From contig JBBFKY010000008.1 of NCBI GenBank assembly GCA_037481875.1, positions 1 to 64,000 on the forward strand: a DNA stretch of 64,000 nt. Direction: 5' to 3'. The notes beneath the pieces are model-generated. The model was not told the DNA's origin and ran no database searches. It saw only the letters and a program-made list of their open reading frames with translations. This DNA comes from Desulfosoma sp. (GTDB lineage: Bacteria > Desulfobacterota > Syntrophobacteria > Syntrophobacterales > DSM-9756). This document shows, piece after piece, positions 1-64,000 of this stretch. Within the stretch, counting starts at the first letter, position 1; each line of letters begins with the position of its first letter. Both the position numbers and the translations under genes were made by a program.

Positions 1-15
1 TACGATACATGCGAC

Positions 16-906
16 ATGATACTTTTATGTACAGACACAATCTCACGGATTAAGGCAATCGTGAAGCGATCCCATTCCTCAGGCGATATGCTGTTCAATA
101 AGACATCTCTTGAGCGTGACGTATTCTTTGGCTTGTCACATGATGTGAGTAAAACTACATTCGTTCTTTTTCATTCAGGGCTATCACTTTCACTGAGTGA
201 TTTACAACTAATTTCCACGAATGATATTGATGTTCAAATCAGGCAAAGGAAAGCAATTCTGTGGGAAGGCCGTCTGCATGCCGGACAGCCTGTCCGCCTG
301 AGGCTGGATGGTCTCTTTTTTGATTCTGAAGCTTTTGATCTTTTGAGCAAGCAGATGAAGCGATATGCTTTGCTAGATTTGGTCACAGCGGCAGTTGGTC
401 AAGATCCTCGACCGCCTGTTTCTATGCCCATCCTTCAATTCGCTCGAAACTATGTACCTTTTGCGCATTATGACTCTTTCATCCCGACTGCCAATCTTAC
501 TGATGCTGGAGTTGAATTCCTGCAGGGGTGGAGCCATTTCGAAAAGTGGGGCGTTTGGAGTGAGGATAACTTTGCGACTCTTTTGATTCATACCGGCGAG
601 GGATCAAAAGCTTATGAAGTCACATTCCGGCTGCACGGCTATAGCCCGCCAGAAAACCCGGTTCGTATGTTGCGGCTTACAGTGAATGGGCGTCCCTTAG
701 GCGCGCTGAGGCTGTCGGGAGGAGTAGGACCTTCTGATTATCGTTTTATGTTCCGTACGCGCCCGGACGAGAAGTTCATTAATTTCGGATTTGAAATCGA
801 GAATCCGGTATCACCCGCTGAGCTCGGACGTGGTTCCGACCCACGGCGCCTTGGTGTGGGACTCTCCGGGTTCAAACTGAGAAAACTTGCGGAGACGGTG
901 AAATGA
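16..906 (+). CDS. Hypothetical protein, possibly 5'-truncated
   Basis: I do not recognise a named function. The reading frame is open back to base 1, so the protein may start outside the window and the ATG at 16 may be internal. The C-terminal part (about residues 150-290) has alternating hydrophobic strands and a W-x-H-F-E-x-W-G-x-W-S motif, as in beta-sandwich domains attached to surface-glycan proteins (weak family impression). No membrane segments or signal peptide are visible. The stop overlaps the next start as ATGA, so it is translationally coupled to the GT2 gene and belongs to the same glycan operon. A role in polysaccharide synthesis is inferred from position only. Confidence 0.6.
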   Translation: MILLCTDTISRIKAIVKRSHSSGDMLFNKTSLERDVFFGLSHDVSKTTFVLFHSGLSLSLSDLQLISTNDIDVQIRQRKAILWEGRLHAGQPVRLRLDGLFFDSEAFDLLSKQMKRYALLDLVTAAVGQDPRPPVSMPILQFARNYVPFAHYDSFIPTANLTDAGVEFLQGWSHFEKWGVWSEDNFATLLIHTGEGSKAYEVTFRLHGYSPPENPVRMLRLTVNGRPLGALRLSGGVGPSDYRFMFRTRPDEKFINFGFEIENPVSPAELGRGSDPRRLGVGLSGFKLRKLAETVK

Positions 907-1889
907 GTGTCTTGCTAAGTTTCGTAATCCCGGTCAAAGACGAGGAAAGCAGCCTCAAAGAACTCGCAGACCGGATCTTTGATGCCGTCCGGTCGTGCGG
1001 ACCAGCATACCGTTCGGAACTGATCTTCGTTGACGACGGCAGCACGGACCGTAGCTGGGAGGTGATCCGGTCTATTTCCGGGCGCTATCCTGAGGCGGTG
1101 AAGGCGATCCGTTTCCGGCGCAATCTCGGCAAAGCGTTCGCATTGGAGGCGGGATTCCGGAAGTGTGATGGCGATGTCGTTTTCACGATGGATGCGGATC
1201 TGCAGGACGACCCCAAGGAAATTCCTCGTTTCCTCAAAAAACTCGAGGAAGGCTATGATCTAGTCTCCGGGTGGAAGAAAATCCGTCACGATCCTTTGTC
1301 GAAAACTCTGCCCTCCCGAGTGTTCAATGGTGTCATGGCGTGGGTCAGCGGGGTGAAGTTGCACGACTTCAATTGCGGCTTCAAGTGCTACCGCCGGGAG
1401 GTTGTGAACAACCTCCATCTTTACGGGGAGTTGCATCGATTCATCCCAGTGCTCGTCGCGGATCTCGGCTATCGCGTCGGTGAAATCGAGGTCGAACACC
1501 ATCCACGGCTGTACGGCCGATCCAAGTATGGATGGGAGCGCTACATCCGGGGCTTCATTGATATGCTGACGGTGTTTGCAACCACGCGATGGATGGTCAA
1601 GCCTGGGCATCTGTTCGGAGGTGTCGGCATGGTGCTAGGCCTGATCGGTGGTCTCAGTTTGATATATCTCTTCATGGTGTGGCTATTTGGATCGCAGCCG
1701 ATTGGAAAGCGTCCTTTGCTGGCCTTTGGTGTTCTCATGTCGCTCGCCTCCCTGCAAATGATCTCGCTGGGCGTGGTTGCCGAATTCCACATTAAGAGCT
1801 TTTCGATTGATCTGGATCGCTATGTGTCTGAACGGGTTGAAACACACCATCCATCAACAGGCTGTGCGACCACACAGGGAACAAAATGA
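903..1889 (+). CDS. Family 2 glycosyltransferase, polyprenyl-phosphate type
   Basis: This is a GT-A fold glycosyltransferase that probably transfers a sugar from a nucleotide donor to a polyprenyl phosphate at the inner membrane, like dolichyl-phosphate mannosyltransferase, ArnC or GtrB. An N-terminal catalytic domain (about residues 5-225) carries DDGSTDRSW and the metal-binding DADLQDDP motif. Two C-terminal hydrophobic segments follow, around residues 235-260 and 272-297. The length of 328 aa is usual for the family. It overlaps the upstream gene by 4 bases and the downstream methyltransferase by 4 bases, so the three form one operon. The sugar and acceptor cannot be told from sequence. 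Confidence 0.92.
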   Translation: MSVLLSFVIPVKDEESSLKELADRIFDAVRSCGPAYRSELIFVDDGSTDRSWEVIRSISGRYPEAVKAIRFRRNLGKAFALEAGFRKCDGDVVFTMDADLQDDPKEIPRFLKKLEEGYDLVSGWKKIRHDPLSKTLPSRVFNGVMAWVSGVKLHDFNCGFKCYRREVVNNLHLYGELHRFIPVLVADLGYRVGEIEVEHHPRLYGRSKYGWERYIRGFIDMLTVFATTRWMVKPGHLFGGVGMVLGLIGGLSLIYLFMVWLFGSQPIGKRPLLAFGVLMSLASLQMISLGVVAEFHIKSFSIDLDRYVSERVETHHPSTGCATTQGTK

Positions 1890-2491
1890 GAATTGAAAAC
1901 GGTGTAATTGTAGGAAGCAACGGGAAGTACGAGATCGGCAATCCTATTGCGCGGTATTTGATCTCCCGTTTTGATCGGGCGGTGCTGGAGAGTATCCGCG
2001 AATCATCACCGTCCTCGGTCCTCGAGGTCGGATGCGGTGAGGGGCATGTCACTGACCTGATCCTCAAGAGTGGTGTTTCGAGGTTGCTGGCCACCGATAT
2101 TTCGGTGTCTTTGATCAAGGAAAACAGCATGCGATCGAACGATCCTCGGGTAACGTTCAAGGTGGCCGATCTCATGTCGCTGTCGGTCGAAGAACGATAC
2201 GATCTCGTCGTATGCTGCGAGGTGCTCGAACATGTCGAGGATCCAGACCGCGCCCTGGATATCCTGCATGCGCTCGATGCCCGGGAGTACGTATTGAGCG
2301 TTCCGAGAGAGCCGATCTGGAGAATACTGAACATTTGCAGGGGGGCCTACCTCCGGGACCTCGGGAATAGTCCGGGGCACATCCATCACTTCTCGAGGCG
2401 TGCGTTCGTGAAGTTCGTTGAGCGTAGGTTCGTCGTGCAGTCCATCCGTTCCCCGGTGCCGTGGACGGTGCTCAGATGCCGCCCAAAGTGA
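1886..2491 (+). CDS. Class I SAM-dependent methyltransferase
   Basis: This small methyltransferase of 201 aa has a Rossmann-type SAM-binding core. The glycine motif EVGCGEGHVT lies near residues 48-57, an acidic post-motif (ATDIS) near 70, and CCEVLEHVEDP near 110-120, as in UbiE/Methyltransf_11 proteins. The last third is short, so substrate recognition is probably simple or shared with a partner. The start overlaps the GT2 stop (ATGA), so it is the last gene of the coupled trio. The most likely role is modifying a glycan or lipid-linked intermediate (inference from context). A strong hairpin follows the stop. Confidence 0.88.
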   Translation: MRIENGVIVGSNGKYEIGNPIARYLISRFDRAVLESIRESSPSSVLEVGCGEGHVTDLILKSGVSRLLATDISVSLIKENSMRSNDPRVTFKVADLMSLSVEERYDLVVCCEVLEHVEDPDRALDILHALDAREYVLSVPREPIWRILNICRGAYLRDLGNSPGHIHHFSRRAFVKFVERRFVVQSIRSPVPWTVLRCRPK

Positions 2492-2493
2492 AC

Positions 2494-2523
2494 GCGTGTT
2501 CTTCCATGTTAGGAAGAACACGC
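2494..2523 (+). terminator. Long perfect hairpin after the glycan operon
   Basis: A perfect 12-bp inverted repeat (GCGTGTTCTTCC / GGAAGAACACGC) with a 6-base loop begins two bases after the methyltransferase stop. There is no clear U-tract, so it may be a terminator working on either strand, or an mRNA 3'-end stabiliser. Confidence 0.65.
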
Positions 2524-2743
2524 AACCCGATCCTTTCTGCTGTCGGCTCCGCAAATTAGATGGCCTCGGCGTGACGGTGGTATGATCATTCCTGCGTTGT
2601 GACGTTGTTTCGGAGGCGGTCTCTGGTAGCATGGGTGAAACGCCACCAGAAAGAACCGGCAACTTTTCCCTAAAACTCCGCTGCGTGGACGATAATGCTT
2701 TGTCAGACCGCCCCCCGAACCAAACAGTTTTGGGACTGTCAAG

Positions 2744-3524
2744 GTGCGTGCTACATTGGGGGGAGGCACTCTCTTGGCTGTTGCAGGGGTTATTTTAGTC
2801 GTTTTTCGCCTGCGTGAATACGGCCCGGGAATTGATCTCGCCTGTTTCAGCGGACAGGTTATTCCAGGGCTGACTGTCTTAGTCTGCATATATAGTTTGT
2901 CCAACTTTATGCTCGCCTTTGCGTGGCGGCATCTCCTCTATGTGCGTGGAATCCATGCAACAGGCCAGTGGGCAGTCAGGGCTTTCGGTGTTTTCCAGCT
3001 CGCCAAATATGTCCCTGGAAACATCTTTCGCCTGGCGGGAAGGCAGGCGATGGAAATGCCAGACGCGATAAACGGTTGGGCGCTCGCCAGATCCACGATA
3101 TGGGATCTTGGCTTGCTCGTTCTGGCCGGATCGAAATTCGGGGTTTTGGCCCTTCCTTTGATCGAACCCTCCTTTCAAGGGTCATGGGCCATGGGGGTTT
3201 TTGCCATCGTCGTCGGCACGGTCGGCCTGGGAATCGGGCGTTTTGTCGGAGCACCACCCCCGCGAGCATTCATCTTGTACGTCCGTTTCCTCCTCGTTTC
3301 ATGCCTGCTTTTTGTCGCGCTTAAGGGGATCTTGACCCACGCGTGTGGCAGCCTTTGGGGCGCCCGCAGCGGTCGGGGTGCGGGAGATGGTCCTGATGTT
3401 CCTGTTAAAGGGCGTCGTGACAGAGGCGGATTTAGTTCTTGCCGTGGTTCTTGGCCGGGCAGTCATAACAGGCGAGAACGCCTTGTTTGGCGCGATGGCA
3501 ACCTTATTCAATCCCAGACGATAG
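2744..3524 (+). pseudogene. Frameshifted flippase-like membrane protein (UPF0104 / LPG-synthase TM family)
   Basis: The first ~200 codons from the GTG at 2744 encode a polytopic membrane protein of the lysylphosphatidylglycerol-synthase TM/UPF0104 group, including the family-like FQLAKYVPGNIFRL segment. Near 3335-3345 the reading shifts by +1. The original frame becomes Arg/Gly-rich and ends at 3532. The frame from 3345 to the TAG at 3522-3524 instead gives AAVGVREMVLMFLLKG, the conserved C-terminal VGVRE motif of the family, then a hydrophobic stretch. Without the shift the protein would be about 260 aa. It may be a real lesion or a sequencing error. By location it probably moved a lipid-linked glycan. 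Confidence 0.8.
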
Positions 3525-3555
3525 CGAACTGATACCGCTTGGGGAAACGGCCTGA

Positions 3556-3591
3556 CTTTATTGGCATATTGATTGCGTCAACTCAATAAAG
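3556..3591 (+). other. Inverted repeat CTTTATTG/CAATAAAG
   Basis: An 8-bp perfect inverted repeat with a 20-base spacer lies between the flippase remnant and the protease gene. It could be a weak terminator or part of the protease control region. Confidence 0.3.
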
Positions 3592-3693
3592 ATTAATGGT
3601 CACGTAAAAAAATGACAACAGTATCTGTTTGTGAGCATTTTCAGGCAAGCAACACAGCCATAGGACAAAAGAACCATATTCCAGGAGGGCCAC

Positions 3694-5688
3694 ATGAAAA
3701 AAAGCATATTCACCATGTTCCAACGTGCCTTGGTCCTGAGCATACTCACCGTGGGAATTCACGCAGCATCGATAAATGCCCAGGAGATAGAAGATATTGC
3801 CGAATCCATCTCGCGGGCAGGCGCACGGTGGCAGGCTCGAGAAAACTCCATTTCCCGCCTGCACCCAGAGTCACGCCGAATGCTTTTGGGCGCGATACCG
3901 GAGACGGCCGGGCCCCTAGACGAGGAGCCTCTGACAGCGGCCCCAACCACAGCCCTTCCCCCGCAGTTTGACTGGCAGAATTACAATGGAGGGGATTACG
4001 TCACCGGCATCAGGAATCAAGGATTGTGCGGGTCATGCTGGGCCTTTGCCACGACCGCGGCCCTGGAATCCCAGGTTCTCATCAGCCAAAAACTGCCCGG
4101 CAAGGAGCTGGATCTTTCGGAACAGATCCTTATTTCCTGCTCCAATGCGGGCGATTGCTCGGGTGGATATGTGAGTCTAGCGTCCGATTTTTTGACGAAT
4201 CCCGGAACGGCAAAAGAGGCGTGCTACCCCTACACTGCAACCAACGGCACATGTAGCAATGCCTGTGAGTTGTGGACCCACAGCGCTTATCACTTTTTAG
4301 ATTGGGGATATACCAACAGCGGCGACTACGCTACCGTCTCGGAGATCAAAAACGGCATATATTTTTACGGCCCCTTGGTGGTCAGCATGGCGGTATATAC
4401 TGATTTTTATTACTATGGTTCCGGTGTTTACTCCTATGTCTGGGGTTTCTTTGAAGGATATCACGCCATCCTGGTCATCGGATGGGACGATTCTCAAAGT
4501 GCTTTCATCTGCAAAAACAGCTGGGGCACCGACTGGGGAGAAAACGGGTACTTCAGGATCGCTTACAGTGAGCTCGTCTCACCGGTTCGTTTTGGATACT
4601 ATACATACCATTACAAAGGCGCATCCGGCCCGCAGACAGTAGCGGAAGCGGTGGTTGTGATATCCGGGAACTTTGACGCAGATGCGGCTGAGGAGTTCGC
4701 CGTTGCCCAAAAGCTGATGGACTCCACGGTACTGATCACTTGGTACGATGACTCAACTCACGGCGGAGCACAGCTGGCCCAGACCACCACCGGTGGGGTG
4801 CGAGAAATGGCCTTTGCAGCGGGACGGTTCGATTCCGATCTGCAAGACGAACTAGCCATGGCATGCGTGCAGGCGGACGGTACCCTAGCCGTGATTCTTT
4901 TCGACTCCGACGGAAGGAGGATCGCAAAGGCAGTGGGCGGCGTTTGCTTCGATGTGAGCATTGCGACGGGACAATTCGACGGTGACGCTTTTGACGAGTT
5001 CGTGGTGAGCTTGCGCCAGTCGAATGGAACCCTTGCCGCCATCACCTTTGATCAAGACGGCAGGCGGCTGGGAAAAAGCGTGGGGGGCGCGTGTTCGGCC
5101 CCCAAGATCGCTTCGGGCAACTTCGATTCCGACGCTTCGGATGACGAATACGTGGTCGCTCTTCGCCAGTCCGACGGAACGCTCGCGGCCATCAGCTTTC
5201 AGGGAGACGGAACCCGGATCGGAAAAGGTGTGGGCGGCCGCTGTTCCGAAGTGTCCGTGGCGGCGGGGAACTTTCGCTCCGAGAACGACCCCAAACAAGA
5301 ATACGTGGTATCGCTGCTTCAGTCCGACGGAACGCTTGCGGCCATCACCTTTTATGCGAGCGGAGAGAGGATCGCAAAAGGTGTGGGTGGCGTGTGCTCC
5401 CATCCCCAGGTGACTTCGGGAACCTTTGCGGGCACCACCCCCCTGGACGGCTATGCGGTGGCGCTCTTGCAGTGCGATGCCACACCTGCGGTGATTTTCT
5501 ACGATGGTGAGGGCCATCGACTGGGTAAAGGTATGCAGTCTATGGTGGCGGCAAATGCTTCCGCAACAATGGCTGACGTGGATCGCGACGGCTACGACGA
5601 GGGTATCCTAGCATGGGTCGATGACTTTGGTCTCGCCCATTGGGCCGTTTTCGATGAAAACGGCTCTCTGATCATGACCGCCCCATAA
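3694..5688 (+). CDS. Secreted papain-family (C1A) protease with seven C-terminal propeller-like repeats
   Basis: This is an exported cysteine protease. An N-terminal signal peptide (lysines, hydrophobic core, then AASINAQ) is followed by a short propeptide and a papain domain from about residue 90 to 305. The oxyanion Gln109 and nucleophile Cys115 lie in RNQGLCGSCWAF, the catalytic His257 in GYHAILVIGW, and Asn275 in KNSWGTDWG, so the active site is complete. Residues ~315-664 hold seven ~50-residue repeats, several with D-x-D-x-x-x-D/E acidic loops and DGTLA-I-F-D-G-R cores, consistent with a seven-bladed FG-GAP-like propeller. An AGGAGG ribosome site precedes the ATG. No neighbouring gene explains its target. 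Confidence 0.93.
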   Translation: MKKSIFTMFQRALVLSILTVGIHAASINAQEIEDIAESISRAGARWQARENSISRLHPESRRMLLGAIPETAGPLDEEPLTAAPTTALPPQFDWQNYNGGDYVTGIRNQGLCGSCWAFATTAALESQVLISQKLPGKELDLSEQILISCSNAGDCSGGYVSLASDFLTNPGTAKEACYPYTATNGTCSNACELWTHSAYHFLDWGYTNSGDYATVSEIKNGIYFYGPLVVSMAVYTDFYYYGSGVYSYVWGFFEGYHAILVIGWDDSQSAFICKNSWGTDWGENGYFRIAYSELVSPVRFGYYTYHYKGASGPQTVAEAVVVISGNFDADAAEEFAVAQKLMDSTVLITWYDDSTHGGAQLAQTTTGGVREMAFAAGRFDSDLQDELAMACVQADGTLAVILFDSDGRRIAKAVGGVCFDVSIATGQFDGDAFDEFVVSLRQSNGTLAAITFDQDGRRLGKSVGGACSAPKIASGNFDSDASDDEYVVALRQSDGTLAAISFQGDGTRIGKGVGGRCSEVSVAAGNFRSENDPKQEYVVSLLQSDGTLAAITFYASGERIAKGVGGVCSHPQVTSGTFAGTTPLDGYAVALLQCDATPAVIFYDGEGHRLGKGMQSMVAANASATMADVDRDGYDEGILAWVDDFGLAHWAVFDENGSLIMTAP

Positions 5689-5729
5689 AGAGGTTAGGCG
5701 AGGATTGGGGGCCAAGAGAGAACCATCCA

Positions 5730-5751
5730 GGGGCGGGCTGCAACCCGCCCC
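5730..5751 (+). repeat. GC-rich palindrome GGGGCGGG-N6-CCCGCCCC
   Basis: A perfect 8-bp inverted repeat lies 41 bases after the protease stop. It belongs to the dispersed GC-rich palindromes seen in other intergenic gaps and may also act as a transcription terminator. Confidence 0.6.
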
Positions 5752-6165
5752 GCTCCATTCACCGCGAAGCTTCGATTGCCGATCGAAAAAGCAAGTACTT
5801 TGCCATCTCAGGAAATGTTACCGCTGTTACCAAAGGGTCCGTGAGAGATGCTCGTAGGGGTCTTCCCCTTTTGTTTTCTGACAAAAGTTCAGAGAAAAGG
5901 CGACCACCTGACCCAAGCCCCGGTCGGTTGTGTCGGGGCGTTTCATGAGCCTTGTCTTGATCATAAGTTTCATCGGGCTTCTACGGCTGAAAGCCGCGCC
6001 TGGATTTCCTTTTGATCATTTTTATCACCTGGCTGACAAGAGGTAACATAACGGAACGAAAAGGCATTCTGGGTTGGGTTGGGGCGTGTTTTATTGGGGA
6101 GTTCTGCTGGCGGCACCCTTTGGCCGGGCTGGGATGATGTCGAGAAGATTTCAAGAAGGCATTCG
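5752..6165. other. Gene-free gap before the IS remnant
   Basis: I see no gene here. Short open frames lack ribosome sites and family motifs. The stretch runs up to the putative IS left end at 6166. Confidence 0.5.
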
Positions 6166-6975
6166 TGTCATTTTTCGGCCGATAATGGTCCACGCGTTTT
6201 CACCCGAGATGGTCCACATACTTTCTGCCGAAAGGGTCCAAGCTCGTAATGGTGCGATTCCTCTGAGTAAACCATGGTTTCCTCTCACCATCGGAAACAA
6301 GGAGGAGCCATGCGCAGGTGGGAGAAAACAACCATGGAGATTCGAGAGTTGCTAGGTAGGGTGCAAAAGCGACAAAGTAACCATGAGATTTCGCCGCAGA
6401 TGAAGATCAACAGGAAAACGGTGGCCTGCTATCAAAGATGGGCCAAAGATCAAGGTCTTTTACAAGCGGCATTGCCATCGATCGGGGAGTTGACAGATGT
6501 GCTTGAAGACGGATGGAACCCTTCCACGCCGCCTTAGAACACATCCTCTGCAAAACCGTCCCGGGAGCTGGAGGTTGCGGCCGTCTATCAGCAGTTCATG
6601 GATAGGGGCCACCATGGGAGTTTGTCATCCGTTTATTGCTTCGTTCGGTCCCTTCAGCCCCGAGGCCCGCGGGCGACTGTGCGGGCGGAGACAGCGCCCG
6701 GAGAAGAGGCTCAGACGGTGACCCGTGCCTCGTGCCTTGAGGAAGCCCAGGCTGTTGGGCGTTTTACCCACAAGGTGGTGCAAAACTACCTGGACCATTG
6801 CCCTGAGGAGCGCAGCCACACCGCGGCTTGGCTTTTGTGGTTAGGCAGGGAACTGGGAGCCGGCGGCTGGAATCGGCGGGCTCGCGGGCCATCCATTAGG
6901 GGGATACATCCTACAACACGATCAAGCTGATTCCGCGAGAAGGCCTAGTGGACGTGCCGGTCGTCGTCCTGTGAG
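6166..6975 (+). mobile_element. Decayed IS21-family element (left end plus istA remnant)
   Basis: The probable left end starts at 6166 (TGTCA). It carries closely spaced copies of a subterminal motif, TGGTCCAC at 6186 and 6210 and GGGTCCA at 6234, the multiple terminal repeats typical of IS21 elements. It is followed by a broken istA gene. No istB and no clear right end were found, so the element is dead. Confidence 0.75.
6310..6957 (+). pseudogene. istA: istA transposase remnant, IS21 family
   Basis: The start MRRWEKTTMEIRELLGR and the helix-turn-helix (about residues 10-50, ending NRKTVACYQRW) match IstA N-termini. A TAG at 6535-6537 interrupts the frame where the family usually has Gln. 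The same frame then continues with the IstA-like FVRSLQPRGPRATVR and APGEEAQ. The DDE catalytic core that should follow is missing, and the sequence jumps to a C-terminal-type segment (about 6725-6900). After one more frameshift it ends with SYNTIKLIPREGL. Thus there is a premature stop, a large internal deletion and a frameshift, and no active transposase can be made. Confidence 0.82.
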
Positions 6976-8167
6976 CGGCTCCCCCGCAAAGGCTTTCGCT
7001 CGCTCAGCCCAGGAACTCTTTGACCAAGGGTTGGAGGCCTTTCACGAAAAGGACACACGAGCTCATATCTTTGTTGAACCTAAATAGTCAGTTCCAATGA
7101 GACCGAATTGGAAAATGGCGCCAAAATGTGGTTTAATTAGTTAATTTCCCTTGAAAAGAGCCTATTTTCCATTATAACTTCTCTATTCAGATACTCCGGT
7201 AAACAGGCACCAAAAAAGTGAAAAACACTGTAGCCGATTCTGCCGTTCCTGAAGAGGAATTCAAGGGCAAGAACCTTACCCGGTTCGGAGGTCGCTGTCT
7301 CATACTGCGCTTTCTGGATAGCCTCAATGTCCCGGCCCGAATGTCGCCCGTCGGGGAGCAATAGCGAAGACAGATCGGTTATTCCGCTTCGGAAGTCTGC
7401 CTTTTGTGAGTTATCCAAAGACCGCTTCGAGCCCGTGGCATGTGCCATCTATGGTCCACATTGCGAACCCGTTTGAGTGGGCAAGTGCGTCTGACAACAA
7501 GCATGCTCAACGAAAAGGGCAGAGGATTCACATTCGGCATACGTCGGAGGCTGAACCCATCCATGTAGAGATTTACAACGCTCTTGGGCTGCCGACTCCT
7601 CCGCTCAAGAGCGTCGTGAGCGTTGACTGAAAAATCCGTCGTGGAAAAGAAAAAACAATACGCGATAAGAATAACGTACGCGAAAAAATGACAAACTTGG
7701 GTTATGTCTCGCATTTCGAGAGATCATAGACCTTTTGGGGAAGAGTTCCGATTTGATTTCTTGCCACTTTTTTAGTGCCAGCACCAGGGTGACTGACTGA
7801 GTGCCTTTTGGGGGATCTGGTGGTTATAGCGGCGGACATAGCGATAAAGGGTGCCCCTGAGCTCTTTTGAGGGCAGAAATCGAGTATGTGCGATTGACTC
7901 GTTACCCTCCCGCTGTATCACTCAATCATGCCTTGTTTTGGGGACGGCAAGGTTTTACGAGACGGTGCTGAGCACTCGTGTCTTTGCAGACCAGGCCGAC
8001 AGGGTGTCTTCCCGTGGCCTGCGCTCAGTAATGACGTCGAAGGGTCCCGTGAACTCCTTGCGGTTGTCTGGCAAGTCTTTCGTGATCTTAAATGCAGCCT
8101 TTTCAAGAAATCTTTTGAGGAGAAAGGCCCGCAGTAATTTTTCCTGAAAAACAGAGCTTCGCCGGAC
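6976..8167. other. 1.2-kb gene-poor region
   Basis: Several open frames of 60-118 codons occur on both strands (for example minus 7137-7448 and plus 7406-7630), but none has a convincing ribosome site, start or recognisable family. AT content is locally higher (7080-7240 and 7630-7700). The region is probably decayed accessory DNA next to the IS21 remnant. Confidence 0.45.
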
Positions 8168-8345
8168 CGCTTAGGGTGGGCCAACAGAAGTTTTTCTTGA
8201 CTTTTCATGAGGGTTGAGCATTGTGCGGGTGCAAGACGTAAAGCAAAGGAGTCTCCATGGCCCAAAACAAGCACACCTATCGCGATTTGTTTTCAACGGT
8301 TTGGAGTGAGTGTCCGGCCTCCGGCGGGCCTTTTGACTGGATCTC
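8168..8345 (+). repeat. Duplicated promoter-leader segment (copy 1 of 2)
   Basis: About 180 bases here are similar to about 11313-11491, at the start of the HAD-like gene. Shared elements include TTCTTGACTTTT, GAGGGTTG, CATTGTG, the AGCAAAGGAGTC ribosome site and the first ~28 codons (YR-LF--W-EC--GPFD). Similarity ends abruptly afterwards. Confidence 0.8.
8197..8225 (+). promoter_or_regulatory. Putative promoter of the ferredoxin/AOR genes
   Basis: A TTGACT -35 box (8197-8202), 17-base spacer and weak ATTGTG -10 box (8220-8225). The same boxes and spacing recur at 11343-11371, and this conservation supports a real promoter. Confidence 0.55.
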
Positions 8346-8376
8346 CTTTTTCAGAGTCAGGGGCATGGCGCGATGA
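8257..8376 (+). CDS. 39-aa leader ORF, truncated paralogue of the HAD-like gene
   Basis: An ATG at 8257 with a strong AAAGGAG site opens a 39-codon frame. Its first ~29 residues (ending GPFDWIS) match the N-terminus of the HAD-like protein encoded at 11404; after that it diverges and stops. The TGA at 8374-8376 overlaps the ferredoxin ATG (ATGA), so ribosomes ending here could restart on the ferredoxin gene. It is either the stump of a deleted HAD gene kept for its promoter and translational coupling, or a functional leader peptide. The first seems simpler. It is too short to have enzymatic activity. Confidence 0.65.
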   Translation: MAQNKHTYRDLFSTVWSECPASGGPFDWISFFRVRGMAR

Positions 8377-8783
8377 AGGTTTTGCGAGCCACTCATATGG
8401 AACGCTGCATCGGATGCTATTCGTGTGCCCTTGCGTGCGCGCGGCTTGTGCATCGCTGCCTTTCCTGGCAACATTCCGGCATTCGAATTCGCAGTGCCGG
8501 AGGGCTCAGCACAGGCTTTGACGCTCAGCTGTGTCTGGCATGCAACCCGGCTCCGTGCGTTGCAGTCTGCCCCACCGAAGCTTTTTCGCAACGACCGGGA
8601 GGCGGCGTCAAGGTGCAAAGGCATTTGTGTATTCGTTGTGGCGCCTGCGCCAAGGCCTGTCCCGTAGAAGCCGTTTGGCTGGATCCTGAAACCCAGGTGC
8701 CCATCGTGTGTATTCATTGCGGCCGATGTACGCCTTTCTGTCCTCATGAATGTTTGGAAATGTCTGAAGTGCCCGGTTCCTGA
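8373..8783 (+). CDS. Polyferredoxin, AOR partner (4Fe-4S)
   Basis: This 136-aa electron carrier contains four cysteine clusters: CIGCYSCALAC near the N-terminus, CLACNPAPCVAVCP, CIRCGACAKACP and CIHCGRCTPFCP. That is the DmsB/HycB-like arrangement, enough for about four [4Fe-4S] centres. It sits 20 bases upstream of the aldehyde oxidoreductase gene, so it most likely passes electrons from that enzyme to the cell's ferredoxin or quinone pool (inference). It has no signal peptide and should be cytoplasmic. Its start overlaps the stop of the 39-aa leader ORF, and no independent ribosome site is obvious, so translation probably depends on coupling. Confidence 0.9.
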   Translation: MKVLRATHMERCIGCYSCALACARLVHRCLSWQHSGIRIRSAGGLSTGFDAQLCLACNPAPCVAVCPTEAFSQRPGGGVKVQRHLCIRCGACAKACPVEAVWLDPETQVPIVCIHCGRCTPFCPHECLEMSEVPGS

Positions 8784-8803
8784 CAAGGGAACAAGGATGC
8801 ATT

Positions 8804-10549
8804 ATGCCGTCTTCCTTTCGTGTCCTCGTGGTGGATTTACATACAGGCCGATCCAAACCTGTGGCATTCGGGACCGTCGACGAACACTTGGGCGGCAGCG
8901 GTCTTGCCGCCGCTCTTTTTGAAGCCTACGGAGACCCCAAAGCCCCGTGGGATGATCCGCAGCAGCCCTTGGTGTTCGCAATCGGCCCGCTCACAGGCTA
9001 TTTGCCGCTCATGAGCAAAGTCGTGTTGGGTTTCAAATCGCCCTACCACGATCAATATGCGGAAAGCCATGCCGGTGGACGCCTGGCCCTGGCGTTGCGT
9101 TTTTCCGGATATGACGCCGTGGTGGTCAAGGGCATGGCGCCAAGACCAACCCTTTTGACCATCGGTTCACGGGAAATTCGCCTCCTGGACGCCCACTATC
9201 TTTGGGGCATGGACACCTTGGCCACAGGCAAGTGGGTGCGAAAAATTCATCCGGGTGAAAGCGGTCATCGAAGCATTCTACGCATCGGGCCGGCCGGAGA
9301 GAATTTGGTATCCTTTGCGGCCATCAATGTGGACACTTATCGCCATTTCGGCCGTCTAGGCGGAGGCGCGGCCATGGGGCGAAAAAGGCTCAAGGCCATG
9401 CTGGTCTGCGGAGAGAGAAGCCTTCCCGTCCCGGATCCCAAGGTTTATGCTTCATTTTTTAAGACTGTTTACCAGGAAGCCGTGCGATCCTCCGTGATGC
9501 GCAAGTACCACGATCTGGGAACCCCTGAAAACGTTCTTCCTTTGAACGCTCTTCAGGCGTTACCCTGGCGCAACCTTCAAGCCACTCAAGATTCCGGAGC
9601 CGAACACATCTCCGGTGAACGCTTTGCACAAGAGCTCCTTTTGCGGCAAACGGCATGCGCGGGATGTCCCGTAGGCTGCATTCATATCGGGCTTTTGCGG
9701 GAACGCTTCGGCGAGGAACACGAATACCTCTACCGCCAGGTTTCTTACGATCACGAACCCATCTTCGCCGCAGGATCCATGTTGGGGATTTCTTCCCCGG
9801 ACCACGTCTTACGACTTTTGGAAACTATAGAACGCCTCGGTTTGGATGCCATCAGTGCGGGCGTCAGTTTGGCATGGGCCACGGAAGCTTTGGAAAAGGG
9901 AATCATCACCGAGAAGGATACCTTGGTCCCTCTTCGATTTGGGAACATGGAAGCTTACGAGCAGGCTCTGGCGCATCTGGGAGGTGGCGTCAATGATTTT
10001 TACCAAGCCTTAGGCCGAGGAACACTCCATGCCGCAAGACTTTACGGCGGCGAAGACTTTGCGTGCGTGCTCGGCCAAGAAATGGCCGGCTATGCCACCG
10101 GTGAAGTTTTCTTCGTTTCCCAAGCCTACGGTTTTCGCCATTCCCATCTGGACAGTGCCGGCTATACCTATGACCAAACCGTTCTCGAAAAAAGCATCGA
10201 TCAAGCGGTATCCTTTCTTCTGGAAGAGGAAAGACGCCGAGTGCTTCTAACCTCCATGGTGGCGTGCTTGTTTGCGCGAAAACTTTACCCCGAAGAGCGC
10301 CTGCAAGAAGCCCTATCGCTTCTTGGCCACAGCGAAGCGGCAAAGAATCTTAAGGGCGTCACAAGGGCCGTGCAGTCCGCTCGATGGAAACTTCGATTTC
10401 GCACAGGTTTTAACCCCGATCAGGTCACCATCCCCAAAAGATTCTATGAAGTGACCACATGGAAAGGGCCCATAGACGGTTCCTTTATGGACGAGCTTGC
10501 CCGGGCTTACATAAACACCCTTCGACACCTGACCTCCGAAGCTTCCTGA
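8804..10549 (+). CDS. Tungsten-dependent aldehyde ferredoxin oxidoreductase family protein
   Basis: AOR-family enzymes oxidise aldehydes to acids, or reduce acids, with a tungsten or molybdenum bis-pterin cofactor and one [4Fe-4S] cluster. The 581-aa protein has the N-terminal pterin-binding domain (VVDLHTGR at 8-15, then GPLTG and GGRLALALR), the cluster motif CAGCPVGC near residue 285, a LGLDAISAG cofactor segment near 345, and a late Cys (near 485) that could be the fourth cluster ligand. Family length is usually 580-620 aa. The upstream polyferredoxin is its likely redox partner. Substrate is unknown; the CoA-transferases and thioesterase nearby hint at an aromatic or acyl compound (inference). 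Confidence 0.92.
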   Translation: MPSSFRVLVVDLHTGRSKPVAFGTVDEHLGGSGLAAALFEAYGDPKAPWDDPQQPLVFAIGPLTGYLPLMSKVVLGFKSPYHDQYAESHAGGRLALALRFSGYDAVVVKGMAPRPTLLTIGSREIRLLDAHYLWGMDTLATGKWVRKIHPGESGHRSILRIGPAGENLVSFAAINVDTYRHFGRLGGGAAMGRKRLKAMLVCGERSLPVPDPKVYASFFKTVYQEAVRSSVMRKYHDLGTPENVLPLNALQALPWRNLQATQDSGAEHISGERFAQELLLRQTACAGCPVGCIHIGLLRERFGEEHEYLYRQVSYDHEPIFAAGSMLGISSPDHVLRLLETIERLGLDAISAGVSLAWATEALEKGIITEKDTLVPLRFGNMEAYEQALAHLGGGVNDFYQALGRGTLHAARLYGGEDFACVLGQEMAGYATGEVFFVSQAYGFRHSHLDSAGYTYDQTVLEKSIDQAVSFLLEEERRRVLLTSMVACLFARKLYPEERLQEALSLLGHSEAAKNLKGVTRAVQSARWKLRFRTGFNPDQVTIPKRFYEVTTWKGPIDGSFMDELARAYINTLRHLTSEAS

Positions 10550-10621
10550 AAGCCCGGTGAATTTTTGGCAACGCTTGGAATCCAAACCCTTGGCTTCCTT
10601 GTGTCTTTTCAAAACCATCCC

Positions 10622-11059
10622 CTACGGTTGCGGAAGAGGTTCCCCTTCGTAGTTTTCCACAGCGAGTCGAAGCTTTTCCGGAACCGGGACCGGCCGGCGC
10701 CCTCCTTTTTCCACAGCCACAGCCACAATGCGGCCTGTTGCGATCAAAGCGTCCGTATCGGCTTTGTAAATGGCGAAATGAAAGGTGAAACTGGTCCGCC
10801 CGATATGGGTTATGCGGGCGTAGACGTTCAACACATCGTCGAATCTGGCGCTTCCCTTATAGGTGCACTGCGTTTCCACATAAAAAAAGTCAAAACCATC
10901 CTCAAGCATGGCGTCATAACTGTAGCCGACGGCTTTGAGGTAGTCCGTAAGGCCTTGATCAAAGTAGACAAGATAATTGGAAAAAAAGACGTGCCCTTGG
11001 GCGTCTGTATCGGCGTAGCGCACCCGCACCGGCGTAAAGAATTTATATTTCTCACTCAT
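10622..11059 (-). CDS. Acyl-CoA thioesterase, YbgC/4HBT hot-dog family
   Basis: This 145-aa single hot-dog protein hydrolyses acyl-CoA thioesters. The family signature RVRYADTDAQGHVFFSNY, with the catalytic Asp, lies at about residues 10-27. I chose the ATG at 11059 because a GAAGGAG ribosome site lies seven bases upstream; the longer frame from 11098 has no site. It converges on the AOR gene, 72 bases apart. It could release free acid from a CoA ester made in this neighbourhood, but the exact acyl group cannot be read from the sequence. Confidence 0.9.
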   Translation of the reverse strand: MSEKYKFFTPVRVRYADTDAQGHVFFSNYLVYFDQGLTDYLKAVGYSYDAMLEDGFDFFYVETQCTYKGSARFDDVLNVYARITHIGRTSFTFHFAIYKADTDALIATGRIVAVAVEKGGRRPVPVPEKLRLAVENYEGEPLPQP

Positions 11060-11403
11060 GGACAGCTCCTTCGAAAGGTTGACGACGCACACCACCATCC
11101 ATTCTCATTCCCAAGCAAACCGACTTTCCCTTCCGCACCTTTACCACAGGGCACTCTTTTATGTCGAATGCAATGGATTGCAACAACACGGTTCAAGGAT
11201 CCAGTCTTCACAAGATGACTCTTCACGTAGCGTATGAAAAACGCATTCCATGATGCCCACAGCAACTTTTCCAGGAGCAACTTTTCCAGCCGAAAAGTGC
11301 ATTTGGAATAGTCGCTTAAGGCTTACCCACCAGAACTTTGTCTTGACTTTTGGTGAGGGTTGGCCATTGTGTGCGCGTATGACTGACAGCAAAGGAGTCC
11401 GCC
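11060..11403. other. Divergent intergenic region with a tandem direct repeat
   Basis: Besides the HAD-gene promoter it holds a 14-base direct repeat, AGCAACTTTTCCAG, at 11261-11274 and 11276-11289 (15-base period). This could be a regulator site or a slippage product. Confidence 0.5.
11343..11371 (+). promoter_or_regulatory. Putative promoter of the HAD-like gene (copy 2 of the duplicated segment)
   Basis: TTGACT at 11343-11348, 17-base spacer, ATTGTG at 11366-11371, matching the element at 8197-8225 in boxes and spacing. Confidence 0.55.
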
Positions 11404-12144
11404 ATGGCTCGAACCCTCCGTACCTATCGCGCTTTGTTTTCATCGGACTGGAGTGAGTGCTTGGCCCCTAGCGGGCCTTTTGACTGCATCTACTTCAACT
11501 ACCCGGAACTTAAAGAGCCCTTGATCAAGGTGTTTCGCCAGTACACGTCCAACGTCATTTCCTTGGGGGAAGCCATTCGGCAAATCGAGGCTCTGATGCC
11601 GGGACCGCTTACAGAATCCATGATGGACGCCTATCTGGAAGCGTCTTACGAAACGTACCCTGGCGTCGCGGATTTCGTGCGCTGGTGTGAGGAAAACGAC
11701 ATTCTTTTCATGCTTAACACAACGGGGATGCGAGGCTACACCCAGCGAGTCCTGGCCAAGGGATGGCTTCCGCACATTCCAGCGCTGTCCGCCCATCCCT
11801 TTATCAGCTACCCGGAAGCTCCTACAGACCCCGAGATTTTCCTTCCTCTTTCGGAAATTCAAGATAAAGCCGCCAATTCCGCCAGCGTAGCCGAAAAGTA
11901 CGGGATTTCCCCGGGTCGTCTGATCATCATGGGAGACAGCGGCGGAGACGGTCCCCATTTCGCCTGGGGAGCACGCATGAAGGCTTTGCTCATCGCAAGC
12001 CGCCCGAAACCCTCCCTGGAAAAATACTGCGCCGAAAGAAACATGCACATCCACCATCGCATCGGCACCGCCGACGAACCCTTTAAAGCCCATTTTATGG
12101 ACATGGTCCCGTGGGTGGAAGCCTATCTGGCTGCCGCGGAATGA
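11404..12144 (+). CDS. HAD-superfamily-like protein, motif I altered
   Basis: This 246-aa protein has the layout of a haloacid-dehalogenase hydrolase. A motif II-like segment FMLNTTGMRG is near residue 100 and a motif IV-like segment IIMGDSGGDGPHF near 175-188. The usual motif I nucleophile Asp (DxD) is not evident: the corresponding stretch reads IYFNYPE. It may therefore be inactive as a phosphatase, or use a different residue. The ATG has an AAAGGAG site. Its first ~29 residues and promoter are duplicated in front of the ferredoxin/AOR genes 3.1 kb upstream, which suggests a shared history or regulation with them. Confidence 0.75.
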   Translation: MARTLRTYRALFSSDWSECLAPSGPFDCIYFNYPELKEPLIKVFRQYTSNVISLGEAIRQIEALMPGPLTESMMDAYLEASYETYPGVADFVRWCEENDILFMLNTTGMRGYTQRVLAKGWLPHIPALSAHPFISYPEAPTDPEIFLPLSEIQDKAANSASVAEKYGISPGRLIIMGDSGGDGPHFAWGARMKALLIASRPKPSLEKYCAERNMHIHHRIGTADEPFKAHFMDMVPWVEAYLAAAE

Positions 12145-12260
12145 AATGGAATGAGTTTCGAGCCCAATGTGGGCAGCCTGTGACACATGGGTTGTCCAGG
12201 GTGGGCTCGGGACCCCAGGGCTTGCCTAGAACAGACGGAAAAGAAAGAAACAGGTGCCAT

Positions 12261-12286
12261 GAGTGGCCGTGAGGCGCCGGCCACTC
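12261..12286. terminator. Hairpin GAGTGGCC-N10-GGCCACTC between convergent genes
   Basis: A perfect 8-bp stem lies between the HAD-like gene and the convergent CoA-transferase gene. It is a possible bidirectional terminator. Confidence 0.5.
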
Positions 12287-12297
12287 AGGAAAATTTA

Positions 12298-12320
12298 GGG
12301 GCGGACACATCGGTCCGCCC
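12298..12320. repeat. Dispersed palindrome, GGGCGGAC-ACATCG-GTCCGCCC type
   Basis: An intergenic palindrome of the GGGCGGAC...GTCCGCCC class, followed by CTTACAGG. Related copies lie at 26240-26350 and 43508-43580. Confidence 0.7.
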
Positions 12321-12373
12321 TTACAGGTAGACGCACGAGGGCGTCTCTGCAGGCGGTTCAGGTGATCTGGCCG

Positions 12374-13699
12374 CTAGATGACCCTGGAAGCTCTGAGACG
12401 CTCCAATTGAGACCGGCCCATCCCTAGAAGTCGGCCGTAAACGGCTTCGTTGTCGGCGCCCACGGGACGGCAAGCCCATTTGATTCTCGGCGGTGTGCCC
12501 GTCATTTTCCAGACCGGCCCCTGATAGGAAAGCTCCCCATAGACGGGATCCTGAACTTTACAAAAAACGCCTCGATCCCACCAGTTTTGTTCTTCAAACG
12601 TCTGAGAAGGTCGACACACCTTGCCGGTGACGACGGCGGCGGCTCGACCTTCCTTTCGGGCCGTCGCTTCGGCAACCTTTTCGATGACTTCATCTACCGT
12701 GTATTGACGACTCCACGATTCAAGGATCTCCTGAAGAGCCTCTTCGCTCTCGTAACTCGTCCTTTGCATAAAAGTGGAAAAACGAGGATCCTGAATCAGT
12801 TCCGGACGGCCGATAATTTCCATCAGGGTGGCGAAAGCTTCTTCATTGTAAGCGGCCATGAAGGTGTAGCCGTCTTTGCACTGGATAAAGGTGTAAGGAA
12901 AGACGGACGGATCGTAGTTCCCCAACCTTTCTTTAACCGCTCCTCCCAGATGGTACCACCCCAGGTTGTAGTCGATAAACTTCATAATGCATTCAGCCCC
13001 GGAAACATCCACCATTTGCCCCTTGCCGGACTGTTGTCGGTAAAGAAGAGCCGCCAGAATTCCGTAGGCGGCGAAAAGGCCTTCAGCATACCATCCATAC
13101 CAACTGCCCGTTTTGGTGGGAACGGCATGAGGAGACTTTTGAGCATCTTCCGGTTCGCCGTTGATGTAAACGAGACCGGAATAAGCCTGGTTGGCGATTT
13201 CCGAAGCCTGGCGACCCTCACGGGCTTTGGGACCGAACTGGCCGTAAGTGTGAAGCGCTGCATAGATGAGCCGAGGCTGCAGTTCCCGAAGTTGGCGGTA
13301 ACCGATCCCTAAAGAATCCAAAAAGCCGGGTTCAAAGGTTTCAATGACAACATCCACATGCCTGACCATCTTTTTGAATATTTCCCGGCCTTCTTCGTCT
13401 TCCAAATCCAGGGTGATGTGAAGCTTGTTTCGACCTTCCACCAGATACGCAAGACCTGTGTCCTGATGCCTAAGGCCGAAAGGGCTGAAATCTCGTGCCG
13501 GATCTCCTTCCGGAGGTTCCACTCGTACGACCCGAGCCCCCAGTTCCCCCAAAACGGATGAGGCCACCAAGCCGCCGAAACTCATGTAACTGAGATCCAA
13601 AACCAGCAAATCATCCAGCGCTTCCGGATGTTGTGTCGCCTGACGAGGGTCGGAATGTTCTTTGGCCCAATCGAACCAGTTCTTGGTGTTCTCGTTCAT
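12374..13699 (-). CDS. CaiB/BaiF family III CoA-transferase, probable non-catalytic subunit
   Basis: Family III CoA-transferases move CoA between acids through an aspartyl-CoA thioester. This 441-aa protein has the fold throughout (LDLSYMSFGGLVASSVLGELGA near the N-terminus, SGKGQMVDVSGAE in the middle). However, where the neighbour has the catalytic Asp in GDYTGALFA, this one reads GWYAEGLFA. Trp replaces Asp, so it probably cannot form the covalent intermediate. It follows the gene at 13732 by 32 bases. The pair resembles heteromeric enzymes such as BbsEF. The start at 13699 has a GGAAGAG site; the 33 upstream codons of the open frame are probably untranslated. Confidence 0.9.
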   Translation of the reverse strand: MNENTKNWFDWAKEHSDPRQATQHPEALDDLLVLDLSYMSFGGLVASSVLGELGARVVRVEPPEGDPARDFSPFGLRHQDTGLAYLVEGRNKLHITLDLEDEEGREIFKKMVRHVDVVIETFEPGFLDSLGIGYRQLRELQPRLIYAALHTYGQFGPKAREGRQASEIANQAYSGLVYINGEPEDAQKSPHAVPTKTGSWYGWYAEGLFAAYGILAALLYRQQSGKGQMVDVSGAECIMKFIDYNLGWYHLGGAVKERLGNYDPSVFPYTFIQCKDGYTFMAAYNEEAFATLMEIIGRPELIQDPRFSTFMQRTSYESEEALQEILESWSRQYTVDEVIEKVAEATARKEGRAAAVVTGKVCRPSQTFEEQNWWDRGVFCKVQDPVYGELSYQGPVWKMTGTPPRIKWACRPVGADNEAVYGRLLGMGRSQLERLRASRVI

Positions 13700-13731
13700 G
13701 GTCTGCCTTTCTCTTCCTTCCGGGGTCTCAC

Positions 13732-15066
13732 TCAAAAAACACGTCCTGGTTGGCCGTCCCAGTCTTCGGGAGGTTTGGCGCCGATACGATCCGCCCACGT
13801 ACCCACAATGCCTTCGTCCGCGAGCTCTCGAAGGGTGTCGGCATCCAAGCCCAAAAGGGTGCGAAAGACATGGTCGTTATGAAACCCGACGGGCTTGGCG
13901 ATCCAGCGCATACGCCCTGGAGTTTCCGATAGTTTGGGTCCCGGTCCGTATTCCACGACAGGCCCGTACAGAGGATCTTCAAATTCCCAAACCGCTTTTC
14001 GAAACCTGAGATGCTGGTCTTCGTAGTGATCCCGCGCCGAAGCCACCCTCTGGGCGGAAAACCCGTGGCGTACCCCCAAATCTTCCACCTGGCGCACCGT
14101 CAAACCCGCCACCCACCGGGACAAGCGTTCATAGATTTTTTCCTGATTTTCGTTCTTAAGCCGCCCGGAAACCGTCTCAATCTCCTCGTCTTCCCAAAGA
14201 TCCTGCGCCCCCATGGCCTCGCACAACCCTTGAAAAGACCCGTCATCCACAGCGGAAACAGCCACAAAACCATCTTTGGCTCGAAACACCCCCGAAGGCA
14301 CCATGGCCACATCCACATTGCCCACACGACGTCTTTCTTTTCCAAAAAGACTCCACAATAACCAGGTCCAGTCCTGAATCCGAATCAGGCTCTCCCCCTG
14401 GGACACATCGATCATTTGACCTCGACCCGTTTTGTTGCGCGCGTACAGAGCCGCCAGTATGCCAAGAGTGGCAAACAAAGCGCCCGTATAATCGCCGATC
14501 CAGATCCCGATCTTGAGCGGAGGACGGCCTGGAAAGCCCGTAGTGGCCGAAAACCCGCTCATGGCCTGAGATGTCGCATCATAGGACGGCCGATCCCGAT
14601 AGGCGCTCCATTGGCCGAACCCGCTGTTGGCTTGATAAATGAGCCGAGGATTGATTTCCCTCAGCTGCCGATACCCCACACCCCAACGGTCCATGATGCC
14701 GGGCCGAAAATTCTCCACCACCACGTCGGATCGTGCCGCAAGCTGCTTGAGAAGTTCCGCTCCCTTGGGCTTTCGAATGTCTATGGCCACATGATATTTG
14801 TTGTGGTTCATGTGCGTGAAAGCCGGCGAGATGTTTTTATAGAAAAAACCCCGTGGAGCCACGTAGCGCATGAGGTCCCCCACGCCGGGGAGTTCGATCT
14901 TGATCACCTCCGCCCCTAGATCCGCCAACAAATCGGCGGTCACAGGTCCAAACACCCGTGTGCACAACTCCAGGACACGAATCCCTTTGAGTGCTTCCGG
15001 CTTGCTGAATATAGCCTCGGGATCAAAAAGCTTTTCCGTCCAGTCGAAATAATCGCCCGTTTCCAT
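13732..15066 (-). CDS. CaiB/BaiF family III CoA-transferase, catalytic subunit
   Basis: This 444-aa family III CoA-transferase carries the expected active-site region KIGIWIGDYTGALFA, whose Asp should form the acyl-aspartyl anhydride, followed by KTGRGQMIDVSQGES. A GGAG ribosome site lies just before the ATG at 15066. It is the first gene of a two-gene operon with the Trp-substituted homologue downstream, so a heterodimer with one active site is likely (inference). Known substrates of such pairs include benzylsuccinate, malate and carnitine-type acids. Nothing in the sequence selects one, although the nearby AOR and thioesterase fit an organic-acid degradation pathway. Confidence 0.92.
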   Translation of the reverse strand: METGDYFDWTEKLFDPEAIFSKPEALKGIRVLELCTRVFGPVTADLLADLGAEVIKIELPGVGDLMRYVAPRGFFYKNISPAFTHMNHNKYHVAIDIRKPKGAELLKQLAARSDVVVENFRPGIMDRWGVGYRQLREINPRLIYQANSGFGQWSAYRDRPSYDATSQAMSGFSATTGFPGRPPLKIGIWIGDYTGALFATLGILAALYARNKTGRGQMIDVSQGESLIRIQDWTWLLWSLFGKERRRVGNVDVAMVPSGVFRAKDGFVAVSAVDDGSFQGLCEAMGAQDLWEDEEIETVSGRLKNENQEKIYERLSRWVAGLTVRQVEDLGVRHGFSAQRVASARDHYEDQHLRFRKAVWEFEDPLYGPVVEYGPGPKLSETPGRMRWIAKPVGFHNDHVFRTLLGLDADTLRELADEGIVGTWADRIGAKPPEDWDGQPGRVF

Positions 15067-15108
15067 CGCTCCGCTCCTTACCTACAGTATCCTTTTCCAG
15101 AACCGCCC

Positions 15109-15819
15109 TCACGGCTGATGACGCACCCACAGCAAAACCAGCTTTACCAGGAAAGGGGTTACCACGGCGGTGGCGATACCGTTGAGACAGATGGCCAAAC
15201 CTCCCGCGGCCCCCTGCACTTCACCTTCTTCCACGGCACGAGCTGTTCCAATGCCGTGGGACGCCGCTCCCATAGCCAGCCCAAAAGCCACAGGTTGACG
15301 CACCCCACACAGGCGAAGAACTCCAGGACCGATCACGGCGCCGAGAATACCTGTGGCAATGACGATGGCTGCGGTCAGCGGAGGAATACCGCCGATTTTT
15401 TCAGCAATGCCCATGGCGATGGGCGTGGTGACCGATTTGGGAGCGATGGAAGCCACCACCGGAGCGGAAGCGCCTAGAAGAGCCGCCGTTCCTGCAGCAC
15501 TCAGCACCCCCACCACAGCAGCGACTCCAAGAGATATCCCGATGGCCCGACCCCGCTTTCGAATTTCTTCCATCTGGAGATAAAGAGGCACTCCAAGAGC
15601 CACTACGGAGGGGCCTAGAAAGAAACTAATAATTTGACCCCCTTGAAAGTAGTCTTCATAGCGAAGACCCGTAAGCGTCAAAAAAGCCATAAGACCAAGT
15701 ATGGCCAACAAAACAGGATTAAGCCAGAAATGCTTAAAACGAAGGTAAAGCCTTTGAGCCCCGTAAAAAGCTAAAAAGGTGATAAAGACGGAAAAAGCTT
15801 TTGACGTGAAAAAAGACAT
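15109..15819 (-). CDS. lrgB: LrgB-family membrane protein
   Basis: This 236-aa polytopic inner-membrane protein is of the LrgB/CidB/PftB family. The most diagnostic stretch is SVTTPIAMGIAEKIGG, followed by GVRQPVAFGLAMGAASHGIGTARA. The ATG at 15819 overlaps the LrgA stop (TGATG); the longer open frame upstream is the LrgA region read in another frame. Family members were first linked to murein hydrolase control, but PftAB of Bacillus and LrgAB of Streptococcus mutans transport pyruvate (established knowledge). Next to two lactate dehydrogenase systems, pyruvate movement is the better guess here. Confidence 0.9.
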   Translation of the reverse strand: MSFFTSKAFSVFITFLAFYGAQRLYLRFKHFWLNPVLLAILGLMAFLTLTGLRYEDYFQGGQIISFFLGPSVVALGVPLYLQMEEIRKRGRAIGISLGVAAVVGVLSAAGTAALLGASAPVVASIAPKSVTTPIAMGIAEKIGGIPPLTAAIVIATGILGAVIGPGVLRLCGVRQPVAFGLAMGAASHGIGTARAVEEGEVQGAAGGLAICLNGIATAVVTPFLVKLVLLWVRHQP

Positions 15820-16157
15820 CAGGACCGCTCCATTTTCTGCATCACCCATCCGACCACTGCTAGCACCGCCAGGGTGCTCACCACGTAAGCCACCACCAGA
15901 GGAATCCATTCACGGGACAAAAGGTCCAGGTAAAGCAGAAGCCCAACACCCGGAGGCACAAAGAAAAAGGCCATGTTTTGCACCAAAAGGTCCGCGGCGG
16001 GTTTGACACTCCTAACATCCACCCACCCTCGACATAAGGACACGGTCAGGAGCACCATGCCGATGACGTTGCCGGGAATCGGCAGCCCAAAGATGAAACT
16101 CACCAAATCCCCCAAGACAAGAAAACCGAAAATGATACAAAGGCTTCGAACCATCAT
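15819..16157 (-). CDS. lrgA: LrgA-family membrane protein (CidA/LrgA/PftA)
   Basis: This small holin-like partner of LrgB has four hydrophobic segments and the family-typical IPGNVIGMVLL (about residue 25) and VPPGVGLLLYLDLL. I chose the start around 16157 (tandem ATGs), just after the stop of the regulator gene at 16162. An open frame from 16199 would overlap that gene by 38 bases. No strong ribosome site is visible, so translational coupling to the upstream regulator is likely. With LrgB it probably forms a pyruvate facilitator serving lactate metabolism (inference from neighbours). Confidence 0.85.
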   Translation of the reverse strand: MMVRSLCIIFGFLVLGDLVSFIFGLPIPGNVIGMVLLTVSLCRGWVDVRSVKPAADLLVQNMAFFFVPPGVGLLLYLDLLSREWIPLVVAYVVSTLAVLAVVGWVMQKMERS

Positions 16158-16161
16158 GGCA

Positions 16162-16878
16162 TCATGGAGCTTTTCGCGATCGGAAAAAATCCAGCACAAA
16201 CCCGATGTGACGCCTCATGGCGTTGAGGGCCTCTTCACTATCCCGGTGTCTGATGGCATCATAGATGGCCGTGTGTTGTTCCACGATTCGAGGCAGATTG
16301 GCGGGATCTTCGTAGAGTTTCTGTAAATTCATGCGAATGCCGAAAAAGAGAAAATCATAAAGGCTGCGCATGACCTTCACCTGGACCGGATTACGGCTGG
16401 CATAAGCTATAGCCATATGAAAGCTGATATCGGCTTCATGCCCCAAACCTCCGGCGGCGATATCCGCCTTCATAGCCTCCAGGCTGGAGCGAAGGTGTTC
16501 TATATCTCGGTCATCAGCCCGCGTGGCAGCCAAAGCCGCCGCCGTGCATTCCAAACCCATGCGCACTTCTAGAATATGTTCCAAGGTCACATCCTGGCCG
16601 TCCATAAAGGTGGCCATGGGATTTTCGTGCAGGGGATCCAAACTGCGCACAAAGGTGCCCTGGCCGTGACGCTGCTCCACCAAATTCATGACCATAAGTT
16701 GATTGATGGCTTCGCGCACCGTGGGACGGCTCACCTGAAGCTGGCGTGCCAGCTCCCGCTCCGACGGCAACCTCTCCCCGGGCTTCAAAAACCCACGGTA
16801 GATAAGCTCGGTGAGCTGCTGGGCCACTTCATCGGCGACACGCTTGGGTTTGATGGGTTTGACAGGAAGTGTCGTCAC
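16162..16878 (-). CDS. GntR/FadR-family regulator, LldR-like
   Basis: This 238-aa regulator has an N-terminal winged helix (about residues 10-78, including PGERLPSERELARQLQVSRPTVREA and GQGTFV) and a C-terminal all-helical FCD ligand-binding domain with scattered His/Asp metal ligands. FadR/LldR proteins sense acids such as lactate, glycolate or pyruvate and release DNA on binding. It overlaps the GlcF-like gene upstream by 4 bases and is followed by lrgAB, so it probably controls this operon and perhaps the divergent TRAP/lut operon. I found no clear operator in the divergent region. Which acid it senses is not visible. Confidence 0.9.
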   Translation of the reverse strand: MTTLPVKPIKPKRVADEVAQQLTELIYRGFLKPGERLPSERELARQLQVSRPTVREAINQLMVMNLVEQRHGQGTFVRSLDPLHENPMATFMDGQDVTLEHILEVRMGLECTAAALAATRADDRDIEHLRSSLEAMKADIAAGGLGHEADISFHMAIAYASRNPVQVKVMRSLYDFLFFGIRMNLQKLYEDPANLPRIVEQHTAIYDAIRHRDSEEALNAMRRHIGFVLDFFRSRKAP

Positions 16879-18176
16879 GGTCCCAAACTCTCCGCGTAAA
16901 TCTCAATGGCATGCCGTATCTTCACGGCATCCCCGGCTTGACTGAAACGATCATGAAACTGAATCATGCATGCCGGACAGCCTGTGGCCAAAATGCGTGC
17001 TCCTGTCGCCGCCACCATGTCCCGTTTTCGAAGACCCACTCGAGTCGACAGATCGTAGTGTTCCAGACTGAAACTGCCGCCGAGACCACAGCACCAATCC
17101 GGCTGGGTCATTTCCACCAGCCGAAGGCCCGCATGGGATTTGAGAAGACGGCGAGGTTCTTCATAGACCCCCAGCGATTTTTTGAGATGGCAAGGGTCAT
17201 GGTAGGTGACGGGAACAGCGTGCGGGCCCGGAGTGGCTTCCGGCGGGTTCAAGCCCAGACGGCGGATAAGGAATTCATGAATGTCCATGGTCTTTTCACT
17301 GAGGCTTCGCACGCGATCTCGAACAGGGAAGCCGTCTTCCGAGAAAAGCACAGGCCACACTTTGCGAATGGTGGAAGTGCAGGTGGCACAGGAGGTGAGC
17401 AGCACATCGAAACGATCCAAGGGGAACCGTTCCAGGTTATGACGCACGAGTTTCTTAAAGGCCGTTAAGTCCCCGGAAGAGGCTGCGGGAATGCCGCAAC
17501 ATGCCTGGTTGTCGGGAAAATAAACGCCCACTTCGTGCTTGCGAAGGACTTTCAGCGTGGCATGGGCGACGGAAGGAAAAATCTTGTCGATAAGACACCC
17601 TATGAAATAGGCCACTTTAATTCCTGAACCCCCTGGGGATGTGTCCATGGCGGGCAATTGGGCATGGAAGGGTTTTGGTGCCAAAGGCTTGATATGCCGC
17701 TCTCCCAGAAGTGGCGATGTGAACCGAGCACACGAGGTGCCTAGCACCTCATTGGCCGGTTTGGTGAATAGATCCTGAAATCGAGCCCCCCATTCGGTCA
17801 GCTTGTCGAAAAAGGACGGATTGGCCAGCATGCCACGCAGAATGAGTTTTTTGACAGGGGAAAGCCCCATGTAGCCCGCAAGAATGGCCCGCGCTTTCAG
17901 AAAAATATCCAACACCTTGACACCACTGGGACAATTGGCCGCACACGACCCGCAAAGCAAGCAGCGGTGAAGACGCTCGGAAACTCCCTTGGGATCACGA
18001 AACATTTCCTTGGAAAGACCTTCCAAGAGCGCCAGTTTTCCGCGCGCCACATCGGCTTCTCGGCCCGTTTCCGCATAAAGAGGGCAGACGGCCTGGCACA
18101 TGCCGCAGCGCATGCACACCACCATCTGGTCTTCCAATTCCCGTACAAGCCGGGCCAGATCTTTCATGCCGGCCAT
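16875..18176 (-). CDS. glcF: Glycolate/D-lactate oxidase iron-sulfur subunit
   Basis: This 433-aa protein has two N-terminal [4Fe-4S] motifs, CMRCGMCQAVCP at about residue 21 and CLLCGSCAANCP at about residue 72. Two CCG domains follow (CCGIPAASSGD near 225 and CCGLGGSFSLEHYD near 363), the standard GlcF/HdrD arrangement. It takes electrons from the FAD subunit encoded immediately upstream (gap of one base) and passes them to a membrane or quinone acceptor. In sulfate reducers the pair commonly serves as D-lactate dehydrogenase (established knowledge). The stop overlaps the FadR-type regulator start. It has no membrane segment, so attachment must be through partners. Confidence 0.92.
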   Translation of the reverse strand: MAGMKDLARLVRELEDQMVVCMRCGMCQAVCPLYAETGREADVARGKLALLEGLSKEMFRDPKGVSERLHRCLLCGSCAANCPSGVKVLDIFLKARAILAGYMGLSPVKKLILRGMLANPSFFDKLTEWGARFQDLFTKPANEVLGTSCARFTSPLLGERHIKPLAPKPFHAQLPAMDTSPGGSGIKVAYFIGCLIDKIFPSVAHATLKVLRKHEVGVYFPDNQACCGIPAASSGDLTAFKKLVRHNLERFPLDRFDVLLTSCATCTSTIRKVWPVLFSEDGFPVRDRVRSLSEKTMDIHEFLIRRLGLNPPEATPGPHAVPVTYHDPCHLKKSLGVYEEPRRLLKSHAGLRLVEMTQPDWCCGLGGSFSLEHYDLSTRVGLRKRDMVAATGARILATGCPACMIQFHDRFSQAGDAVKIRHAIEIYAESLGP

Positions 18177-18177
18177 C

Positions 18178-19563
18178 TTACGCCTCCCCGATCACCTTGC
18201 CGGGATTCAAAATGTTTTTGGGATCCAGAGCCCTCTTGATACGGCGGGAGTACTCCAGCGTCGCTCGCGTAGTTTCCTTTTCCATAAAAGGCGCTTTGGC
18301 CAACCCGATACCGTGTTCCCCGGACAACGTGCCACCTAGAGCCAAGGCTCGGTCAAAAATTTCTTCCACAGCCTTTTCCACGCGGTGCCATTCTTCGGAG
18401 TTGCGCCGATCCGTGAGAATGGTGGGATGCAAGTTTCCGTCCCCGGCATGCCCAAAGGTGCCTATGGTTAAATGGTACTTGGCGGCGATCTCCTGCACGG
18501 CCTGCACCATCTCGGGAATGCGGCTTCGAGGCACCGTGGCGTCTTCCAAAACCACCGTGGGTTTGAGCTTGGCCAGAGCCGATAAAGCCGCTCGACGGGC
18601 TTCCCAGACCTTGTCACGTTCCTGAGCCGTTTCCGCCACGCGAAGTCTTTGAGCTCCCAGCTTTCGACAAATGGCTTCCACCTTGGCGGCGTCTTCTTCC
18701 ACCTGAGCTGGATGGCCATCCACTTCTATGAGAAGCAAAGCGGCGGCTTCCGTGGGAAGGCCGGCTCGAGAAAAGGATTCTACGGCGCGAATGGTGAAAT
18801 TGTCGAGAAATTCGAGAGTTGCCGGAACAATCTTTTCGGCGATGATGGCTGCCACTGTTTGGGATGCGCCAAGCACGTGATCGAAGACGGCCATCATGGA
18901 TTTTCGGTGCTGAGGCTGAGGGATGAGCTTAAGAATGATCTTGTAGATGACCCCTAACGTGCCTTCGGAACCCACAAGAAGGGAAGCCAGGTTATAGCCG
19001 GTGACACATTTGACGGTGCGAGAACCCGTTTTCACCACATCGCCGTTTACGTCAAAAAATTCCAAGCCCATGACATAGTCTCGCGTCACCCCGTATTTTA
19101 GGCCCCGCAGCCCGCCGGCATTTTCCGCCACGTTCCCTCCCAAAGTGGACACCGCCTGGCTTCCAGGATCAGGAGGGTAAAAAAGGCCGCGGGCTTCCAC
19201 AGCCGCAGCGAACTTGGCCGTAATAACCCCGGGTTCCACCACGGCGTATAAATCTTCCACGTTGATTTCCAAAATACGGTTCAAGGCATTGGTCAAGACA
19301 ACCACACCATGGGCTTTGGGAATGGTCCCCCCGCTCAGATTGGTTCCAGCTCCACGAACCGTTATGGGAACAGCATTCTCGTTACAGAGTCCAACAACGC
19401 GTCCTAAAGCTTCCGGTGTTGAGGGCCTCACCACCGCAGCCGGCATCACAGGATCCAACACTGCCGCATCATAGGCGTACACCGCCCGATCGGCTTCGTC
19501 CGTGAACACGTTGTCCTTGCCCACCACTTCTTCAAGAGCCTTCAGGAAATGGGTCGCCGTCAT
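18178..19563 (-). CDS. glcD: FAD-linked D-lactate/glycolate oxidase subunit
   Basis: A VAO-fold flavoprotein of 461 aa. The FAD-binding segment has VRGAGTNLSGG near residue 75 and PGSQAVSTLGGNVAENAGG near 135; the C-terminal FAD-oxidase domain includes TIGTFGHAGDGNLHP and LSGEHGIG near 410-420. These match GlcD and respiratory D-lactate dehydrogenases. A GGAGG site lies five bases before the ATG at 19563, which I prefer to the ATG four codons upstream. It is the first gene of an operon with glcF, the FadR-type regulator and lrgAB. It faces the TRAP transporter operon across a 559-base gap, so both are probably regulated together. D-lactate is the most likely substrate (inference). Confidence 0.92.
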   Translation of the reverse strand: MTATHFLKALEEVVGKDNVFTDEADRAVYAYDAAVLDPVMPAAVVRPSTPEALGRVVGLCNENAVPITVRGAGTNLSGGTIPKAHGVVVLTNALNRILEINVEDLYAVVEPGVITAKFAAAVEARGLFYPPDPGSQAVSTLGGNVAENAGGLRGLKYGVTRDYVMGLEFFDVNGDVVKTGSRTVKCVTGYNLASLLVGSEGTLGVIYKIILKLIPQPQHRKSMMAVFDHVLGASQTVAAIIAEKIVPATLEFLDNFTIRAVESFSRAGLPTEAAALLLIEVDGHPAQVEEDAAKVEAICRKLGAQRLRVAETAQERDKVWEARRAALSALAKLKPTVVLEDATVPRSRIPEMVQAVQEIAAKYHLTIGTFGHAGDGNLHPTILTDRRNSEEWHRVEKAVEEIFDRALALGGTLSGEHGIGLAKAPFMEKETTRATLEYSRRIKRALDPKNILNPGKVIGEA

Positions 19564-20122
19564 GGGTTCCTCCATGGATACGCTCGCCCCGGCCGGGAGC
19601 GAACCTGTGAAAACAACGTGAAGCCTCCGCTACCCAGGTCCTGGAACGGGGAGGGATGGCAAATGGTATAGCCACATGACATAGAGACCAGAAAGGTGGC
19701 GGTGGCGGCCTTGTCGCCCTGGAGCCTAGCAGTGTCCTTTGAGGTTTGCAAGACTTTTGTGAAAATTTTTCTTGACACTCCAGGGAGCCTGTGCAAAGTG
19801 TGTGGTCAAGCCATCAGCCGGATTGGCACCCTTGGTAGGTGATGCGTGTCAGCGTGGGCTCCGGTTCTTGCTCTGGGGATATGAAAGAAAAATCTTCAAA
19901 ACCCTTTCTTTCTTCCCCGCCGCTCTTGCTCGCACTCCCGCCGCGCTCAGCGGACGCGTCGACCGTGAAAAAAAAACGTGAAAGGGGGGTGGGAGTCTCA
20001 ATCAGCGGCTCTGGGTTTGGAATCTGTGTCAAGGTCTGGAACAGAAGGTGAACCGTCCAAAGAGGTAACAGCTGTCCACGAAGTCAATTCCTGCAGCGGA
20101 ATGGAGCAAAGGAGAAAGGGCA
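19564..20122. promoter_or_regulatory. Divergent control region between glcD and the TRAP/lut operon
   Basis: A TTGACA -35-like box lies at 19772-19777, reading toward the TRAP operon, without a convincing -10. A short dyad TGG-TCAAG-CCA at 19803-19813 is a weak candidate for a FadR/LldR-type site. No gene with a plausible start was found. Confidence 0.4.
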
Positions 20123-21280
20123 ATGAAGCGCTGGGCAAGTGTGACAATGGTGTGTGTCTTGGCGGTTTTTTTGGCACTGGGAACGGCTCTGGCAGCCAAG
20201 GAACAACGCGGCAAGTTCGCGGAAGATCCGCGGCACGAAACGGCCAAAAAGGTTGACTTCAAACCTTCCGACAAGACCTATCGCTGGAAGATGGTGATGC
20301 CTTGGACCAAGGGCCTCTTGTTCTACGACATCGCCCAACATTTTGCCGACAGTGTCCGTTTGGCGTCGGCAGGGCGTTTGGATATCAAGGTTTTTTCCGC
20401 CGACGAATTGGTCCCGGCTATGCAAACCTTTGATGCCGTGGCTCAAGGCACCGCCGAAGTAGGCCATGACTGGCCCGGTTACTGGAAGGGCAAAAACGAA
20501 GCCTTTGTCGCCTTCGCCTCCGTGCCTTTTGGGCTGGATGCGGAAGGCTACAACATCTGGCTCTATGAAAAGGGCGGCTTGGAAATGATGCAGGAACTTT
20601 ACGGCCGTTTCGGACTGCATGCGCTGCCCTGCGGGCAAGTGGGTCAGGAAATGGGCCTATTCTCCAACAAGCGCGCCACGAAAATGGAGGATTTCAAGGG
20701 ACTGCGCGTGCGAACACCCGGCTGGTATATGGACATTATGAATATGCTGGGGGCTTCCGTGAGCCCGCTTCCCGGAGGGGAAGTGTACCTGGCTTTGGAG
20801 CGTGGAGTCATCGATGCCGCCGAATTCTCTTCTCCGGCCATCAACTATCCCATGGGTTTTGATGAAGTGACCAAATATTCCATTCAGCCGGGCGTCCATC
20901 AGCCTGGTTGCCAGTGCGCCGTATTCTTCAACAAGAAGGCCTGGGATGAGCTCCCGCCGGATCTCAAATGGATCGTCCAAATCGCCGCCATGGAAACCCA
21001 GCTCTGGAGCTACAACTGGGTCAACGCTTTAAACGCCAAGGCCATTCAAGAATTCAAGAAACGCATCGAATTTGTCCGCATGGATACAGACGCCCTCATT
21101 CAATTCCGCAAGACCACGAAGCAGTACCTGGATTCCTTGAAAGAAAAATACCCGGACGTGAAAAAGGTTCTGGACTCCCAGGAAGCTTTTCTCGAGGAAT
21201 ACGCCGTGTGGCGTGACGCTCGAAGCGGCGTGGCTCCTTGGCCATACGAAATCTATATTTCCGGGCGAGTGACCGAATAG
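20123..21280 (+). CDS. TRAP transporter solute-binding protein, lactate/2-oxoacid type
   Basis: This periplasmic receptor (385 aa) of a tripartite ATP-independent transporter starts with a clear Sec signal peptide (hydrophobic core VCVLAVFLALGTALAA, cleavage after about residue 24). The mature protein has the DctP-family fold with LRVRTPGWYMDIMNMLGASVSPLPGGE and ALERGVIDAAEFSSP, resembling the subgroup that binds lactate or 2-keto acids with calcium, as in Thermus (family knowledge). AAAGGAG precedes the ATG. Small and large membrane subunits follow, and then the lut genes, so lactate uptake is the likely role. It could also take pyruvate or glycolate. Confidence 0.9.
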   Translation: MKRWASVTMVCVLAVFLALGTALAAKEQRGKFAEDPRHETAKKVDFKPSDKTYRWKMVMPWTKGLLFYDIAQHFADSVRLASAGRLDIKVFSADELVPAMQTFDAVAQGTAEVGHDWPGYWKGKNEAFVAFASVPFGLDAEGYNIWLYEKGGLEMMQELYGRFGLHALPCGQVGQEMGLFSNKRATKMEDFKGLRVRTPGWYMDIMNMLGASVSPLPGGEVYLALERGVIDAAEFSSPAINYPMGFDEVTKYSIQPGVHQPGCQCAVFFNKKAWDELPPDLKWIVQIAAMETQLWSYNWVNALNAKAIQEFKKRIEFVRMDTDALIQFRKTTKQYLDSLKEKYPDVKKVLDSQEAFLEEYAVWRDARSGVAPWPYEIYISGRVTE

Positions 21281-21367
21281 GATCCCTCGATCTTCAAACC
21301 GTACAATGAGCAAGGGTTCCGGCGATTCCGCAAAGGGTCGTCGGAACCTTCCGTGGAGATATCTATT

Positions 21368-21868
21368 ATGGCCAATCCGTTCAGCACCCTTGTGGATGGT
21401 TTTGTCGACCGGCAAGGTCGCCTGTGCGCCCTCTTGATTCTTCCCCTGTGTGGGGTTGTCATCTATGAAGTCATCATGCGCTATGTTTTGAATGCTCCCA
21501 CCATCTGGGGCTTTGAAATGACCACCTTCCTTTACGGAGTCCATTACATGCTGGGGCTAGCCTACACCGAGCTGCACAACGGTCACGTAAAGGTGGATAT
21601 CTTCACCGCCCGCATCAAGAAGAGGCCCGCCACCATTCTTTCTATCGTCACGAGTCTCGTGATCTTTATCCCCGTCTTCACCCTGCTCACTTACTGGACG
21701 TGGATCTTCGCCATCAATTCCGCAAAAATGATGGAAAAGAACCCGACCAGTTGGGCTCCATCCATCTGGCCGATCAAGATTCTCATGGCCTTCAGCTTTA
21801 CTCTTCTATTGCTTCAAGGCCTGTCCAAATTGTTCCACGATTTGGCATCTCTTAAAGATCGTTCCTAA
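21368..21868 (+). CDS. dctQ: TRAP transporter small membrane subunit (DctQ)
   Basis: This 166-aa four-helix membrane protein has hydrophobic segments around residues 20-40, 50-75, 90-115 and 130-150. It carries the family-typical early stretch YEVIMRYVLNAPTIWGFE. GGAG nine bases before the ATG at 21368 supports that start over the GTG at 21353. It joins the receptor encoded upstream to the large subunit encoded 23 bases downstream in a sodium-driven uptake system. No oddities. Confidence 0.92.
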   Translation: MANPFSTLVDGFVDRQGRLCALLILPLCGVVIYEVIMRYVLNAPTIWGFEMTTFLYGVHYMLGLAYTELHNGHVKVDIFTARIKKRPATILSIVTSLVIFIPVFTLLTYWTWIFAINSAKMMEKNPTSWAPSIWPIKILMAFSFTLLLLQGLSKLFHDLASLKDRS

Positions 21869-21891
21869 CCCCAGTGTCGAGGTGACGTCCC

Positions 21892-23235
21892 ATGAGTCCT
21901 GAAGTCCTCACTGTGGCCATGTTCGGCACCCTGGTGGTGGCCGTGGCTCTCGGTCATCCCCTGGCCTATACTTTGGCGGGTGTGGCCACTCTTTTCGGTC
22001 TTATCGACAACGGTTTCAATATCCAGATGCTCTTCAACATGTATGCGAATCAATGTTGGGGTATCATGGATAATTACGTGCTGGTGGCTATCCCTCTTTT
22101 CATCTTTATGGCCCAGCTTCTGGATCGGTCCAAAGTCGCCGAAAAGCTTTTTGAGTCTCTCTACATCGTGCTGGGATCCGTCAAGGGCGGCCTTGGACTG
22201 GCCGTTGTGGTGGTCTGCACCGTCTTTGCCGCCACCACAGGCATTATCGGGGCCTCCGTCGTGGCCATGGGACTCCTTGCCGCACCCGCCCTCGTGGAAA
22301 AAGGTTACGACAAGGCCATGACCTCGGGTATCATCTGTGCGGCCGGCACCCTGGGTATTCTCATTCCTCCAAGCATCATGATGGTCGTCTACGGCGGCCT
22401 CACAGGGCTCAAAGAAACCTCCGTGGGAAACCTCTTTGCAGGCGCCGTCATTCCGGGTCTCATTCTCTCCGCCCTCTACTTTGTCTACATTCTTCTTCGC
22501 TGTCTCATCAACCCGGACATGGGCCCGCCGATCAGCAAGGAAGAAGCCGGCCGTTACTCCGGCGCTCAGAAAATGGCCATGACCATGAAGTCTCTGGTGC
22601 CTCCTCTGGCTTTGATCTTTATGGTCATGGGAACGATCTTGGGAGGCGTGGCGACGCCTACGGAAGCCGCCGGCCTGGGAGCTCTTGGTGCCTTTCTTCT
22701 TGCCGTCGCAAACCGTAAGCTGACCTGGAAAGTTCTCAAGGAATCCAGTTATGCCACTCTTCGCACCACGGCCATGGTGATGATGCTCTTTATCGGCGGG
22801 AAATTTTTCAGCGGCGTCTTTCTGCGCATGGGTGGAGGCGACGTGGTGGCGGATCTGCTCATCGGTTCCGGCCTGAGCAAATGGACCATTGTTTTTATCA
22901 TGATGCTCATCGTTTTCATCATGGGTATGTTCGTGGACTGGGCCGCCATTTTACTGGTCACGGTCCCGATTTTTATGCCCATTATTCTAGAACTTGAAAT
23001 CGATCCCTTATGGTTTTCCATGCTTATGTGCGTCAATCTTCAGACGTCCTTTCTCACACCACCTTTCGGTTACGCACTGTTTTATTTCGCCGGTGTCGCC
23101 CCGAAGGGCTACGACATGATGATCATCTACAAAGGCATCGTTCCCTTCGTGGTCCTGCAACTTATCGGCCTTTTCATCATCGCCTTTTTTCCAGAAACCG
23201 TAACCTGGCTTCCAAATCTCTTTTTCGGCCGATAA
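21892..23235 (+). CDS. dctM: TRAP transporter large permease (DctM)
   Basis: This 447-aa polytopic membrane protein with about a dozen hydrophobic segments forms the transport channel of the TRAP system. Family landmarks include AAGTLGILIPPSIMMVVYG near residue 160, GVATPTEAAGLGALGA near 255, and the C-terminal TPPFGYALFYFAGVAP. Its length is normal. It is third in the receptor-Q-M order and lies about 110 bases before lutC. The operon arrangement implies uptake of the lactate that LutABC then oxidises to pyruvate. Confidence 0.95.
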   Translation: MSPEVLTVAMFGTLVVAVALGHPLAYTLAGVATLFGLIDNGFNIQMLFNMYANQCWGIMDNYVLVAIPLFIFMAQLLDRSKVAEKLFESLYIVLGSVKGGLGLAVVVVCTVFAATTGIIGASVVAMGLLAAPALVEKGYDKAMTSGIICAAGTLGILIPPSIMMVVYGGLTGLKETSVGNLFAGAVIPGLILSALYFVYILLRCLINPDMGPPISKEEAGRYSGAQKMAMTMKSLVPPLALIFMVMGTILGGVATPTEAAGLGALGAFLLAVANRKLTWKVLKESSYATLRTTAMVMMLFIGGKFFSGVFLRMGGGDVVADLLIGSGLSKWTIVFIMMLIVFIMGMFVDWAAILLVTVPIFMPIILELEIDPLWFSMLMCVNLQTSFLTPPFGYALFYFAGVAPKGYDMMIIYKGIVPFVVLQLIGLFIIAFFPETVTWLPNLFFGR

Positions 23236-23348
23236 AACGGGTGTGTAAAAGGAACAGCTTTGTCAGTTCATGCAAAAAGACGGAAGGTCCAGGTCATGCC
23301 GTATGGGACGGAGAAGAACCGTCCCATCCAAGCTTTGAGGAGGTTTCG

Positions 23349-23906
23349 ATGAACGATCAAGATCTGGTGGAACTCATGACCCAGAAGGCTCAGGCAGTGC
23401 AGACCTTCGTGAGCCATTGTGACGAATGGAGCGAGGTGGTGACCTACACCGTGGATCTTACAACTTCCCAGGGAGGCACGACCATTGCTCCATGGGGCCT
23501 TCCCGACCAGGTGCAACACCTTCTCGTCCAAAAAGCCGCCCAGAAGGATCTTCGTGTCTTGCAACCTCCTCTTCGCCGACACATGGAAGAGATCCACACG
23601 GCCCTCACCCCCGTCGACTGGGGCATTGCGGAAACGGGCACCCTCGTTTTGGATTCCACCTCGGAAGATCTTCGTATCGCCACCATGTTGTCAGAAACCC
23701 ACGTGGCCGTGCTTTCGCGAGAACGCCTGCGTCGATCCTCCTTTGACGTGGCTGAAGCCGTCAAGTCCTGGCACGGGAATCCCCCTCGTTATGTGGCTTT
23801 TGTTTCCGGGGCCAGCCGCACGGCGGACATCGAGAGGGTTCTCACCATCGGAGTGCACGGCCCTCAACAATTGCACCTCTTGATTCTCAAGGAGGCCTGT
23901 TCATGA
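23349..23906 (+). CDS. lutC: LutC-type LUD-domain protein of L-lactate utilisation
   Basis: This 185-aa LUD-domain protein shows the typical APWGLP region and DWGIAETGTLVLDS near residue 95, then SETHVAVL. LutC works with LutA and LutB to oxidise L-lactate to pyruvate; its exact role in electron transfer is not settled. The ATG at 23349 has a GAGGAGG site; a longer open frame upstream is out of context with DctM. It overlaps the fused lutA-lutB gene by 4 bases. The separate GlcD/GlcF pair suggests both lactate isomers are used. Confidence 0.92.
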   Translation: MNDQDLVELMTQKAQAVQTFVSHCDEWSEVVTYTVDLTTSQGGTTIAPWGLPDQVQHLLVQKAAQKDLRVLQPPLRRHMEEIHTALTPVDWGIAETGTLVLDSTSEDLRIATMLSETHVAVLSRERLRRSSFDVAEAVKSWHGNPPRYVAFVSGASRTADIERVLTIGVHGPQQLHLLILKEACS

Positions 23907-26098
23907 CAACCCATGCCCCTCGAGACATCAAAACTTATCGACAAAGGCTTCGCCACGCTCTGGACAACACCTTTCTTCGCCAAACCCTCGAGACCTTCGC
24001 CGGCGCTTATAGGGAATCTCGCGCCAAAGCCTTTGAAGGCATCGACCTGGAATCCCTCATCGACGATATCGCCCGCCGTAAAGCTTCCGCCCTGCCTCGA
24101 TTGGAAGAGCTGTTCATTCAGTTTAAACAACGAGCGGAAGCCGCCGGCGCCGTGGTGCATTCCGCCAAAACGGCACAGGAAGCCAACGAACTCATTGCCG
24201 CCATCGCTCGTGAAAACGGAGTCCACAAAATCATCAAATCCAAATCCATGACGGCGGAAGAGACTTTTCTCAATGCCCATTTGGAAGCACAAGGTTTCAC
24301 GGTTACGGAAACAGACCTGGGCGAATGGATTATCCAGCTGCGCCGCGAAGGCCCTTCCCACATGGTGCTTCCCGCCATTCATCTTTCCAGGTATCAGGTC
24401 GCGGAACTTTTTGAAAAGGTTACCGGAGAAAAGCAAGATCCCGACGACATCGAAAAAATGGTCAAAGTGGCCCGGCGAACTCTTCGCCGAGCTTATCTGG
24501 AAGCCGACATGGGGATTTCCGGAGCCAACTTTGCCGTGGCCGAATCCGGGACGCTGGGTCTGGTGACGAACGAAGGCAACGCTCGGCTGGTAACCACACT
24601 GCCCAAAGTCCATGTGGCTCTGGTGGGCTACGACAAGCTTGTGCCCGACCTGGAAACCGCTTTAACCATTCTGAAAGCCTTGCCGCGAAACGCCACAGGA
24701 CAAATCATTTCCACGTATGTCACCTGGATTACGGGGGCGGTGCCGTGCGCAGCTTCGTCTACCGATCGAAAAATTCTGCACATTATTTTTTTGGACAACG
24801 GCCGTTTGTCCTTGGCCAGGGATCCGGTCTTTTCCCAAGCCCTTCAGTGCGTGCGATGTGGAGCCTGCGCCAATGTATGTCCCATCTATCGTCTGGTAGG
24901 AGGTCACAATTACGGCCATGTCTATATCGGCGCTATCGGGCTGATTCTGACGGCTTTTTACCATGGCGTGGAAAACGCCCGGGCTTTGGTCATGAACTGC
25001 CTCAACTGTCAGGCCTGCAAGGCGGTCTGCCCCGCCGGCATCGATCTTCCGTACCTGATCAAGAACGCCATGCGCCATGTTCTGGATCAGGAAGGCCGCC
25101 GGCCCATCAAAAACATGGTGCTTGCCAAGATTCTCAAGGACCGAAAACTTTTCCACTTCCTGCTCCGTCGCGCAGCTCTGGCTCAAAAACCTCTAGCTGG
25201 CAAGGAACCTTTTCTTCGACATCTGCCGCTCTTTTTTGACAAAGCACACGGATTTCGTAGCCTTCCCGTGATTCAAGCCGTTCCTTTTCGAGACCGTTGG
25301 CCTCGCCTTCAGCCCCAAGTTAAAGACGTAAAATATCGAGTCACGCTATTCGGTGGATGCCTTGTGGATTTCGTGTATCCCGAGCAGGCGCAAGCCGTGC
25401 TGCCTCTCCTTGCCGATCACGGCGTCGCCGTGGATTATCCCGTGGACCAAACCTGCTGCGGGCTTCCGGCGCTCATGGCTTCGGAAAAAGAAACGGCTCG
25501 AGATGTGGCCGTGCACAACATAAAGAGCGTGGACTTGAGCCGCACCGATTGGATTCTCACCCTGTGCGCCTCGTGCGGCTCACACATGAAGGAAAACTAT
25601 CCCAAACTTCTTGCCGGCGATCCCGTGTGGGAAAAGAAAGCACGGCAATTCGCCGAAAAAGTCATCGATTTCAGTTCATTTCTGCACGATCGGCTCAAGG
25701 TTTCCCCGGAAATTTTCACCTCATCCCAACAAAAAGTCGCTTACCATGCCCCGTGCCACCTGTGTCGAGGCCTCAAAGTGGAAAAAGCCCCTCGAGCCCT
25801 TCTCAAAACGGCCGGCTTTCAGTACGTGCCCACAAAGGACGAAGATGTGTGCTGCGGCTTCGGGGGATCCTATTCCCTGGAATTTCCTGAAATTTCTGCG
25901 GCTTTATTGCAGAGAAAACTGGATGCCGTAGAGGCGGCCGAAGCATCCATGTTGGTCACCGACTGCCCGGGATGTGTCCTTCAGCTTCGAGGCGGCGCAC
26001 ACAAGCAAGGGCGCCCGGTCCGTGTCTGTCACATCGCCGAAGCCGTCGCCCTCACGTACCGAAAAATGGCTGCCGGCACCGAGTCAAAAGATTCTTGA
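23903..26098 (+). CDS. Fused LutB-LutA L-lactate dehydrogenase iron-sulfur protein
   Basis: This 731-aa fusion has the LutB order first: a LUD domain (about residues 50-300, with AVAESGTLGLVTNEGNARL), then two [4Fe-4S] motifs CVRCGACANVCP (~315) and CLNCQACKAVCP (~366). It continues into a LutA/GlcF-like half with two CCG motifs, CCGLPA (~516) and CCGFGGSYSLEFPE (~650). In Bacillus these are two proteins; in sulfate reducers they are often one. The ATG overlaps the lutC stop. It is expected to oxidise L-lactate in the cytoplasm or at the membrane face, passing electrons toward menaquinone. GC-rich palindromes follow the stop. Confidence 0.93.
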   Translation: MTTHAPRDIKTYRQRLRHALDNTFLRQTLETFAGAYRESRAKAFEGIDLESLIDDIARRKASALPRLEELFIQFKQRAEAAGAVVHSAKTAQEANELIAAIARENGVHKIIKSKSMTAEETFLNAHLEAQGFTVTETDLGEWIIQLRREGPSHMVLPAIHLSRYQVAELFEKVTGEKQDPDDIEKMVKVARRTLRRAYLEADMGISGANFAVAESGTLGLVTNEGNARLVTTLPKVHVALVGYDKLVPDLETALTILKALPRNATGQIISTYVTWITGAVPCAASSTDRKILHIIFLDNGRLSLARDPVFSQALQCVRCGACANVCPIYRLVGGHNYGHVYIGAIGLILTAFYHGVENARALVMNCLNCQACKAVCPAGIDLPYLIKNAMRHVLDQEGRRPIKNMVLAKILKDRKLFHFLLRRAALAQKPLAGKEPFLRHLPLFFDKAHGFRSLPVIQAVPFRDRWPRLQPQVKDVKYRVTLFGGCLVDFVYPEQAQAVLPLLADHGVAVDYPVDQTCCGLPALMASEKETARDVAVHNIKSVDLSRTDWILTLCASCGSHMKENYPKLLAGDPVWEKKARQFAEKVIDFSSFLHDRLKVSPEIFTSSQQKVAYHAPCHLCRGLKVEKAPRALLKTAGFQYVPTKDEDVCCGFGGSYSLEFPEISAALLQRKLDAVEAAEASMLVTDCPGCVLQLRGGAHKQGRPVRVCHIAEAVALTYRKMAAGTESKDS

Positions 26099-26234
26099 AT
26101 AAGAAAAGTTTCCAAATGGAGGGAAGATCGAAAAAAGCCGGTTTCAATCCGTTTCCAGGAAAGTGCGCCGGAAGCTGGTTGACGAACACCCATGCGAACT
26201 TGCCACGTTCTTGACATCTAACCCCAGAAAAAGC

Positions 26235-26350
26235 CCGTCGAGGCGGCCCCATGTGTCCGCCCGGAAACCCCAAACCCCGTCGAGGCGGACCGACGTCTCC
26301 GCCTATAAACCCAAAACCCTGGAGGGGCGAACCCATGTGTCCGCCCCAAA
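26235..26350. repeat. Cluster of three degenerate dispersed palindromes
   Basis: Three successive units share a gGCG(G/A)-C(C/G)-(C/A)-(A/C)TG-TCCGCC core with AAACCCC or AAACCC linkers: 26238-26262, 26280-26306 and 26322-26346. They lie between the convergent lut and CoA-transferase genes and belong to the same class as 12298 and 43508. Confidence 0.65.
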
Positions 26351-26383
26351 ATCGCTCAAAGCCCTTTCTGAAACAAACCTCTT

Positions 26384-28378
26384 CTACAGCTTCTTCAGCG
26401 CCTCTCGAGCCTCTTCGGCCCTCACGTAAATATGAGGAGCCACACCCCTTTTGGCCAGAGCATCCCCCAGCTTCATCCGCAAAAACGCACTGGTCGTATA
26501 ACGAGTGACCCCTGAGTAGTAATGGTCGACCAGGTATTTGACCATGTCCGTGTAAGGATCGACCACGTCTGGAAAAATGGTGAAATTGTCGTAGTTGACT
26601 ATGGCGTACACTTTGTGCCCCAAAGGTTTGAGGATCTTTTCGACGGCTTCCCGAATGACTTCCACTTCTTCCAAAGTCTTGACACTGAAGCCTTCGAAAT
26701 TGACGAAGAAAAGATTTTCTTTGGGGTCGAAGACAAGACGTTGTTCCAGGGGCAGAGAAAGCAATTCTGTCTTGAGGTCCATGGGTTCGTCCCAAAAGAT
26801 GCGATCATCCATGAGACGGGGTGTGCCTCGCACAATAGGCTTAAAGTCCATATGGGCCAAGATGTCCCGCTCCAGGTCCACGCCTGGAGCGATTTCCACC
26901 AGTTCCATGCCCTCTCCGGTGAGAGAGAACACACATCGTTCCGTGACATAGAGCACGGGTTTGTTGCGCCGAACAGCATAAGCCCCGCTGAAGGTGACGT
27001 GTTCGACATTGGAGACAAATTTTTTCGATTTTCCTTCCTCAAGAATGCGCAGTGTGCCGTCTTCAACAGCCACCTTAAGCCCACCCGCCGTAAAGGTTCC
27101 CATGAAGACGACTTTCTTGGCGTTTTGGCTGATGTTGATAAACCCTCCGGCACCTGCGATTTTGGGGCCGAATTTGCTCACATTGACGTTTCCTAAAGCG
27201 TCCGCTTGCGCCATGCCGAGAAAGGCAATGTCCAAACCACCTCCGTCATAAAAGTCAAATTGAGCTGTCTGATCGATGACCGCATCCGTATTCACGGCAG
27301 CTCCAAAATTCAAACCTCCTGCAGGCATCCCGCCGATCACCCCCGGTTCGGCGGTCAGGGTGAGATATTCGAGAACTTTTTCTTCCACAGCCACATTGGC
27401 CACCCCTTCAGGCATACCGATGCCCAAATTGACCACACTGTTCGCCTTCAGTTCAAAGGCAGCCCGCCGTGCAATGATTTTTCTTTCATCAAGCGGAATG
27501 GAAGGCACGGTGGTCATCGGCACACGAATTTCGCAAGAAAAGGCCGGATTGTAAGGCACTGCAAAGGTTTGCCAGTGGTTTTTCGGAGAAGCCACCACGA
27601 TACAGTCTACGAGTATCCCTGGAATTTTGACCTGGCGGGCGTTGAGGGTTCCTCGCTCGGCGATACGTTCCACCTGCGCGATTACAAAGCCCCCGCTGTT
27701 GTGCGCCGCTGTGGCCAAGGAAAGGGTTTCCAGGGTCAGAGCTTCCCGTTCCATGGTGATATTGCCGTCGGTGTCCGCCGTGGTTCCGCGAATAATGGCC
27801 ACATGGATGGGAAAGGTCTTGTACGCAAGAATCTCTTCCCCGTCGATGATCATGAGTTCCACCAGGTCTTCCGTGGTGATGTTGTTCAGTTTGCCGCCGC
27901 CGTTTCTTGGGTCCACAAAGGTTCCCAAACCGACGGTGGTGAGGGTTCGCGGTTTTTTGGCGGCAATATCTCGATACATGTGCACGATGACCCCTTGGGG
28001 CAGATTGTAGGCCTCGATCTTGTTCTCCATGGCCAAACGCTGGAGTTTAGGGACCAGGCCCCAGTGACCTCCCACCACACGCTTGATCAGGCCTTCATGT
28101 CCCAGATGATTCAGGCCGCGGTCTTTCCCGTCGCCCTGACCGGCGGCATAAAAGAGGGTAAGATTTCTCGGCTTTCCTGTTTCCAAGAAACGCTTTTCCA
28201 GGGCGATGGCCACTTCTTCGGCAAAGCCGATGCCCACGAAGCCACTCGTTGCCACAGTGTCTCCATCGCGAATGACTTGAACGGCTTCCTGAGCGCTGAC
28301 AATCTTCCCTTTAGGCGTTCTTTGGGGAGGATAAGGGGAGAGAAAGGGGTGGGTTCCTGAGACAATTTGATTCGTCAT
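26384..28378 (-). CDS. Family I acyl-CoA:acetate/propionate CoA-transferase, long form
   Basis: This single-chain family I CoA-transferase (664 aa) combines the alpha-type half ([12 protein letters not shown] near residue 45, [21 protein letters not shown] near 80) and the beta-type half with the catalytic Glu in [15 protein letters not shown]. It resembles YdiF and propionate CoA-transferase. About 110-130 extra C-terminal residues ([15 protein letters not shown]... to the end) form a small alpha/beta unit not present in shorter homologues. AAGGAG before the ATG at 28378 sets the start; the open frame extends 38 codons upstream without support. It could activate lactate-derived or short-chain acids with acetyl-CoA. 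No operon partner. Confidence 0.92.
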
Positions 28379-28547
28379 GCCCGCTCCTTGTATGGTTTGT
28401 TGTGTGTGAAATAAAGCCACGGTGTTGTGATTTGCCTGCAAACTTTTCCAAATCGGGTTTTCCCTTTGGAGCACGGAGTTCCGGTCCGCCATTTGGCCGA
28501 CGGCACGTTCGCACTTCCACGGGAGTATTCCATTTTCAGGTTTCTAC

Positions 28548-28570
28548 GGGCGAGGCGCCGCCACGCCCAC
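28548..28570. repeat. Dispersed palindrome, GGGCGAGGCGCCGCC type (imperfect)
   Basis: This is an imperfect copy (GGGCGAGGCG/CCGCCACGCCC) of the palindrome found perfect at 34011 and 34861. Confidence 0.65.
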
Positions 28571-28637
28571 ACCTTTGAAACGGCACTTCATCTAACGATG
28601 TTTGTGATTCTCGGAAAGGCAACCGGCTCCAAGGTGA

Positions 28638-29255
28638 TCAAAGTTCAAGCCCTTGATTTTTAAAGAAACGGCGAAGCTCTATGGGGTCCCGGTAAAGATG
28701 GGAAACCATCCCCAAGGCTGCGGCCGCTTCCACGTTTTCCTTTGCATCATCGACAAACAGGACGTGGTGGGGACAGACTCCCAACCGATTCAGAACCAGC
28801 TCGTAGGCTGCCTTCCACGGCTTTCGTACGCCTTCCTCGGCTGAGCAAAAAACCGCATCGAAGAAATGCAGAATACCCCAACGCTCCAGCCATGACGACA
28901 ACCCTCGAGGAGCGTTGGAAAGAACCGCCAGAGGCACACGCCCATGAAGGCTTCGAATCATGGAGATGACCGGTTCATTGGGTCTTTCGTCCGCCTCATA
29001 CCGGGCTCGAAAAGCCTCCACGGCTTTGACATCGTGCAGGCCCAATCGAGGCCCGATAACGTGCCAGTATTCCTCAAGGCTTCGGCGACCCAGCAAAGTC
29101 TCTTCCCACACGGGATCATCAAACATGATACGATTGATGGTTCCCAAGGGGAGGTTGAGATCCCTTTCGTAGCTTTCAAAAAGGCTCACCGGTTTGGGCG
29201 CGGAGATGACTCGCCCGAAATCGAACAACACCGTGCGTGGGTAGTTCCGCACCTT
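28638..29255 (-). CDS. HAD-IA family hydrolase
   Basis: This protein of about 205 aa is a probable small-molecule phosphatase. Motif I reads VLFDFGRV, motif II VLSNAP, motif III RKPWKAAYE and motif IV LFVDDAKENV. The second Asp of the usual DxD motif I is replaced by Gly (D-F-G), as in several dehalogenase-like members, which may change the reaction. The GTG at 29255 with AAAGGG upstream is my preferred start; a TTG at 29294 would add 13 residues. It is divergent from the four-gene S51/GNAT/GT4/PIG-L cluster (75 bases between starts) and may supply or trim a phosphorylated intermediate for it (speculative). Confidence 0.82.
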   Translation of the reverse strand, partial: KVRNYPRTVLFDFGRVISAPKPVSLFESYERDLNLPLGTINRIMFDDPVWEETLLGRRSLEEYWHVIGPRLGLHDVKAVEAFRARYEADERPNEPVISMIRSLHGRVPLAVLSNAPRGLSSWLERWGILHFFDAVFCSAEEGVRKPWKAAYELVLNRLGVCPHHVLFVDDAKENVEAAAALGMVSHLYRDPIELRRFFKNQGLEL

Positions 29256-29329
29256 GTCATTCCCTTTCAAAAACCTTAAGTTTCTGGGTGTCAATCAGCA
29301 TCGAAAGCTGGAAAGGTAGGTTCATCGAA

Positions 29330-30679
29330 ATGAACCAGTCCTCGCACTTGCATCCACCACAGGTTATGCCCGCCGGCTGTCTGGTGCTCATGGGATCGGG
29401 GGAACTAACCGCCAGCATGGTGGAAGTGCACAAATCCCTTCTTCGATCCAAAGGCCCCGATCCACTGGCCTTCTTTATCGATACTCCCGCCGGATTTCAA
29501 CTGAACGTGGACGAGATTTCCAAGCGTGCTCAGGAATATTTTCAAACCCGTGTCGGTCGTCCTTTGCATGTGGCCTCTTTGAAATCCCGTCACGACATGG
29601 AAACACCTCAGGGACGCCGAACACTCAAGCAGTTGCAACAGGCCGATTACATTCTCATGGGTCCAGGTAGTCCCACCTATGCCGCTCGACATTGGATCGG
29701 TTCCCCTGTACCGAACCTTCTTCGATCCCGGTTGGCCGACGGGGCCGTGATCACGGCCAGTAGCGCCGCCGCCCTCAGTTTCGGATGGAAGACACTGCCC
29801 GTCTATGAAATCTATAAAGTAGGTATGGACGTGCATTGGACGGAGGGCATCGACCTTTTGGAACCGTGGGGTCTGCGCCTGGTTATTGTCCCTCATTGGA
29901 ACAACGCGGAAGGAGGAACCCACGACACACGCTTTTGTTACATGGGAAAGGCGCGGTTTCAGGTTCTGGAAAAGCTCCTTCCTTCCGATGCCGTCATTGT
30001 CGGCATTGACGAGCATACGGCTCTCATTATGGATTTTTCTCAAGGCACCGCCGCTGTTCGCGGCGTAGGAACCGTGACCCTGAGAAAAACTTCCGCGTCG
30101 TATGAGAGAGTGTTTTCTTCAGGGGACACTTTTCCGTTGAGTGTTCTCTGGGCCCTTGGCACCGATGTCACGAACATAGCGGAAGAGCTTAAGGTTTCCC
30201 TAGGCGTGGCGGCTGATTCCTCCACGATCTTACAAAGTGATACCGAATCCATGTGTCAGCCGCCATCTACGCCGGACCCTGAAGATTTCCGGTCCGTGCT
30301 TCGTCATGCTGAAGATCGTTTGGAACAGGGTTTGACACACCGCAATCCAGGGGACACAGCGCGAGCCCTCCTGGACTTGGACCGACTCCTATGGGAAGCT
30401 TCAACCTTAGGGGTCCCTGCCGAAGATCTTTCTCAAGGCCGGGAAACCTTTCGGGAATGGCTCGTTCAAACGGCGCAGCGTCTGACCTTGTCACTCGAGG
30501 ATAGACGAGTGGTCTTAACTCCTTTCGTGGAGGAAATAGTCCGGCTTAGACAAAAGTTTCGACAACAAAAACTGTGGCCTGTGGCCGATGTTTTACGCGA
30601 TTTTCTTGCCGCACACGGCGTCATTGTGGAAGATATGCCGTCGGGCCCCCGTTGGCATTGGATTGATGGAGAAGGTTGA
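29330..30679 (+). CDS. S51-like (cyanophycinase/type-1 GATase-like) protein with CysS/YqeB-type C-terminal domain
   Basis: The first ~250 residues look like a peptidase S51/cyanophycinase-type fold, with LMGSGELTA near 20, FIDTPAGFQ near 50, YILMGPGSPTYAARH near 112 and a nucleophile-elbow-like ITASSAAALSFG near 145. The Ser is preceded by Ser rather than Gly, so activity is uncertain. After a linker the last ~90 residues form helices ending in KLWPVADVLRDFLAAHGVIVED and GPRWHW, closely like the C-terminal helical domain of cysteinyl-tRNA synthetase. No HIGH or KMSKS motif is present, so it is not a synthetase. Its stop overlaps the GNAT gene by 14 bases. Confidence 0.78.
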   Translation: MNQSSHLHPPQVMPAGCLVLMGSGELTASMVEVHKSLLRSKGPDPLAFFIDTPAGFQLNVDEISKRAQEYFQTRVGRPLHVASLKSRHDMETPQGRRTLKQLQQADYILMGPGSPTYAARHWIGSPVPNLLRSRLADGAVITASSAAALSFGWKTLPVYEIYKVGMDVHWTEGIDLLEPWGLRLVIVPHWNNAEGGTHDTRFCYMGKARFQVLEKLLPSDAVIVGIDEHTALIMDFSQGTAAVRGVGTVTLRKTSASYERVFSSGDTFPLSVLWALGTDVTNIAEELKVSLGVAADSSTILQSDTESMCQPPSTPDPEDFRSVLRHAEDRLEQGLTHRNPGDTARALLDLDRLLWEASTLGVPAEDLSQGRETFREWLVQTAQRLTLSLEDRRVVLTPFVEEIVRLRQKFRQQKLWPVADVLRDFLAAHGVIVEDMPSGPRWHWIDGEG

Positions 30680-31688
30680 CATCGTGGGACGCGAATGGGC
30701 TGAAACGACGGTGACCATCATCGATAACCTGGATCCCTTATGGTCTGCGTGGCGAAACGCCCGCCATCTGTGGAAGGGTGTTCCTATTTTTGTCACGCCG
30801 CCATGGCTGGAGGCCTGGCACAACACACTGGGTCAAGGCACCACCTTGAGTCTCTGGATCGCTCGTGGTCCCGGTGGTTTTGAAGGGTATTGCCCTTTGA
30901 AAGTCTTCAAAGAGGTCGGGGTTTTTGCAGGAGATCCCGAGGTGTGCGACTATTTCGATGTGGCGGCCGTACCGGGAAAAGAAGACGATGTCTGTCGGGC
31001 TTTCGTCCAGGCGGCTTGTCATATGAGTTTGAAGGCTTTGGACCTTTTCCCCGTGCGTCCTGCATCGAAGGTCATGACCCATTTGGCGCCTTTGTGTCGG
31101 ACTTTAGGGTATGGTGTTTCCGTGGAACGCAGCGACGTGACGGTGGAAATGCCTCTCGATGGATCCTGGGAAGGTTACCTGCAGAGTCTCAATGGAAAAC
31201 AACGTCATGAAGTCCGGCGCAAAATGCGTCGGCTGGAAGAAGCCGGATCCGTCCGGTTTCGGGTGGTGACTTCCCCGGCAGAAGTGGAACCGGCGCTGGA
31301 AGTTTTCTTTCATCTTTTTCAAAGCAATCGCGACGATAAGGCCCGTTTTCTCACCCCATCGGTCAGAGCTTACCTGGAAGCCTTGTGCCGCACCATGGGC
31401 CACGAAGGCATGTTGCGACTATCCATTCTTGATTTAAACGCGTCTCCTGTGGCCTCCGCGTTGTGTTTTGATGACGCTGAAGCTGTTTTCCTATATAACA
31501 ACGGCTACGACGCCGCTTTCGGCCACCTGAGCGTCGGGCTCATGCACACGGTCTTCACGATCAAAGATGCCGTGGAGCTTGGGCGTAAACGGTATGAATT
31601 CCTGCGCGGCGATGAAAACTACAAGTTTAGATTGGGAGGACGCGAAGTTCCCTTGTATCGTGTACGAGTCTCTTTGGACACGGTTTAG
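30666..31688 (+). CDS. GNAT/FemAB-like (CelD/BcsL family) acyltransferase
   Basis: This 340-aa protein has the double-GNAT, FemAB-like layout of the CelD/BcsL group: VTPPWLEAWHNTLG near residue 40, a basic LNGKQRHEVRRKMRRLEE segment near 180 and LGRKRYEFLRGDENYKFRLGG near the C-terminus. Such proteins transfer acyl or aminoacyl groups to sugars or peptides. The ATG at 30666 lies inside the end of the preceding gene, and the GT4 gene follows after 27 bases, so it is the second gene of a tight operon. With the GT4 and PIG-L partners, acylation of an amino-sugar is a reasonable guess. Confidence 0.88.
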   Translation: MEKVDIVGREWAETTVTIIDNLDPLWSAWRNARHLWKGVPIFVTPPWLEAWHNTLGQGTTLSLWIARGPGGFEGYCPLKVFKEVGVFAGDPEVCDYFDVAAVPGKEDDVCRAFVQAACHMSLKALDLFPVRPASKVMTHLAPLCRTLGYGVSVERSDVTVEMPLDGSWEGYLQSLNGKQRHEVRRKMRRLEEAGSVRFRVVTSPAEVEPALEVFFHLFQSNRDDKARFLTPSVRAYLEALCRTMGHEGMLRLSILDLNASPVASALCFDDAEAVFLYNNGYDAAFGHLSVGLMHTVFTIKDAVELGRKRYEFLRGDENYKFRLGGREVPLYRVRVSLDTV

Positions 31689-31715
31689 GAAAATCCTTCG
31701 AGGAACGGAAAGTTC

Positions 31716-33182
31716 ATGCGCATGTGCCACCGGTTCGATTTTCGGTCCTCAAGACCCGCCGGAACCAGTGAGCGCCCAAGGGGTCCACGGCTTCGTATCG
31801 CCATGGTCTGTGCCCATTCCAATCCTCTGGGACCCCTCGGACGCCGAGATACGGGAGGCATGAGCGTCTACATTCGCGAAATGTCTCGAGCTTTGGCTTC
31901 CCTCGGGCACATGGTGGATCTATTCGTGGGAGAACCCTTGGACGGGCCGACCTTTCTGGATAATGAAGAATCCAAGGAAACCCTGCAACGCTACTTTGGG
32001 CCCAATGTGCATTGGGTCTCCGTGCCATGCTCGACCAAGGCACCTCACAACCCTTCAGAACTGATCAAAACGACGAAATCGTTTCATCAAGCCATTCTCA
32101 GAGCTTCCCAAGACCAAGCCGTATGGACCAAGACTTTACCGGCCGCTTTTGAACACCACTTGAAGCATACGGGGAATGCTAAGACAAAGCAAAGGCCCTT
32201 TGACGTCATCTTCAGTCATTACTGGCTTTCGGGACTTGCCGGGCTTGCCACGGCTCATAGCCTGCACTTACCCCATGTGATCATGTTTCATACATTGGCT
32301 CATTCCAAGGCGGAAGCTTTAGGGCGAACCGTGGATTCTTCTTGCCGCGTGTGCGCGGAACACTTGGTGGCTTCCCAGAGCCATGGTGTGCTGGCTCCCA
32401 CCGACTCGGAAAAGGAAGCTCTGATGACCCATTACGGCGTTTCACCAAGCCGCATCGCCGTGGTGCCCTGTGGCGTGGATGGATGTCTCTTTCGACCGAA
32501 GGACAGGCTTTCAGCACGTCGACAACTTCAGCTCCCTTTAGATGCCCTCGTGTATCTTTTCGTCGGACGTCTCGATCCCATCAAAGGTCTAGAGCGTCTC
32601 TTTGATGCTTTTGCACGCCTGCCTCGGTCAATACCGGCACGGCTTCTGGTGGTCGGAGGAGACGTTTCCGAAGAAAAATCCCTTGAAGCCTTTCGTAAGA
32701 TGGTCGAGGCCCACGGTCTTTCTCGACGAGTCATCTTTGCAGGTCGAGTGGAACAGGCTCGACTTCCGGATTTTTACGCGGCTGCCGATGCCTTGGTGAT
32801 TGCTTCCCATTACGAAAGCTTTTGTTTGGTGGCTTTGGAAGCCTTGGCTTCAGGAACACCTGTGGTGGGACCTCCTGTGGGGGTTTTACCCGAGGTCTTG
32901 TCCCGGCCGGAGGCAGGCGTGTTGCTTCGAGACAACAGCCCTGAAGAACTTCTTCGAGGACTTACGGCCATCGCCAAAGACCGATCGGGAACCGACGCTC
33001 GTCACGTGGCGGTACGCCGGGACATCTCTCTACGATATTCATGGAACCGGGTGGCTCAGGATTTAGCCCAGGCCTTGAGCGACCTCATCTATCCCGACGG
33101 GATTTTCAAAGATGAAAGGGAGACTGGATTCAATGGACTCCATCGATGCTCTCGTTATTGCAGCGCATCCGGACGATCCTGA
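31716..33182 (+). CDS. Family 4 glycosyltransferase, MshA/sucrose-phosphate-synthase-like
   Basis: This 488-aa GT-B enzyme has an N-terminal acceptor domain beginning IAMVCAHSNPLGPLG followed by DTGGMSVYIREMSRALA, the same pattern as MshA (VHTSPL...DAGGMNVYV). Its C-terminal donor domain has FVGRLDPIKGLERLFDAFARL near 285 and SHYESFCLVALEALASGTPVV near 370, including the E-x7-E motif. MshA joins GlcNAc to inositol phosphate (established), but acceptor choice cannot be read here. The last 50 bases overlap the PIG-L gene from 33133, and the final ~15 residues look non-conserved. It lies between an acyltransferase and a deacetylase gene, as in thiol-sugar pathways. Confidence 0.9.
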   Translation: MRMCHRFDFRSSRPAGTSERPRGPRLRIAMVCAHSNPLGPLGRRDTGGMSVYIREMSRALASLGHMVDLFVGEPLDGPTFLDNEESKETLQRYFGPNVHWVSVPCSTKAPHNPSELIKTTKSFHQAILRASQDQAVWTKTLPAAFEHHLKHTGNAKTKQRPFDVIFSHYWLSGLAGLATAHSLHLPHVIMFHTLAHSKAEALGRTVDSSCRVCAEHLVASQSHGVLAPTDSEKEALMTHYGVSPSRIAVVPCGVDGCLFRPKDRLSARRQLQLPLDALVYLFVGRLDPIKGLERLFDAFARLPRSIPARLLVVGGDVSEEKSLEAFRKMVEAHGLSRRVIFAGRVEQARLPDFYAAADALVIASHYESFCLVALEALASGTPVVGPPVGVLPEVLSRPEAGVLLRDNSPEELLRGLTAIAKDRSGTDARHVAVRRDISLRYSWNRVAQDLAQALSDLIYPDGIFKDERETGFNGLHRCSRYCSASGRS

Positions 33183-33825
33183 ATTCGGCGCTGCAGGAAC
33201 CATCGCCAAATGGACGCGCGACGGAAAAAAGGTTGTTTATGTCATTTGCACGGACGGGGATAAGGGTACCAATGACCGCTCTATGGACCCCAAGGACCTC
33301 GCCCGGATTCGTCAGGAAGAGCAGAGGGCTGCAGCGCGTGTGCTCGGGGTTCAGGATGTGGTGTTTTTGCATTACCCGGATCAAGGGCTCGAGGATACGC
33401 CTGATTTCCGAAAGGAACTGGTCCGCTGGATTCGGTATTTTCGACCGAGTATTGTGCTTACTTCGGACCCGTACCGGCGCTATTTATGGCATCGGGACCA
33501 TCGCATTGTGGGCCAAGTGGTTATGGACGCCCTTTTTCCTTATGCTCGGGACCATCTCGCTTACCCTGACCTTTTAACCGAAGGACTGGAACCCCATAAG
33601 GTCAAGGAAGCCTGGTTTTGGGCAGCGGAAGACATCAATCATCGGGAAGATATTTCGGAGACTTTTGAGATCAAGATCGCAGCTCTTCAGTGCCATGTCA
33701 GTCAGTGGAACGCTCATCCGGTGCGGGATATTCGAGCTTGGTTGGAAGAGCGGTTTCGAAAGACCGCTCAAGGGACTCCTTACACTTATGCGGAAGGGTT
33801 TCACCGAGTCTTCCTGCCCGAATGA
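33133..33825 (+). CDS. PIG-L/LmbE-family N-acetylglucosaminide deacetylase, BshB1-like
   Basis: This 230-aa zinc-dependent deacetylase has AAHPDDPEFGAAG near residue 10, carrying the His-Pro-Asp-Asp metal/catalytic motif, and HRDHRIVGQ near 122, carrying a further metal-ligand His. The length matches BshB1 (about 235 aa) rather than MshB (about 300 aa). I take the ATG at 33133, with GGGAG upstream; an ATG at 33112 would add seven residues. The gene overlaps the end of the GT4 gene. It should remove an N-acetyl group from the product of that glycosyltransferase (inference). Confidence 0.92.
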   Translation: MDSIDALVIAAHPDDPEFGAAGTIAKWTRDGKKVVYVICTDGDKGTNDRSMDPKDLARIRQEEQRAAARVLGVQDVVFLHYPDQGLEDTPDFRKELVRWIRYFRPSIVLTSDPYRRYLWHRDHRIVGQVVMDALFPYARDHLAYPDLLTEGLEPHKVKEAWFWAAEDINHREDISETFEIKIAALQCHVSQWNAHPVRDIRAWLEERFRKTAQGTPYTYAEGFHRVFLPE

Positions 33826-34010
33826 ATCACGAGGAGCCTGCCCGAGAGTTTGGAGGGAGCCGCTTCAAGCTAAGATCTAGAGGCACGGCACGTCGTGCCC
33901 CAACGTCTCGAGCCTTTTATGTTTCCGGGAGCGCGAGCATTCCAACCACCTTAAGGCCGGGCCCAAGGCCCGCCCCCGCCCAGGTAAAAGGGGCCGGCTT
34001 CGTCTTTGCT

Positions 34011-34033
34011 GGGGCGAGGCGCCGCCTCGCCCC
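34011..34033. repeat. Dispersed palindrome GGGGCGAGGCG-CCGCCTCGCCCC
   Basis: A nearly perfect 23-base palindrome between convergent genes. Copies lie at 34861 (one mismatch), 28548 and 61406. Confidence 0.75.
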
Positions 34034-34085
34034 TATCTTGAAATGGCCTTATAGACCTTGGTGTTGCGAGTTCTCGGGCATGTTT

Positions 34086-34724
34086 CTAGGTCCAAACCAC
34101 GTCCCCGCAAAGGTTTTCCGGGTAACCCCTTCGCAGGAAAGCTTCAAAGGCCTTCCGTTCATAGCCTATGTTGGTCGGAGGACCATGGCCAGGAAACACC
34201 AGGACGGTGTCGGGCAGAATAAATATCTTGCGGGCAAGAGAATCGAGAATTCGGCGAAAAGCATCAGGGCTATCCGTATGGCCCGGGCCGTTGGGAAAGA
34301 GGGTATCTCCAGAGAAGAGGACATTCTGAAAGGACAGGCAGACACTTCCGGGTGTGTGACCAGGAGTGTGGCTCACGTGGACTGTCAAGGAGCCTGCGGT
34401 AATTTCCTGATCCTCCTCGAAGACCATGTCTGGTTTGACGGGAAGTCGAGGCGCATCCAGCGCATGAACCCAAACGGGAACGCCTGTTTTTTCCACGAGA
34501 CTCTCAAGCCCTTGGACATGATCTCCATGGGCATGCGTGATCACCACTGCGCTTAAGGTTCCCTGAAAAGTGACGGTGTCAATACCCAAAGGCGCATCGA
34601 TGAGAAGCCCGAAGCCTGTTTTTCGGCACACCAGTTCATAAGCGTTTACGGCATAGGGACCCAGAGTGTACCGGGTGACAAGGGCTTCCCCCAAGGTCAA
34701 CAAAACACCGTCTTTCAGCCTCAT
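34086..34724 (-). CDS. Metallo-beta-lactamase-fold hydrolase, glyoxalase II-like
   Basis: This 212-aa MBL-fold protein has the zinc motif THAHGDH near residue 62, HTPGHTPGS near 118 and FSGDTLF near 133. The third-ligand His lies in FPGHGPPTNIGYERK near 185, the pattern of glyoxalase II-like hydrolases. Its natural substrate could be a thioester such as S-lactoyl-thiol. The thiol-like cluster just upstream, though in convergent orientation, makes that worth noting (inference only). It stands alone, flanked by palindromes on both sides. Confidence 0.9.
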   Translation of the reverse strand: MRLKDGVLLTLGEALVTRYTLGPYAVNAYELVCRKTGFGLLIDAPLGIDTVTFQGTLSAVVITHAHGDHVQGLESLVEKTGVPVWVHALDAPRLPVKPDMVFEEDQEITAGSLTVHVSHTPGHTPGSVCLSFQNVLFSGDTLFPNGPGHTDSPDAFRRILDSLARKIFILPDTVLVFPGHGPPTNIGYERKAFEAFLRRGYPENLCGDVVWT

Positions 34725-34860
34725 CGCTTTCCCTTTTCAGATAAAAAGCCCCAGGAACTGCAAGCGATGTCTAACGAGCCGCTGGAGACCCTGTCATTTC
34801 GCCGGTGCCTGGGAGCCTGTTCAAGAACAGGCAAGACCATGTTTGTTATATTGCAAGGTC

Positions 34861-34883
34861 GGGGTGAGGCGCCGCCTCGCCCC
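34861..34883. repeat. Dispersed palindrome GGGGTGAGGCG-CCGCCTCGCCCC
   Basis: This copy differs from 34011-34033 by one base and lies between the MBL and proS genes. Confidence 0.75.
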
Positions 34884-34949
34884 GACAACCCTGAACCTGT
34901 ATCTTTCCTTGCCGTGCTTGCCTGAACCTATGTCTTTTCTTTCTGTGTT

Positions 34950-36707
34950 TTAGGACGCTTCGGGCAACAAGGGCAGCCCGTCCAAGGAAGGGATCAGATC
35001 GGCAACGATTCGGGTCAGAGCGCTTACCATTTCTTCTCGGCCGTAAAAAGACACTTTTCCCGTTTTGCGCACTTTCACTTCATAAGTCCCTTGCTTCAAA
35101 CCTCGCTGACTCACCACCACACGAATGGGAATACCCAAAAGGTCTGCATCCTTGAGCTTCACCCCTGGAGACTCGTCCCTGTCATCGTAAAGGACTTCCC
35201 AGTGTTTTCGAAGTTCTTCGTACAAAGCGTCCGCCGCTGTATCCACTTCAGAGCTTTTGCCTAAGGTCGTAAGGATCACCTGGAACGGGGCGATGGTCAC
35301 CGGCCAAATGATACCCGCCTCATCGTGCCACTGTTCCACGGCGGAGGCCATGAGCCTTTCCACGCCGATGCCGTAACACCCCATGACCACTCTGTGGTTT
35401 TCCCCGTCTGCTCCAAGAAAGGTCACATCCATGGTGTCCGGCGCGGTGTACTTGGTGCCGAGCTTGAAAGTGTGTCCCAGCTCGATGCCTCGACGGATTT
35501 CCAGCCGGCCCGTGGCACATTGAGCGCATGTGTCCCCTGAACGCACCTCCGCTATGTCCGCTTGTTCCGAGATCTGAAAATCACGACCGGGTAAAACGTT
35601 TTTCAGGTGCACATCAATAGCGTTTCCGCCTGCAATGTAGAGGGTTTCTTGGCCCACGGACGTATCCACAACGATCCGAAGGTCTTTGCCCTGGAGACCC
35701 ACGGGGGAAAGAAAGCCGCCGTAAAGTCCATGCTTTTCGAGCAGATCTTCGGAAGCCATGTCCACACGCACAGCTTTAATATGGTTGGCCAGCTTGGTCA
35801 CCGAAATATTAAAGTCCCCCCGAACCACCCCCAACACCAGACGGCCGTCCGCGTCATAAGCAACTGTCTTGAGAAAATGGTCTTCAGTGGTCTGAAAGAA
35901 ATCCATGAGTTGCGCGATGGTTTTAATTCCTGGTGTGGCCACTGCGGCCATGGCTGGAGGATCTGCCGGAAGGTCCTTGACGGCTGGTTTCACCCCCACG
36001 GCTTTTTCCGTGTTGGCCCTGTAGTCGCAATGAGTGCAGATCACAAATTGGTCTTCTCCATAATTGGATTCCAGCATAAATTCATGGGATCCCGTACCCC
36101 CCATAATCCCTGTATCCGCTTCAATGGGCACGGCGTTCAGCCCGCAGCGCGCAAAAATGCGTAAGTAGGCGTTGTAGATTCTTGGATAATAGCGGTCCAG
36201 ATCCTCAAAGTCGGCATGAAAACTGTAAGCGTCCTTCATTTGAAATTCACGCACTCGAAGCAGGCCCGCTCGAGGTCTCGCTTCATCGCGAATCTTGGTC
36301 TGAATCTGATAAAGCATCACCGGAAGATCCCTGTAGGATCGAAGGAACTTCTTGGCGATGTCCGTGACGATTTCTTCGTGGGTCATGGCCAGCACGAATT
36401 CCCGCTGTCGCCGATCCCGAATGCGAAACAGTTCCTGCCCAATGTCGAAATAGCGCTTGGTGGCTTTCCACAATTCGGCTGGGTTAAGCACGGGCATGGT
36501 CACTTCAAGGCCGTCGATCCCGTCCATTTCTTCCCGAATAATCTTTTTGACCTTTTCAGCCACCCGGTGCCCTAAGGGCAGCAAGGAATAAATGCCGGCA
36601 GCCGCCGGATAAATGTAGGAACCTCGAAGCAGCAGCACATGGGACGGCGTCTCGGCTTCCTTGGGCACTTCGTACTGGGTGTGAATAAAACAGCGGCTAT
36701 AGCGCAT
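34950..36707 (-). CDS. proS: Prolyl-tRNA synthetase (bacterial type, with editing insertion)
   Basis: This class II synthetase charges tRNA-Pro. The 585-aa length and order fit the bacterial form. The N-terminal catalytic domain has [20 protein letters not shown] near residue 28, motif 2 around [19 protein letters not shown] and [17 protein letters not shown], an editing (INS) domain from about 225 to 400, then [11 protein letters not shown] and the anticodon-binding domain to the end. An AAAGGAGG site precedes the ATG. It is transcribed alone; upstream and divergent is the cysteine-cluster protein gene. Confidence 0.97.
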
Positions 36708-36916
36708 GGGCGGGACCTCCTTTCGATCTGACTCTCGACTTTCCGTTAGTTATTAAGGCGTTAGAACTTACCATGGCAGCCCTCTTCTCACAACTCGAAA
36801 ACACCACCTGCATTTGTCGCTTGGCCGAGACTCCGGGACTTGCTATGAATCGGCACGCCTTCGAGCCATTTTGCAATGAACAATCCAACATCCCGACGCA
36901 AAGGAGCCCTTGACAG

Positions 36917-37876
36917 ATGACCGCTCAAGAAACACCCCAAAAGACACCACCCACCGATGCACAGTCCCCGGCGCATTGGAACGTGCATGTATTGCGCGAC
37001 AATGTCTTGAACTATGTGCAAGAAATCTTGCGAGATCCCGAAAACCGAGTCCCTGTGGAACGTGTAATCTTGCAACTCACCCAGGATTCGGCTTTCCAAG
37101 CGGTCTTGAAAACCTGGGACACCCTTCATGGGGTTGATCGTGTTTCGGCTTGGAAAAAGGTGCTTTCCCTCGCCGAACATCATGCCCGCGAGGTCCTGCC
37201 GGCATGCTTGCAATGCGGAGAATGCTGCCGAAAGGGCAGCCCGACACTTCATCTGGAAGACTTGCCGTTACTCCAAAAGGGAGCCATCGGCTGGAATGCG
37301 GTTTACGCCTTGAGGCGGGGGGAACCCGTGCGGTCACCGTTTAAGGAGGACCTGTTTTTTCTTCTGGATGAGAGGCTTAAGGTGAGAGAAAAGCCGGGAA
37401 CAACGGAATGCCTGTTTCTGGACGCCTCAACAAATCAATGCACCATTTATGCGGACCGTCCTCTGCAGTGCCGGGCTCAGGCCTGTTGGGATCCGGCACC
37501 GGCGGAAGAACTGGCCAGAGAACCGTACCTGACACGCCGAGATATTTTCAAGGACGTGGAACTCCTCCTGGATGTGATAACCGAACACGATCGTCGTTGC
37601 CGTTTCGATCAACTGGCCGCTGCTTTCCAAGAGCTGGAAGCCACCAAAGGGGCTTCGGTGGAGAACGTCCTTCGGCTTTTGGCCTACGAGGATCATTTTC
37701 GAAACTTCATGGCCGAAAAGCTGGGTATTCCAAAGGAACATTTGGAACTGGTTTTCGGGCGAAGTTTTGCGGATTTGGTTCAGGTGTTCGGATGCCGGGT
37801 TCGCATCGAACCGGACGGCACCCGTGTCCTTGTGCCCGACGAAAACATCCATACCCAAGCCAAGGTATCCTTGTAG
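36917..37876 (+). CDS. YkgJ-type cysteine-cluster protein
   Basis: This 319-aa protein contains a YkgJ/UPF0153-type cysteine pattern: CLQCGECCRKGSP near residue 99, CLFLDASTNQCTIYADRP near 168 and LQCRAQACW just after. These eight cysteines are expected to bind zinc or an iron-sulfur cluster. The function of the family is unknown. The N-terminal ~90 residues and C-terminal ~120 residues have no recognised domain. It is divergent from proS and separated from the zinc-ribbon regulator by about 220 bases. Confidence 0.85.
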   Translation: MTAQETPQKTPPTDAQSPAHWNVHVLRDNVLNYVQEILRDPENRVPVERVILQLTQDSAFQAVLKTWDTLHGVDRVSAWKKVLSLAEHHAREVLPACLQCGECCRKGSPTLHLEDLPLLQKGAIGWNAVYALRRGEPVRSPFKEDLFFLLDERLKVREKPGTTECLFLDASTNQCTIYADRPLQCRAQACWDPAPAEELAREPYLTRRDIFKDVELLLDVITEHDRRCRFDQLAAAFQELEATKGASVENVLRLLAYEDHFRNFMAEKLGIPKEHLELVFGRSFADLVQVFGCRVRIEPDGTRVLVPDENIHTQAKVSL

Positions 37877-38100
37877 GGCGCACCGGTATGGGCACCCCAG
37901 TTTTTCCCACACCAAGGGGCTTGGGGCGGTCCCACCGGTCCAGCCCTACCGTCGTGGCGGTCGAAACCGGACACATAAGGCCGCCCGTACCACATTTTGA
38001 TGTCGGGGACGAACACGCCGGGCCGCCGCTCCAAGTTAGCAGGTTCGGTTAGAAAACGCGCCGCGCGTTTTTTCAAAAAGGTTTCGTAGCTCGAAAAGCT

Positions 38101-38472
38101 TCATGCCGAGGGATAACCAAAGATCGCGTAACGAACCTCCTCTCCAACCTTGGTGGCCTTGGCCAGTTCGAGATGGCGTAGGACCGCAAAATCCGAACGG
38201 AAAGTGCCCTCATCAATTCCCAGAGTCTCGAGAATGGTCTCCAAAGACACAGGGCCTTGTTGTTCAAGAAGCCGTAAAAGGTCCTTCTGGCGATCCGTTA
38301 ATCCGGCTTGGCCCTCGCCGGTTTTCTTCGCACTATACACTGCCCATGGATCGCAGACCTTTGGTGTGGCCACTTGATCCAAGTAGCAGTCCTCACAAAC
38401 CACCTGACCGGAAATTTCGTACCGATCGTCTTCCGCCGTAAGGAGCCTCCCGCATCGAGCACACAGCGTCAT
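38101..38472 (-). CDS. Zinc-ribbon plus winged-helix putative regulator
   Basis: This small 123-aa protein begins with a zinc ribbon (CARCGRLLTAE then CEDCYLD). About residues 55-115 are a winged-helix DNA-binding domain (LTDRQKDLLRLLEQQGPVSL, then LGIDEGTFRSDFAVLRHL). An AAAGGAGG site lies just before the ATG. It is single-standing, with about 220 bases to the divergent histidine kinase gene. The N-terminal cysteines may make it redox- or metal-responsive (inference). Confidence 0.82.
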   Translation of the reverse strand: MTLCARCGRLLTAEDDRYEISGQVVCEDCYLDQVATPKVCDPWAVYSAKKTGEGQAGLTDRQKDLLRLLEQQGPVSLETILETLGIDEGTFRSDFAVLRHLELAKATKVGEEVRYAIFGYPSA

Positions 38473-38691
38473 GGACTTCCACCTCCTTTGTAGTCCGAAA
38501 AAATTTTTTGGGTTCCTAAGAGATTGCCCATGAAAGCCGAAGCGACCTCAGGGATCCATGATTCCCGCATAAAGTTTCTAAACATAATCCGTGTGTTTTT
38601 TGTAAAGTTTTCTCTCCTCTCAGCCGAATGAACCTATAAGTTGACACTGTTAAGTTAAGATTTCTTCTAACAAGAAGAAAGGTCTTAAGAA

Positions 38692-41277
38692 ATGCTGCGC
38701 ACTCGAAGTTTCATGATCTTCCTGACGGTGACATTTTGCCTGATAGGTTTGTCTCTGGTTGCCGTCCGCTGGATTATGGTGGATTCCATAGACAAAATGG
38801 ACAAAGTTGAACGCAGGTTGGCCGAAAAGGCCATGGAAAGTATTCGAGCCGTGCTGAAGTCGCAACTCACTCAGTTGGCCGTAACAACCCGAGATTGGGC
38901 TTTCTGGGATGCCACTTACCGGTTCATCGACGACCTTAACCACGAATACATCGAAGAAAACTTGACCGCCGACACTTTACCTACTCTTTACCTCAAAGGC
39001 ATGCTCTTCTATGACAAAGATGGAGAGCTGCGACACCAAGCTTCGTTTGACTTCGAAAAGGACGAGGAAACACTTTTCTCAGAAGATCTCCTAAGTGAAA
39101 TTCAATCCACCTCTCCTCTGTTTCAATCCCCAGAGGCCAGGGACTGCACCTCAGGAATTTTCATCCATGAAGGGAACGCGCTCCTTGCCGCCGCCTGCCC
39201 CATCCTCACCAGTCAAGGCGAAGGACCGGCTCGAGGAACGTTGATCTTTCTGAGAGAAATCGATCAAGAGGTCAAGAATCTCTGGCAAATAACCATCGGC
39301 CGTCCCGTCATGGCAACAGTGGCTGAATCGGACAAAAAGGATTCTTTTACATCGCTGTCTGAACCTGAAGTGTTTTTAGAATTTTTTCCCGATCACATTA
39401 CGGGGAAGCTTCTGATTCCTGGACTTCAGAAAAAAGCCGTGCTGGTTCTGGAAACCTTGCTGGAACGTTCCATTCATCGGGAATCGGTGCGATCGGTGGA
39501 GCTTTTTGCCACGGCACTGTTGGTGTTGACCATGTGGGCTTTAGGGGCTTTGTGGTACTTTGTGGACCGAAAGGTCTTTCAAAGGATCGGCCCTCTGGTT
39601 TTGAAGATTCGAAACATCCCTTCCGTTCATGAGAACACACGGCGCGAATCACACGTGGACGAAATCGCGTTTCTCCGTAAGTCCATCGATGATTTGCTTT
39701 CTGTCCTGGAGAGGAATGTAGAGGAAAAGCTGGAGCAGCACCAAGAGCTCCACACGATCCTGGAATCCAACCCCGTGGGGATTATCCTTGTGGACGCAGA
39801 GAAAAGAACGGTGACATGGGCCAACTCCAAAGCCCTGGAACTTATGGGACGTTCCCTCGGTGACATTCTCAACAAGCCTTGCAAGGACGTGGTCTGTCCT
39901 GCTCAACACGCCGAGTGCCCTGTTCTGGACAAGGGACGGACCGTGCGGGATATCGAATGCAATCTACCCACCAGTGACGGCAGGGATGTGCCGGTCCTAC
40001 AGAGTATTGCGGAGGTCACGTATAACCGAAAGCGCCATTTGCTCGAAGCGGTCATGGATCTTCGACCTCAGAAGGCTTTGGAATCCCAACTGGACCGAGC
40101 CAAGAAATTGGAAACGGTGGGTCTTGTCGCCGGAGGCGTAGCTCACGACCTCAACAACCTTCTCACGACTCTGGTAGGTTACCCCGACATGCTTCTTCGC
40201 CGCATCGATCCCACAGACCCCATGGTTCGCCATCTGACTTTGATTCGGGACGCCGGCCTTAAAGCGGGCGCCATCGTTCAAGACCTTCTGTCCCTCGCCC
40301 GACGCGGTGTTAAACGCCATGAACATTTTGATTTGAGCGACTTGGTTCATCGGGTCTTTTCTTCTCTGGAATTCGCCGAGCTGCGAAGTTCCTATCCCGA
40401 GGTACGATTTCAGATGGAAATGGAAAGCCGCCGTCTTTACTGCGTGGGATCTGAACCCCATCTGGAAAAAGCGCTTTTGAATCTGGTGCGTAACGCCGTG
40501 GAGGCCGTCGACCGTACCGGCACCGTGCATGTAGTCCTCAGCAGCCTAGAACTCAATCAACCGAAGTTCGGCTTTGAAACCGTGCCTCCGGGCCGATGGA
40601 TCCTCGTGAAGGTTCAGGACACGGGGATCGGCGTCGCGGCGCAGGATCTGCCGCACCTGTTCGAGCCGTTCTACACCAAGAAAAAGATGGGGCGAAGCGG
40701 GACGGGTCTCGGCATGACTATCGTCTGGCATGCGATCAAAGACATGGGCGGCTTTGTGGACGTGGAAAGCACACCGGGTCGAGGAACCACCTTCACATTG
40801 TATCTTCCAGAAGCCGATCCCCCAACCGGCCAGGAATCAAAACATGAGTTTCTGCAAGCTTTTCCCAGAGGTTCGGGCGAAAAGATTCTCGTGGTGGAGG
40901 ACATGGAAGATCAAAGAACGTTGATGCAAAACCTCCTTACGGATCTCGGCTACCGCGTCACAACGGCATCCAACGGCCGCGAAGCCCTAGCTTTGGCCGC
41001 CGGTCACAAATTCGACGCTCTGGTCCTGGATATGAGGTTAGGGGACGACATGGACGGTCCCGACGTTTATCGCGAAATTCAAAAGCATCATCCAAACATC
41101 AAAGCCCTCATTGTCAGTGGGGACGTCTCCGGGGATCGGGTAGCTGCCGTCGAGGCATTGGGTGTTTCCCATTTCCTGCCCAAGCCCTATGGCTTGGAAA
41201 AGCTTGCGGAGGCCGTCTACGCCGTGCTTCATGAGGGCTCAAGTAAGGCTTCGAACGCATCCATGTCCCCCGAGTAG
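38692..41277 (+). CDS. Hybrid histidine kinase: CHASE4-PAS-HisKA-HATPase-receiver
   Basis: This 861-aa membrane sensor has a first membrane helix (about 8-28), then a periplasmic CHASE4-type domain with DWAFWDATYRFIDDLN near 66 and EYIEENL. A second helix (about 265-287) leads to a linker, a PAS-like domain (about 350-470), HisKA with phospho-acceptor His in GGVAHDLNNLL near 485, HATPase_c with NLVRNAVEAVDRTG, DTGIGVAAQDLPHLFEPFYTKK and GRSGTGLGMTI, and a C-terminal receiver (ILVVEDMEDQ to LPKPYG). The phospho-acceptor Asp is in LVLDMRLGD. A TTGACA box lies at 38641-38646. No partner regulator is adjacent. Confidence 0.95.
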   Translation: MLRTRSFMIFLTVTFCLIGLSLVAVRWIMVDSIDKMDKVERRLAEKAMESIRAVLKSQLTQLAVTTRDWAFWDATYRFIDDLNHEYIEENLTADTLPTLYLKGMLFYDKDGELRHQASFDFEKDEETLFSEDLLSEIQSTSPLFQSPEARDCTSGIFIHEGNALLAAACPILTSQGEGPARGTLIFLREIDQEVKNLWQITIGRPVMATVAESDKKDSFTSLSEPEVFLEFFPDHITGKLLIPGLQKKAVLVLETLLERSIHRESVRSVELFATALLVLTMWALGALWYFVDRKVFQRIGPLVLKIRNIPSVHENTRRESHVDEIAFLRKSIDDLLSVLERNVEEKLEQHQELHTILESNPVGIILVDAEKRTVTWANSKALELMGRSLGDILNKPCKDVVCPAQHAECPVLDKGRTVRDIECNLPTSDGRDVPVLQSIAEVTYNRKRHLLEAVMDLRPQKALESQLDRAKKLETVGLVAGGVAHDLNNLLTTLVGYPDMLLRRIDPTDPMVRHLTLIRDAGLKAGAIVQDLLSLARRGVKRHEHFDLSDLVHRVFSSLEFAELRSSYPEVRFQMEMESRRLYCVGSEPHLEKALLNLVRNAVEAVDRTGTVHVVLSSLELNQPKFGFETVPPGRWILVKVQDTGIGVAAQDLPHLFEPFYTKKKMGRSGTGLGMTIVWHAIKDMGGFVDVESTPGRGTTFTLYLPEADPPTGQESKHEFLQAFPRGSGEKILVVEDMEDQRTLMQNLLTDLGYRVTTASNGREALALAAGHKFDALVLDMRLGDDMDGPDVYREIQKHHPNIKALIVSGDVSGDRVAAVEALGVSHFLPKPYGLEKLAEAVYAVLHEGSSKASNASMSPE

Positions 41278-41285
41278 GAATCCAA

Positions 41286-42245
41286 TCACCGACCATCTTT
41301 CAGGAAATCGTTCGAACCAGCGGGATAGCCGCCGGCCAAAGATTCCAAAGCCAGGAGGAGTGCCTGCGTACCCTTACGGCCATGACCTTGAGCCTTGACG
41401 GCGGTGTAAAGTTGATGGACCAAAGCGAGTCCAGGCAAAGCCAGTTTCATGCGTTGAGCTTCTTTGAGGGCGATCCCCATGTCCTTGATGAAGTGTTCCA
41501 CATAAAAGCCGGGCTCAAAATCGCGGCGCATCATGCGCGGTACCAAATTGTCCAAAGCCCAACACGCCGCAGCGCCTCGGCTGATGCTTTGAAGAACCCT
41601 TTCAGGATCCAGTCCGGCGCGCGTTGCGTAAAGAAGGCTTTCGCACACGCCGATCATGGTGCCAGCTATAACGATCTGATTGCACATCTTGGCGTGTTGG
41701 CCCGATCCCGCTGGACCATGATGTACGATGTTTTTACCAAGCAGTCTCAGCAAAGGCTCAACGGCTTGAACCACCTCGGCATCTCCTCCGACCATGATGG
41801 AAAGACTCGCCTGCCGTGCACCCACATCACCTCCGGATACAGGAGCATCCACAGCCCAGGCCCCATGGCGTCGAGCTTCGGCGTCAATACTTTGTGCCAA
41901 CCGAGGTTCTGTCGTGGTCATGTCCACCAGGATCATTCCTTCCCGAACCGCTGAAAAGATACCATGAGAACCAAAATAGACCTCACGCACATCTTCGGGA
42001 AATCCCACCATGGTGAATACCACATCCGATGACTCGGTCGCTTGGGCTGGCGATTCCGACCATTGGGCTCCAAGCTTCAAAAGCGGCTCGGCTTTGGATC
42101 GGTTTCGATTGAAAACCTTGATGCGATACCCAGCATTCAAGAGGTGGGCACACATGGCAGATCCCATGACGCCTGTGCCGATCCAGCCGATTCGAGTCCA
42201 GGATGGATCACAGATTTTTATGGAGGAGTAGCTTTTGGATGCCAT
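41286..42245 (-). CDS. 3-Hydroxyisobutyrate dehydrogenase-family NAD(P) oxidoreductase
   Basis: This beta-hydroxyacid dehydrogenase of about 319 aa has a dinucleotide-binding IGWIGTGVMGSAMCAHLL near residue 20, substrate-binding DAPVSGGDVGARQASLSIMVGG near 135-155, and the catalytic Lys region GQHAKMCNQI near 185. AAGGAG seven bases upstream points to the ATG at 42245 rather than the one two codons earlier. The family reduces or oxidises hydroxyisobutyrate, tartronate semialdehyde, succinate semialdehyde or glyoxylate; the substrate here is open. The gene converges tightly (8 bases) on the histidine kinase gene. Confidence 0.92.
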   Translation of the reverse strand: MASKSYSSIKICDPSWTRIGWIGTGVMGSAMCAHLLNAGYRIKVFNRNRSKAEPLLKLGAQWSESPAQATESSDVVFTMVGFPEDVREVYFGSHGIFSAVREGMILVDMTTTEPRLAQSIDAEARRHGAWAVDAPVSGGDVGARQASLSIMVGGDAEVVQAVEPLLRLLGKNIVHHGPAGSGQHAKMCNQIVIAGTMIGVCESLLYATRAGLDPERVLQSISRGAAACWALDNLVPRMMRRDFEPGFYVEHFIKDMGIALKEAQRMKLALPGLALVHQLYTAVKAQGHGRKGTQALLLALESLAGGYPAGSNDFLKDGR

Positions 42246-42359
42246 GGGCATGCTCCTTGTTCGCTTAATAGGAATGCCAAGGGACAGCCTGTGTAAGGCG
42301 AGCCCCTAGGGTTATTGACTTAGTTCCAGGTGAACACGTAGGTCCGCTTCTACGGATCA

Positions 42360-42440
42360 TGGATCAGGGGACGCCCGCACGGGTTCGCCCTTCCATGCGT
42401 TGGTTCAGGGGGGCGGATACGTGGGTTCGCCCTGACACGG
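42360..42440. repeat. Degenerate dispersed palindromes
   Basis: Two imperfect units (GGGGACGCCCGCACGGGTTCGCCC at about 42367 and GGGGCGGATACGTGGGTTCGCCC at about 42411), related to the GGGCGGAC...GTCCGCCC class. Confidence 0.5.
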
Positions 42441-42503
42441 TCGGTGCTCATGGCGCAGAAATATCATTCAGCTTCGGTGCAAATCAAAAATCGTCCTTCA
42501 CTA

Positions 42504-43379
42504 TCAGTCCTTTGAAGGTCGTACCCAGGTGCCGAGGTTCTTGTAGGTTCGTGTGATGGCTTTCAACTGGTCACGGCGTTCCAGGAAAAGGTGCTTCATG
42601 CTCTGAAGCCATTTCAAATGAGCGACGGCATCTTCCCTGGTGAGGAACAAAGGGTGTTCGCCTCGAACGGTCTCCACCACAAAAGATGTTCCCGTCCACC
42701 GAAGTGTTCCCTCACTACTGCAGGTCATGCACCGAACCTTCTGAACATTCGATGGGGCGGGGTCGTGGCAAGGAAGGTACCGAAAGGTGTCGCCGCCGCA
42801 AAGAGGGCACCTTAGGTTTTTGGCATCTGAAGGTTCCGCCCCATGTTCCAGAGCCTTCGCCAACCGTTGAGCCGCAGTCCTGCCGGCTTCATCCAGCAAA
42901 ACCTCTCCGGGAAGAGCCCCGTAAAGCACTTCAGATCCTCGATGATCCGCCAAAATAAGCTTCAAGAAACTATCCACCATGAGCTTGGTGTAGCCTTCAA
43001 GACCTTCCACACCGGCGATGGCCACACCTACCGCAGGCTTGGCCCAGAGAGCCTCGATGTGAGCGTAGAAGCTTAAGCCTCGATCCAGCAGACGTTTCAG
43101 ACTGGCATTGGCCCCGAGAAAGTACGTGGGAGCTGCCAGCACGATTCCATCGGCCTTTAGCAATTCGTTCAGCACCAATTCCAGATCGTCCTTTTGCACG
43201 CATTTCATAGGTCCAAAAAGACACTGATAGCAGGCCAGGCACGGGCGAATGTCTAGTTCGGGAAGCCTGAGAAGCCTTAAATCCCACGAACCTTCGAGAC
43301 AGCGATGGATTTCTTTGACGAAGATTTCACTGTTGCCGAATTTTCTTGGTGAACCCACAAGACCCAACAAAGTTTTCAT
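42504..43379 (-). CDS. Flavodoxin-fold NAD(P)H-dependent FMN reductase with C-terminal zinc ribbon
   Basis: This 291-aa protein starts with the FMN-phosphate loop GSPRKFGNSE (residues 9-18). It then has a cysteine motif RPCLACYQCLFGPMKC, like the compact cluster of iron-sulfur flavoproteins, and APTYFLGANASLKRLLDR near 85. After the ~180-residue flavodoxin domain it continues with a zinc-ribbon-like CPLCGGD...CMTCSSEG (about 192-225) and a helical end. Family members shuttle electrons from ferredoxin or NAD(P)H to small acceptors. The ribbon extension is not standard for the shorter proteins. The gene stands alone. Confidence 0.85.
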   Translation of the reverse strand: MKTLLGLVGSPRKFGNSEIFVKEIHRCLEGSWDLRLLRLPELDIRPCLACYQCLFGPMKCVQKDDLELVLNELLKADGIVLAAPTYFLGANASLKRLLDRGLSFYAHIEALWAKPAVGVAIAGVEGLEGYTKLMVDSFLKLILADHRGSEVLYGALPGEVLLDEAGRTAAQRLAKALEHGAEPSDAKNLRCPLCGGDTFRYLPCHDPAPSNVQKVRCMTCSSEGTLRWTGTSFVVETVRGEHPLFLTREDAVAHLKWLQSMKHLFLERRDQLKAITRTYKNLGTWVRPSKD

Positions 43380-43504
43380 GTGGCTGCTCCTGTACGTTTT
43401 AATCCTTGAGTTCAGGCAATGGCGTCAAAAGCATCAAACCGCGCCTGATGCGGTTTTGCCACCATACCGAGAAAGTCGTTCATGTGTAAACACGGATTCG
43501 GGAT

Positions 43505-43580
43505 GGGCGAGAGGGCGGACACATCGGTCTGCCTCTACATAGGTGATGGGGGGACCCATCGGTCGGCCCCTACAGGTGTT
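43505..43580. repeat. Two adjacent dispersed palindromes
   Basis: GGGCGGACACATCGGTCTGCC at about 43513 and GGGGGGACCCATCGGTCGGCCCC at about 43548, each followed by C/TACA-G-TG. Same class as 12298-12320. The rest of the 43380-43718 gap has no visible gene. Confidence 0.65.
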
Positions 43581-43718
43581 GCGGGGGTCAGCCAGGGGGA
43601 ATGGGATTGTGGAATCGAGGTGTTCGAAGGCTTAACCCGGCAGGATCAAGGGACGTTGATCGTTTCAAGGTGAACCGCTACAATGCCTTGCGGCCTGGAA
43701 CCCGCAAGGAGGCGACAC

Positions 43719-45068
43719 ATGGTTGAAAAAGTGGTCATTATGGGAGCGGCGGGACGTGACTTTCACAACTTTAACGTCTACTTTCGACATAACCCCAGAT
43801 ACCGGGTCGTTGCCTTTACAGCCGCGCAAATTCCTCATATCGATGGACGGCGGTATCCTTCGGAATTGGCCGGACCCGAATACCCAGACGGTATTCCTAT
43901 CTATCTGGAAGAAGACCTGCCGGAACTGATTCGAAAACACCATATCGATCTTGTGGCTTTTTCCTACAGCGATGTGCCTCATGTGGAGGTGATGCACAAG
44001 GCGTCTCTGGTCATGGCCGAAGGCGCTGATTTCATCTTGATCGGCGCCACCTATACCATGCTTCGATCCTCCAAACCTGTGATTGCCGTGTGCGCCGTGC
44101 GGACCGGATGCGGGAAATCCCAAACCACCCGCAAAATCTGCGAAATCCTTCGTTCCCGTGGTCTACGCGTGGTGGCCGTTCGACATCCCATGCCTTACGG
44201 AGACCTTCGAGCACAAATCGTTCAACGTTTTACCAGCTTCGAGGATTTCGATCTTCATCGATGCACCATCGAAGAACGTGAGGAGTATGAACCCCTAGTG
44301 GAACAAGGCATCACGGTTTATGGCGGGGTGGACTATGAGATTATCCTTCGGGAGGCCGAAAAGGAGGCGGATGTGATCGTCTGGGATGGAGGAAACAACG
44401 ACACGCCGTTTTACTACCCCGATATTCACATCGTGCTGTTAGACCCTCACCGGGCCGGCCATGAACGCTTGTACTATCCCGGGGAAACCAACCTTCGCAT
44501 GGCTCACATCGCCATCATCAACAAGGTTGACACGGCCAGCGCCGAAGCGATTCACCTGGTTCGTCGAAACATTGAGGCGCTGGCTCCCAAGGCTGACATC
44601 CTTCTAGCCGAATCCCCCGTGGTCGTTTCGGACCCCGAAAAGATTCGTCATAAACGCGTCGTTGTCGTAGAAGACGGCCCCACTCTGACCCATGGGGAAA
44701 TGCCTTTCGGAGCCGGCATGATTGCAGCCAAGAAATACCAAGCCGCTTGTGTTCTGGATCCCAAGCCTTATGCTAAAGGAAGTCTTCGAGACACTTATGC
44801 GCAATACCCCCATATTGGACCGGTTGTACCCACGATGGGATACAGCCCACAACAGATCGCCGACCTTGAAGCAACCATCAATGCCGTGCCGTGTGATCTT
44901 GTCCTTTTTGCAACACCCATTCAGCTAACACGCGTTGTGAAGCTAAAACATCCCTCTGTGCGCGTGCGCTATGAATACCGCGATCACGGCACCCCCACTC
45001 TCGAAGAAACCTTAATGCGGCGCCTGCCTCAGGTTTTCGAACGTAAATTGACACGTAGCAAAGGTTAA
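43719..45068 (+). CDS. P-loop GTPase-like protein related to cyclic 2,3-diphosphoglycerate synthetase
   Basis: This 449-aa protein resembles archaeal cyclic 2,3-diphosphoglycerate synthetase and its bacterial relatives. A Rossmann-like N-terminal part starts MVEKVVIMGAAGRDFHNFN. A Walker A (AVRTGCGKS) lies near residue 130, DVIVWDGGNND near 225 and a G4-like INKVD near 268. In bacteria the product has not been shown to be cyclic diphosphoglycerate, so the activity is uncertain. AAGGAGG lies six bases before the ATG. The carbamate kinase gene follows after 69 bases, a neighbour that suggests a role in carbamoyl phosphate or amino-acid catabolism (inference). Confidence 0.85.
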   Translation: MVEKVVIMGAAGRDFHNFNVYFRHNPRYRVVAFTAAQIPHIDGRRYPSELAGPEYPDGIPIYLEEDLPELIRKHHIDLVAFSYSDVPHVEVMHKASLVMAEGADFILIGATYTMLRSSKPVIAVCAVRTGCGKSQTTRKICEILRSRGLRVVAVRHPMPYGDLRAQIVQRFTSFEDFDLHRCTIEEREEYEPLVEQGITVYGGVDYEIILREAEKEADVIVWDGGNNDTPFYYPDIHIVLLDPHRAGHERLYYPGETNLRMAHIAIINKVDTASAEAIHLVRRNIEALAPKADILLAESPVVVSDPEKIRHKRVVVVEDGPTLTHGEMPFGAGMIAAKKYQAACVLDPKPYAKGSLRDTYAQYPHIGPVVPTMGYSPQQIADLEATINAVPCDLVLFATPIQLTRVVKLKHPSVRVRYEYRDHGTPTLEETLMRRLPQVFERKLTRSKG

Positions 45069-45137
45069 AAATCCAAAAAAAGAGTCAAAACCGTCTTACC
45101 AAGGCGCCTTAAGAGCAACGCTGGAGAAGGAGCAACC

Positions 45138-46085
45138 GTGAGTCCCATACAGACGCGAAAACCCATACTTCTCGTGGCCTTGGGCGGGAATGCCTTGATT
45201 CGGAAAGGGCAAAAGGGGACCATTGACGAACAGTTTGAAAACCTTAAGGTGCCTATGCGCCAGATCGCCAGACTCACGGAATCCTTTCGCATTATCATCA
45301 CCCACGGCAACGGTCCCCAGGTAGGAAACCTCATGCTGCAGCAGGAATGCTGCCCGGACGTGCCTCGCTTACCTCTGGAAATCCTTGTGGCTCAAACGCA
45401 AGGACAGATCGGTTACATGATTGAATCCACTCTGGACAGCGAACTTATGGCCTTGGGTATTGTGACGCAAAAACGCTTGGTAAGCCTTATCAGTTATGTG
45501 GTTGTGGATCCAAAAGACCCGGCTTTTGACGATCCTTCTAAACCCGTAGGCCCGGTTTATGCCGAAGAGGTCGTTCCAACCCTGCCGTTTCCAGTGAAAA
45601 AAACACCTAAAGGCTACCGCCGTGTGGTGGCTTCCCCTAAACCGCTTACCATCGTGGAACAAAAGGAAATCCGCCAACTCATCGCCATGGATTTCGTGGT
45701 CATTTGCTGCGGCGGAGGCGGCATTCCCGTGATTCGAGAAGGCCGCGGTTTTTGCGGTGTGGATGCCGTCATCGACAAGGATCTGGCCAGCGCCAAGCTG
45801 GCCCGCCAGGTTGGAGTGGACATTTTTTGTATTGCGACGGATGTGCCCGGCGTGTACCTGAATTACGGAACACCCCAGCAACGCTTTCTGCCTCGCCTTA
45901 CGGTGGACGAGGCCGAACAGTATCTGGCTCAAGGGCACTTTCCCCCGGGATCCATGGGCCCCAAGGTGGAAGCGGCCGTGGAATTTGTTCGATCCACACG
46001 AAAACGCGCCGCCATCGGTCCCATCGAAGACATCGAAGGAACCGTCGCAGGCATTCAAGGAACGCAGATCACCCTAGAATCTTAA
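45138..46085 (+). CDS. arcC: Carbamate kinase
   Basis: This 315-aa amino-acid kinase-fold enzyme forms ATP from carbamoyl phosphate and ADP. Signatures are LVALGGNALIRKGQKG near residue 10, ITHGNGPQVGNLMLQQE near 55, CCGGGGIPV near 195, DKDLASAKLA near 215, and the C-terminal GSMGPKVEAA. It starts at a GTG with GAAGGAG upstream. With the upstream GTPase-like gene and the convergent ornithine cyclodeaminase-like gene it points to energy recovery from citrulline or arginine. No arginine deiminase or carbamoyltransferase gene is in the window, so that part must be elsewhere or replaced. Confidence 0.96.
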   Translation: MSPIQTRKPILLVALGGNALIRKGQKGTIDEQFENLKVPMRQIARLTESFRIIITHGNGPQVGNLMLQQECCPDVPRLPLEILVAQTQGQIGYMIESTLDSELMALGIVTQKRLVSLISYVVVDPKDPAFDDPSKPVGPVYAEEVVPTLPFPVKKTPKGYRRVVASPKPLTIVEQKEIRQLIAMDFVVICCGGGGIPVIREGRGFCGVDAVIDKDLASAKLARQVGVDIFCIATDVPGVYLNYGTPQQRFLPRLTVDEAEQYLAQGHFPPGSMGPKVEAAVEFVRSTRKRAAIGPIEDIEGTVAGIQGTQITLES

Positions 46086-46236
46086 TCTTTCGTCGCATCA
46101 GCCTTCGTTTTCTCGTTCAAGCCTTCTGCTGCACGGTTTCCTTGAAGCTGACCTAAAACCTATCAGCAGGACTCCCAGAAACCATGCTTTCCCATGAGAC
46201 ACCTTTTCTAAAGCTCCTTCTCCGTTTTGGGTTTCT

Positions 46237-47355
46237 TCATCCGGAAGAAGCCGCTCGTTCTTCTCGACGACGCAAGCCTCTTTCGACGGTGACAACGAAA
46301 TCCTGCACGTTGGTGAGAAGCGAGCGGGCGGTCAGGGAACCACGGTTGGCCAGTTTCTGCACAGCAAATTCGGACATATCGACCGTGTAGAAAAAGACCG
46401 GACGAACGGTCCCGTCATCCAAGACTCGATAAGCCGGCGCCATATTACCCGTGGCAATTGCGTGTAATTGCGTCGCCAAAGCCACAATGGTTGTCGCACC
46501 TCGCACCACTTGCCTCATGCGGTCCTGGGCTGCATAAACATCGGCGATGACTTCGGGAAGAGGGCCATCATCTCGAATGGATCCGGCCAAGACCACGGGA
46601 ATACCACGTTTCCACGCCGCATGCATGATCCCGTCCGTCACAAGACCCTTTTGGATGGCGGCTTCTATGGATCCCAAGGCACGAACGCGGTTGATGGCAT
46701 CCAAGTGATGATAATGCCCCAAAGGCACCAGACGCTTGGAATAGATTTCCTGACCCAGAGCCGTTCCGAACATGGCCGCTTCCACATCATGCACTGCCAA
46801 AGCGTTCCCTGCCAAAAGGGCATGCACGTAGCCCCTGTGGATCAACGCAATGAAGGCGTCACGAGCATCCCGATCGAAAACCAGAGCCGGTCCCAGCACC
46901 CAGACAATAAACCCGTGATCCCTTTCATGCCCTAAAAGATCGTAGAATTCGTCATAATCGATGGAAAAAGAGGTTTCTCGAGTGAGCCGGGTTCGAAAAG
47001 CAAACTTGTCCCCTCGATGGTCTTCTCCACTGAAAGCATCTGCATGAACATAGATACCCTCTTCCCCGTTTTCGCCACGACCCAAAGCCACTCGATCCCC
47101 TACCTGAAGGCGCCGAAATTCCACAACTTCCAGAGCCCCGTTCGGTCTTTGTACCACCACACAGTCCATGCGCGATTCCCGAAGAAGTTCCCAACGTCCG
47201 GGAGCCACATGGAAATATTCCGGAAAGATGGATGTGGCATGATACCCTTCGGGAGCCACCCCGGGTTGTTCCACGGTACCGAAACGCACTGTGGGAGCCT
47301 CCTTAAGGGGAGACACGGAAAAATCCGGGGGCGTGTACGGCGGAAACCAAAACAT
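46237..47355 (-). CDS. LOR/SDH-type (TIGR00300) ornithine cyclodeaminase-like protein
   Basis: This 372-aa protein is of the TIGR00300/LOR-SDH group, the family that includes the archaeal ornithine cyclodeaminase and the C-terminal half of cyanobacterial AgrE/ArgZ. Recognisable segments are HGFIVWVLGPALVFD near residue 160, VHALLAGNALAVHDVEAAMFGT near 190 and DGIMHAAWKRGIPVVLAGSIRDDGPLPEV. It would convert ornithine to proline and ammonia with bound NAD (family knowledge). GGAG seven bases upstream supports the ATG at 47355. It converges on arcC, 151 bases away, and diverges from the LysR regulator. With arcC it fits an ornithine/citrulline route (inference). Confidence 0.87.
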   Translation of the reverse strand: MFWFPPYTPPDFSVSPLKEAPTVRFGTVEQPGVAPEGYHATSIFPEYFHVAPGRWELLRESRMDCVVVQRPNGALEVVEFRRLQVGDRVALGRGENGEEGIYVHADAFSGEDHRGDKFAFRTRLTRETSFSIDYDEFYDLLGHERDHGFIVWVLGPALVFDRDARDAFIALIHRGYVHALLAGNALAVHDVEAAMFGTALGQEIYSKRLVPLGHYHHLDAINRVRALGSIEAAIQKGLVTDGIMHAAWKRGIPVVLAGSIRDDGPLPEVIADVYAAQDRMRQVVRGATTIVALATQLHAIATGNMAPAYRVLDDGTVRPVFFYTVDMSEFAVQKLANRGSLTARSLLTNVQDFVVTVERGLRRREERAASSG

Positions 47356-47542
47356 GGGAAACTCCTGCACAGCATAAGATAAAAACACCATGCTCATGGC
47401 TTTTCGTTGTCTACCATGGCTTTCAGAAAACCACAACCGCCTGTCCAAAATGGAAACAGCCTGAGTGATTGAGATACTCGACTTTATATGCAAAAAGGTG
47501 CTTCTGCCCACCCTTCTAAGGCATGGCGCGGCCCACGTCGTC

Positions 47543-47571
47543 TTGACAAAGGGTCAACCATCCAATAGGTT
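47543..47571 (+). promoter_or_regulatory. Putative promoter with embedded dyad for the LysR gene
   Basis: A perfect -35 box TTGACA (47543-47548) with a TAGGTT -10 candidate (47566-47571) at 17 bases. The -35 lies in a perfect dyad, TTGAC-AAAGG-GTCAA (47543-47557), a plausible operator, perhaps for autoregulation. Confidence 0.5.
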
Positions 47572-47619
47572 CCATGCATTCTGTGCATTGATGAAAGCAA
47601 TGAACGCGGAGTCGCAGTC

Positions 47620-48555
47620 ATGGACATTCGTCGATTGGAAGTTTTCTGTCGTGTCGTGGAATTGAGAAGCTTCACCAAGGCTGGCGAGGCCGTGCTTTTG
47701 TCTCAGCCGACCATCAGTGAACACATCAAGACTCTGGAAGACATGGTGGGAGAACGTCTGGTGGACCGGCTGGGTCGAGAAGCCGTCCCCACACCGGCGG
47801 GAAAGATTCTTTATCGTTACGCCAAAAAAATGATTCAGATCAAAGAGGAAGCTCTTCAGGCCTTGGCGGCGTACCGAGGTGATTTGGCTGGAACGGTGAA
47901 TCTGGGAGCCAGCACTATTCCGGGCACCTACATTCTTCCAAAGCTTATAGGGATCTTTAAAAGCCATTATCCTGCGGTGCAGATCACCGTGCACATCGCT
48001 GGGACCAAAGAAGTTGCCGAAGGGGTCGCTGAAGGTCGCCATGAATTGGGTGTTGTGGGATCCCAATGGAAGGATCGCCGTTTGAGTTTTGAACGTATTT
48101 TTTCCGACGAGCTGGTTTTGGCCGTGCCCAAAGGCCATCACTGGGCTTCCTTGAATTCGATCCCTGTGGAAAGGTTGGCCGAGGAACCTTTCATCGCTCG
48201 GCATCGAGGTTCCGGAACCCGCATGGTCACTTACGAAATTCTGGAACACGCCGGTTTTGACCCGGGACGCCTTCGAGTGGTGGCGGAAATGAGCACGACG
48301 GAAGCCGTTCGCCAAAGCATCAAGGCGGGAATCGGTGTGTCTATTCTGTCCCTGCAGGCCGTGGCTGAAGATGTGGCTCACGGAAGTTTGAACCTTGTGG
48401 CCATTGAAGGGCTCACCTTTCATCGCGCTTTTTATCTGGCAAAACGCCGAGGTCGAGAAGCTTCGCCGGTGGCCGAAGCTTTGGAACAACACCTCAAGGC
48501 TCACAATCACCAAGTTTTGGATGAGTCTCCCCTCAAAAAACAAGCCATGATCTGA
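47620..48555 (+). CDS. LysR-family regulator, selenium-metabolism-associated type
   Basis: This 311-aa LysR-type protein has an N-terminal helix-turn-helix (residues 1-60, AGEAVLLSQPTISEHIKTLE) and a periplasmic-binding-protein-like effector domain from about 90 (GASTIPGTYILPKLIG) to 295. It is the type regularly annotated near selD/yedE genes as selenium-metabolism-associated, and here it precedes yedE by 647 bases. It likely controls the selenium operon and itself (inference). It is divergent from the LOR/SDH gene, with a TTGACA promoter dyad upstream. The effector is unknown. Confidence 0.88.
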   Translation: MDIRRLEVFCRVVELRSFTKAGEAVLLSQPTISEHIKTLEDMVGERLVDRLGREAVPTPAGKILYRYAKKMIQIKEEALQALAAYRGDLAGTVNLGASTIPGTYILPKLIGIFKSHYPAVQITVHIAGTKEVAEGVAEGRHELGVVGSQWKDRRLSFERIFSDELVLAVPKGHHWASLNSIPVERLAEEPFIARHRGSGTRMVTYEILEHAGFDPGRLRVVAEMSTTEAVRQSIKAGIGVSILSLQAVAEDVAHGSLNLVAIEGLTFHRAFYLAKRRGREASPVAEALEQHLKAHNHQVLDESPLKKQAMI

Positions 48556-49202
48556 CATAACAGTCAAAGTGCCATGCTTGACCATGGGCTTTCACCCTGT
48601 TTGGCGTAATGGTTTCCGTGAACAACAAACCCTGATAGAAGCTTATGCACAAACTTCCCAAACTTAGGGTGTTTTACGGCATTTCGCTGTAAAGATTTAA
48701 CCCCCCATGATTCTCCAGGCCTGAAACCATGGCTTTTCTAGAAGGTACGCGCCCCCGGGCCGCGGTTTAGGCGTGCGGGACGCCCGCGCTCCCAAGGAGA
48801 ACCTCGTTCTCGGACAAGCTCCTCTAGGAATGGACCGCTGGACCACCCCGCAATTTCATCCGACCTCTGGAGATACTGGACCCCCATGGGTTCCTCAACA
48901 ATTCCGACTAGAAAAAACTTTGGGTTCAACCTTAGAGTTTCTGAACAAGGGATGCTACAGAAAATTCAAAGACTGGATGGCTCTAGCTTTGCATAGGACT
49001 TCTCGATATAACAAAGCACTCTTCATATAACTTTCCTATTTGTTTTTTTATCAATCTTTTTCCTAACCTTACCGTGAAAAACATCGAGGAAGGATGTTTC
49101 CCTCAATTCGGGGGAAAGGTTGCGGCCCTGATTTCCATCCGGTCTTGAGTTCATGAAAAGGAAAAGAGGAGCGTTGGATCGACAACAAAGGAGGAAGCGT
49201 CG
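48556..49202. other. 647-base gene-free gap upstream of the selenium operon
   Basis: I see no gene. At about 48745-48830 lies a GC-rich repeat (cccgggccgcgg, gcgggacgcccgcgctccca) whose GCGCTCCCA core recurs at 61497 and 62108. The last 180 bases should hold the yedE promoter, but I cannot assign boxes. Confidence 0.5.
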
Positions 49203-50294
49203 ATGGCCGTGAAAAACGTTTTTGCGTCGCGATGGGGTGTGATTGTTGTGGGAGCGGTGATCGGTATTTTGGCCCCGGTGCTTCAAAAGTTGGGTAATCC
49301 CGGAAACATGGGCATCTGTGTGGCCTGCATGGAAAGGGACATAGCCGGAGCTTTGGGGTTGCATCGCGCTGAAGTGGTTCAGTACATGAGGCCGGAAATT
49401 ATCGGTTTTGTCCTGGGAGCCCTCGTAGCCTCCTATCTCTTTAAAGAATTTCGGCCTCGAGCGGGTTCGGCTCCAATTGTTCGTTTTGTTCTCGGCGTCT
49501 TTGCCATGATCGGGGCTCTTGTTTTCTTGGGCTGCCCGTGGCGTGCCATGCTGCGCCTTGCCGGGGGAGACTGGAACGCCCTGTTGGGTCTCGCAGGGCT
49601 CGCTTTCGGCGTCTGGATCGGCACCCTCTTTCTCAAATCCGGCTACACCTTGGGCCGCACTCAATCGGCGCCGACAACCGTTGGCTGGATTCTCCCTTTG
49701 ATCATGCTAGGCTTTCTGATCTTACTTTGGGTTTTCCCTCAGGTTCCCGGAGAACCCAAAAGCGGTGTGCTGTTTTATAGTCTCAAAGGTCCTGGGGCTG
49801 CTCACGCCCCTGTCGCCGTCTCTCTGGGTGTTGGGCTTCTGGTGGGCTTCTTGGCTCAAAGAAGCCGCTTTTGTACCATGGGCGCTTTACGGGATCTCAT
49901 CTTGTTCCGTCATACCCATCTGTTCGGAGGGTTTGTCAGCCTTGTTCTTTTCGCGTTTTTGACAAATCTCGTTTTGGGTCAGTTTAAGGCGGGTTTTGCC
50001 GGCCAGCCCGTGGCTCACACGCAGCATTTTTGGAATTTTGCAGGGATGGCCTTGGCAGGTCTGGCTTTCGCCCTGGCAGGTGGATGCCCGGGACGCCAAC
50101 TGTTTTTGGCCGGCGAAGGAGACGGCGATGCGGCGATCTTCGTTTTAGGGATGATTGTGGGAGCTGCTTTTTCTCATAATTTCGGCTTGGCCAGTTCCCC
50201 TCAAGGGATCGGACCTCACGGCGTGGCAGCGGTCATCGTCGGCTTTGCCGTGTGTCTTTTCATCGGCTTGACCATGAGAAAACAAATGGCTTAA
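49203..50294 (+). CDS. yedE: YedE-family selenium/sulfur membrane transporter
   Basis: This 363-aa polytopic membrane protein of the YeeE/YedE family has about ten hydrophobic segments. The conserved GICVACMERDIAGALGLHR is near residue 40, with further YedE motifs FLGCPWRAMLRLAGGDWNA near 103, FLAQRSRFCTMGALRDLI near 215 and ALAGGCPGRQLFLAGEGDGDA near 300. Cysteines in these motifs are proposed to pass sulfur or selenium species. GGAGGAAGC precedes the ATG. It opens a tight operon (gaps of 12 and 8 bases, then overlaps) ending in selD, so it likely imports a selenium compound. Confidence 0.93.
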   Translation: MAVKNVFASRWGVIVVGAVIGILAPVLQKLGNPGNMGICVACMERDIAGALGLHRAEVVQYMRPEIIGFVLGALVASYLFKEFRPRAGSAPIVRFVLGVFAMIGALVFLGCPWRAMLRLAGGDWNALLGLAGLAFGVWIGTLFLKSGYTLGRTQSAPTTVGWILPLIMLGFLILLWVFPQVPGEPKSGVLFYSLKGPGAAHAPVAVSLGVGLLVGFLAQRSRFCTMGALRDLILFRHTHLFGGFVSLVLFAFLTNLVLGQFKAGFAGQPVAHTQHFWNFAGMALAGLAFALAGGCPGRQLFLAGEGDGDAAIFVLGMIVGAAFSHNFGLASSPQGIGPHGVAAVIVGFAVCLFIGLTMRKQMA

Positions 50295-50306
50295 AGGAGG
50301 AAGGCA

Positions 50307-50525
50307 ATGGCAACGACGGTCGATGCCAGAGGATTTTCATGCCCGCAGCCTGTTCTGATGACTTTGGAAGCCATTAAGGCAAAGCATCCCGAAGAACTCA
50401 TTGTCCTCGTGGATACGGACACATCGAAGGAAAACGTCACCCGCGCCGCCCAGAGCCAAGGATACACCGTGAAGGAAGTAACGGAGGAAGGGGTAGGATA
50501 CCGTCTGCACCTGGCACGAGGTTAA
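50307..50525 (+). CDS. TusA-family sulfur/selenium carrier
   Basis: This 72-aa TusA-like protein has the CPxP motif in DARGFSCPQPVLMTLEAI (Cys at about residue 12), the site that carries persulfide or selenopersulfide. Directly after yedE and three genes before selD, it probably delivers selenium to SelD or related enzymes rather than to tRNA thiolation (inference). AAAGGAGG precedes the ATG. A longer two-domain relative (YedF) lies 6 kb downstream. Confidence 0.92.
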   Translation: MATTVDARGFSCPQPVLMTLEAIKAKHPEELIVLVDTDTSKENVTRAAQSQGYTVKEVTEEGVGYRLHLARG

Positions 50526-50532
50526 AAAAATA

Positions 50533-51084
50533 ATGCTACGTTTTTTGAAAAAGTTTGTGCCGCGCAAAACCAAAGGTCCGGAAACGACAGCGGTCGATCG
50601 CGGTCTTTTAGTGTTTGAAAACACCAGCGAAGTGATTCAGGCGGAAAAGCACTTAAAATCCCTTGGGTATACAGTGACCGTCAAAGGCCCTCCGCCGGAA
50701 ATTCAGAAGGGTTGCGATTTAGTGATCGAGTTTCCGCTCATGGAAAAGCTTACCCTTGAGCGGCATCTGGCAACAGTCGGCTTGGTACCATTGGCCGTTG
50801 TGCCCGTCACGGCGCCGCTCCTGGAACCCGTAAGCCTTTTCCATACTAAAGATTACGGATCCTATCTCATGGTTCGAGCAGCTAACATGAAAATCACCGT
50901 GGATAAAAAATCTCTGCGTATTGTGAACATTTCCGGAGGAGGCTGCCCGGACGTACCCTACCTAGCCGAGGCTCTTGTGGGAAAATCTTTGCACGAGGCC
51001 CCGCAGCCTCGAGACCTGGGACACACCCTGTGTGGCTACGCCTTGCAGTTGGCCTATGAGGAACTACGCCGTCAATGCTCGTAG
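50533..51084 (+). CDS. DUF3343-domain protein of the selenium operon
   Basis: This 183-aa protein has a DUF3343-like domain at about residues 22-95 (LLVFENTSEVIQAEKHLKSLG, then IEFPLMEKL). The C-terminal part contains VNISGGGCPDVPYLAEALVGK, with one conspicuous Cys. DUF3343 genes often accompany yedF and selD; they may bind selenium or a small thiol, but no biochemistry is known to me. It overlaps the next gene by 10 bases. No signal or membrane segment is present; a basic N-terminus (LKKFVPRKTKG) is seen. Confidence 0.85.
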   Translation: MLRFLKKFVPRKTKGPETTAVDRGLLVFENTSEVIQAEKHLKSLGYTVTVKGPPPEIQKGCDLVIEFPLMEKLTLERHLATVGLVPLAVVPVTAPLLEPVSLFHTKDYGSYLMVRAANMKITVDKKSLRIVNISGGGCPDVPYLAEALVGKSLHEAPQPRDLGHTLCGYALQLAYEELRRQCS

Positions 51085-51977
51085 TCGTTGGAACCATCCC
51101 TGATTCTTCTCTGCCTTTGGTCCATGGGCCGGTACAACTGAAAAGCGGCGTCCTTTCCGCCCAGGATTATTGTTTGCCCATCGGGCGAGGCACATCGGCG
51201 CTGGTCGCCGCAGCCGCCGTCACCCTGAAGCAACTCGCGGAGCAAGATGTGCATGTGGTGCTTGCCGGAGATATCGGCCGAGGTGACGGCAGCCGTGTTG
51301 TCTACCGGTATCTTGAAGAAAACCTCGGTCACTTCTCCACGGATGTGCTGGTTTTTCACTACCTTCAGCCCGATGTAGACTGGCACAATAGGGTCTTGTT
51401 CGCCGTCGAGGACATGCCTCGGCGCCCGACACTTATCGCCGACGCCGGTTTTATGTACGCGGCCAAAATGAGCGGTCAAGCGTCGGCTTACGATATCTTC
51501 ACGCCTGATAAAGGGGAACTGGCCTTTCTTGCCGATGAACATGCTCCCCATCCCTTTTACACGCGAGGGTTTCTGCTGCACGATCATCACTCGGTTCCTG
51601 AACTCGTGGAAAAAGCCTATGCGCATGGAGATGCGGCTCGATGGCTTGTGGTTAAAGGGGAAACGGACCACATCGCCGAAAGGGGACACATTGTAGCCAC
51701 CATTACGGAACCCCTTTGGGAGCCCATGGAAGCTATCGGTGGAACGGGAGACACCTTGACGGGCATTCTGGCCGCCTTGTGCACCTTGTCAAAAGATCCC
51801 CTTGACGCCTGTCGCCTCGCCGCTTTAACAAACCGTTGGATCGGGCGTCTGGCTCAGCCCACACCGGCAACGCAGATCGGAGAACTCTTGCCCTTCATTC
51901 CGGAAGCTCTGGAGAAGGCCCAATCCATGATGAGAGAGGAATCAAACGGGTGCGCCAAGATCAAAAGATTCGATTGA
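51075..51977 (+). CDS. Ribokinase-fold protein, NAD(P)HX-dehydratase-like, in selenium operon
   Basis: This 300-aa protein has the ADP-binding ribokinase-type motif IGGTGDTLTGILAAL near residue 220, and FTPDKGELAFL near 150, as in NnrD-like NAD(P)H-hydrate dehydratases. Typical NnrD proteins are similar in length, but the N-terminal region here is unusual. The gene overlaps DUF3343 by 10 bases and selD by 28 bases. Its regular place before selD in related operons (my recollection) suggests a selenium-linked role, such as preparing an ATP-activated intermediate. The enzymatic activity is not established. Confidence 0.8.
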   Translation: MLVVVGTIPDSSLPLVHGPVQLKSGVLSAQDYCLPIGRGTSALVAAAAVTLKQLAEQDVHVVLAGDIGRGDGSRVVYRYLEENLGHFSTDVLVFHYLQPDVDWHNRVLFAVEDMPRRPTLIADAGFMYAAKMSGQASAYDIFTPDKGELAFLADEHAPHPFYTRGFLLHDHHSVPELVEKAYAHGDAARWLVVKGETDHIAERGHIVATITEPLWEPMEAIGGTGDTLTGILAALCTLSKDPLDACRLAALTNRWIGRLAQPTPATQIGELLPFIPEALEKAQSMMREESNGCAKIKRFD

Positions 51978-52999
51978 CCGAAACCGTCACAGGGGCAGGG
52001 TGAGCTTCCAAACTGGCTCCGGGGGACCTGGACCGAGCCCTTTGTGGCCTGCGTTTTCCTACAGACGAAAATGTTCTGGTGGGACTGGACCGAGCGGACG
52101 ATGCAGGCGTCTACAAGGTTTCCGAAGACTTGGCACTGATTCAAACGGTGGATTTCTTTACGCCCATTGTGGATGATCCTTATTGGTTCGGGCAGATCGC
52201 CGCCGCCAATGCCTTAAGTGATGTGTATGCCATGGGTGGTGTGCCCAAAACGGCCATGAACCTGGTGGCTTTCCCTGCCAAAGACATGGGGTTGGAAGTT
52301 CTTCGAGCCATTATTCAAGGAGGCATCGATAAGCTGACGGAAGCGGACGTCGTGCTCATCGGCGGCCATAGTATCGAAGATAAAGAACTCAAATACGGTC
52401 TTTCAGTCACAGGATTCATTCACCCTCAACACATTCTCACCAAAAAAAACCTGGAGCCCGGAGATCGGCTCATTCTCACCAAGCCCCTCGGAACCGGAAT
52501 TATCAATACAGCCATCAAGGCGCGCATGGCTTCGCCGGAACTCATCGACCAGGTCACCCATCTCATGGCCACGCTTAATCGTTCTGCCTCGGAAATCATG
52601 AGGCGCTTCAAAGTCCACGCCTGCACGGACATTACCGGATTTGGTCTGCTCGGACACTTAGCTGAAATGGTGGAAGGTTCGGGAAAAAGCGTCCTCCTTG
52701 AGGCTCACAAGGTGCCGGTTCTTCCCCACGCCGAGGAATTCGCTTCCATGGGCCTGATTCCCGCCGGGGCTTACAAAAACCGAGAGTTCCGCAAACACAT
52801 GGTGTCTTTTGCCCCCGATGTGCCTCTTTGGCTTCAGGATGTTCTGTTCGATCCTCAGACCTCAGGAGGTCTGCTGATCAGTGTGGCCTCTTCCGACGCC
52901 ACAGCGTTACGCCGGGCTCTTGAAGAAAAAAACATTCCCGCCGCCATCATCGGCGAGGTTTTAGACGACCCCGCCGAACGCCTGGACGTTAAAACCTAA
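51950..52999 (+). CDS. selD: Selenide, water dikinase with in-frame TGA (selenocysteine)
   Basis: SelD makes selenophosphate from selenide and ATP. The gene starts at the GTG at 51950 and runs 349 codons to the stop at 52999. The TGA at 52001-52003 is codon 18 in the same frame. It gives IRLTETVTGAG-U-ASKLAPGDL, exactly where Escherichia coli SelD has Cys17. Catalytic Lys (codon 21) is kept and the second Cys is Ser. An automatic start at 52079 would drop 43 residues including the active site. The rest is standard (DDAGVY, QTVDFFTPIVDDPYWFGQIAAAN, GLLGHLAEMV). It overlaps the ribokinase-fold gene by 28 bases. Confidence 0.93.
52014..52039 (+). promoter_or_regulatory. Candidate bacterial SECIS hairpin of selD
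   Basis: Starting 10 bases after the TGA, GGCTC (52014-52018) can pair with GAGCC (52035-52039), and inner GG with CC, leaving a G-rich apical loop. Position and size fit a SelB-binding SECIS element. The folding is by eye. Confidence 0.5.
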
Positions 53000-53064
53000 A
53001 AAACGTCCCAGCTACCCAATTCTATGGAAACCAAAGTGAGCAGGCTTGACTTTTAAGCCCACAA

Positions 53065-53081
53065 ATGCAAATCAGTTGCAT
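53065..53081 (+). promoter_or_regulatory. Palindromic operator, probably Zur/Fur-type
   Basis: A perfect 6-bp dyad ATGCAA-ATCAG-TTGCAT lies about 93 bases before znuA and just after a TTGACT box (53046-53051). The Fur/Zur-family gene at 55807 is the likely binder. Confidence 0.65.
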
Positions 53082-53173
53082 AAGAAATGCAGCGGTCGAC
53101 CTGACCCGGATTTGAAAGGTCAGGGGTCCCGGCTCCAATTGATGGCAAAGCTTTGGTTATGGAGGAAAGAGCC

Positions 53174-54139
53174 ATGCGGAACCGTCGATTTTTCGTCTTA
53201 AGCCTTTTGATTCTTGTGTTTTTCGGGTGGTGTTCTGCCGGATGGGGAGGGACGCCTCTTCATGTCTTTGTAAGTCTTGCACCCCAGAAAGAATTCGTGG
53301 AACGTTTAGCTGGAGACCGTGTCAAGGTCACGGTCCTGGTGCCTTCGGGCACGGATCCTCATACTTTTGAACCGTCACCAGAGCACATGAAGGGTTTATC
53401 TCAAGCCAGCCTTTATTTTGCCATAGGCTTTCCTTTTGAAAAAAATCTTTTGTCCCGCATCCGGTCCCTTAATCCTCATCTCAAAGTTGTTCAAACCGAC
53501 CAAGGGCTTTTGAAAATCCCCATGCACGGTCACTTCCACAGCGAAGACCAAGTCACGGCATCCCATGAATCCCATGCAGGGGAAAAACGGGAAGAAACCC
53601 GGCAAGAAACCTCTAAGCATCATGCCGCCTCGCATGGGCATGAAGCTGGTGAACCGGATCCCCACGTGTGGCTGTCCCCTCCTATGGTCATGAACATGGC
53701 TCGAACCATGAGCCTGGCCCTTATGGAAGCGGATCCCGAAGATCGTGCCGGCTATGAAGCGCGTTATATCAGCTTTCTTATGGGCGTGGCAGCGCTGGAC
53801 CTTGAAATTTCAAGAATTTTTTTGAACGCCAAGCCGCCTCGAGCCTTCTACGTTTTCCATCCTTCATGGGGCTATTTTGCTGAGGCCTATGGTTTGCAGC
53901 AGGTGGCCGTGGAATTCGAAGGCAAGGAAGCCAAGCCGCACCACCTCAAGGAAATTATCGCTTCGGGGAAGCAAGCGGGAGTGCGAACCCTGTTCGTCCA
54001 GCCTCAATTTTCTAAAAAAGCCGCGGAAATGGTGGCCAAGGAAATGGGAGCCAAACTAGAGGTGATCGATCCCCTGGCGGAGAATTGGATGGATAATCTT
54101 CGGCAGGTGAGCTATCGGATTCGAGAGGCTATGCCATGA
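53174..54139 (+). CDS. znuA: Zinc ABC transporter substrate-binding protein
   Basis: This ZnuA/cluster A-1 receptor of about 321 aa has a signal peptide (LSLLILVFFGWCSAG). The metal-binding order is HTFEPSPEHM near residue 60, a histidine-rich loop (residues ~115-160: HGHFHSE, HESHAG, KHHAASHGHEAG), DPHVWLSP near 165 and FHPSWGYFAEAYGL near 230. The His loop is typical of zinc rather than manganese receptors. AGGAGG-type site precedes the ATG at 53174. The ATP-binding and permease genes follow with a 4-base overlap and direct abutment. Expression is probably Zur-controlled through the 53065 dyad. Confidence 0.94.
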   Translation: MRNRRFFVLSLLILVFFGWCSAGWGGTPLHVFVSLAPQKEFVERLAGDRVKVTVLVPSGTDPHTFEPSPEHMKGLSQASLYFAIGFPFEKNLLSRIRSLNPHLKVVQTDQGLLKIPMHGHFHSEDQVTASHESHAGEKREETRQETSKHHAASHGHEAGEPDPHVWLSPPMVMNMARTMSLALMEADPEDRAGYEARYISFLMGVAALDLEISRIFLNAKPPRAFYVFHPSWGYFAEAYGLQQVAVEFEGKEAKPHHLKEIIASGKQAGVRTLFVQPQFSKKAAEMVAKEMGAKLEVIDPLAENWMDNLRQVSYRIREAMP

Positions 54140-54921
54140 AAGAGACCAAGCCGGTGGAGGTGGCGCAGGTCCGTCAGGTCACCTACGCCTACAACAAACA
54201 CCCGGTGCTGGAAGATGTGGATTTAACGATTCATTCGGGTGATTTTGCAGCGATCATCGGCCCCAACGGTGGAGGCAAAACCACATTGCTGAAACTCTTG
54301 TTGGGGCTTCTTAAACCTCAATCGGGTTCGGTGACCCTCTTCGGCGACATCCCTTCCAAGAGCGTGCATCGTGTGGGCTACGTGCCACAAGATGCCCATA
54401 TGCACCGTTTTTTCCCTCTAACGGTCCTGGAACTGACTCTCATGGGACGTCTTGGTCCAGGGCATTTTTTTCGTCGCTACACGGCCAGAGATCTGGCGGC
54501 TGCGGAAGCCGCTCTGGACCGCATGGAAATGCTTCCTTACAAGAAGGCGCGACTGGACGAACTCAGCGGTGGTCAAAGGCAAAGAGTTTTCATTGCGCGA
54601 GCTTTGGCTTCGGAACCCGACGCCCTCTTCTTGGACGAGCCGGCAGCAGGTGTGGATTCCGCGGGCCAGACCGACCTTTACAGTCACCTAAAGGAACTGA
54701 ATGAAAACATCACCATTCTGGTTGTCACTCATGATCTTTTGGTTCTTTCCACCTACGTCAAATCGGTGGTGTGCGTGAATCGATCCGTTATCCATCATCC
54801 GGCACCGGAAGTCACGGAGGACATGTTGCGCTTGGGATATTCATGTCCCGTGGAACTTTTGGGTCATGGCCATCTGCCCCATCGGGTTCTGCCGTTGCAT
54901 GGCCTTCGAAACCGTCTGTAA
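54136..54921 (+). CDS. znuC: Zinc ABC transporter ATP-binding protein
   Basis: This 261-aa ABC ATPase has Walker A GPNGGGKTTL near residue 42, a signature DELSGGQRQRVFIARAL near 142, Walker B ALFLDEPAAG near 168 and the switch His in VVTHD near 200. A Q-loop Gln lies in VGYVPQDAHMHRFFP. It overlaps znuA by 4 bases and its stop abuts the permease start. It powers zinc uptake by ZnuAB at the inner membrane. Normal length, no oddities. Confidence 0.95.
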   Translation: MKETKPVEVAQVRQVTYAYNKHPVLEDVDLTIHSGDFAAIIGPNGGGKTTLLKLLLGLLKPQSGSVTLFGDIPSKSVHRVGYVPQDAHMHRFFPLTVLELTLMGRLGPGHFFRRYTARDLAAAEAALDRMEMLPYKKARLDELSGGQRQRVFIARALASEPDALFLDEPAAGVDSAGQTDLYSHLKELNENITILVVTHDLLVLSTYVKSVVCVNRSVIHHPAPEVTEDMLRLGYSCPVELLGHGHLPHRVLPLHGLRNRL

Positions 54922-55797
54922 ATGCCTTTGGATCAAGGGGGTGGACACGAGCGTCCTCGCCTCCATCGGTATGAGGTTGAAACCGTGGTTGAGTGGCTCC
55001 AGTTGTCCTTTGTCCAGAACGCTTTTGCAGCTTCTCTATTCGCCGGGGTGTTATGCAGCATTGTGGGAACCTATGTGGTGGCCAACCGCATTGCCTATTT
55101 GGCCGGCGGGGTGGCTCATGCCGCCTACGGAGGGGTCGGGCTCGCCTTTTTTTTGCGTATTTCACCGATTCTGGGCATTTTAGGCTTTACGACAGCTGCT
55201 GCCGTGCTCATGGGTCTGTTGTCTCTTCGAGAACGACACCGGGCCGATACGGCCATTAGCGTGCTCTGGGCCTTCGGCATGGCCCTTGGCGTCCTTTTGG
55301 TGGATCTCACTCCAGGCTATGGTGCGGATCTCATGAGCTATCTTTTTGGAAGTATTCTGACTGTATCCAGAAGTTCCCTCGCGGCCATGGCCGTTTTGAC
55401 TCTTGTGGTGCTTCCCTGGACCATTCTTTTTCATAGGGAACTGGCGGCCGTCTCTTACGATGAATCCTTCGCCAAAGTGCGAGGGCTTCCCGTAACGGCC
55501 TTTTACCTCAGCATGGTTGTGTTGATGGCTCTAACGGTGGTGGTCCTGGTGCAGGTGGTGGGCTTGATTCTCGTCATTGCCTTGCTGACCATTGCACCCT
55601 ACATCGCCGAAAAAAGAAGCCGATCCCTTCAGGGCATGATGTACCGTGCGGTACTTTACAATCTGTTTTTCGGCGTCGTCGGATTGAGCCTTTCCCTGGC
55701 TTTGAACGTGACATCGGGAGCAGCCATCATTTGCGTGGCGGCAACCGGTTACTTTGTCTCCGTCTCGGTGGACGCTTTAAGAAAACACTTGAAATAA
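54922..55797 (+). CDS. znuB: Zinc ABC transporter permease
   Basis: This 291-aa ABC-3 family permease has about eight hydrophobic segments, with ANRIAYLAGGVAHAAYGGVGLAFFL near residue 55 and the family C-terminal VGLILVIALLTIAPYIA near 215. The ATG directly follows the znuC stop. About 18 N-terminal residues before VVEWLQLSFVQNAF are polar and atypical, so the true start may be the GTG near 54986. It is third in the znuACB order and is followed by the Fur-type regulator 9 bases later. Confidence 0.94.
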   Translation: MPLDQGGGHERPRLHRYEVETVVEWLQLSFVQNAFAASLFAGVLCSIVGTYVVANRIAYLAGGVAHAAYGGVGLAFFLRISPILGILGFTTAAAVLMGLLSLRERHRADTAISVLWAFGMALGVLLVDLTPGYGADLMSYLFGSILTVSRSSLAAMAVLTLVVLPWTILFHRELAAVSYDESFAKVRGLPVTAFYLSMVVLMALTVVVLVQVVGLILVIALLTIAPYIAEKRSRSLQGMMYRAVLYNLFFGVVGLSLSLALNVTSGAAIICVAATGYFVSVSVDALRKHLK

Positions 55798-55806
55798 GGG
55801 GACAAG

Positions 55807-56247
55807 ATGTGTGAACGCTGCGATTACCGTAAGTTCTTAGAAAAAGTTGAGATTCGGCCCACCAAGCATCGCCTCGCGGTGTTGCAGATTCTAGGGAATG
55901 CGCCCCATCCTTTGACGGCTCAGGAAGTGTTTGAGGCCCTGCAGCCTCACTGCACCATCAACCGAGTGACCGTCTATCGTGTTTTGGAATCCCTTGTGGA
56001 GGGGGGAGTGGTGGAAAAGATAAGTGCTGGAGATCGAAGCTTTCGCTACGGCCTGGCTCCCAACGAGCACCATCCTCAGCATGCGCATTTCTACTGCCGC
56101 CTCTGCGGCTTTATGGCATGCCTGCCTCCTGAAAAACTTCCCAGTTTTTTCCACGACGATTCCACGCCAAGCCTTCCAGGGGTCGTGGAAAAATATGAAA
56201 TCCGCCTGGACGGCATCTGTCACCGATGTCTTTTACGGGGCGCTTGA
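55807..56247 (+). CDS. Fur-family metal regulator, probably Zur
   Basis: This 146-aa Fur-family repressor has an N-terminal winged helix (about 15-80, RPTKHRLAVLQILG and INRVTVYRVLESLV) and a C-terminal metal domain with HHPQHAHFYCRLCG near 90 and a final CHRC. The cysteine pairs CxxC and CxxC are structural zinc ligands. Being last in the znuACB operon makes zinc the probable signal; the dyad at 53065 is a likely site. Extra N-terminal cysteines (MCERC) are present. Confidence 0.93.
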   Translation: MCERCDYRKFLEKVEIRPTKHRLAVLQILGNAPHPLTAQEVFEALQPHCTINRVTVYRVLESLVEGGVVEKISAGDRSFRYGLAPNEHHPQHAHFYCRLCGFMACLPPEKLPSFFHDDSTPSLPGVVEKYEIRLDGICHRCLLRGA

Positions 56248-56476
56248 AGTACCGCGACCATGCATATCGGACTTTCCAACGTTTTCGCTTTCCTGAAATC
56301 GGCACTATCTATTTGTCTCGACCCCATGCGCTCTTCTATGCTTTTTGAGACGGACGATCACAAAGATTTTCATGACAGCGGCTATGGTAAAGACTTCGGT
56401 GAAGGGAAAGTGCTTTTAGGATTCGAAAGGTTTCACGTTTTCTTAGAAAAGTAAGTTTTTTGAACGGAGAGGTTTC

Positions 56477-57079
56477 ATGAACGAAGAACGTTTGGACTGC
56501 CGAGGTTTAGCATGCCCGGCGCCGGTTCTGAAGGTAAAGGACATCCTGGATCGATCCCAGGTAGAGCGTGTGACGGTGCTTGTGGATAATGCGGCGGCAA
56601 AGGAAAACGTGAGCCGCTTTCTCAGCCGTGCCGGCTATCATGTGCAGGTTCGAGAAGAGGGCCGGGACTACGTGGTTTCGGGATCTCGAGAAACCCAGGA
56701 GACGTGCGAGATCTTTGTTCCTTCCAAGGAAGCTGAATCTTCTCGAATCTTGGTGCTTGTGGGAACGGAGCGCCTAGGTTCCGGGGACGATGTGCTTGGA
56801 ACCAAGCTTATGGAAAATTTCCTGGGCACACTCAAGGAAATGGGGCAGGCTCTATGGCGTCTGGTTTTTCTGAACGGCGGTGTGCATCTCACCGTGGATG
56901 ATTCTCCTGTTCTGCCTACCTTGCAAGCTCTGGAAAAGGACGGCGTCTCTATTCTGGTGTGTGGCACTTGTCTCAATCATTTTGGGCTCCTGGAAAAGAA
57001 GGCGGTGGGAGAAACCACCAATATGCTGGACATTGTCACGTCCATGCAGTTGGCCGACCGGGTGATCAGCTTGACGTGA
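56477..57079 (+). CDS. yedF: YedF-type selenium-metabolism protein (TusA + DsrE-like)
   Basis: This 200-aa two-domain protein has a TusA-like N-terminus with CPAP in DCRGLACPAPVLKVKDIL (Cys at about 11), and a DsrE/DsrF-like domain from about 85 (ILVLVGTERLGSGDDVLG) containing VCGTCLNHFGL near 155. This fusion is the YedF type annotated with selenium genes. GGAGAGG precedes the ATG. It lies beyond the zinc operon, 3.5 kb from selD, so it is probably a separate unit of the same pathway. It likely carries or donates selenium (inference). Confidence 0.92.
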   Translation: MNEERLDCRGLACPAPVLKVKDILDRSQVERVTVLVDNAAAKENVSRFLSRAGYHVQVREEGRDYVVSGSRETQETCEIFVPSKEAESSRILVLVGTERLGSGDDVLGTKLMENFLGTLKEMGQALWRLVFLNGGVHLTVDDSPVLPTLQALEKDGVSILVCGTCLNHFGLLEKKAVGETTNMLDIVTSMQLADRVISLT

Positions 57080-57169
57080 CGACAAGTGTTCAGCTGAAGT
57101 TGACAAAACAAAAAGCTTTTCTATACATGGGGTGGTTTTCCTAGAACTTTGATTACGAGGGATCACTCC

Positions 57170-58606
57170 ATGGGCGGCAAGGCTTCCAAGAACCATCTGG
57201 TGTTTCATGTGTTGGAAGCCCTTCGAGAAGGGCTGACTCACTTTTCGGGACCAAGCCGAGTGGCACTTCTTTATGCCGAAAAGCGTGATGACCCCATGAG
57301 AGTGTGCGACCCGGAAGATCTGCTTCGAGGTCACGAACCGAAGCTCAAAGAGCTCTACGTGGACGGCAACGCATGGCGTCTGAACGCTCCAAATCCAAGA
57401 GACCTGCAGCGATTCGGGCAGATTTATCCCGAACCTAATTTACGTTTATCGGGCCTCATTTCTTTCGGCGGGTGTTCTCGATCTATTTTTTATCAGATGT
57501 GGTTTACGGAACATCATCCAGACATGTGCTCCATTTTGCCCACGGAACGTTGGTTGGAGCACGCCGCTTATTTGCTGTCCCACGATTTCGCCACAGCGGG
57601 AACCTTTCACACCGATTCTTCCCAGTACGTTCTACGTGAATACGCCACCCATGCCGTGCATGATGCCCTTTTGGACGGATTGAACCTCAAGATGGGCTGG
57701 GACAGTCGGTTGCGCATTTACCCTGTTTTGGACTCGGTTCTAGAGCTTTCCAAAACCCCGGAAGAAGGAGCATGGCCTCGAGGCAAGCTGGTTTTCATTG
57801 AGGAAAGCTGCTTGAAGGACTTGAACCTCATGGCCGTTTTTCCTGAAGGGGAACGTCCAAGCATTAGCAATACCAAACACATACGCAAGATTCTTTTAGC
57901 CGTGGAACATTCGGAGCGTTGGCTTGTCTCCGACGGTCGAGAATTGGTAGGAATCGGACGAGGCCCTTTGCCGGACTGTCGCATCAGTGCTGAATTTCTC
58001 GGCAGTTACGGCTTTTTGAGATTTAACGGGGAACCTGTGTGCAGCTTTTCGGAAGGACGCTTTTACTCGTCCAATCGCCGTGCCAAATTGGTGCAATTGG
58101 AAGAAGCTTTACTGACCTCAAATCTGGACTCGTCCAAGGCCCACACGCTTTTTCAAATCATCGCCGCCATTGTTCACGGAGCTCAAGAACGCAAGCACGG
58201 TTGCACTTTGGTGCTTGATTTGGGCCCTGAGCCCTTATCCATTTCCGGACACCTCCTCGAAAATCCGTTGGATTTACAGGATGCTGCCAACTTAGACCTG
58301 GCCAAATCCCTTTCCAAAATGGATGGCGCCCTGCATATCGGTGCTGACGCCAGGTTGTATCGCTTCGCCTGTCTTTTGGATGGCCGCGGTGTTGCGGGGG
58401 AAGACCGAGCGCGAGGTGCCCGCTACAATTCGGCGTTGCGCTTCTCTGCGGAACACGAACAGACCTTCATTGTGGTGGTTTCATCCGACCGACCCGCCTC
58501 GGTCATTTACGGAGGGGTGGAGCTTTCCGCCACATGCCCGTGGAGGCCTACTTTTAGTTTGTGTGGGGCGCTACCCACTCTTTCTGATTGGATCGCCTCG
58601 GCATAG
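57170..58606 (+). CDS. DisA_N (diadenylate cyclase-type) domain protein
   Basis: This 478-aa protein has a C-terminal domain with the diadenylate cyclase layout. The metal-binding DGA triad is at residues 385-387 (SKMDGALHIGADARL) and the second nucleotide motif reads RGARYNSALRFS (Arg418), then FIVVVSSDRPASVIYGG. The usual R-H-R of DisA is R-Y-N here, so cyclic di-AMP synthesis is likely but not certain. The N-terminal ~350 residues, with FGGCSRSIFYQMWFTEHHPDMC near 102, resemble no domain I can name and may be a sensor. The ATG at 57170 has GAGGG upstream; a TTG would add seven residues. The TIM-barrel gene follows after 11 bases. Confidence 0.82.
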   Translation: MGGKASKNHLVFHVLEALREGLTHFSGPSRVALLYAEKRDDPMRVCDPEDLLRGHEPKLKELYVDGNAWRLNAPNPRDLQRFGQIYPEPNLRLSGLISFGGCSRSIFYQMWFTEHHPDMCSILPTERWLEHAAYLLSHDFATAGTFHTDSSQYVLREYATHAVHDALLDGLNLKMGWDSRLRIYPVLDSVLELSKTPEEGAWPRGKLVFIEESCLKDLNLMAVFPEGERPSISNTKHIRKILLAVEHSERWLVSDGRELVGIGRGPLPDCRISAEFLGSYGFLRFNGEPVCSFSEGRFYSSNRRAKLVQLEEALLTSNLDSSKAHTLFQIIAAIVHGAQERKHGCTLVLDLGPEPLSISGHLLENPLDLQDAANLDLAKSLSKMDGALHIGADARLYRFACLLDGRGVAGEDRARGARYNSALRFSAEHEQTFIVVVSSDRPASVIYGGVELSATCPWRPTFSLCGALPTLSDWIASA

Positions 58607-58617
58607 GGGATTCCTTC

Positions 58618-59433
58618 ATGACCAATCCAAAGCTTGCCTGTCCAAATTTCACAAAAGATGTCCATGCGCTTCGCCGCTTTGCCCTGGAATGTCATCTGGA
58701 CGGCGTGGACTGGAGTCTCACACTGAAGGAGCTTCCTCAAAATCCCAGGCAAGCTTCCGAGCTGGTTCGGCACGTTTCGCATCTTCGACCTTTGGAAGTG
58801 CGCTATCATGCGGCCTTTCCCAATGTGGACTTGGGAGACCAGGATCCCGAAAAGGCTCATGAAGCCCTTCGAGTTTTTGAAAACGTCTGTCGCCTGGTTT
58901 CCAAGCTTAACGGTGAAAGCCTCACCATTCATGTGGGGCTCGGACGCAACACAACAGTGGACCTATCCTGGGAAAGAACCTTGGAAAACCTGACGAAGTT
59001 GAATGGTTTCGCCAGAAAGCTCGGCATTCGCCTCTGCTTGGAAAACCTGGCGTGGGGCTGGACCAGCCGCCCGGAGCTGTTTGAAAAAATGTTGCGGCAA
59101 ACCGGTCTATGGGCGACTTTTGATATCGGCCATGCGGTTGTCAGCCCTTCCATCGTGACAGAACGTTTTGATCTGGAGGATTTTGTTTCACCGCACAGGA
59201 ATCGCATCCTCAACGCCCATGTCTATCATCGGGAATGGCTGGACAGGCATCTTCCACCTGATTCCATGGAGGATGTGACCGACAGACTGAATTTGCTTCA
59301 AACACTTCCTTTGTGTGCATGGTGGGTGTTGGAATTGAGGGATGCCCGCGCCATTCTGAGCACACTGAAGGTCGTTCAAGCCTTTTTGAGGCTTTCAAAC
59401 GGAGAGGAAAATCTCGTCACTTGGAGTCCATGA
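58618..59433 (+). CDS. TIM-barrel (xylose-isomerase/AP-endonuclease 2-like) protein
   Basis: This 271-aa protein is a sugar-phosphate-isomerase-type TIM barrel. Segments at barrel strand ends include LTIHVGLG near residue 103, RLCLENLAWGWTSRP near 140, ATFDIGHAV near 170 and LNAHVYHREWLDRHLP near 200. The conserved Glu, Asp and His would coordinate a divalent metal. Its stop overlaps the CDP-alcohol transferase start (ATGA), and it follows the DisA_N gene closely. It could isomerise or epimerise a polyol or sugar phosphate feeding the next enzymes (speculative). Confidence 0.83.
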   Translation: MTNPKLACPNFTKDVHALRRFALECHLDGVDWSLTLKELPQNPRQASELVRHVSHLRPLEVRYHAAFPNVDLGDQDPEKAHEALRVFENVCRLVSKLNGESLTIHVGLGRNTTVDLSWERTLENLTKLNGFARKLGIRLCLENLAWGWTSRPELFEKMLRQTGLWATFDIGHAVVSPSIVTERFDLEDFVSPHRNRILNAHVYHREWLDRHLPPDSMEDVTDRLNLLQTLPLCAWWVLELRDARAILSTLKVVQAFLRLSNGEENLVTWSP

Positions 59434-60125
59434 AAGGGCCGCTCAACGAAAGGAAAACCTTGGCGTTGTCATCGTCAGAGCCTTGGCAGACAAAACCCAG
59501 CGACCGCTTTGTTCTGCGCTGGATCAAAGTTCACCTTTCGTCACGCGTGACTCCACATCTTGCGTCGGTTCCCGGCATCCATCCCTGGATGATCACGGTG
59601 GCGTCCAGTGCTCTGGGAGTTCTCGCGGGGTTGTTTTTTGGACTGGGATGGGCTTTTACCGCCGGGTGTTTCGCGGCCTTGGCGCAGGTTTTGGACGGGG
59701 TTGACGGGCAGCTGGCTCGCTTGCGAGGTCTGGAAACGTCGTGGGGAGCTTTTTGGGACTCCACCTTGGATCGCTATGCCGACGGAGCCATGATGGTGGG
59801 CATGTGCGCCTTCATTGCTCAAGAAATGCCGAATATTTCCTTAGGGATTCTCATTCCTTTGGGCACGGTGGCTCTCCTAGGGTGCCAATTGATAAGTTAC
59901 ACGACAGCGCGAGCGGAAACTCTGGGGCTGAGCCTTGGACCACCCACTTTGGCAAGCAAAGGAACGCGCACCAGCATCATGATCCTTGCCGCTTGGGCTA
60001 CGGTTTTTTGGAAGGCGGCTCCTGCAGCAGCCCTGATTGCCTTGGCGGGAATCAGCAACACGGTTGTCGTGCGCAGGCTGCTGTATGTCCGGGCGTCTGG
60101 AAGCCGCGCCAGGTCTTTCAAATAA
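59430..60125 (+). CDS. CDP-alcohol phosphatidyltransferase
   Basis: This 231-aa membrane enzyme has the CDP-alcohol transferase motif D-G-x2-A-R-x8-G-x3-D-x3-D, complete at DGQLARLRG...GAFWDSTLD near residues 90-112. Several hydrophobic helices surround it. It transfers an alcohol phosphate from a CDP-activated donor. The TIM-barrel gene before it (4-base overlap) and nucleotidyltransferase gene after it (25 bases) suggest a pathway in which a small nucleotide-activated head group is made and then joined to a lipid or polyol. The exact alcohol (inositol, glycerol, other) cannot be read. Confidence 0.92.
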   Translation: MKGPLNERKTLALSSSEPWQTKPSDRFVLRWIKVHLSSRVTPHLASVPGIHPWMITVASSALGVLAGLFFGLGWAFTAGCFAALAQVLDGVDGQLARLRGLETSWGAFWDSTLDRYADGAMMVGMCAFIAQEMPNISLGILIPLGTVALLGCQLISYTTARAETLGLSLGPPTLASKGTRTSIMILAAWATVFWKAAPAAALIALAGISNTVVVRRLLYVRASGSRARSFK

Positions 60126-60150
60126 GATTTAAAGCAGGACTGGTCACGCT

Positions 60151-60720
60151 ATGGAACTTTTGGCACGGTGCGGAGTTATTCACGGGCGGTTTCAAATTCT
60201 CCATCTCGATCATCTTCGCTATCTTCTGGCTGGCAAAGCCCTTTGTGAGCACCTAGTGGTCGGTATCACGAATCCTGAACCCGCTTTAACGGCCAAAGAT
60301 GAGACGGATCCTCATCGAACTGACCCCGAAGCCAACCCCCTGACCTATTATGAAAGACAGCTGATGGTTCGCCGCGCCCTGGAAAGTCACGGTGTTCCAT
60401 TACAGGATTTTACAATAGTGCCTTTCCCCGTGAATTTTCCGGAACGCTATCGATACTATGTTCCTTTGGACGCCGTCTTTTTTCTCACCATCTACGACGA
60501 CTGGGGACGAAAGAAGCTCGGCATGTTTCAGTCTCTCGGCCTCAAAACCCATGTGCTATGGGAAAAATCTTCACACGAAAAAGGTATTCGCGGTACTGAA
60601 GTGCGGCGTCGCCTTCGAGAAGACCTACCCTGGGAGCATCTTGTGCCTGAATCGACCGCTCAACTTGTTCGAGAATGGAAGATCGCCGAACGGCTTCGAG
60701 CCATGCCGCCTTCCTCTTGA
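60151..60720 (+). CDS. HxxH nucleotidyltransferase, NadM/NMN-adenylyltransferase-like
   Basis: This 189-aa cytidylyltransferase-fold protein has the nucleotide-binding GVIHGRFQILHLDH near residue 8 (HLDH motif) and the C-terminal phosphate-binding GIRGTEVRRRLRED near 155, in place of ISSTxxR. It resembles archaeal-type NMN adenylyltransferases and NadR. Because it follows a CDP-alcohol phosphotransferase, a CTP-dependent head-group activation is an alternative to NAD synthesis. No ribosome site is strong; a weak AGGA is upstream. Confidence 0.85.
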   Translation: MELLARCGVIHGRFQILHLDHLRYLLAGKALCEHLVVGITNPEPALTAKDETDPHRTDPEANPLTYYERQLMVRRALESHGVPLQDFTIVPFPVNFPERYRYYVPLDAVFFLTIYDDWGRKKLGMFQSLGLKTHVLWEKSSHEKGIRGTEVRRRLREDLPWEHLVPESTAQLVREWKIAERLRAMPPSS

Positions 60721-60816
60721 AACCGGCTCAGCAGGAACAAGACCCAGTGGGAAATTTCGTGCTCATCCAGAAACCCTGAAGCAGGGCTCTGCACGTTTGC
60801 AGCGAGAAGCGGTTTT

Positions 60817-61188
60817 TCATGCCTTGCCGGAAGGGACTTCCCAGCGAAGGTCTCTGTCCAATTCCTGAAAGAGATCTTCCAAACGGTATAAGATCCGGTC
60901 CAAGTCTCGAAGTTCCTTTGCCAGGAGCGCCTCTCGGGCTTCGTCCCGGCAACGGGCCAGTTCTGGAATGTGTTTATCCAGGACCTTTTTCCATAACGAA
61001 GACACCTTTGGATCTCGCGCCGTCCGTTCCAGTTCCTCCACAAGATGGTAAAGCGCGGGGGGCTCCTGGACCAGGCGATTCTTTCCCACGTCTCGAAACA
61101 TCGCGGCACAGCCTGGATAAAGCTGATCAAACCGACCTTGCTCATAAACCGGAACCAACCGAACATCGATTTGCATGGTTCGACTCAT
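60817..61188 (-). CDS. Hypothetical protein, helical
   Basis: I do not recognise this 123-aa protein. It is charged and mostly helical, with a leucine-rich repeat-free C-terminal stretch (ELRDLDRILYRLEDLFQELDRDL) that could form a coiled coil. The ATG at 61188 has AGGAGG eight bases upstream, better than one ten codons earlier. It is flanked by convergent and divergent genes and has no operon partners. No signal peptide. Confidence 0.6.
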   Translation of the reverse strand: MSRTMQIDVRLVPVYEQGRFDQLYPGCAAMFRDVGKNRLVQEPPALYHLVEELERTARDPKVSSLWKKVLDKHIPELARCRDEAREALLAKELRDLDRILYRLEDLFQELDRDLRWEVPSGKA

Positions 61189-61399
61189 ACCCCATCCTCC
61201 TATCCCAAATCTCGTCAAAGATCGGAAAAATATGCTAAAGGTTCGGCTTCAACGGGCCGAATATGACGATGAGTCGAAATGGCACCGTCAGTAAGGCACG
61301 AGCGAAAGGCGAAAGCCATCGACTCCGAAAGCGCCGAAGGGAGGTCACCGTGAGTTTGTCCGAGAATTCGCAATACCAAGGCCTTCAATGCCATGTCAT

Positions 61400-61428
61400 A
61401 GTAGCGGCAAGGCGACGCCTCGCCCCAA
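61400..61428. repeat. Dispersed palindrome, GGCGACGCCTCGCCCC type
   Basis: A partial copy of the 34011 palindrome. At 61460-61520 a second GC-rich repeat with GCGCTCCCA is shared with 48788 and 62108. The 61189-61556 gap has no visible gene. Confidence 0.6.
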
Positions 61429-61556
61429 AAAGGCCGAATCAGGGCTTTTCCTGAGAGGGCTGCATCTGGCCCGCCGTTTGTACGGCAGGGGCGATCGCGC
61501 TCCCAGGAAGAAGATCGTTTCCAGACACACTCCATGAGAGAGAATCAGGGAAAAGA

Positions 61557-62033
61557 ATGACACAGCACAAAGTCTTTGTCTCCCAGGACGGTAAAGCAAC
61601 GATCATTTGTCCTCAATGCGGTTTCAGCCGCAGTGTCCCGGCCTCGTCCATGGCTCAGCAGAACAAAACGGTTAAGGTCCGCTGCCTATGCGGGCATACT
61701 TTTAAAGTCTCCTTTGAAGTCCGCCAAGCCTATCGTAAACCCACCTATCTTTTTGGAGAATATCGGAAAAAAACCAAGGAATCCAGTTCCCCCTTTCGTC
61801 AGATGATTGTCTTGGACATCTCACAGCATGGCTGTCGCTTTCAAACACCTTTGCCCCATGACCTTCAGGTGGGGGACCTGGTTCATCTGGAGATTTCCCT
61901 AAACGATGCACGAAAGTCCCTTATCAAGGTTACGGGTGAAGTACGGCGTATTGAAGGCAAAAGTGTAGGCGTCTCTTTTGTGGATTTTGACTCCGGTTCC
62001 CAAAAGGCCCTGTCCTTTTTTCTCTTGCCCTAG
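61557..62033 (+). CDS. PilZ-domain protein with N-terminal zinc-ribbon
   Basis: This 158-aa protein starts with a zinc-ribbon-like segment (CPQCGFSRSV...VRCLCGHTF, residues 18-50), then a PilZ domain from about 60. The domain has a degenerate RxxxR region (YRKPTYLFGEYRKK) and D-I-S-x-x-G in VLDISQHGCRFQTPLP. The strands end at VGVSFVDFD. PilZ proteins bind cyclic di-GMP, but the arginine motif is imperfect, so binding is uncertain. It is monocistronic. It lies in the same stretch as the DisA_N protein, though I see no direct link. Confidence 0.85.
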   Translation: MTQHKVFVSQDGKATIICPQCGFSRSVPASSMAQQNKTVKVRCLCGHTFKVSFEVRQAYRKPTYLFGEYRKKTKESSSPFRQMIVLDISQHGCRFQTPLPHDLQVGDLVHLEISLNDARKSLIKVTGEVRRIEGKSVGVSFVDFDSGSQKALSFFLLP

Positions 62034-62395
62034 AACCTTGTCCGAGAATAGTTTTTGGCTGTGGAAGCGCTTGCCTTACGTCCGCACAAAGAGCGGGTTG
62101 GACACGCGCTCCCATCCCAGGGTGTAGCCCAGATTCAGGTTTATAGAGGCAAGGCGTCACCTGGGCTCTAGCTAAAAATGGCATTCGAGACAACGCTCAT
62201 TGTGCTTTCTCGGACAGCCTCCTGGAAACTTTCCCGAAAACGGCCCTTCTTCCACGTGTTTCCCGGGCGGTTCAGGCTCAGGGCCCGCAGCGGCAGTCAC
62301 TCCGGTTCCCTTGGAGCTTTTATTCGTGCGACACAAGGTCTCAACCCCCAAATCTCCTCTTTAGGACAAACCCGTATGGGCCATTTCCCCATCCC
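62034..62395. other. Gap upstream of cooS with GC-rich repeat
   Basis: I see no gene. At 62060-62175 a GC-rich stretch carries the GCGCTCCCA core and a partial palindrome (AGGCAAGGCGTCACCTGGGC). Confidence 0.45.
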
Positions 62396-62425
62396 TTGAC
62401 CAATCTTTATCTGTTGCGATAAGTA
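62396..62425 (+). promoter_or_regulatory. Putative cooS promoter with dyad
   Basis: TTGACC (62396-62401), 17-18 base spacer and ATAAGT/TAAGTA. Within it lies an inverted repeat TTATC-TGTTGC-GATAA (62407-62422), a candidate operator for a CO- or redox-sensing regulator. The start codon is about 230 bases downstream. Confidence 0.45.
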
Positions 62426-62653
62426 TTGTGTAATTTCTCACGCATTCAGGAACCCAGAAGGCACGGCATGTTGCTGGAATTCGGAAAGGACCGTCATGAA
62501 AGCGGGAAGGTCCTGCCACAAAGGTTCTGGGGAAAAGACGTCCCATACCGAGGCGCCGCGTTCTCACGGGCTATTCTTCGTGTCTTTCATGGCATTGGAT
62601 TCCGTTCAGAAAACGGGAAGATTTGAAAGTCTATCCCAAGGAGGGCTGAAGCC

Positions 62654-64000
62654 ATGTTACTTAAGAAAGCAGAGATTCAGGCGCGAACCATCACCGAAGA
62701 CGGGCAAATTTTCCTTCAGAAGGCCGCTCAGGATGGTTTGGAAACGGTGTGGGACCGTTACGAGGTTCAAAAACCCCAATGCGGATTTTGCGAACTGGGG
62801 TTGAGCTGCCGTAACTGTTCCATGGGGCCATGCCGTATCGATCCCTTCGGAGAAGGGCCTCAGCGCGGTATTTGTGGAGCAGATGCGGATATTATTGTCG
62901 CGCGTAATCTCGGGCGCATGATTGCCGCAGGTTCGGCATCTCATTCCGATCACGGACGGGATCTGGTGGAAGTGCTCCGTAAAGTAGGGGAAGGCTACGC
63001 TCCAGGATACACCATTCGCAGTGTGGAAAAACTGCAAAAAGTGGCCGCGGAATTCGGCATCGCCTCAGATGGCAAGACACCGTCCGCCCTCGCGGTGGAA
63101 CTTGCCTACGCCATGGAAGAGGAATTTGGAACTCGCAAAAAGGCTTTAACCTTTCTTGCTCGTGTTCCTGAAAAACGCCGAGCCATATGGAATAAGCTGG
63201 GCATCACGCCCCGAGGAATCGACCGGGAAACCTCGGAAATGATGCATCGAACTCACATGGGCGTGGACAACGACTGGCAAAGCCTCCTGCTCCACGGACT
63301 GCGTAACGCTCTTTCCGATGGTTGGGGAGGTTCCCTCATCGCCACGGAAATCTCCGATATTCTTTTCGGTATTCCCCAGCCTGTGACATCGGAAGTCAAC
63401 CTAGGGGTTTTGAAAGAGGACCAAGTGAACATCGTCCTCCATGGCCACAATCCCATTGTGTCTGAAATGATCTACGAAGCGGCTCAGGATTCGGAACTTT
63501 TGGCTTTGGCTTCTCAAAAAGGCGCTAAAGGTATCAACCTGGCTGGGCTGTGCTGCACGGGCAATGAACTGCTCATGCGTCGCGGAATCCCCATGGCCGG
63601 AAACCATCTTATGACGGAACTGGCTCTCAGCACCGGTCTGGTGGACATGATGCTTGTAGATTACCAGTGCATCATGCCATCCCTGGGCGAAATCGCCACC
63701 TGTTATCACACACTGATGATCTCCACGAGCGATAAAGCCAAGTATCCGCACATGGCTCACCATGAATTCCATCCGGAAACGGCTCAAGCCAAAGCCCGGG
63801 AACTGGTCCGACTGGCAGTGGAAAATTATGCCCGTCGTATTCCGGCAAAAATTCAACCCGCACCCAACGCTCCCACGAGAATGCTCGCCGGATTCAGTGT
63901 GGAAGCCATTGTCGCCGCTCTAGGAGGAAGCGTGACACCACTCATCGAAGCCATCAAATCGGGAGACATTCAAGGAGCGGTTGGCGTCGTAGGTTGTAAT
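62654..64000 (+). CDS. cooS: Anaerobic Ni-CO dehydrogenase catalytic subunit (partial, cut by window end)
   Basis: CooS interconverts CO and CO2 at a Ni-Fe-S C-cluster. The 449 visible codons are open to base 64000. The N-terminus shows the B/D-cluster cysteines: C43-x2-C46, C52-x2-C55 and C60 in CGFCELGLSCRNCSMGPC. Further on come SHSDHGRD, VLHGHNPIVSEMI near residue 262 (with a C-cluster His) and NLAGLCCTGNELLMRRGIPMAGNH near 295, then LVDYQCIMPSL near 335. AAGGAGGG lies before the ATG. It provides CO oxidation for energy or carbon fixation. The rest of the gene and any cooC or hydrogenase partners lie beyond the window. Confidence 0.97.
   Translation, partial: MLLKKAEIQARTITEDGQIFLQKAAQDGLETVWDRYEVQKPQCGFCELGLSCRNCSMGPCRIDPFGEGPQRGICGADADIIVARNLGRMIAAGSASHSDHGRDLVEVLRKVGEGYAPGYTIRSVEKLQKVAAEFGIASDGKTPSALAVELAYAMEEEFGTRKKALTFLARVPEKRRAIWNKLGITPRGIDRETSEMMHRTHMGVDNDWQSLLLHGLRNALSDGWGGSLIATEISDILFGIPQPVTSEVNLGVLKEDQVNIVLHGHNPIVSEMIYEAAQDSELLALASQKGAKGINLAGLCCTGNELLMRRGIPMAGNHLMTELALSTGLVDMMLVDYQCIMPSLGEIATCYHTLMISTSDKAKYPHMAHHEFHPETAQAKARELVRLAVENYARRIPAKIQPAPNAPTRMLAGFSVEAIVAALGGSVTPLIEAIKSGDIQGAVGVVGCN

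Follow-up and report, generated by a model that had tools for sequence, protein, structure and literature searches.

What is made by an operon that parallels the synthesis of mycothiol at every step except the one at which cysteine is attached? The question is raised by a locus of Desulfosoma sp. (Desulfobacterota; assembly GCA_037481875.1), contained in a stretch of 64,000 nucleotides that was analysed as a whole (hereafter, the window), and for which the original prediction had proposed a pathway to a low-molecular-weight thiol or to another amino-sugar conjugate. In mycothiol synthesis, the enzymes act in the order MshA, MshA2 phosphatase, MshB, MshC and MshD (PMC9736012), and the gene set of the locus parallels this pathway apart from the cysteine step.

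The five open reading frames predicted for the locus were confirmed in the window between positions 28638 and 33825, as were their Pfam and NCBIfam families (Table 1): a protein combining an S51-type hydrolase with a CysS_C domain (S51C), a FemAB-like GNAT protein (FEM), a GT4 glycosyltransferase and a PIG-L deacetylase, and, pointing the opposite way, a HAD hydrolase. Two of the junctions overlap (the FEM ATG at 30666 overlaps the S51C stop, and the PIG-L ATG at 33133 overlaps the GT4 end), and the HAD frame opens with a TTG at 29294, its true start possibly lying further in. The GloB-like hydrolase that follows (75 bits on the GloB model, under the cut-off) is found repeatedly at the same place in relatives, and is possibly an associated thiol-ester hydrolase outside the core set. 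The window's genome has a second PIG-L gene, at C1:51016. A defence system was rejected (none of the five proteins has a PADLOC match), as were an RNA element of known type, for instance a T-box (Rfam matched nothing between 26000 and 36000), and a dedicated tRNA-Cys by the cluster, since the window contains no tRNA and 60 related loci contain a single one, a tRNA-Leu.

Table 1. Features of the locus, in window coordinates.
Feature	Position	Strand	Remarks
HAD-IA hydrolase	28638..29294	-	PF00702, 1e-14; divergent from the operon
S51C (S51 peptidase + CysRS-type anticodon domain)	29330..30679	+	ORF 29237-30679; likely ATG 29330
CysS_C tail of S51C	30533..30664	+	gapless alignment to CysRS
FEM (FemABX-fold, Acetyltransf_6)	30666..31688	+	PF13480, 3e-34; candidate aminoacyl-tRNA-dependent transferase
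MshA-like GT4 glycosyltransferase	31716..33182	+	TIGR03449; start codon uncertain
PIG-L (LmbE-type) deacetylase	33133..33825	+	PF02585, 9e-36
GloB-like metallo-beta-lactamase-fold hydrolase	34086..34724	-	PF00753, 1.5e-20; convergent with PIG-L

The four same-strand genes and the divergent HAD gene form a module that is conserved across Desulfobacterota and in some MAGs labelled Nitrospirota. S51C is present in 14 of the 39 genomes of the window's order, where the loci read HAD (-), S51C, FEM, GT4 and PIG-L (+), often with the convergent GloB-like hydrolase added; the HAD orthologue occupies the same divergent position in most relatives of the order, and a few loci are cut by contig ends or have one gene absent next door. 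Scanning the GTDB genomes yielded 563 or more related stretches. The 80 best come mainly from Desulfobacterota, among them the isolates Desulfacinum infernum (DSM 9756) and D. hydrothermale (DSM 13146), which carry the cluster, and from some of the Nitrospirota-labelled MAGs. The predicted genes do co-occur in these relatives: of the best 80 loci, 52 have sufficient flank (8.2 kb or more downstream of the S51C start); FEM and GT4 were each found in 46 of these, PIG-L in 41, and the complete trio in 38. Moreover, the best FEM, GT4 and PIG-L matches in the best 80 loci are all on the S51C strand (175/175), a synteny far beyond chance.

The same association is seen at the genome level, where the profile of the cluster PIG-L picks out 14 of the 39 genomes, precisely those that have S51C (Fisher p 6.6e-11, ignoring kinship, and relatedness inflates such statistics); in one family (f2), the presence and absence of the two genes go in step. 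A sample of the phylum has S51C in 40 of its 395 genomes, which fall in 24 of its 246 genera. The PIG-L co-occurrence in that sample (31 of 33 S51C-positive genomes, 0 of 10 negative ones) was down-weighted as evidence, because the PIG-L matches examined in one family (f23) have genes of no relation next to them and resemble a different subfamily. The module is not everywhere intact: some genomes have S51C without other cluster genes adjacent, and among 13 genomes (MAGs) lacking FEM at the S51C locus, a FEM match was found elsewhere in eight (one being a weak fragment with a stop) and none was found in five. In another family (f42), S51C is separated from the other three genes, FEM, GT4 and PIG-L, which stay together.

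That the cluster makes an amino-sugar glycoside we hold with reasonable confidence. The GT4 of the window scores 228 bits on the MshA model (TIGR03449, cut-off 462.5) against 86 bits for BshA; its family profile matches C. glutamicum MshA over the full length (362 bits), and matches a sucrose-phosphate-synthase-like protein equally well. The GT4s of distant lineages reach 338-348 bits on the MshA model, and one of them (at locus L165) adjoins FEM and an inositol monophosphatase. The family is invariant at MshA Y110, T134 and R154, which we take to bind the phosphate of the acceptor; it mostly has S in place of N25, and the GT4 of the window has P in place of K78. Given these last two differences and the sucrose-phosphate-synthase-like match, something other than inositol phosphate may be the acceptor. 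The PIG-L deacetylase has BshB1 as its best NCBIfam model (107 bits, cut-off 182.5), with 46 bits on the MshB model (cut-off 224), and in its family (n=21) the mean column identity is 73% and the metal-site motifs HPDD and HRDH are invariant. The descriptions given at the outset (MshA-like, BshB1-sized) were right as to family, but MshA or BshB1 as names would be over-claims, because the scores fall short of every mycothiol and bacillithiol equivalog cut-off.

The HAD hydrolase is a candidate sugar-cyclitol phosphate phosphatase, acting at an MshA2-like step. Near the cluster in relatives, a HAD gene is found in 16 loci and a histidine phosphatase in 12, never both together, an exclusion that only suggests substitution of one by the other, because the chance of no overlap is ~0.07; an inositol monophosphatase lies by the cluster in some relatives, and Ino1 (myo-inositol-1-phosphate synthase) near it in nine loci. 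We rejected the presence of Ino1 in a genome as a discriminating marker, because it is near-universal (38 of 39 in the order, and the window's genome is one of the 38). The neighbouring Ino1 and phosphatases strengthen the mycothiol-like reading, which stands in part, its product being one that we propose from the genes. Locus content also bears on whether this might be a site for decorating a cell-envelope polysaccharide or glycolipid, since exopolysaccharide loci often contain FemAB-like and GT4 genes, and weak matches to XrtA-associated FemAB and to polysaccharide glycosyltransferases are seen. We regard this as very improbable: the recurrent neighbours include no recognisable flippase, polymerase, polyprenyl-phosphate transferase or exporter, and the best matches of the GT4 (MshA and sucrose-phosphate-synthase-like) act on small phosphorylated acceptors.

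If the glycoside carries cysteine, the known enzymes for attaching it are missing. BshC is found in 0 of the 39 genomes of the order (controls found BshC in 3), so that bacillithiol synthesis (BshA, BshB, BshC), which likewise uses a GT4 and a PIG-L protein, differs from the cluster both in this ligase and in its GT4, the one found here being much nearer MshA than BshA. GshA of both types (PF04107, PF04262) is absent from the window's genome, and an MshC-type CysRS paralogue was found neither there nor in the window's family (eight genomes, G000-G007). The search of the genome for mshC, bshC and gshA thus leaves the thiol reading unrefuted. The CysRS-type proteins of the window's genome are the canonical CysRS and a fusion of cysteine synthase (CysK) with CysRS that has lost both HIGH and KMSKS. 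In the sister family, 22 genomes (of the 39 in the order) have a C-terminally truncated CysRS paralogue (416-420 aa, with HIGH and KMSKS and without the anticodon domain) that could be a ligase there.

It might be proposed that the thiol is made with cysteine joined by an enzyme whose gene lies outside the cluster (one derived from CysRS, for instance, such as these paralogues), FEM being an MshD-like acetyltransferase and S51C a tRNA-Cys-binding hydrolase that ties thiol supply to translation, either as a Cys-tRNA deacylase or as a thiol-conjugate amidase. S51 enzymes are indeed hydrolases. The truncated paralogue, however, was not found in the window's family, where S51C is present in each of the eight genomes, and the two genes are not distributed in parallel; the CysK-CysRS fusion has no HIGH/KMSKS core, and FEM gave no match to the MshD models. 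We consider this arrangement distinctly unlikely.

A different source of cysteine is indicated by S51C itself, which consists of an S51-type serine hydrolase (~residues 1-275), a helical linker and a CysRS-type anticodon domain (~402-445). In the window's sequence both domains fall just under their Pfam cut-offs (Peptidase_S51, 18.5 bits, cut-off 23.9; CysS_C, 22.7 bits, cut-off 23), yet both are confirmed at the level of the family, by profile alignment of the tail to CysRS and by Foldseek. The last ~45 residues align to CysRS without gaps (hhalign probability 98%, 43% identity to the same-order CysRS), and R407, R411, W416, D420, R423 and D435 of S51C correspond, with identical spacing, to R423, R427, W432, D436, R439 and D451 of E. 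coli CysRS. In the latter, G34 of tRNA-Cys is contacted by hydrogen bonds from R427 and D436, by stacking of W432 and, through water, by R423 (PMC12684709). Over 84 tails, the sites of R407, D420, R423 and D435 are fully conserved (84/84 each), that of R411 is R in 83, and that of W416 is always aromatic (71 W, 9 F, 4 Y). The same-order CysRS has F at this last position, so that the aromatic variation of the tail is that of real CysRS. Homologues with ~40% identity in other families also retain the set of contact residues.

The absence of the HIGH/KMSKS ligase core from S51C, noted in the original prediction, was confirmed, and the CysS-like domain is indeed present. We rejected it as a chance resemblance or as the remnant of a decayed ligase, since the anticodon contacts are invariant over the 84 sequences and kept in the diverged homologues. 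The conservation suggests that the tail binds tRNA-Cys as an anticodon domain and, because the residues that read the anticodon are retained, Cys-tRNA(Cys) is indicated as the source of cysteine; involvement of tRNA-Cys, in some role, we judge likely.

The hydrolase domain is easier to classify than to interpret. The top 20 Foldseek matches of the S51C AlphaFold model are all S51, cyanophycinase or PepE structures, the first match outside S51 being the E. coli CysRS-tRNACys complex (1u0b, probability 1.00). S145, H189 and E228, which by alignment to the family would form a Ser-His-Glu triad, are invariant in 85 of 85 S51C sequences, with C203, H198 and D199 also kept. Both parents, peptidase S51 (cyanophycinase, PepE) and the CysRS anticodon domain, are therefore recognisable, with their catalytic and contact residues preserved; unlike CysRS, S51C has no synthetase catalytic core. 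Foldseek aligned 149 columns of S51C to CysRS, but the linker (~residues 300-404) taken by itself gives no significant profile match (probability 4), and we do not claim it as the CysRS helix bundle. In the open PMC literature, we found no description of a fusion between S51 and the CysRS anticodon domain, nor any paper containing both 'peptidase S51' and 'cysteinyl-tRNA', and the protein is apparently undescribed.

FEM is a candidate for an enzyme that uses aminoacyl-tRNA. Its model (mean pLDDT 93) predicts the double-GNAT, FemX-like fold, and its 15 top Foldseek matches, all with probability 1.00, are aminoacyl-tRNA-dependent enzymes or their soluble domains. The top PDB matches include Sbb17 and Sba18 (solved with streptothrisamine, an amino-sugar acceptor), FemX, FemA and MprF, the TM scores being 0.62-0.66 to Sbb17 and FemX versus 0.48 to acyl-CoA tandem GNATs. 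FemX (K305) and DhpH-C (K329, after F328) have a catalytic Lys in common, and the Y319-K320 pair near the C terminus of FEM, invariant in 30 sequences, may be equivalent to it by motif alone. Among FemABX-type transferases (FemX, MprF, Orf11/Sbb17 of the streptothricin-class antibiotics), an amino-sugar acceptor has a precedent in Orf11/BD-12. FEM has no recognisable sequence similarity to the solved members, and the proposed Cys-tRNA donor and separate tRNA-reading partner protein would be new. The GNAT of the original prediction was rightly called FemAB-like, whereas an MshD-type role does not suit a fold nearest to the aminoacyl-tRNA-dependent FemABX transferases.

The fold by itself does not prove the donor, and other Acetyltransf_6 proteins may have a FemX fold without tRNA use. 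The product could then be a non-thiol, namely a glucosaminyl-cyclitol in acylated or aminoacylated form that serves as compatible solute, signal or headgroup, with FEM using acyl-CoA or another aminoacyl-tRNA and S51C only hydrolysing or regulating. The lower-scoring matches to acyl-CoA tandem GNATs, the indirect assignment of the acceptor and the ThuA/GFO-IDH-MocA sugar or cyclitol oxidoreductases that lie between S51C and FEM in ~35 loci agree with such a product. It would leave unexplained why a protein that accompanies the cluster should keep the anticodon residues of CysRS, and also the GloB-like neighbours and the fusion of glutaredoxin with thioredoxin reductase near the cluster in three loci. 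To us it is an unlikely reading.

On balance, we slightly favour a mycothiol-like thiol (a cysteinyl-glucosaminyl-cyclitol, near des-acetyl mycothiol) with cysteine taken from Cys-tRNA(Cys), a pathway proposed because of the tail contacts, the FEM fold, the absent ligases, the MshA-like GT4, the PIG-L deacetylase and the neighbouring Ino1 and phosphatases. What is observed here is the gene content with its synteny and co-occurrence, the conserved residues, the predicted folds and the missing ligases; from these we infer every reaction, donor, acceptor and product of the route Ins-P -> GlcNAc-Ins-P -> GlcNAc-Ins -> GlcN-Ins -> Cys-GlcN-Ins. The GT4 would add GlcNAc to inositol phosphate, the HAD phosphatase (histidine phosphatase or inositol monophosphatase in relatives) would strip the phosphate, and PIG-L would take off the acetyl group. 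FEM would then move cysteine from Cys-tRNA(Cys), charged by the canonical CysRS, onto the free amine with no MshC, while S51C would hold or deliver tRNA-Cys through its CysRS-type anticodon domain. The role of the S51 domain is the least certain part of this scheme: it may form an acyl-enzyme in the transfer, act as an amidase of the thiol or its conjugates (Mca-like), or proofread.

Relative to mycothiol synthesis in Actinobacteria, the cluster has in common an MshA-like GT4, a phosphatase, a PIG-L deacetylase and a GNAT-fold enzyme, together with Ino1 in the genome (beside the cluster in some relatives). It differs in having no MshC, in a GNAT that is FemABX-like and not MshD-like, in the additional S51-CysS_C protein, in a GT4 and PIG-L under the mycothiol model cut-offs and in its host phylum. 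The open PMC literature yielded no description of the cluster, no report of such a thiol in these bacteria and nothing linking amino-sugar thiols with aminoacyl-tRNA-dependent synthesis. The wider proposal, of a tRNA-dependent thiol pathway across Desulfobacterota in which a FemABX-type transferase and an anticodon-reading serine hydrolase replace the ATP-dependent ligase (in its strongest form, with the hydrolase as a cysteinyl acyl-enzyme), is put forward tentatively, at somewhat less than an even chance.

These sulfate reducers have no glutathione, bacillithiol or mycothiol ligases and, in the searchable papers, no assigned small-molecule thiol, and the cluster provides a concrete candidate pathway for one. 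If the cysteine does come from Cys-tRNA, the redox buffer of these bacteria would be fed straight from the translation pool, a departure from the known thiol pathways, and S51C would represent a new kind of protein, in which a hydrolase fold is steered by a borrowed anticodon-reading domain.

A short cysteinyl-tRNA synthetase (CysRS) paralogue, restricted within the order to one family (22 of the 39 genomes), keeps the HIGH and KMSKS motifs of the ligase core and is devoid of the anticodon domain. Its occurrence is out of step with that of S51C (the S51 peptidase-type protein with a CysRS-type anticodon domain, CysS_C), and it might serve a different pathway as an MshC-like cysteine ligase. 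In the cysteine synthase/CysRS-like fusion, the CysRS-like half has lost both motifs and retains the DALR_2 and CysS_C domains; almost every genome of the order has a frame of comparable length with a CysRS match.

Diverged S51-CysS_C proteins, which retain the anticodon-contact residues, occur in other families of the phylum, where FEM (the FemABX-fold transferase candidate), GT4 and PIG-L are not adjacent.

Features outside the core cluster
Feature	Location	Strand
CysRS paralogue, 416-420 aa	L112:6534-7784	-
	L113:7100-8362	+
Cysteine synthase/CysRS-like fusion, 782 aa	L111:4923-7271 (G000:C3)	+
Diverged S51-CysS_C proteins	L145:8057-9169	
	L146:56-1147	
	L147; L148; L149; L152	
GloB-like metallo-beta-lactamase-fold hydrolase	window 34086-34724	-

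The cluster itself is interrupted in many Desulfobacterales by one or two GFO/IDH/MocA oxidoreductases between S51C and FEM (loci L037, L039, L049, L058, L104 and about 30 more). One of them carries an additional N-terminal part, ThuA-like by eye, and modification of the sugar or cyclitol is a possible role for these enzymes. Upstream of S51C in L037, L058 and L102, a gene close to the cluster encodes a fusion of a glutaredoxin-like part (WCPDCR) and a thioredoxin reductase, the kind of neighbour that a thiol-disulfide system might be predicted to have. In the window, as in many relatives, the GloB-like hydrolase gene and PIG-L are convergent; the hydrolase may use the proposed thiol, a putative cysteinyl-glucosaminyl-cyclitol.
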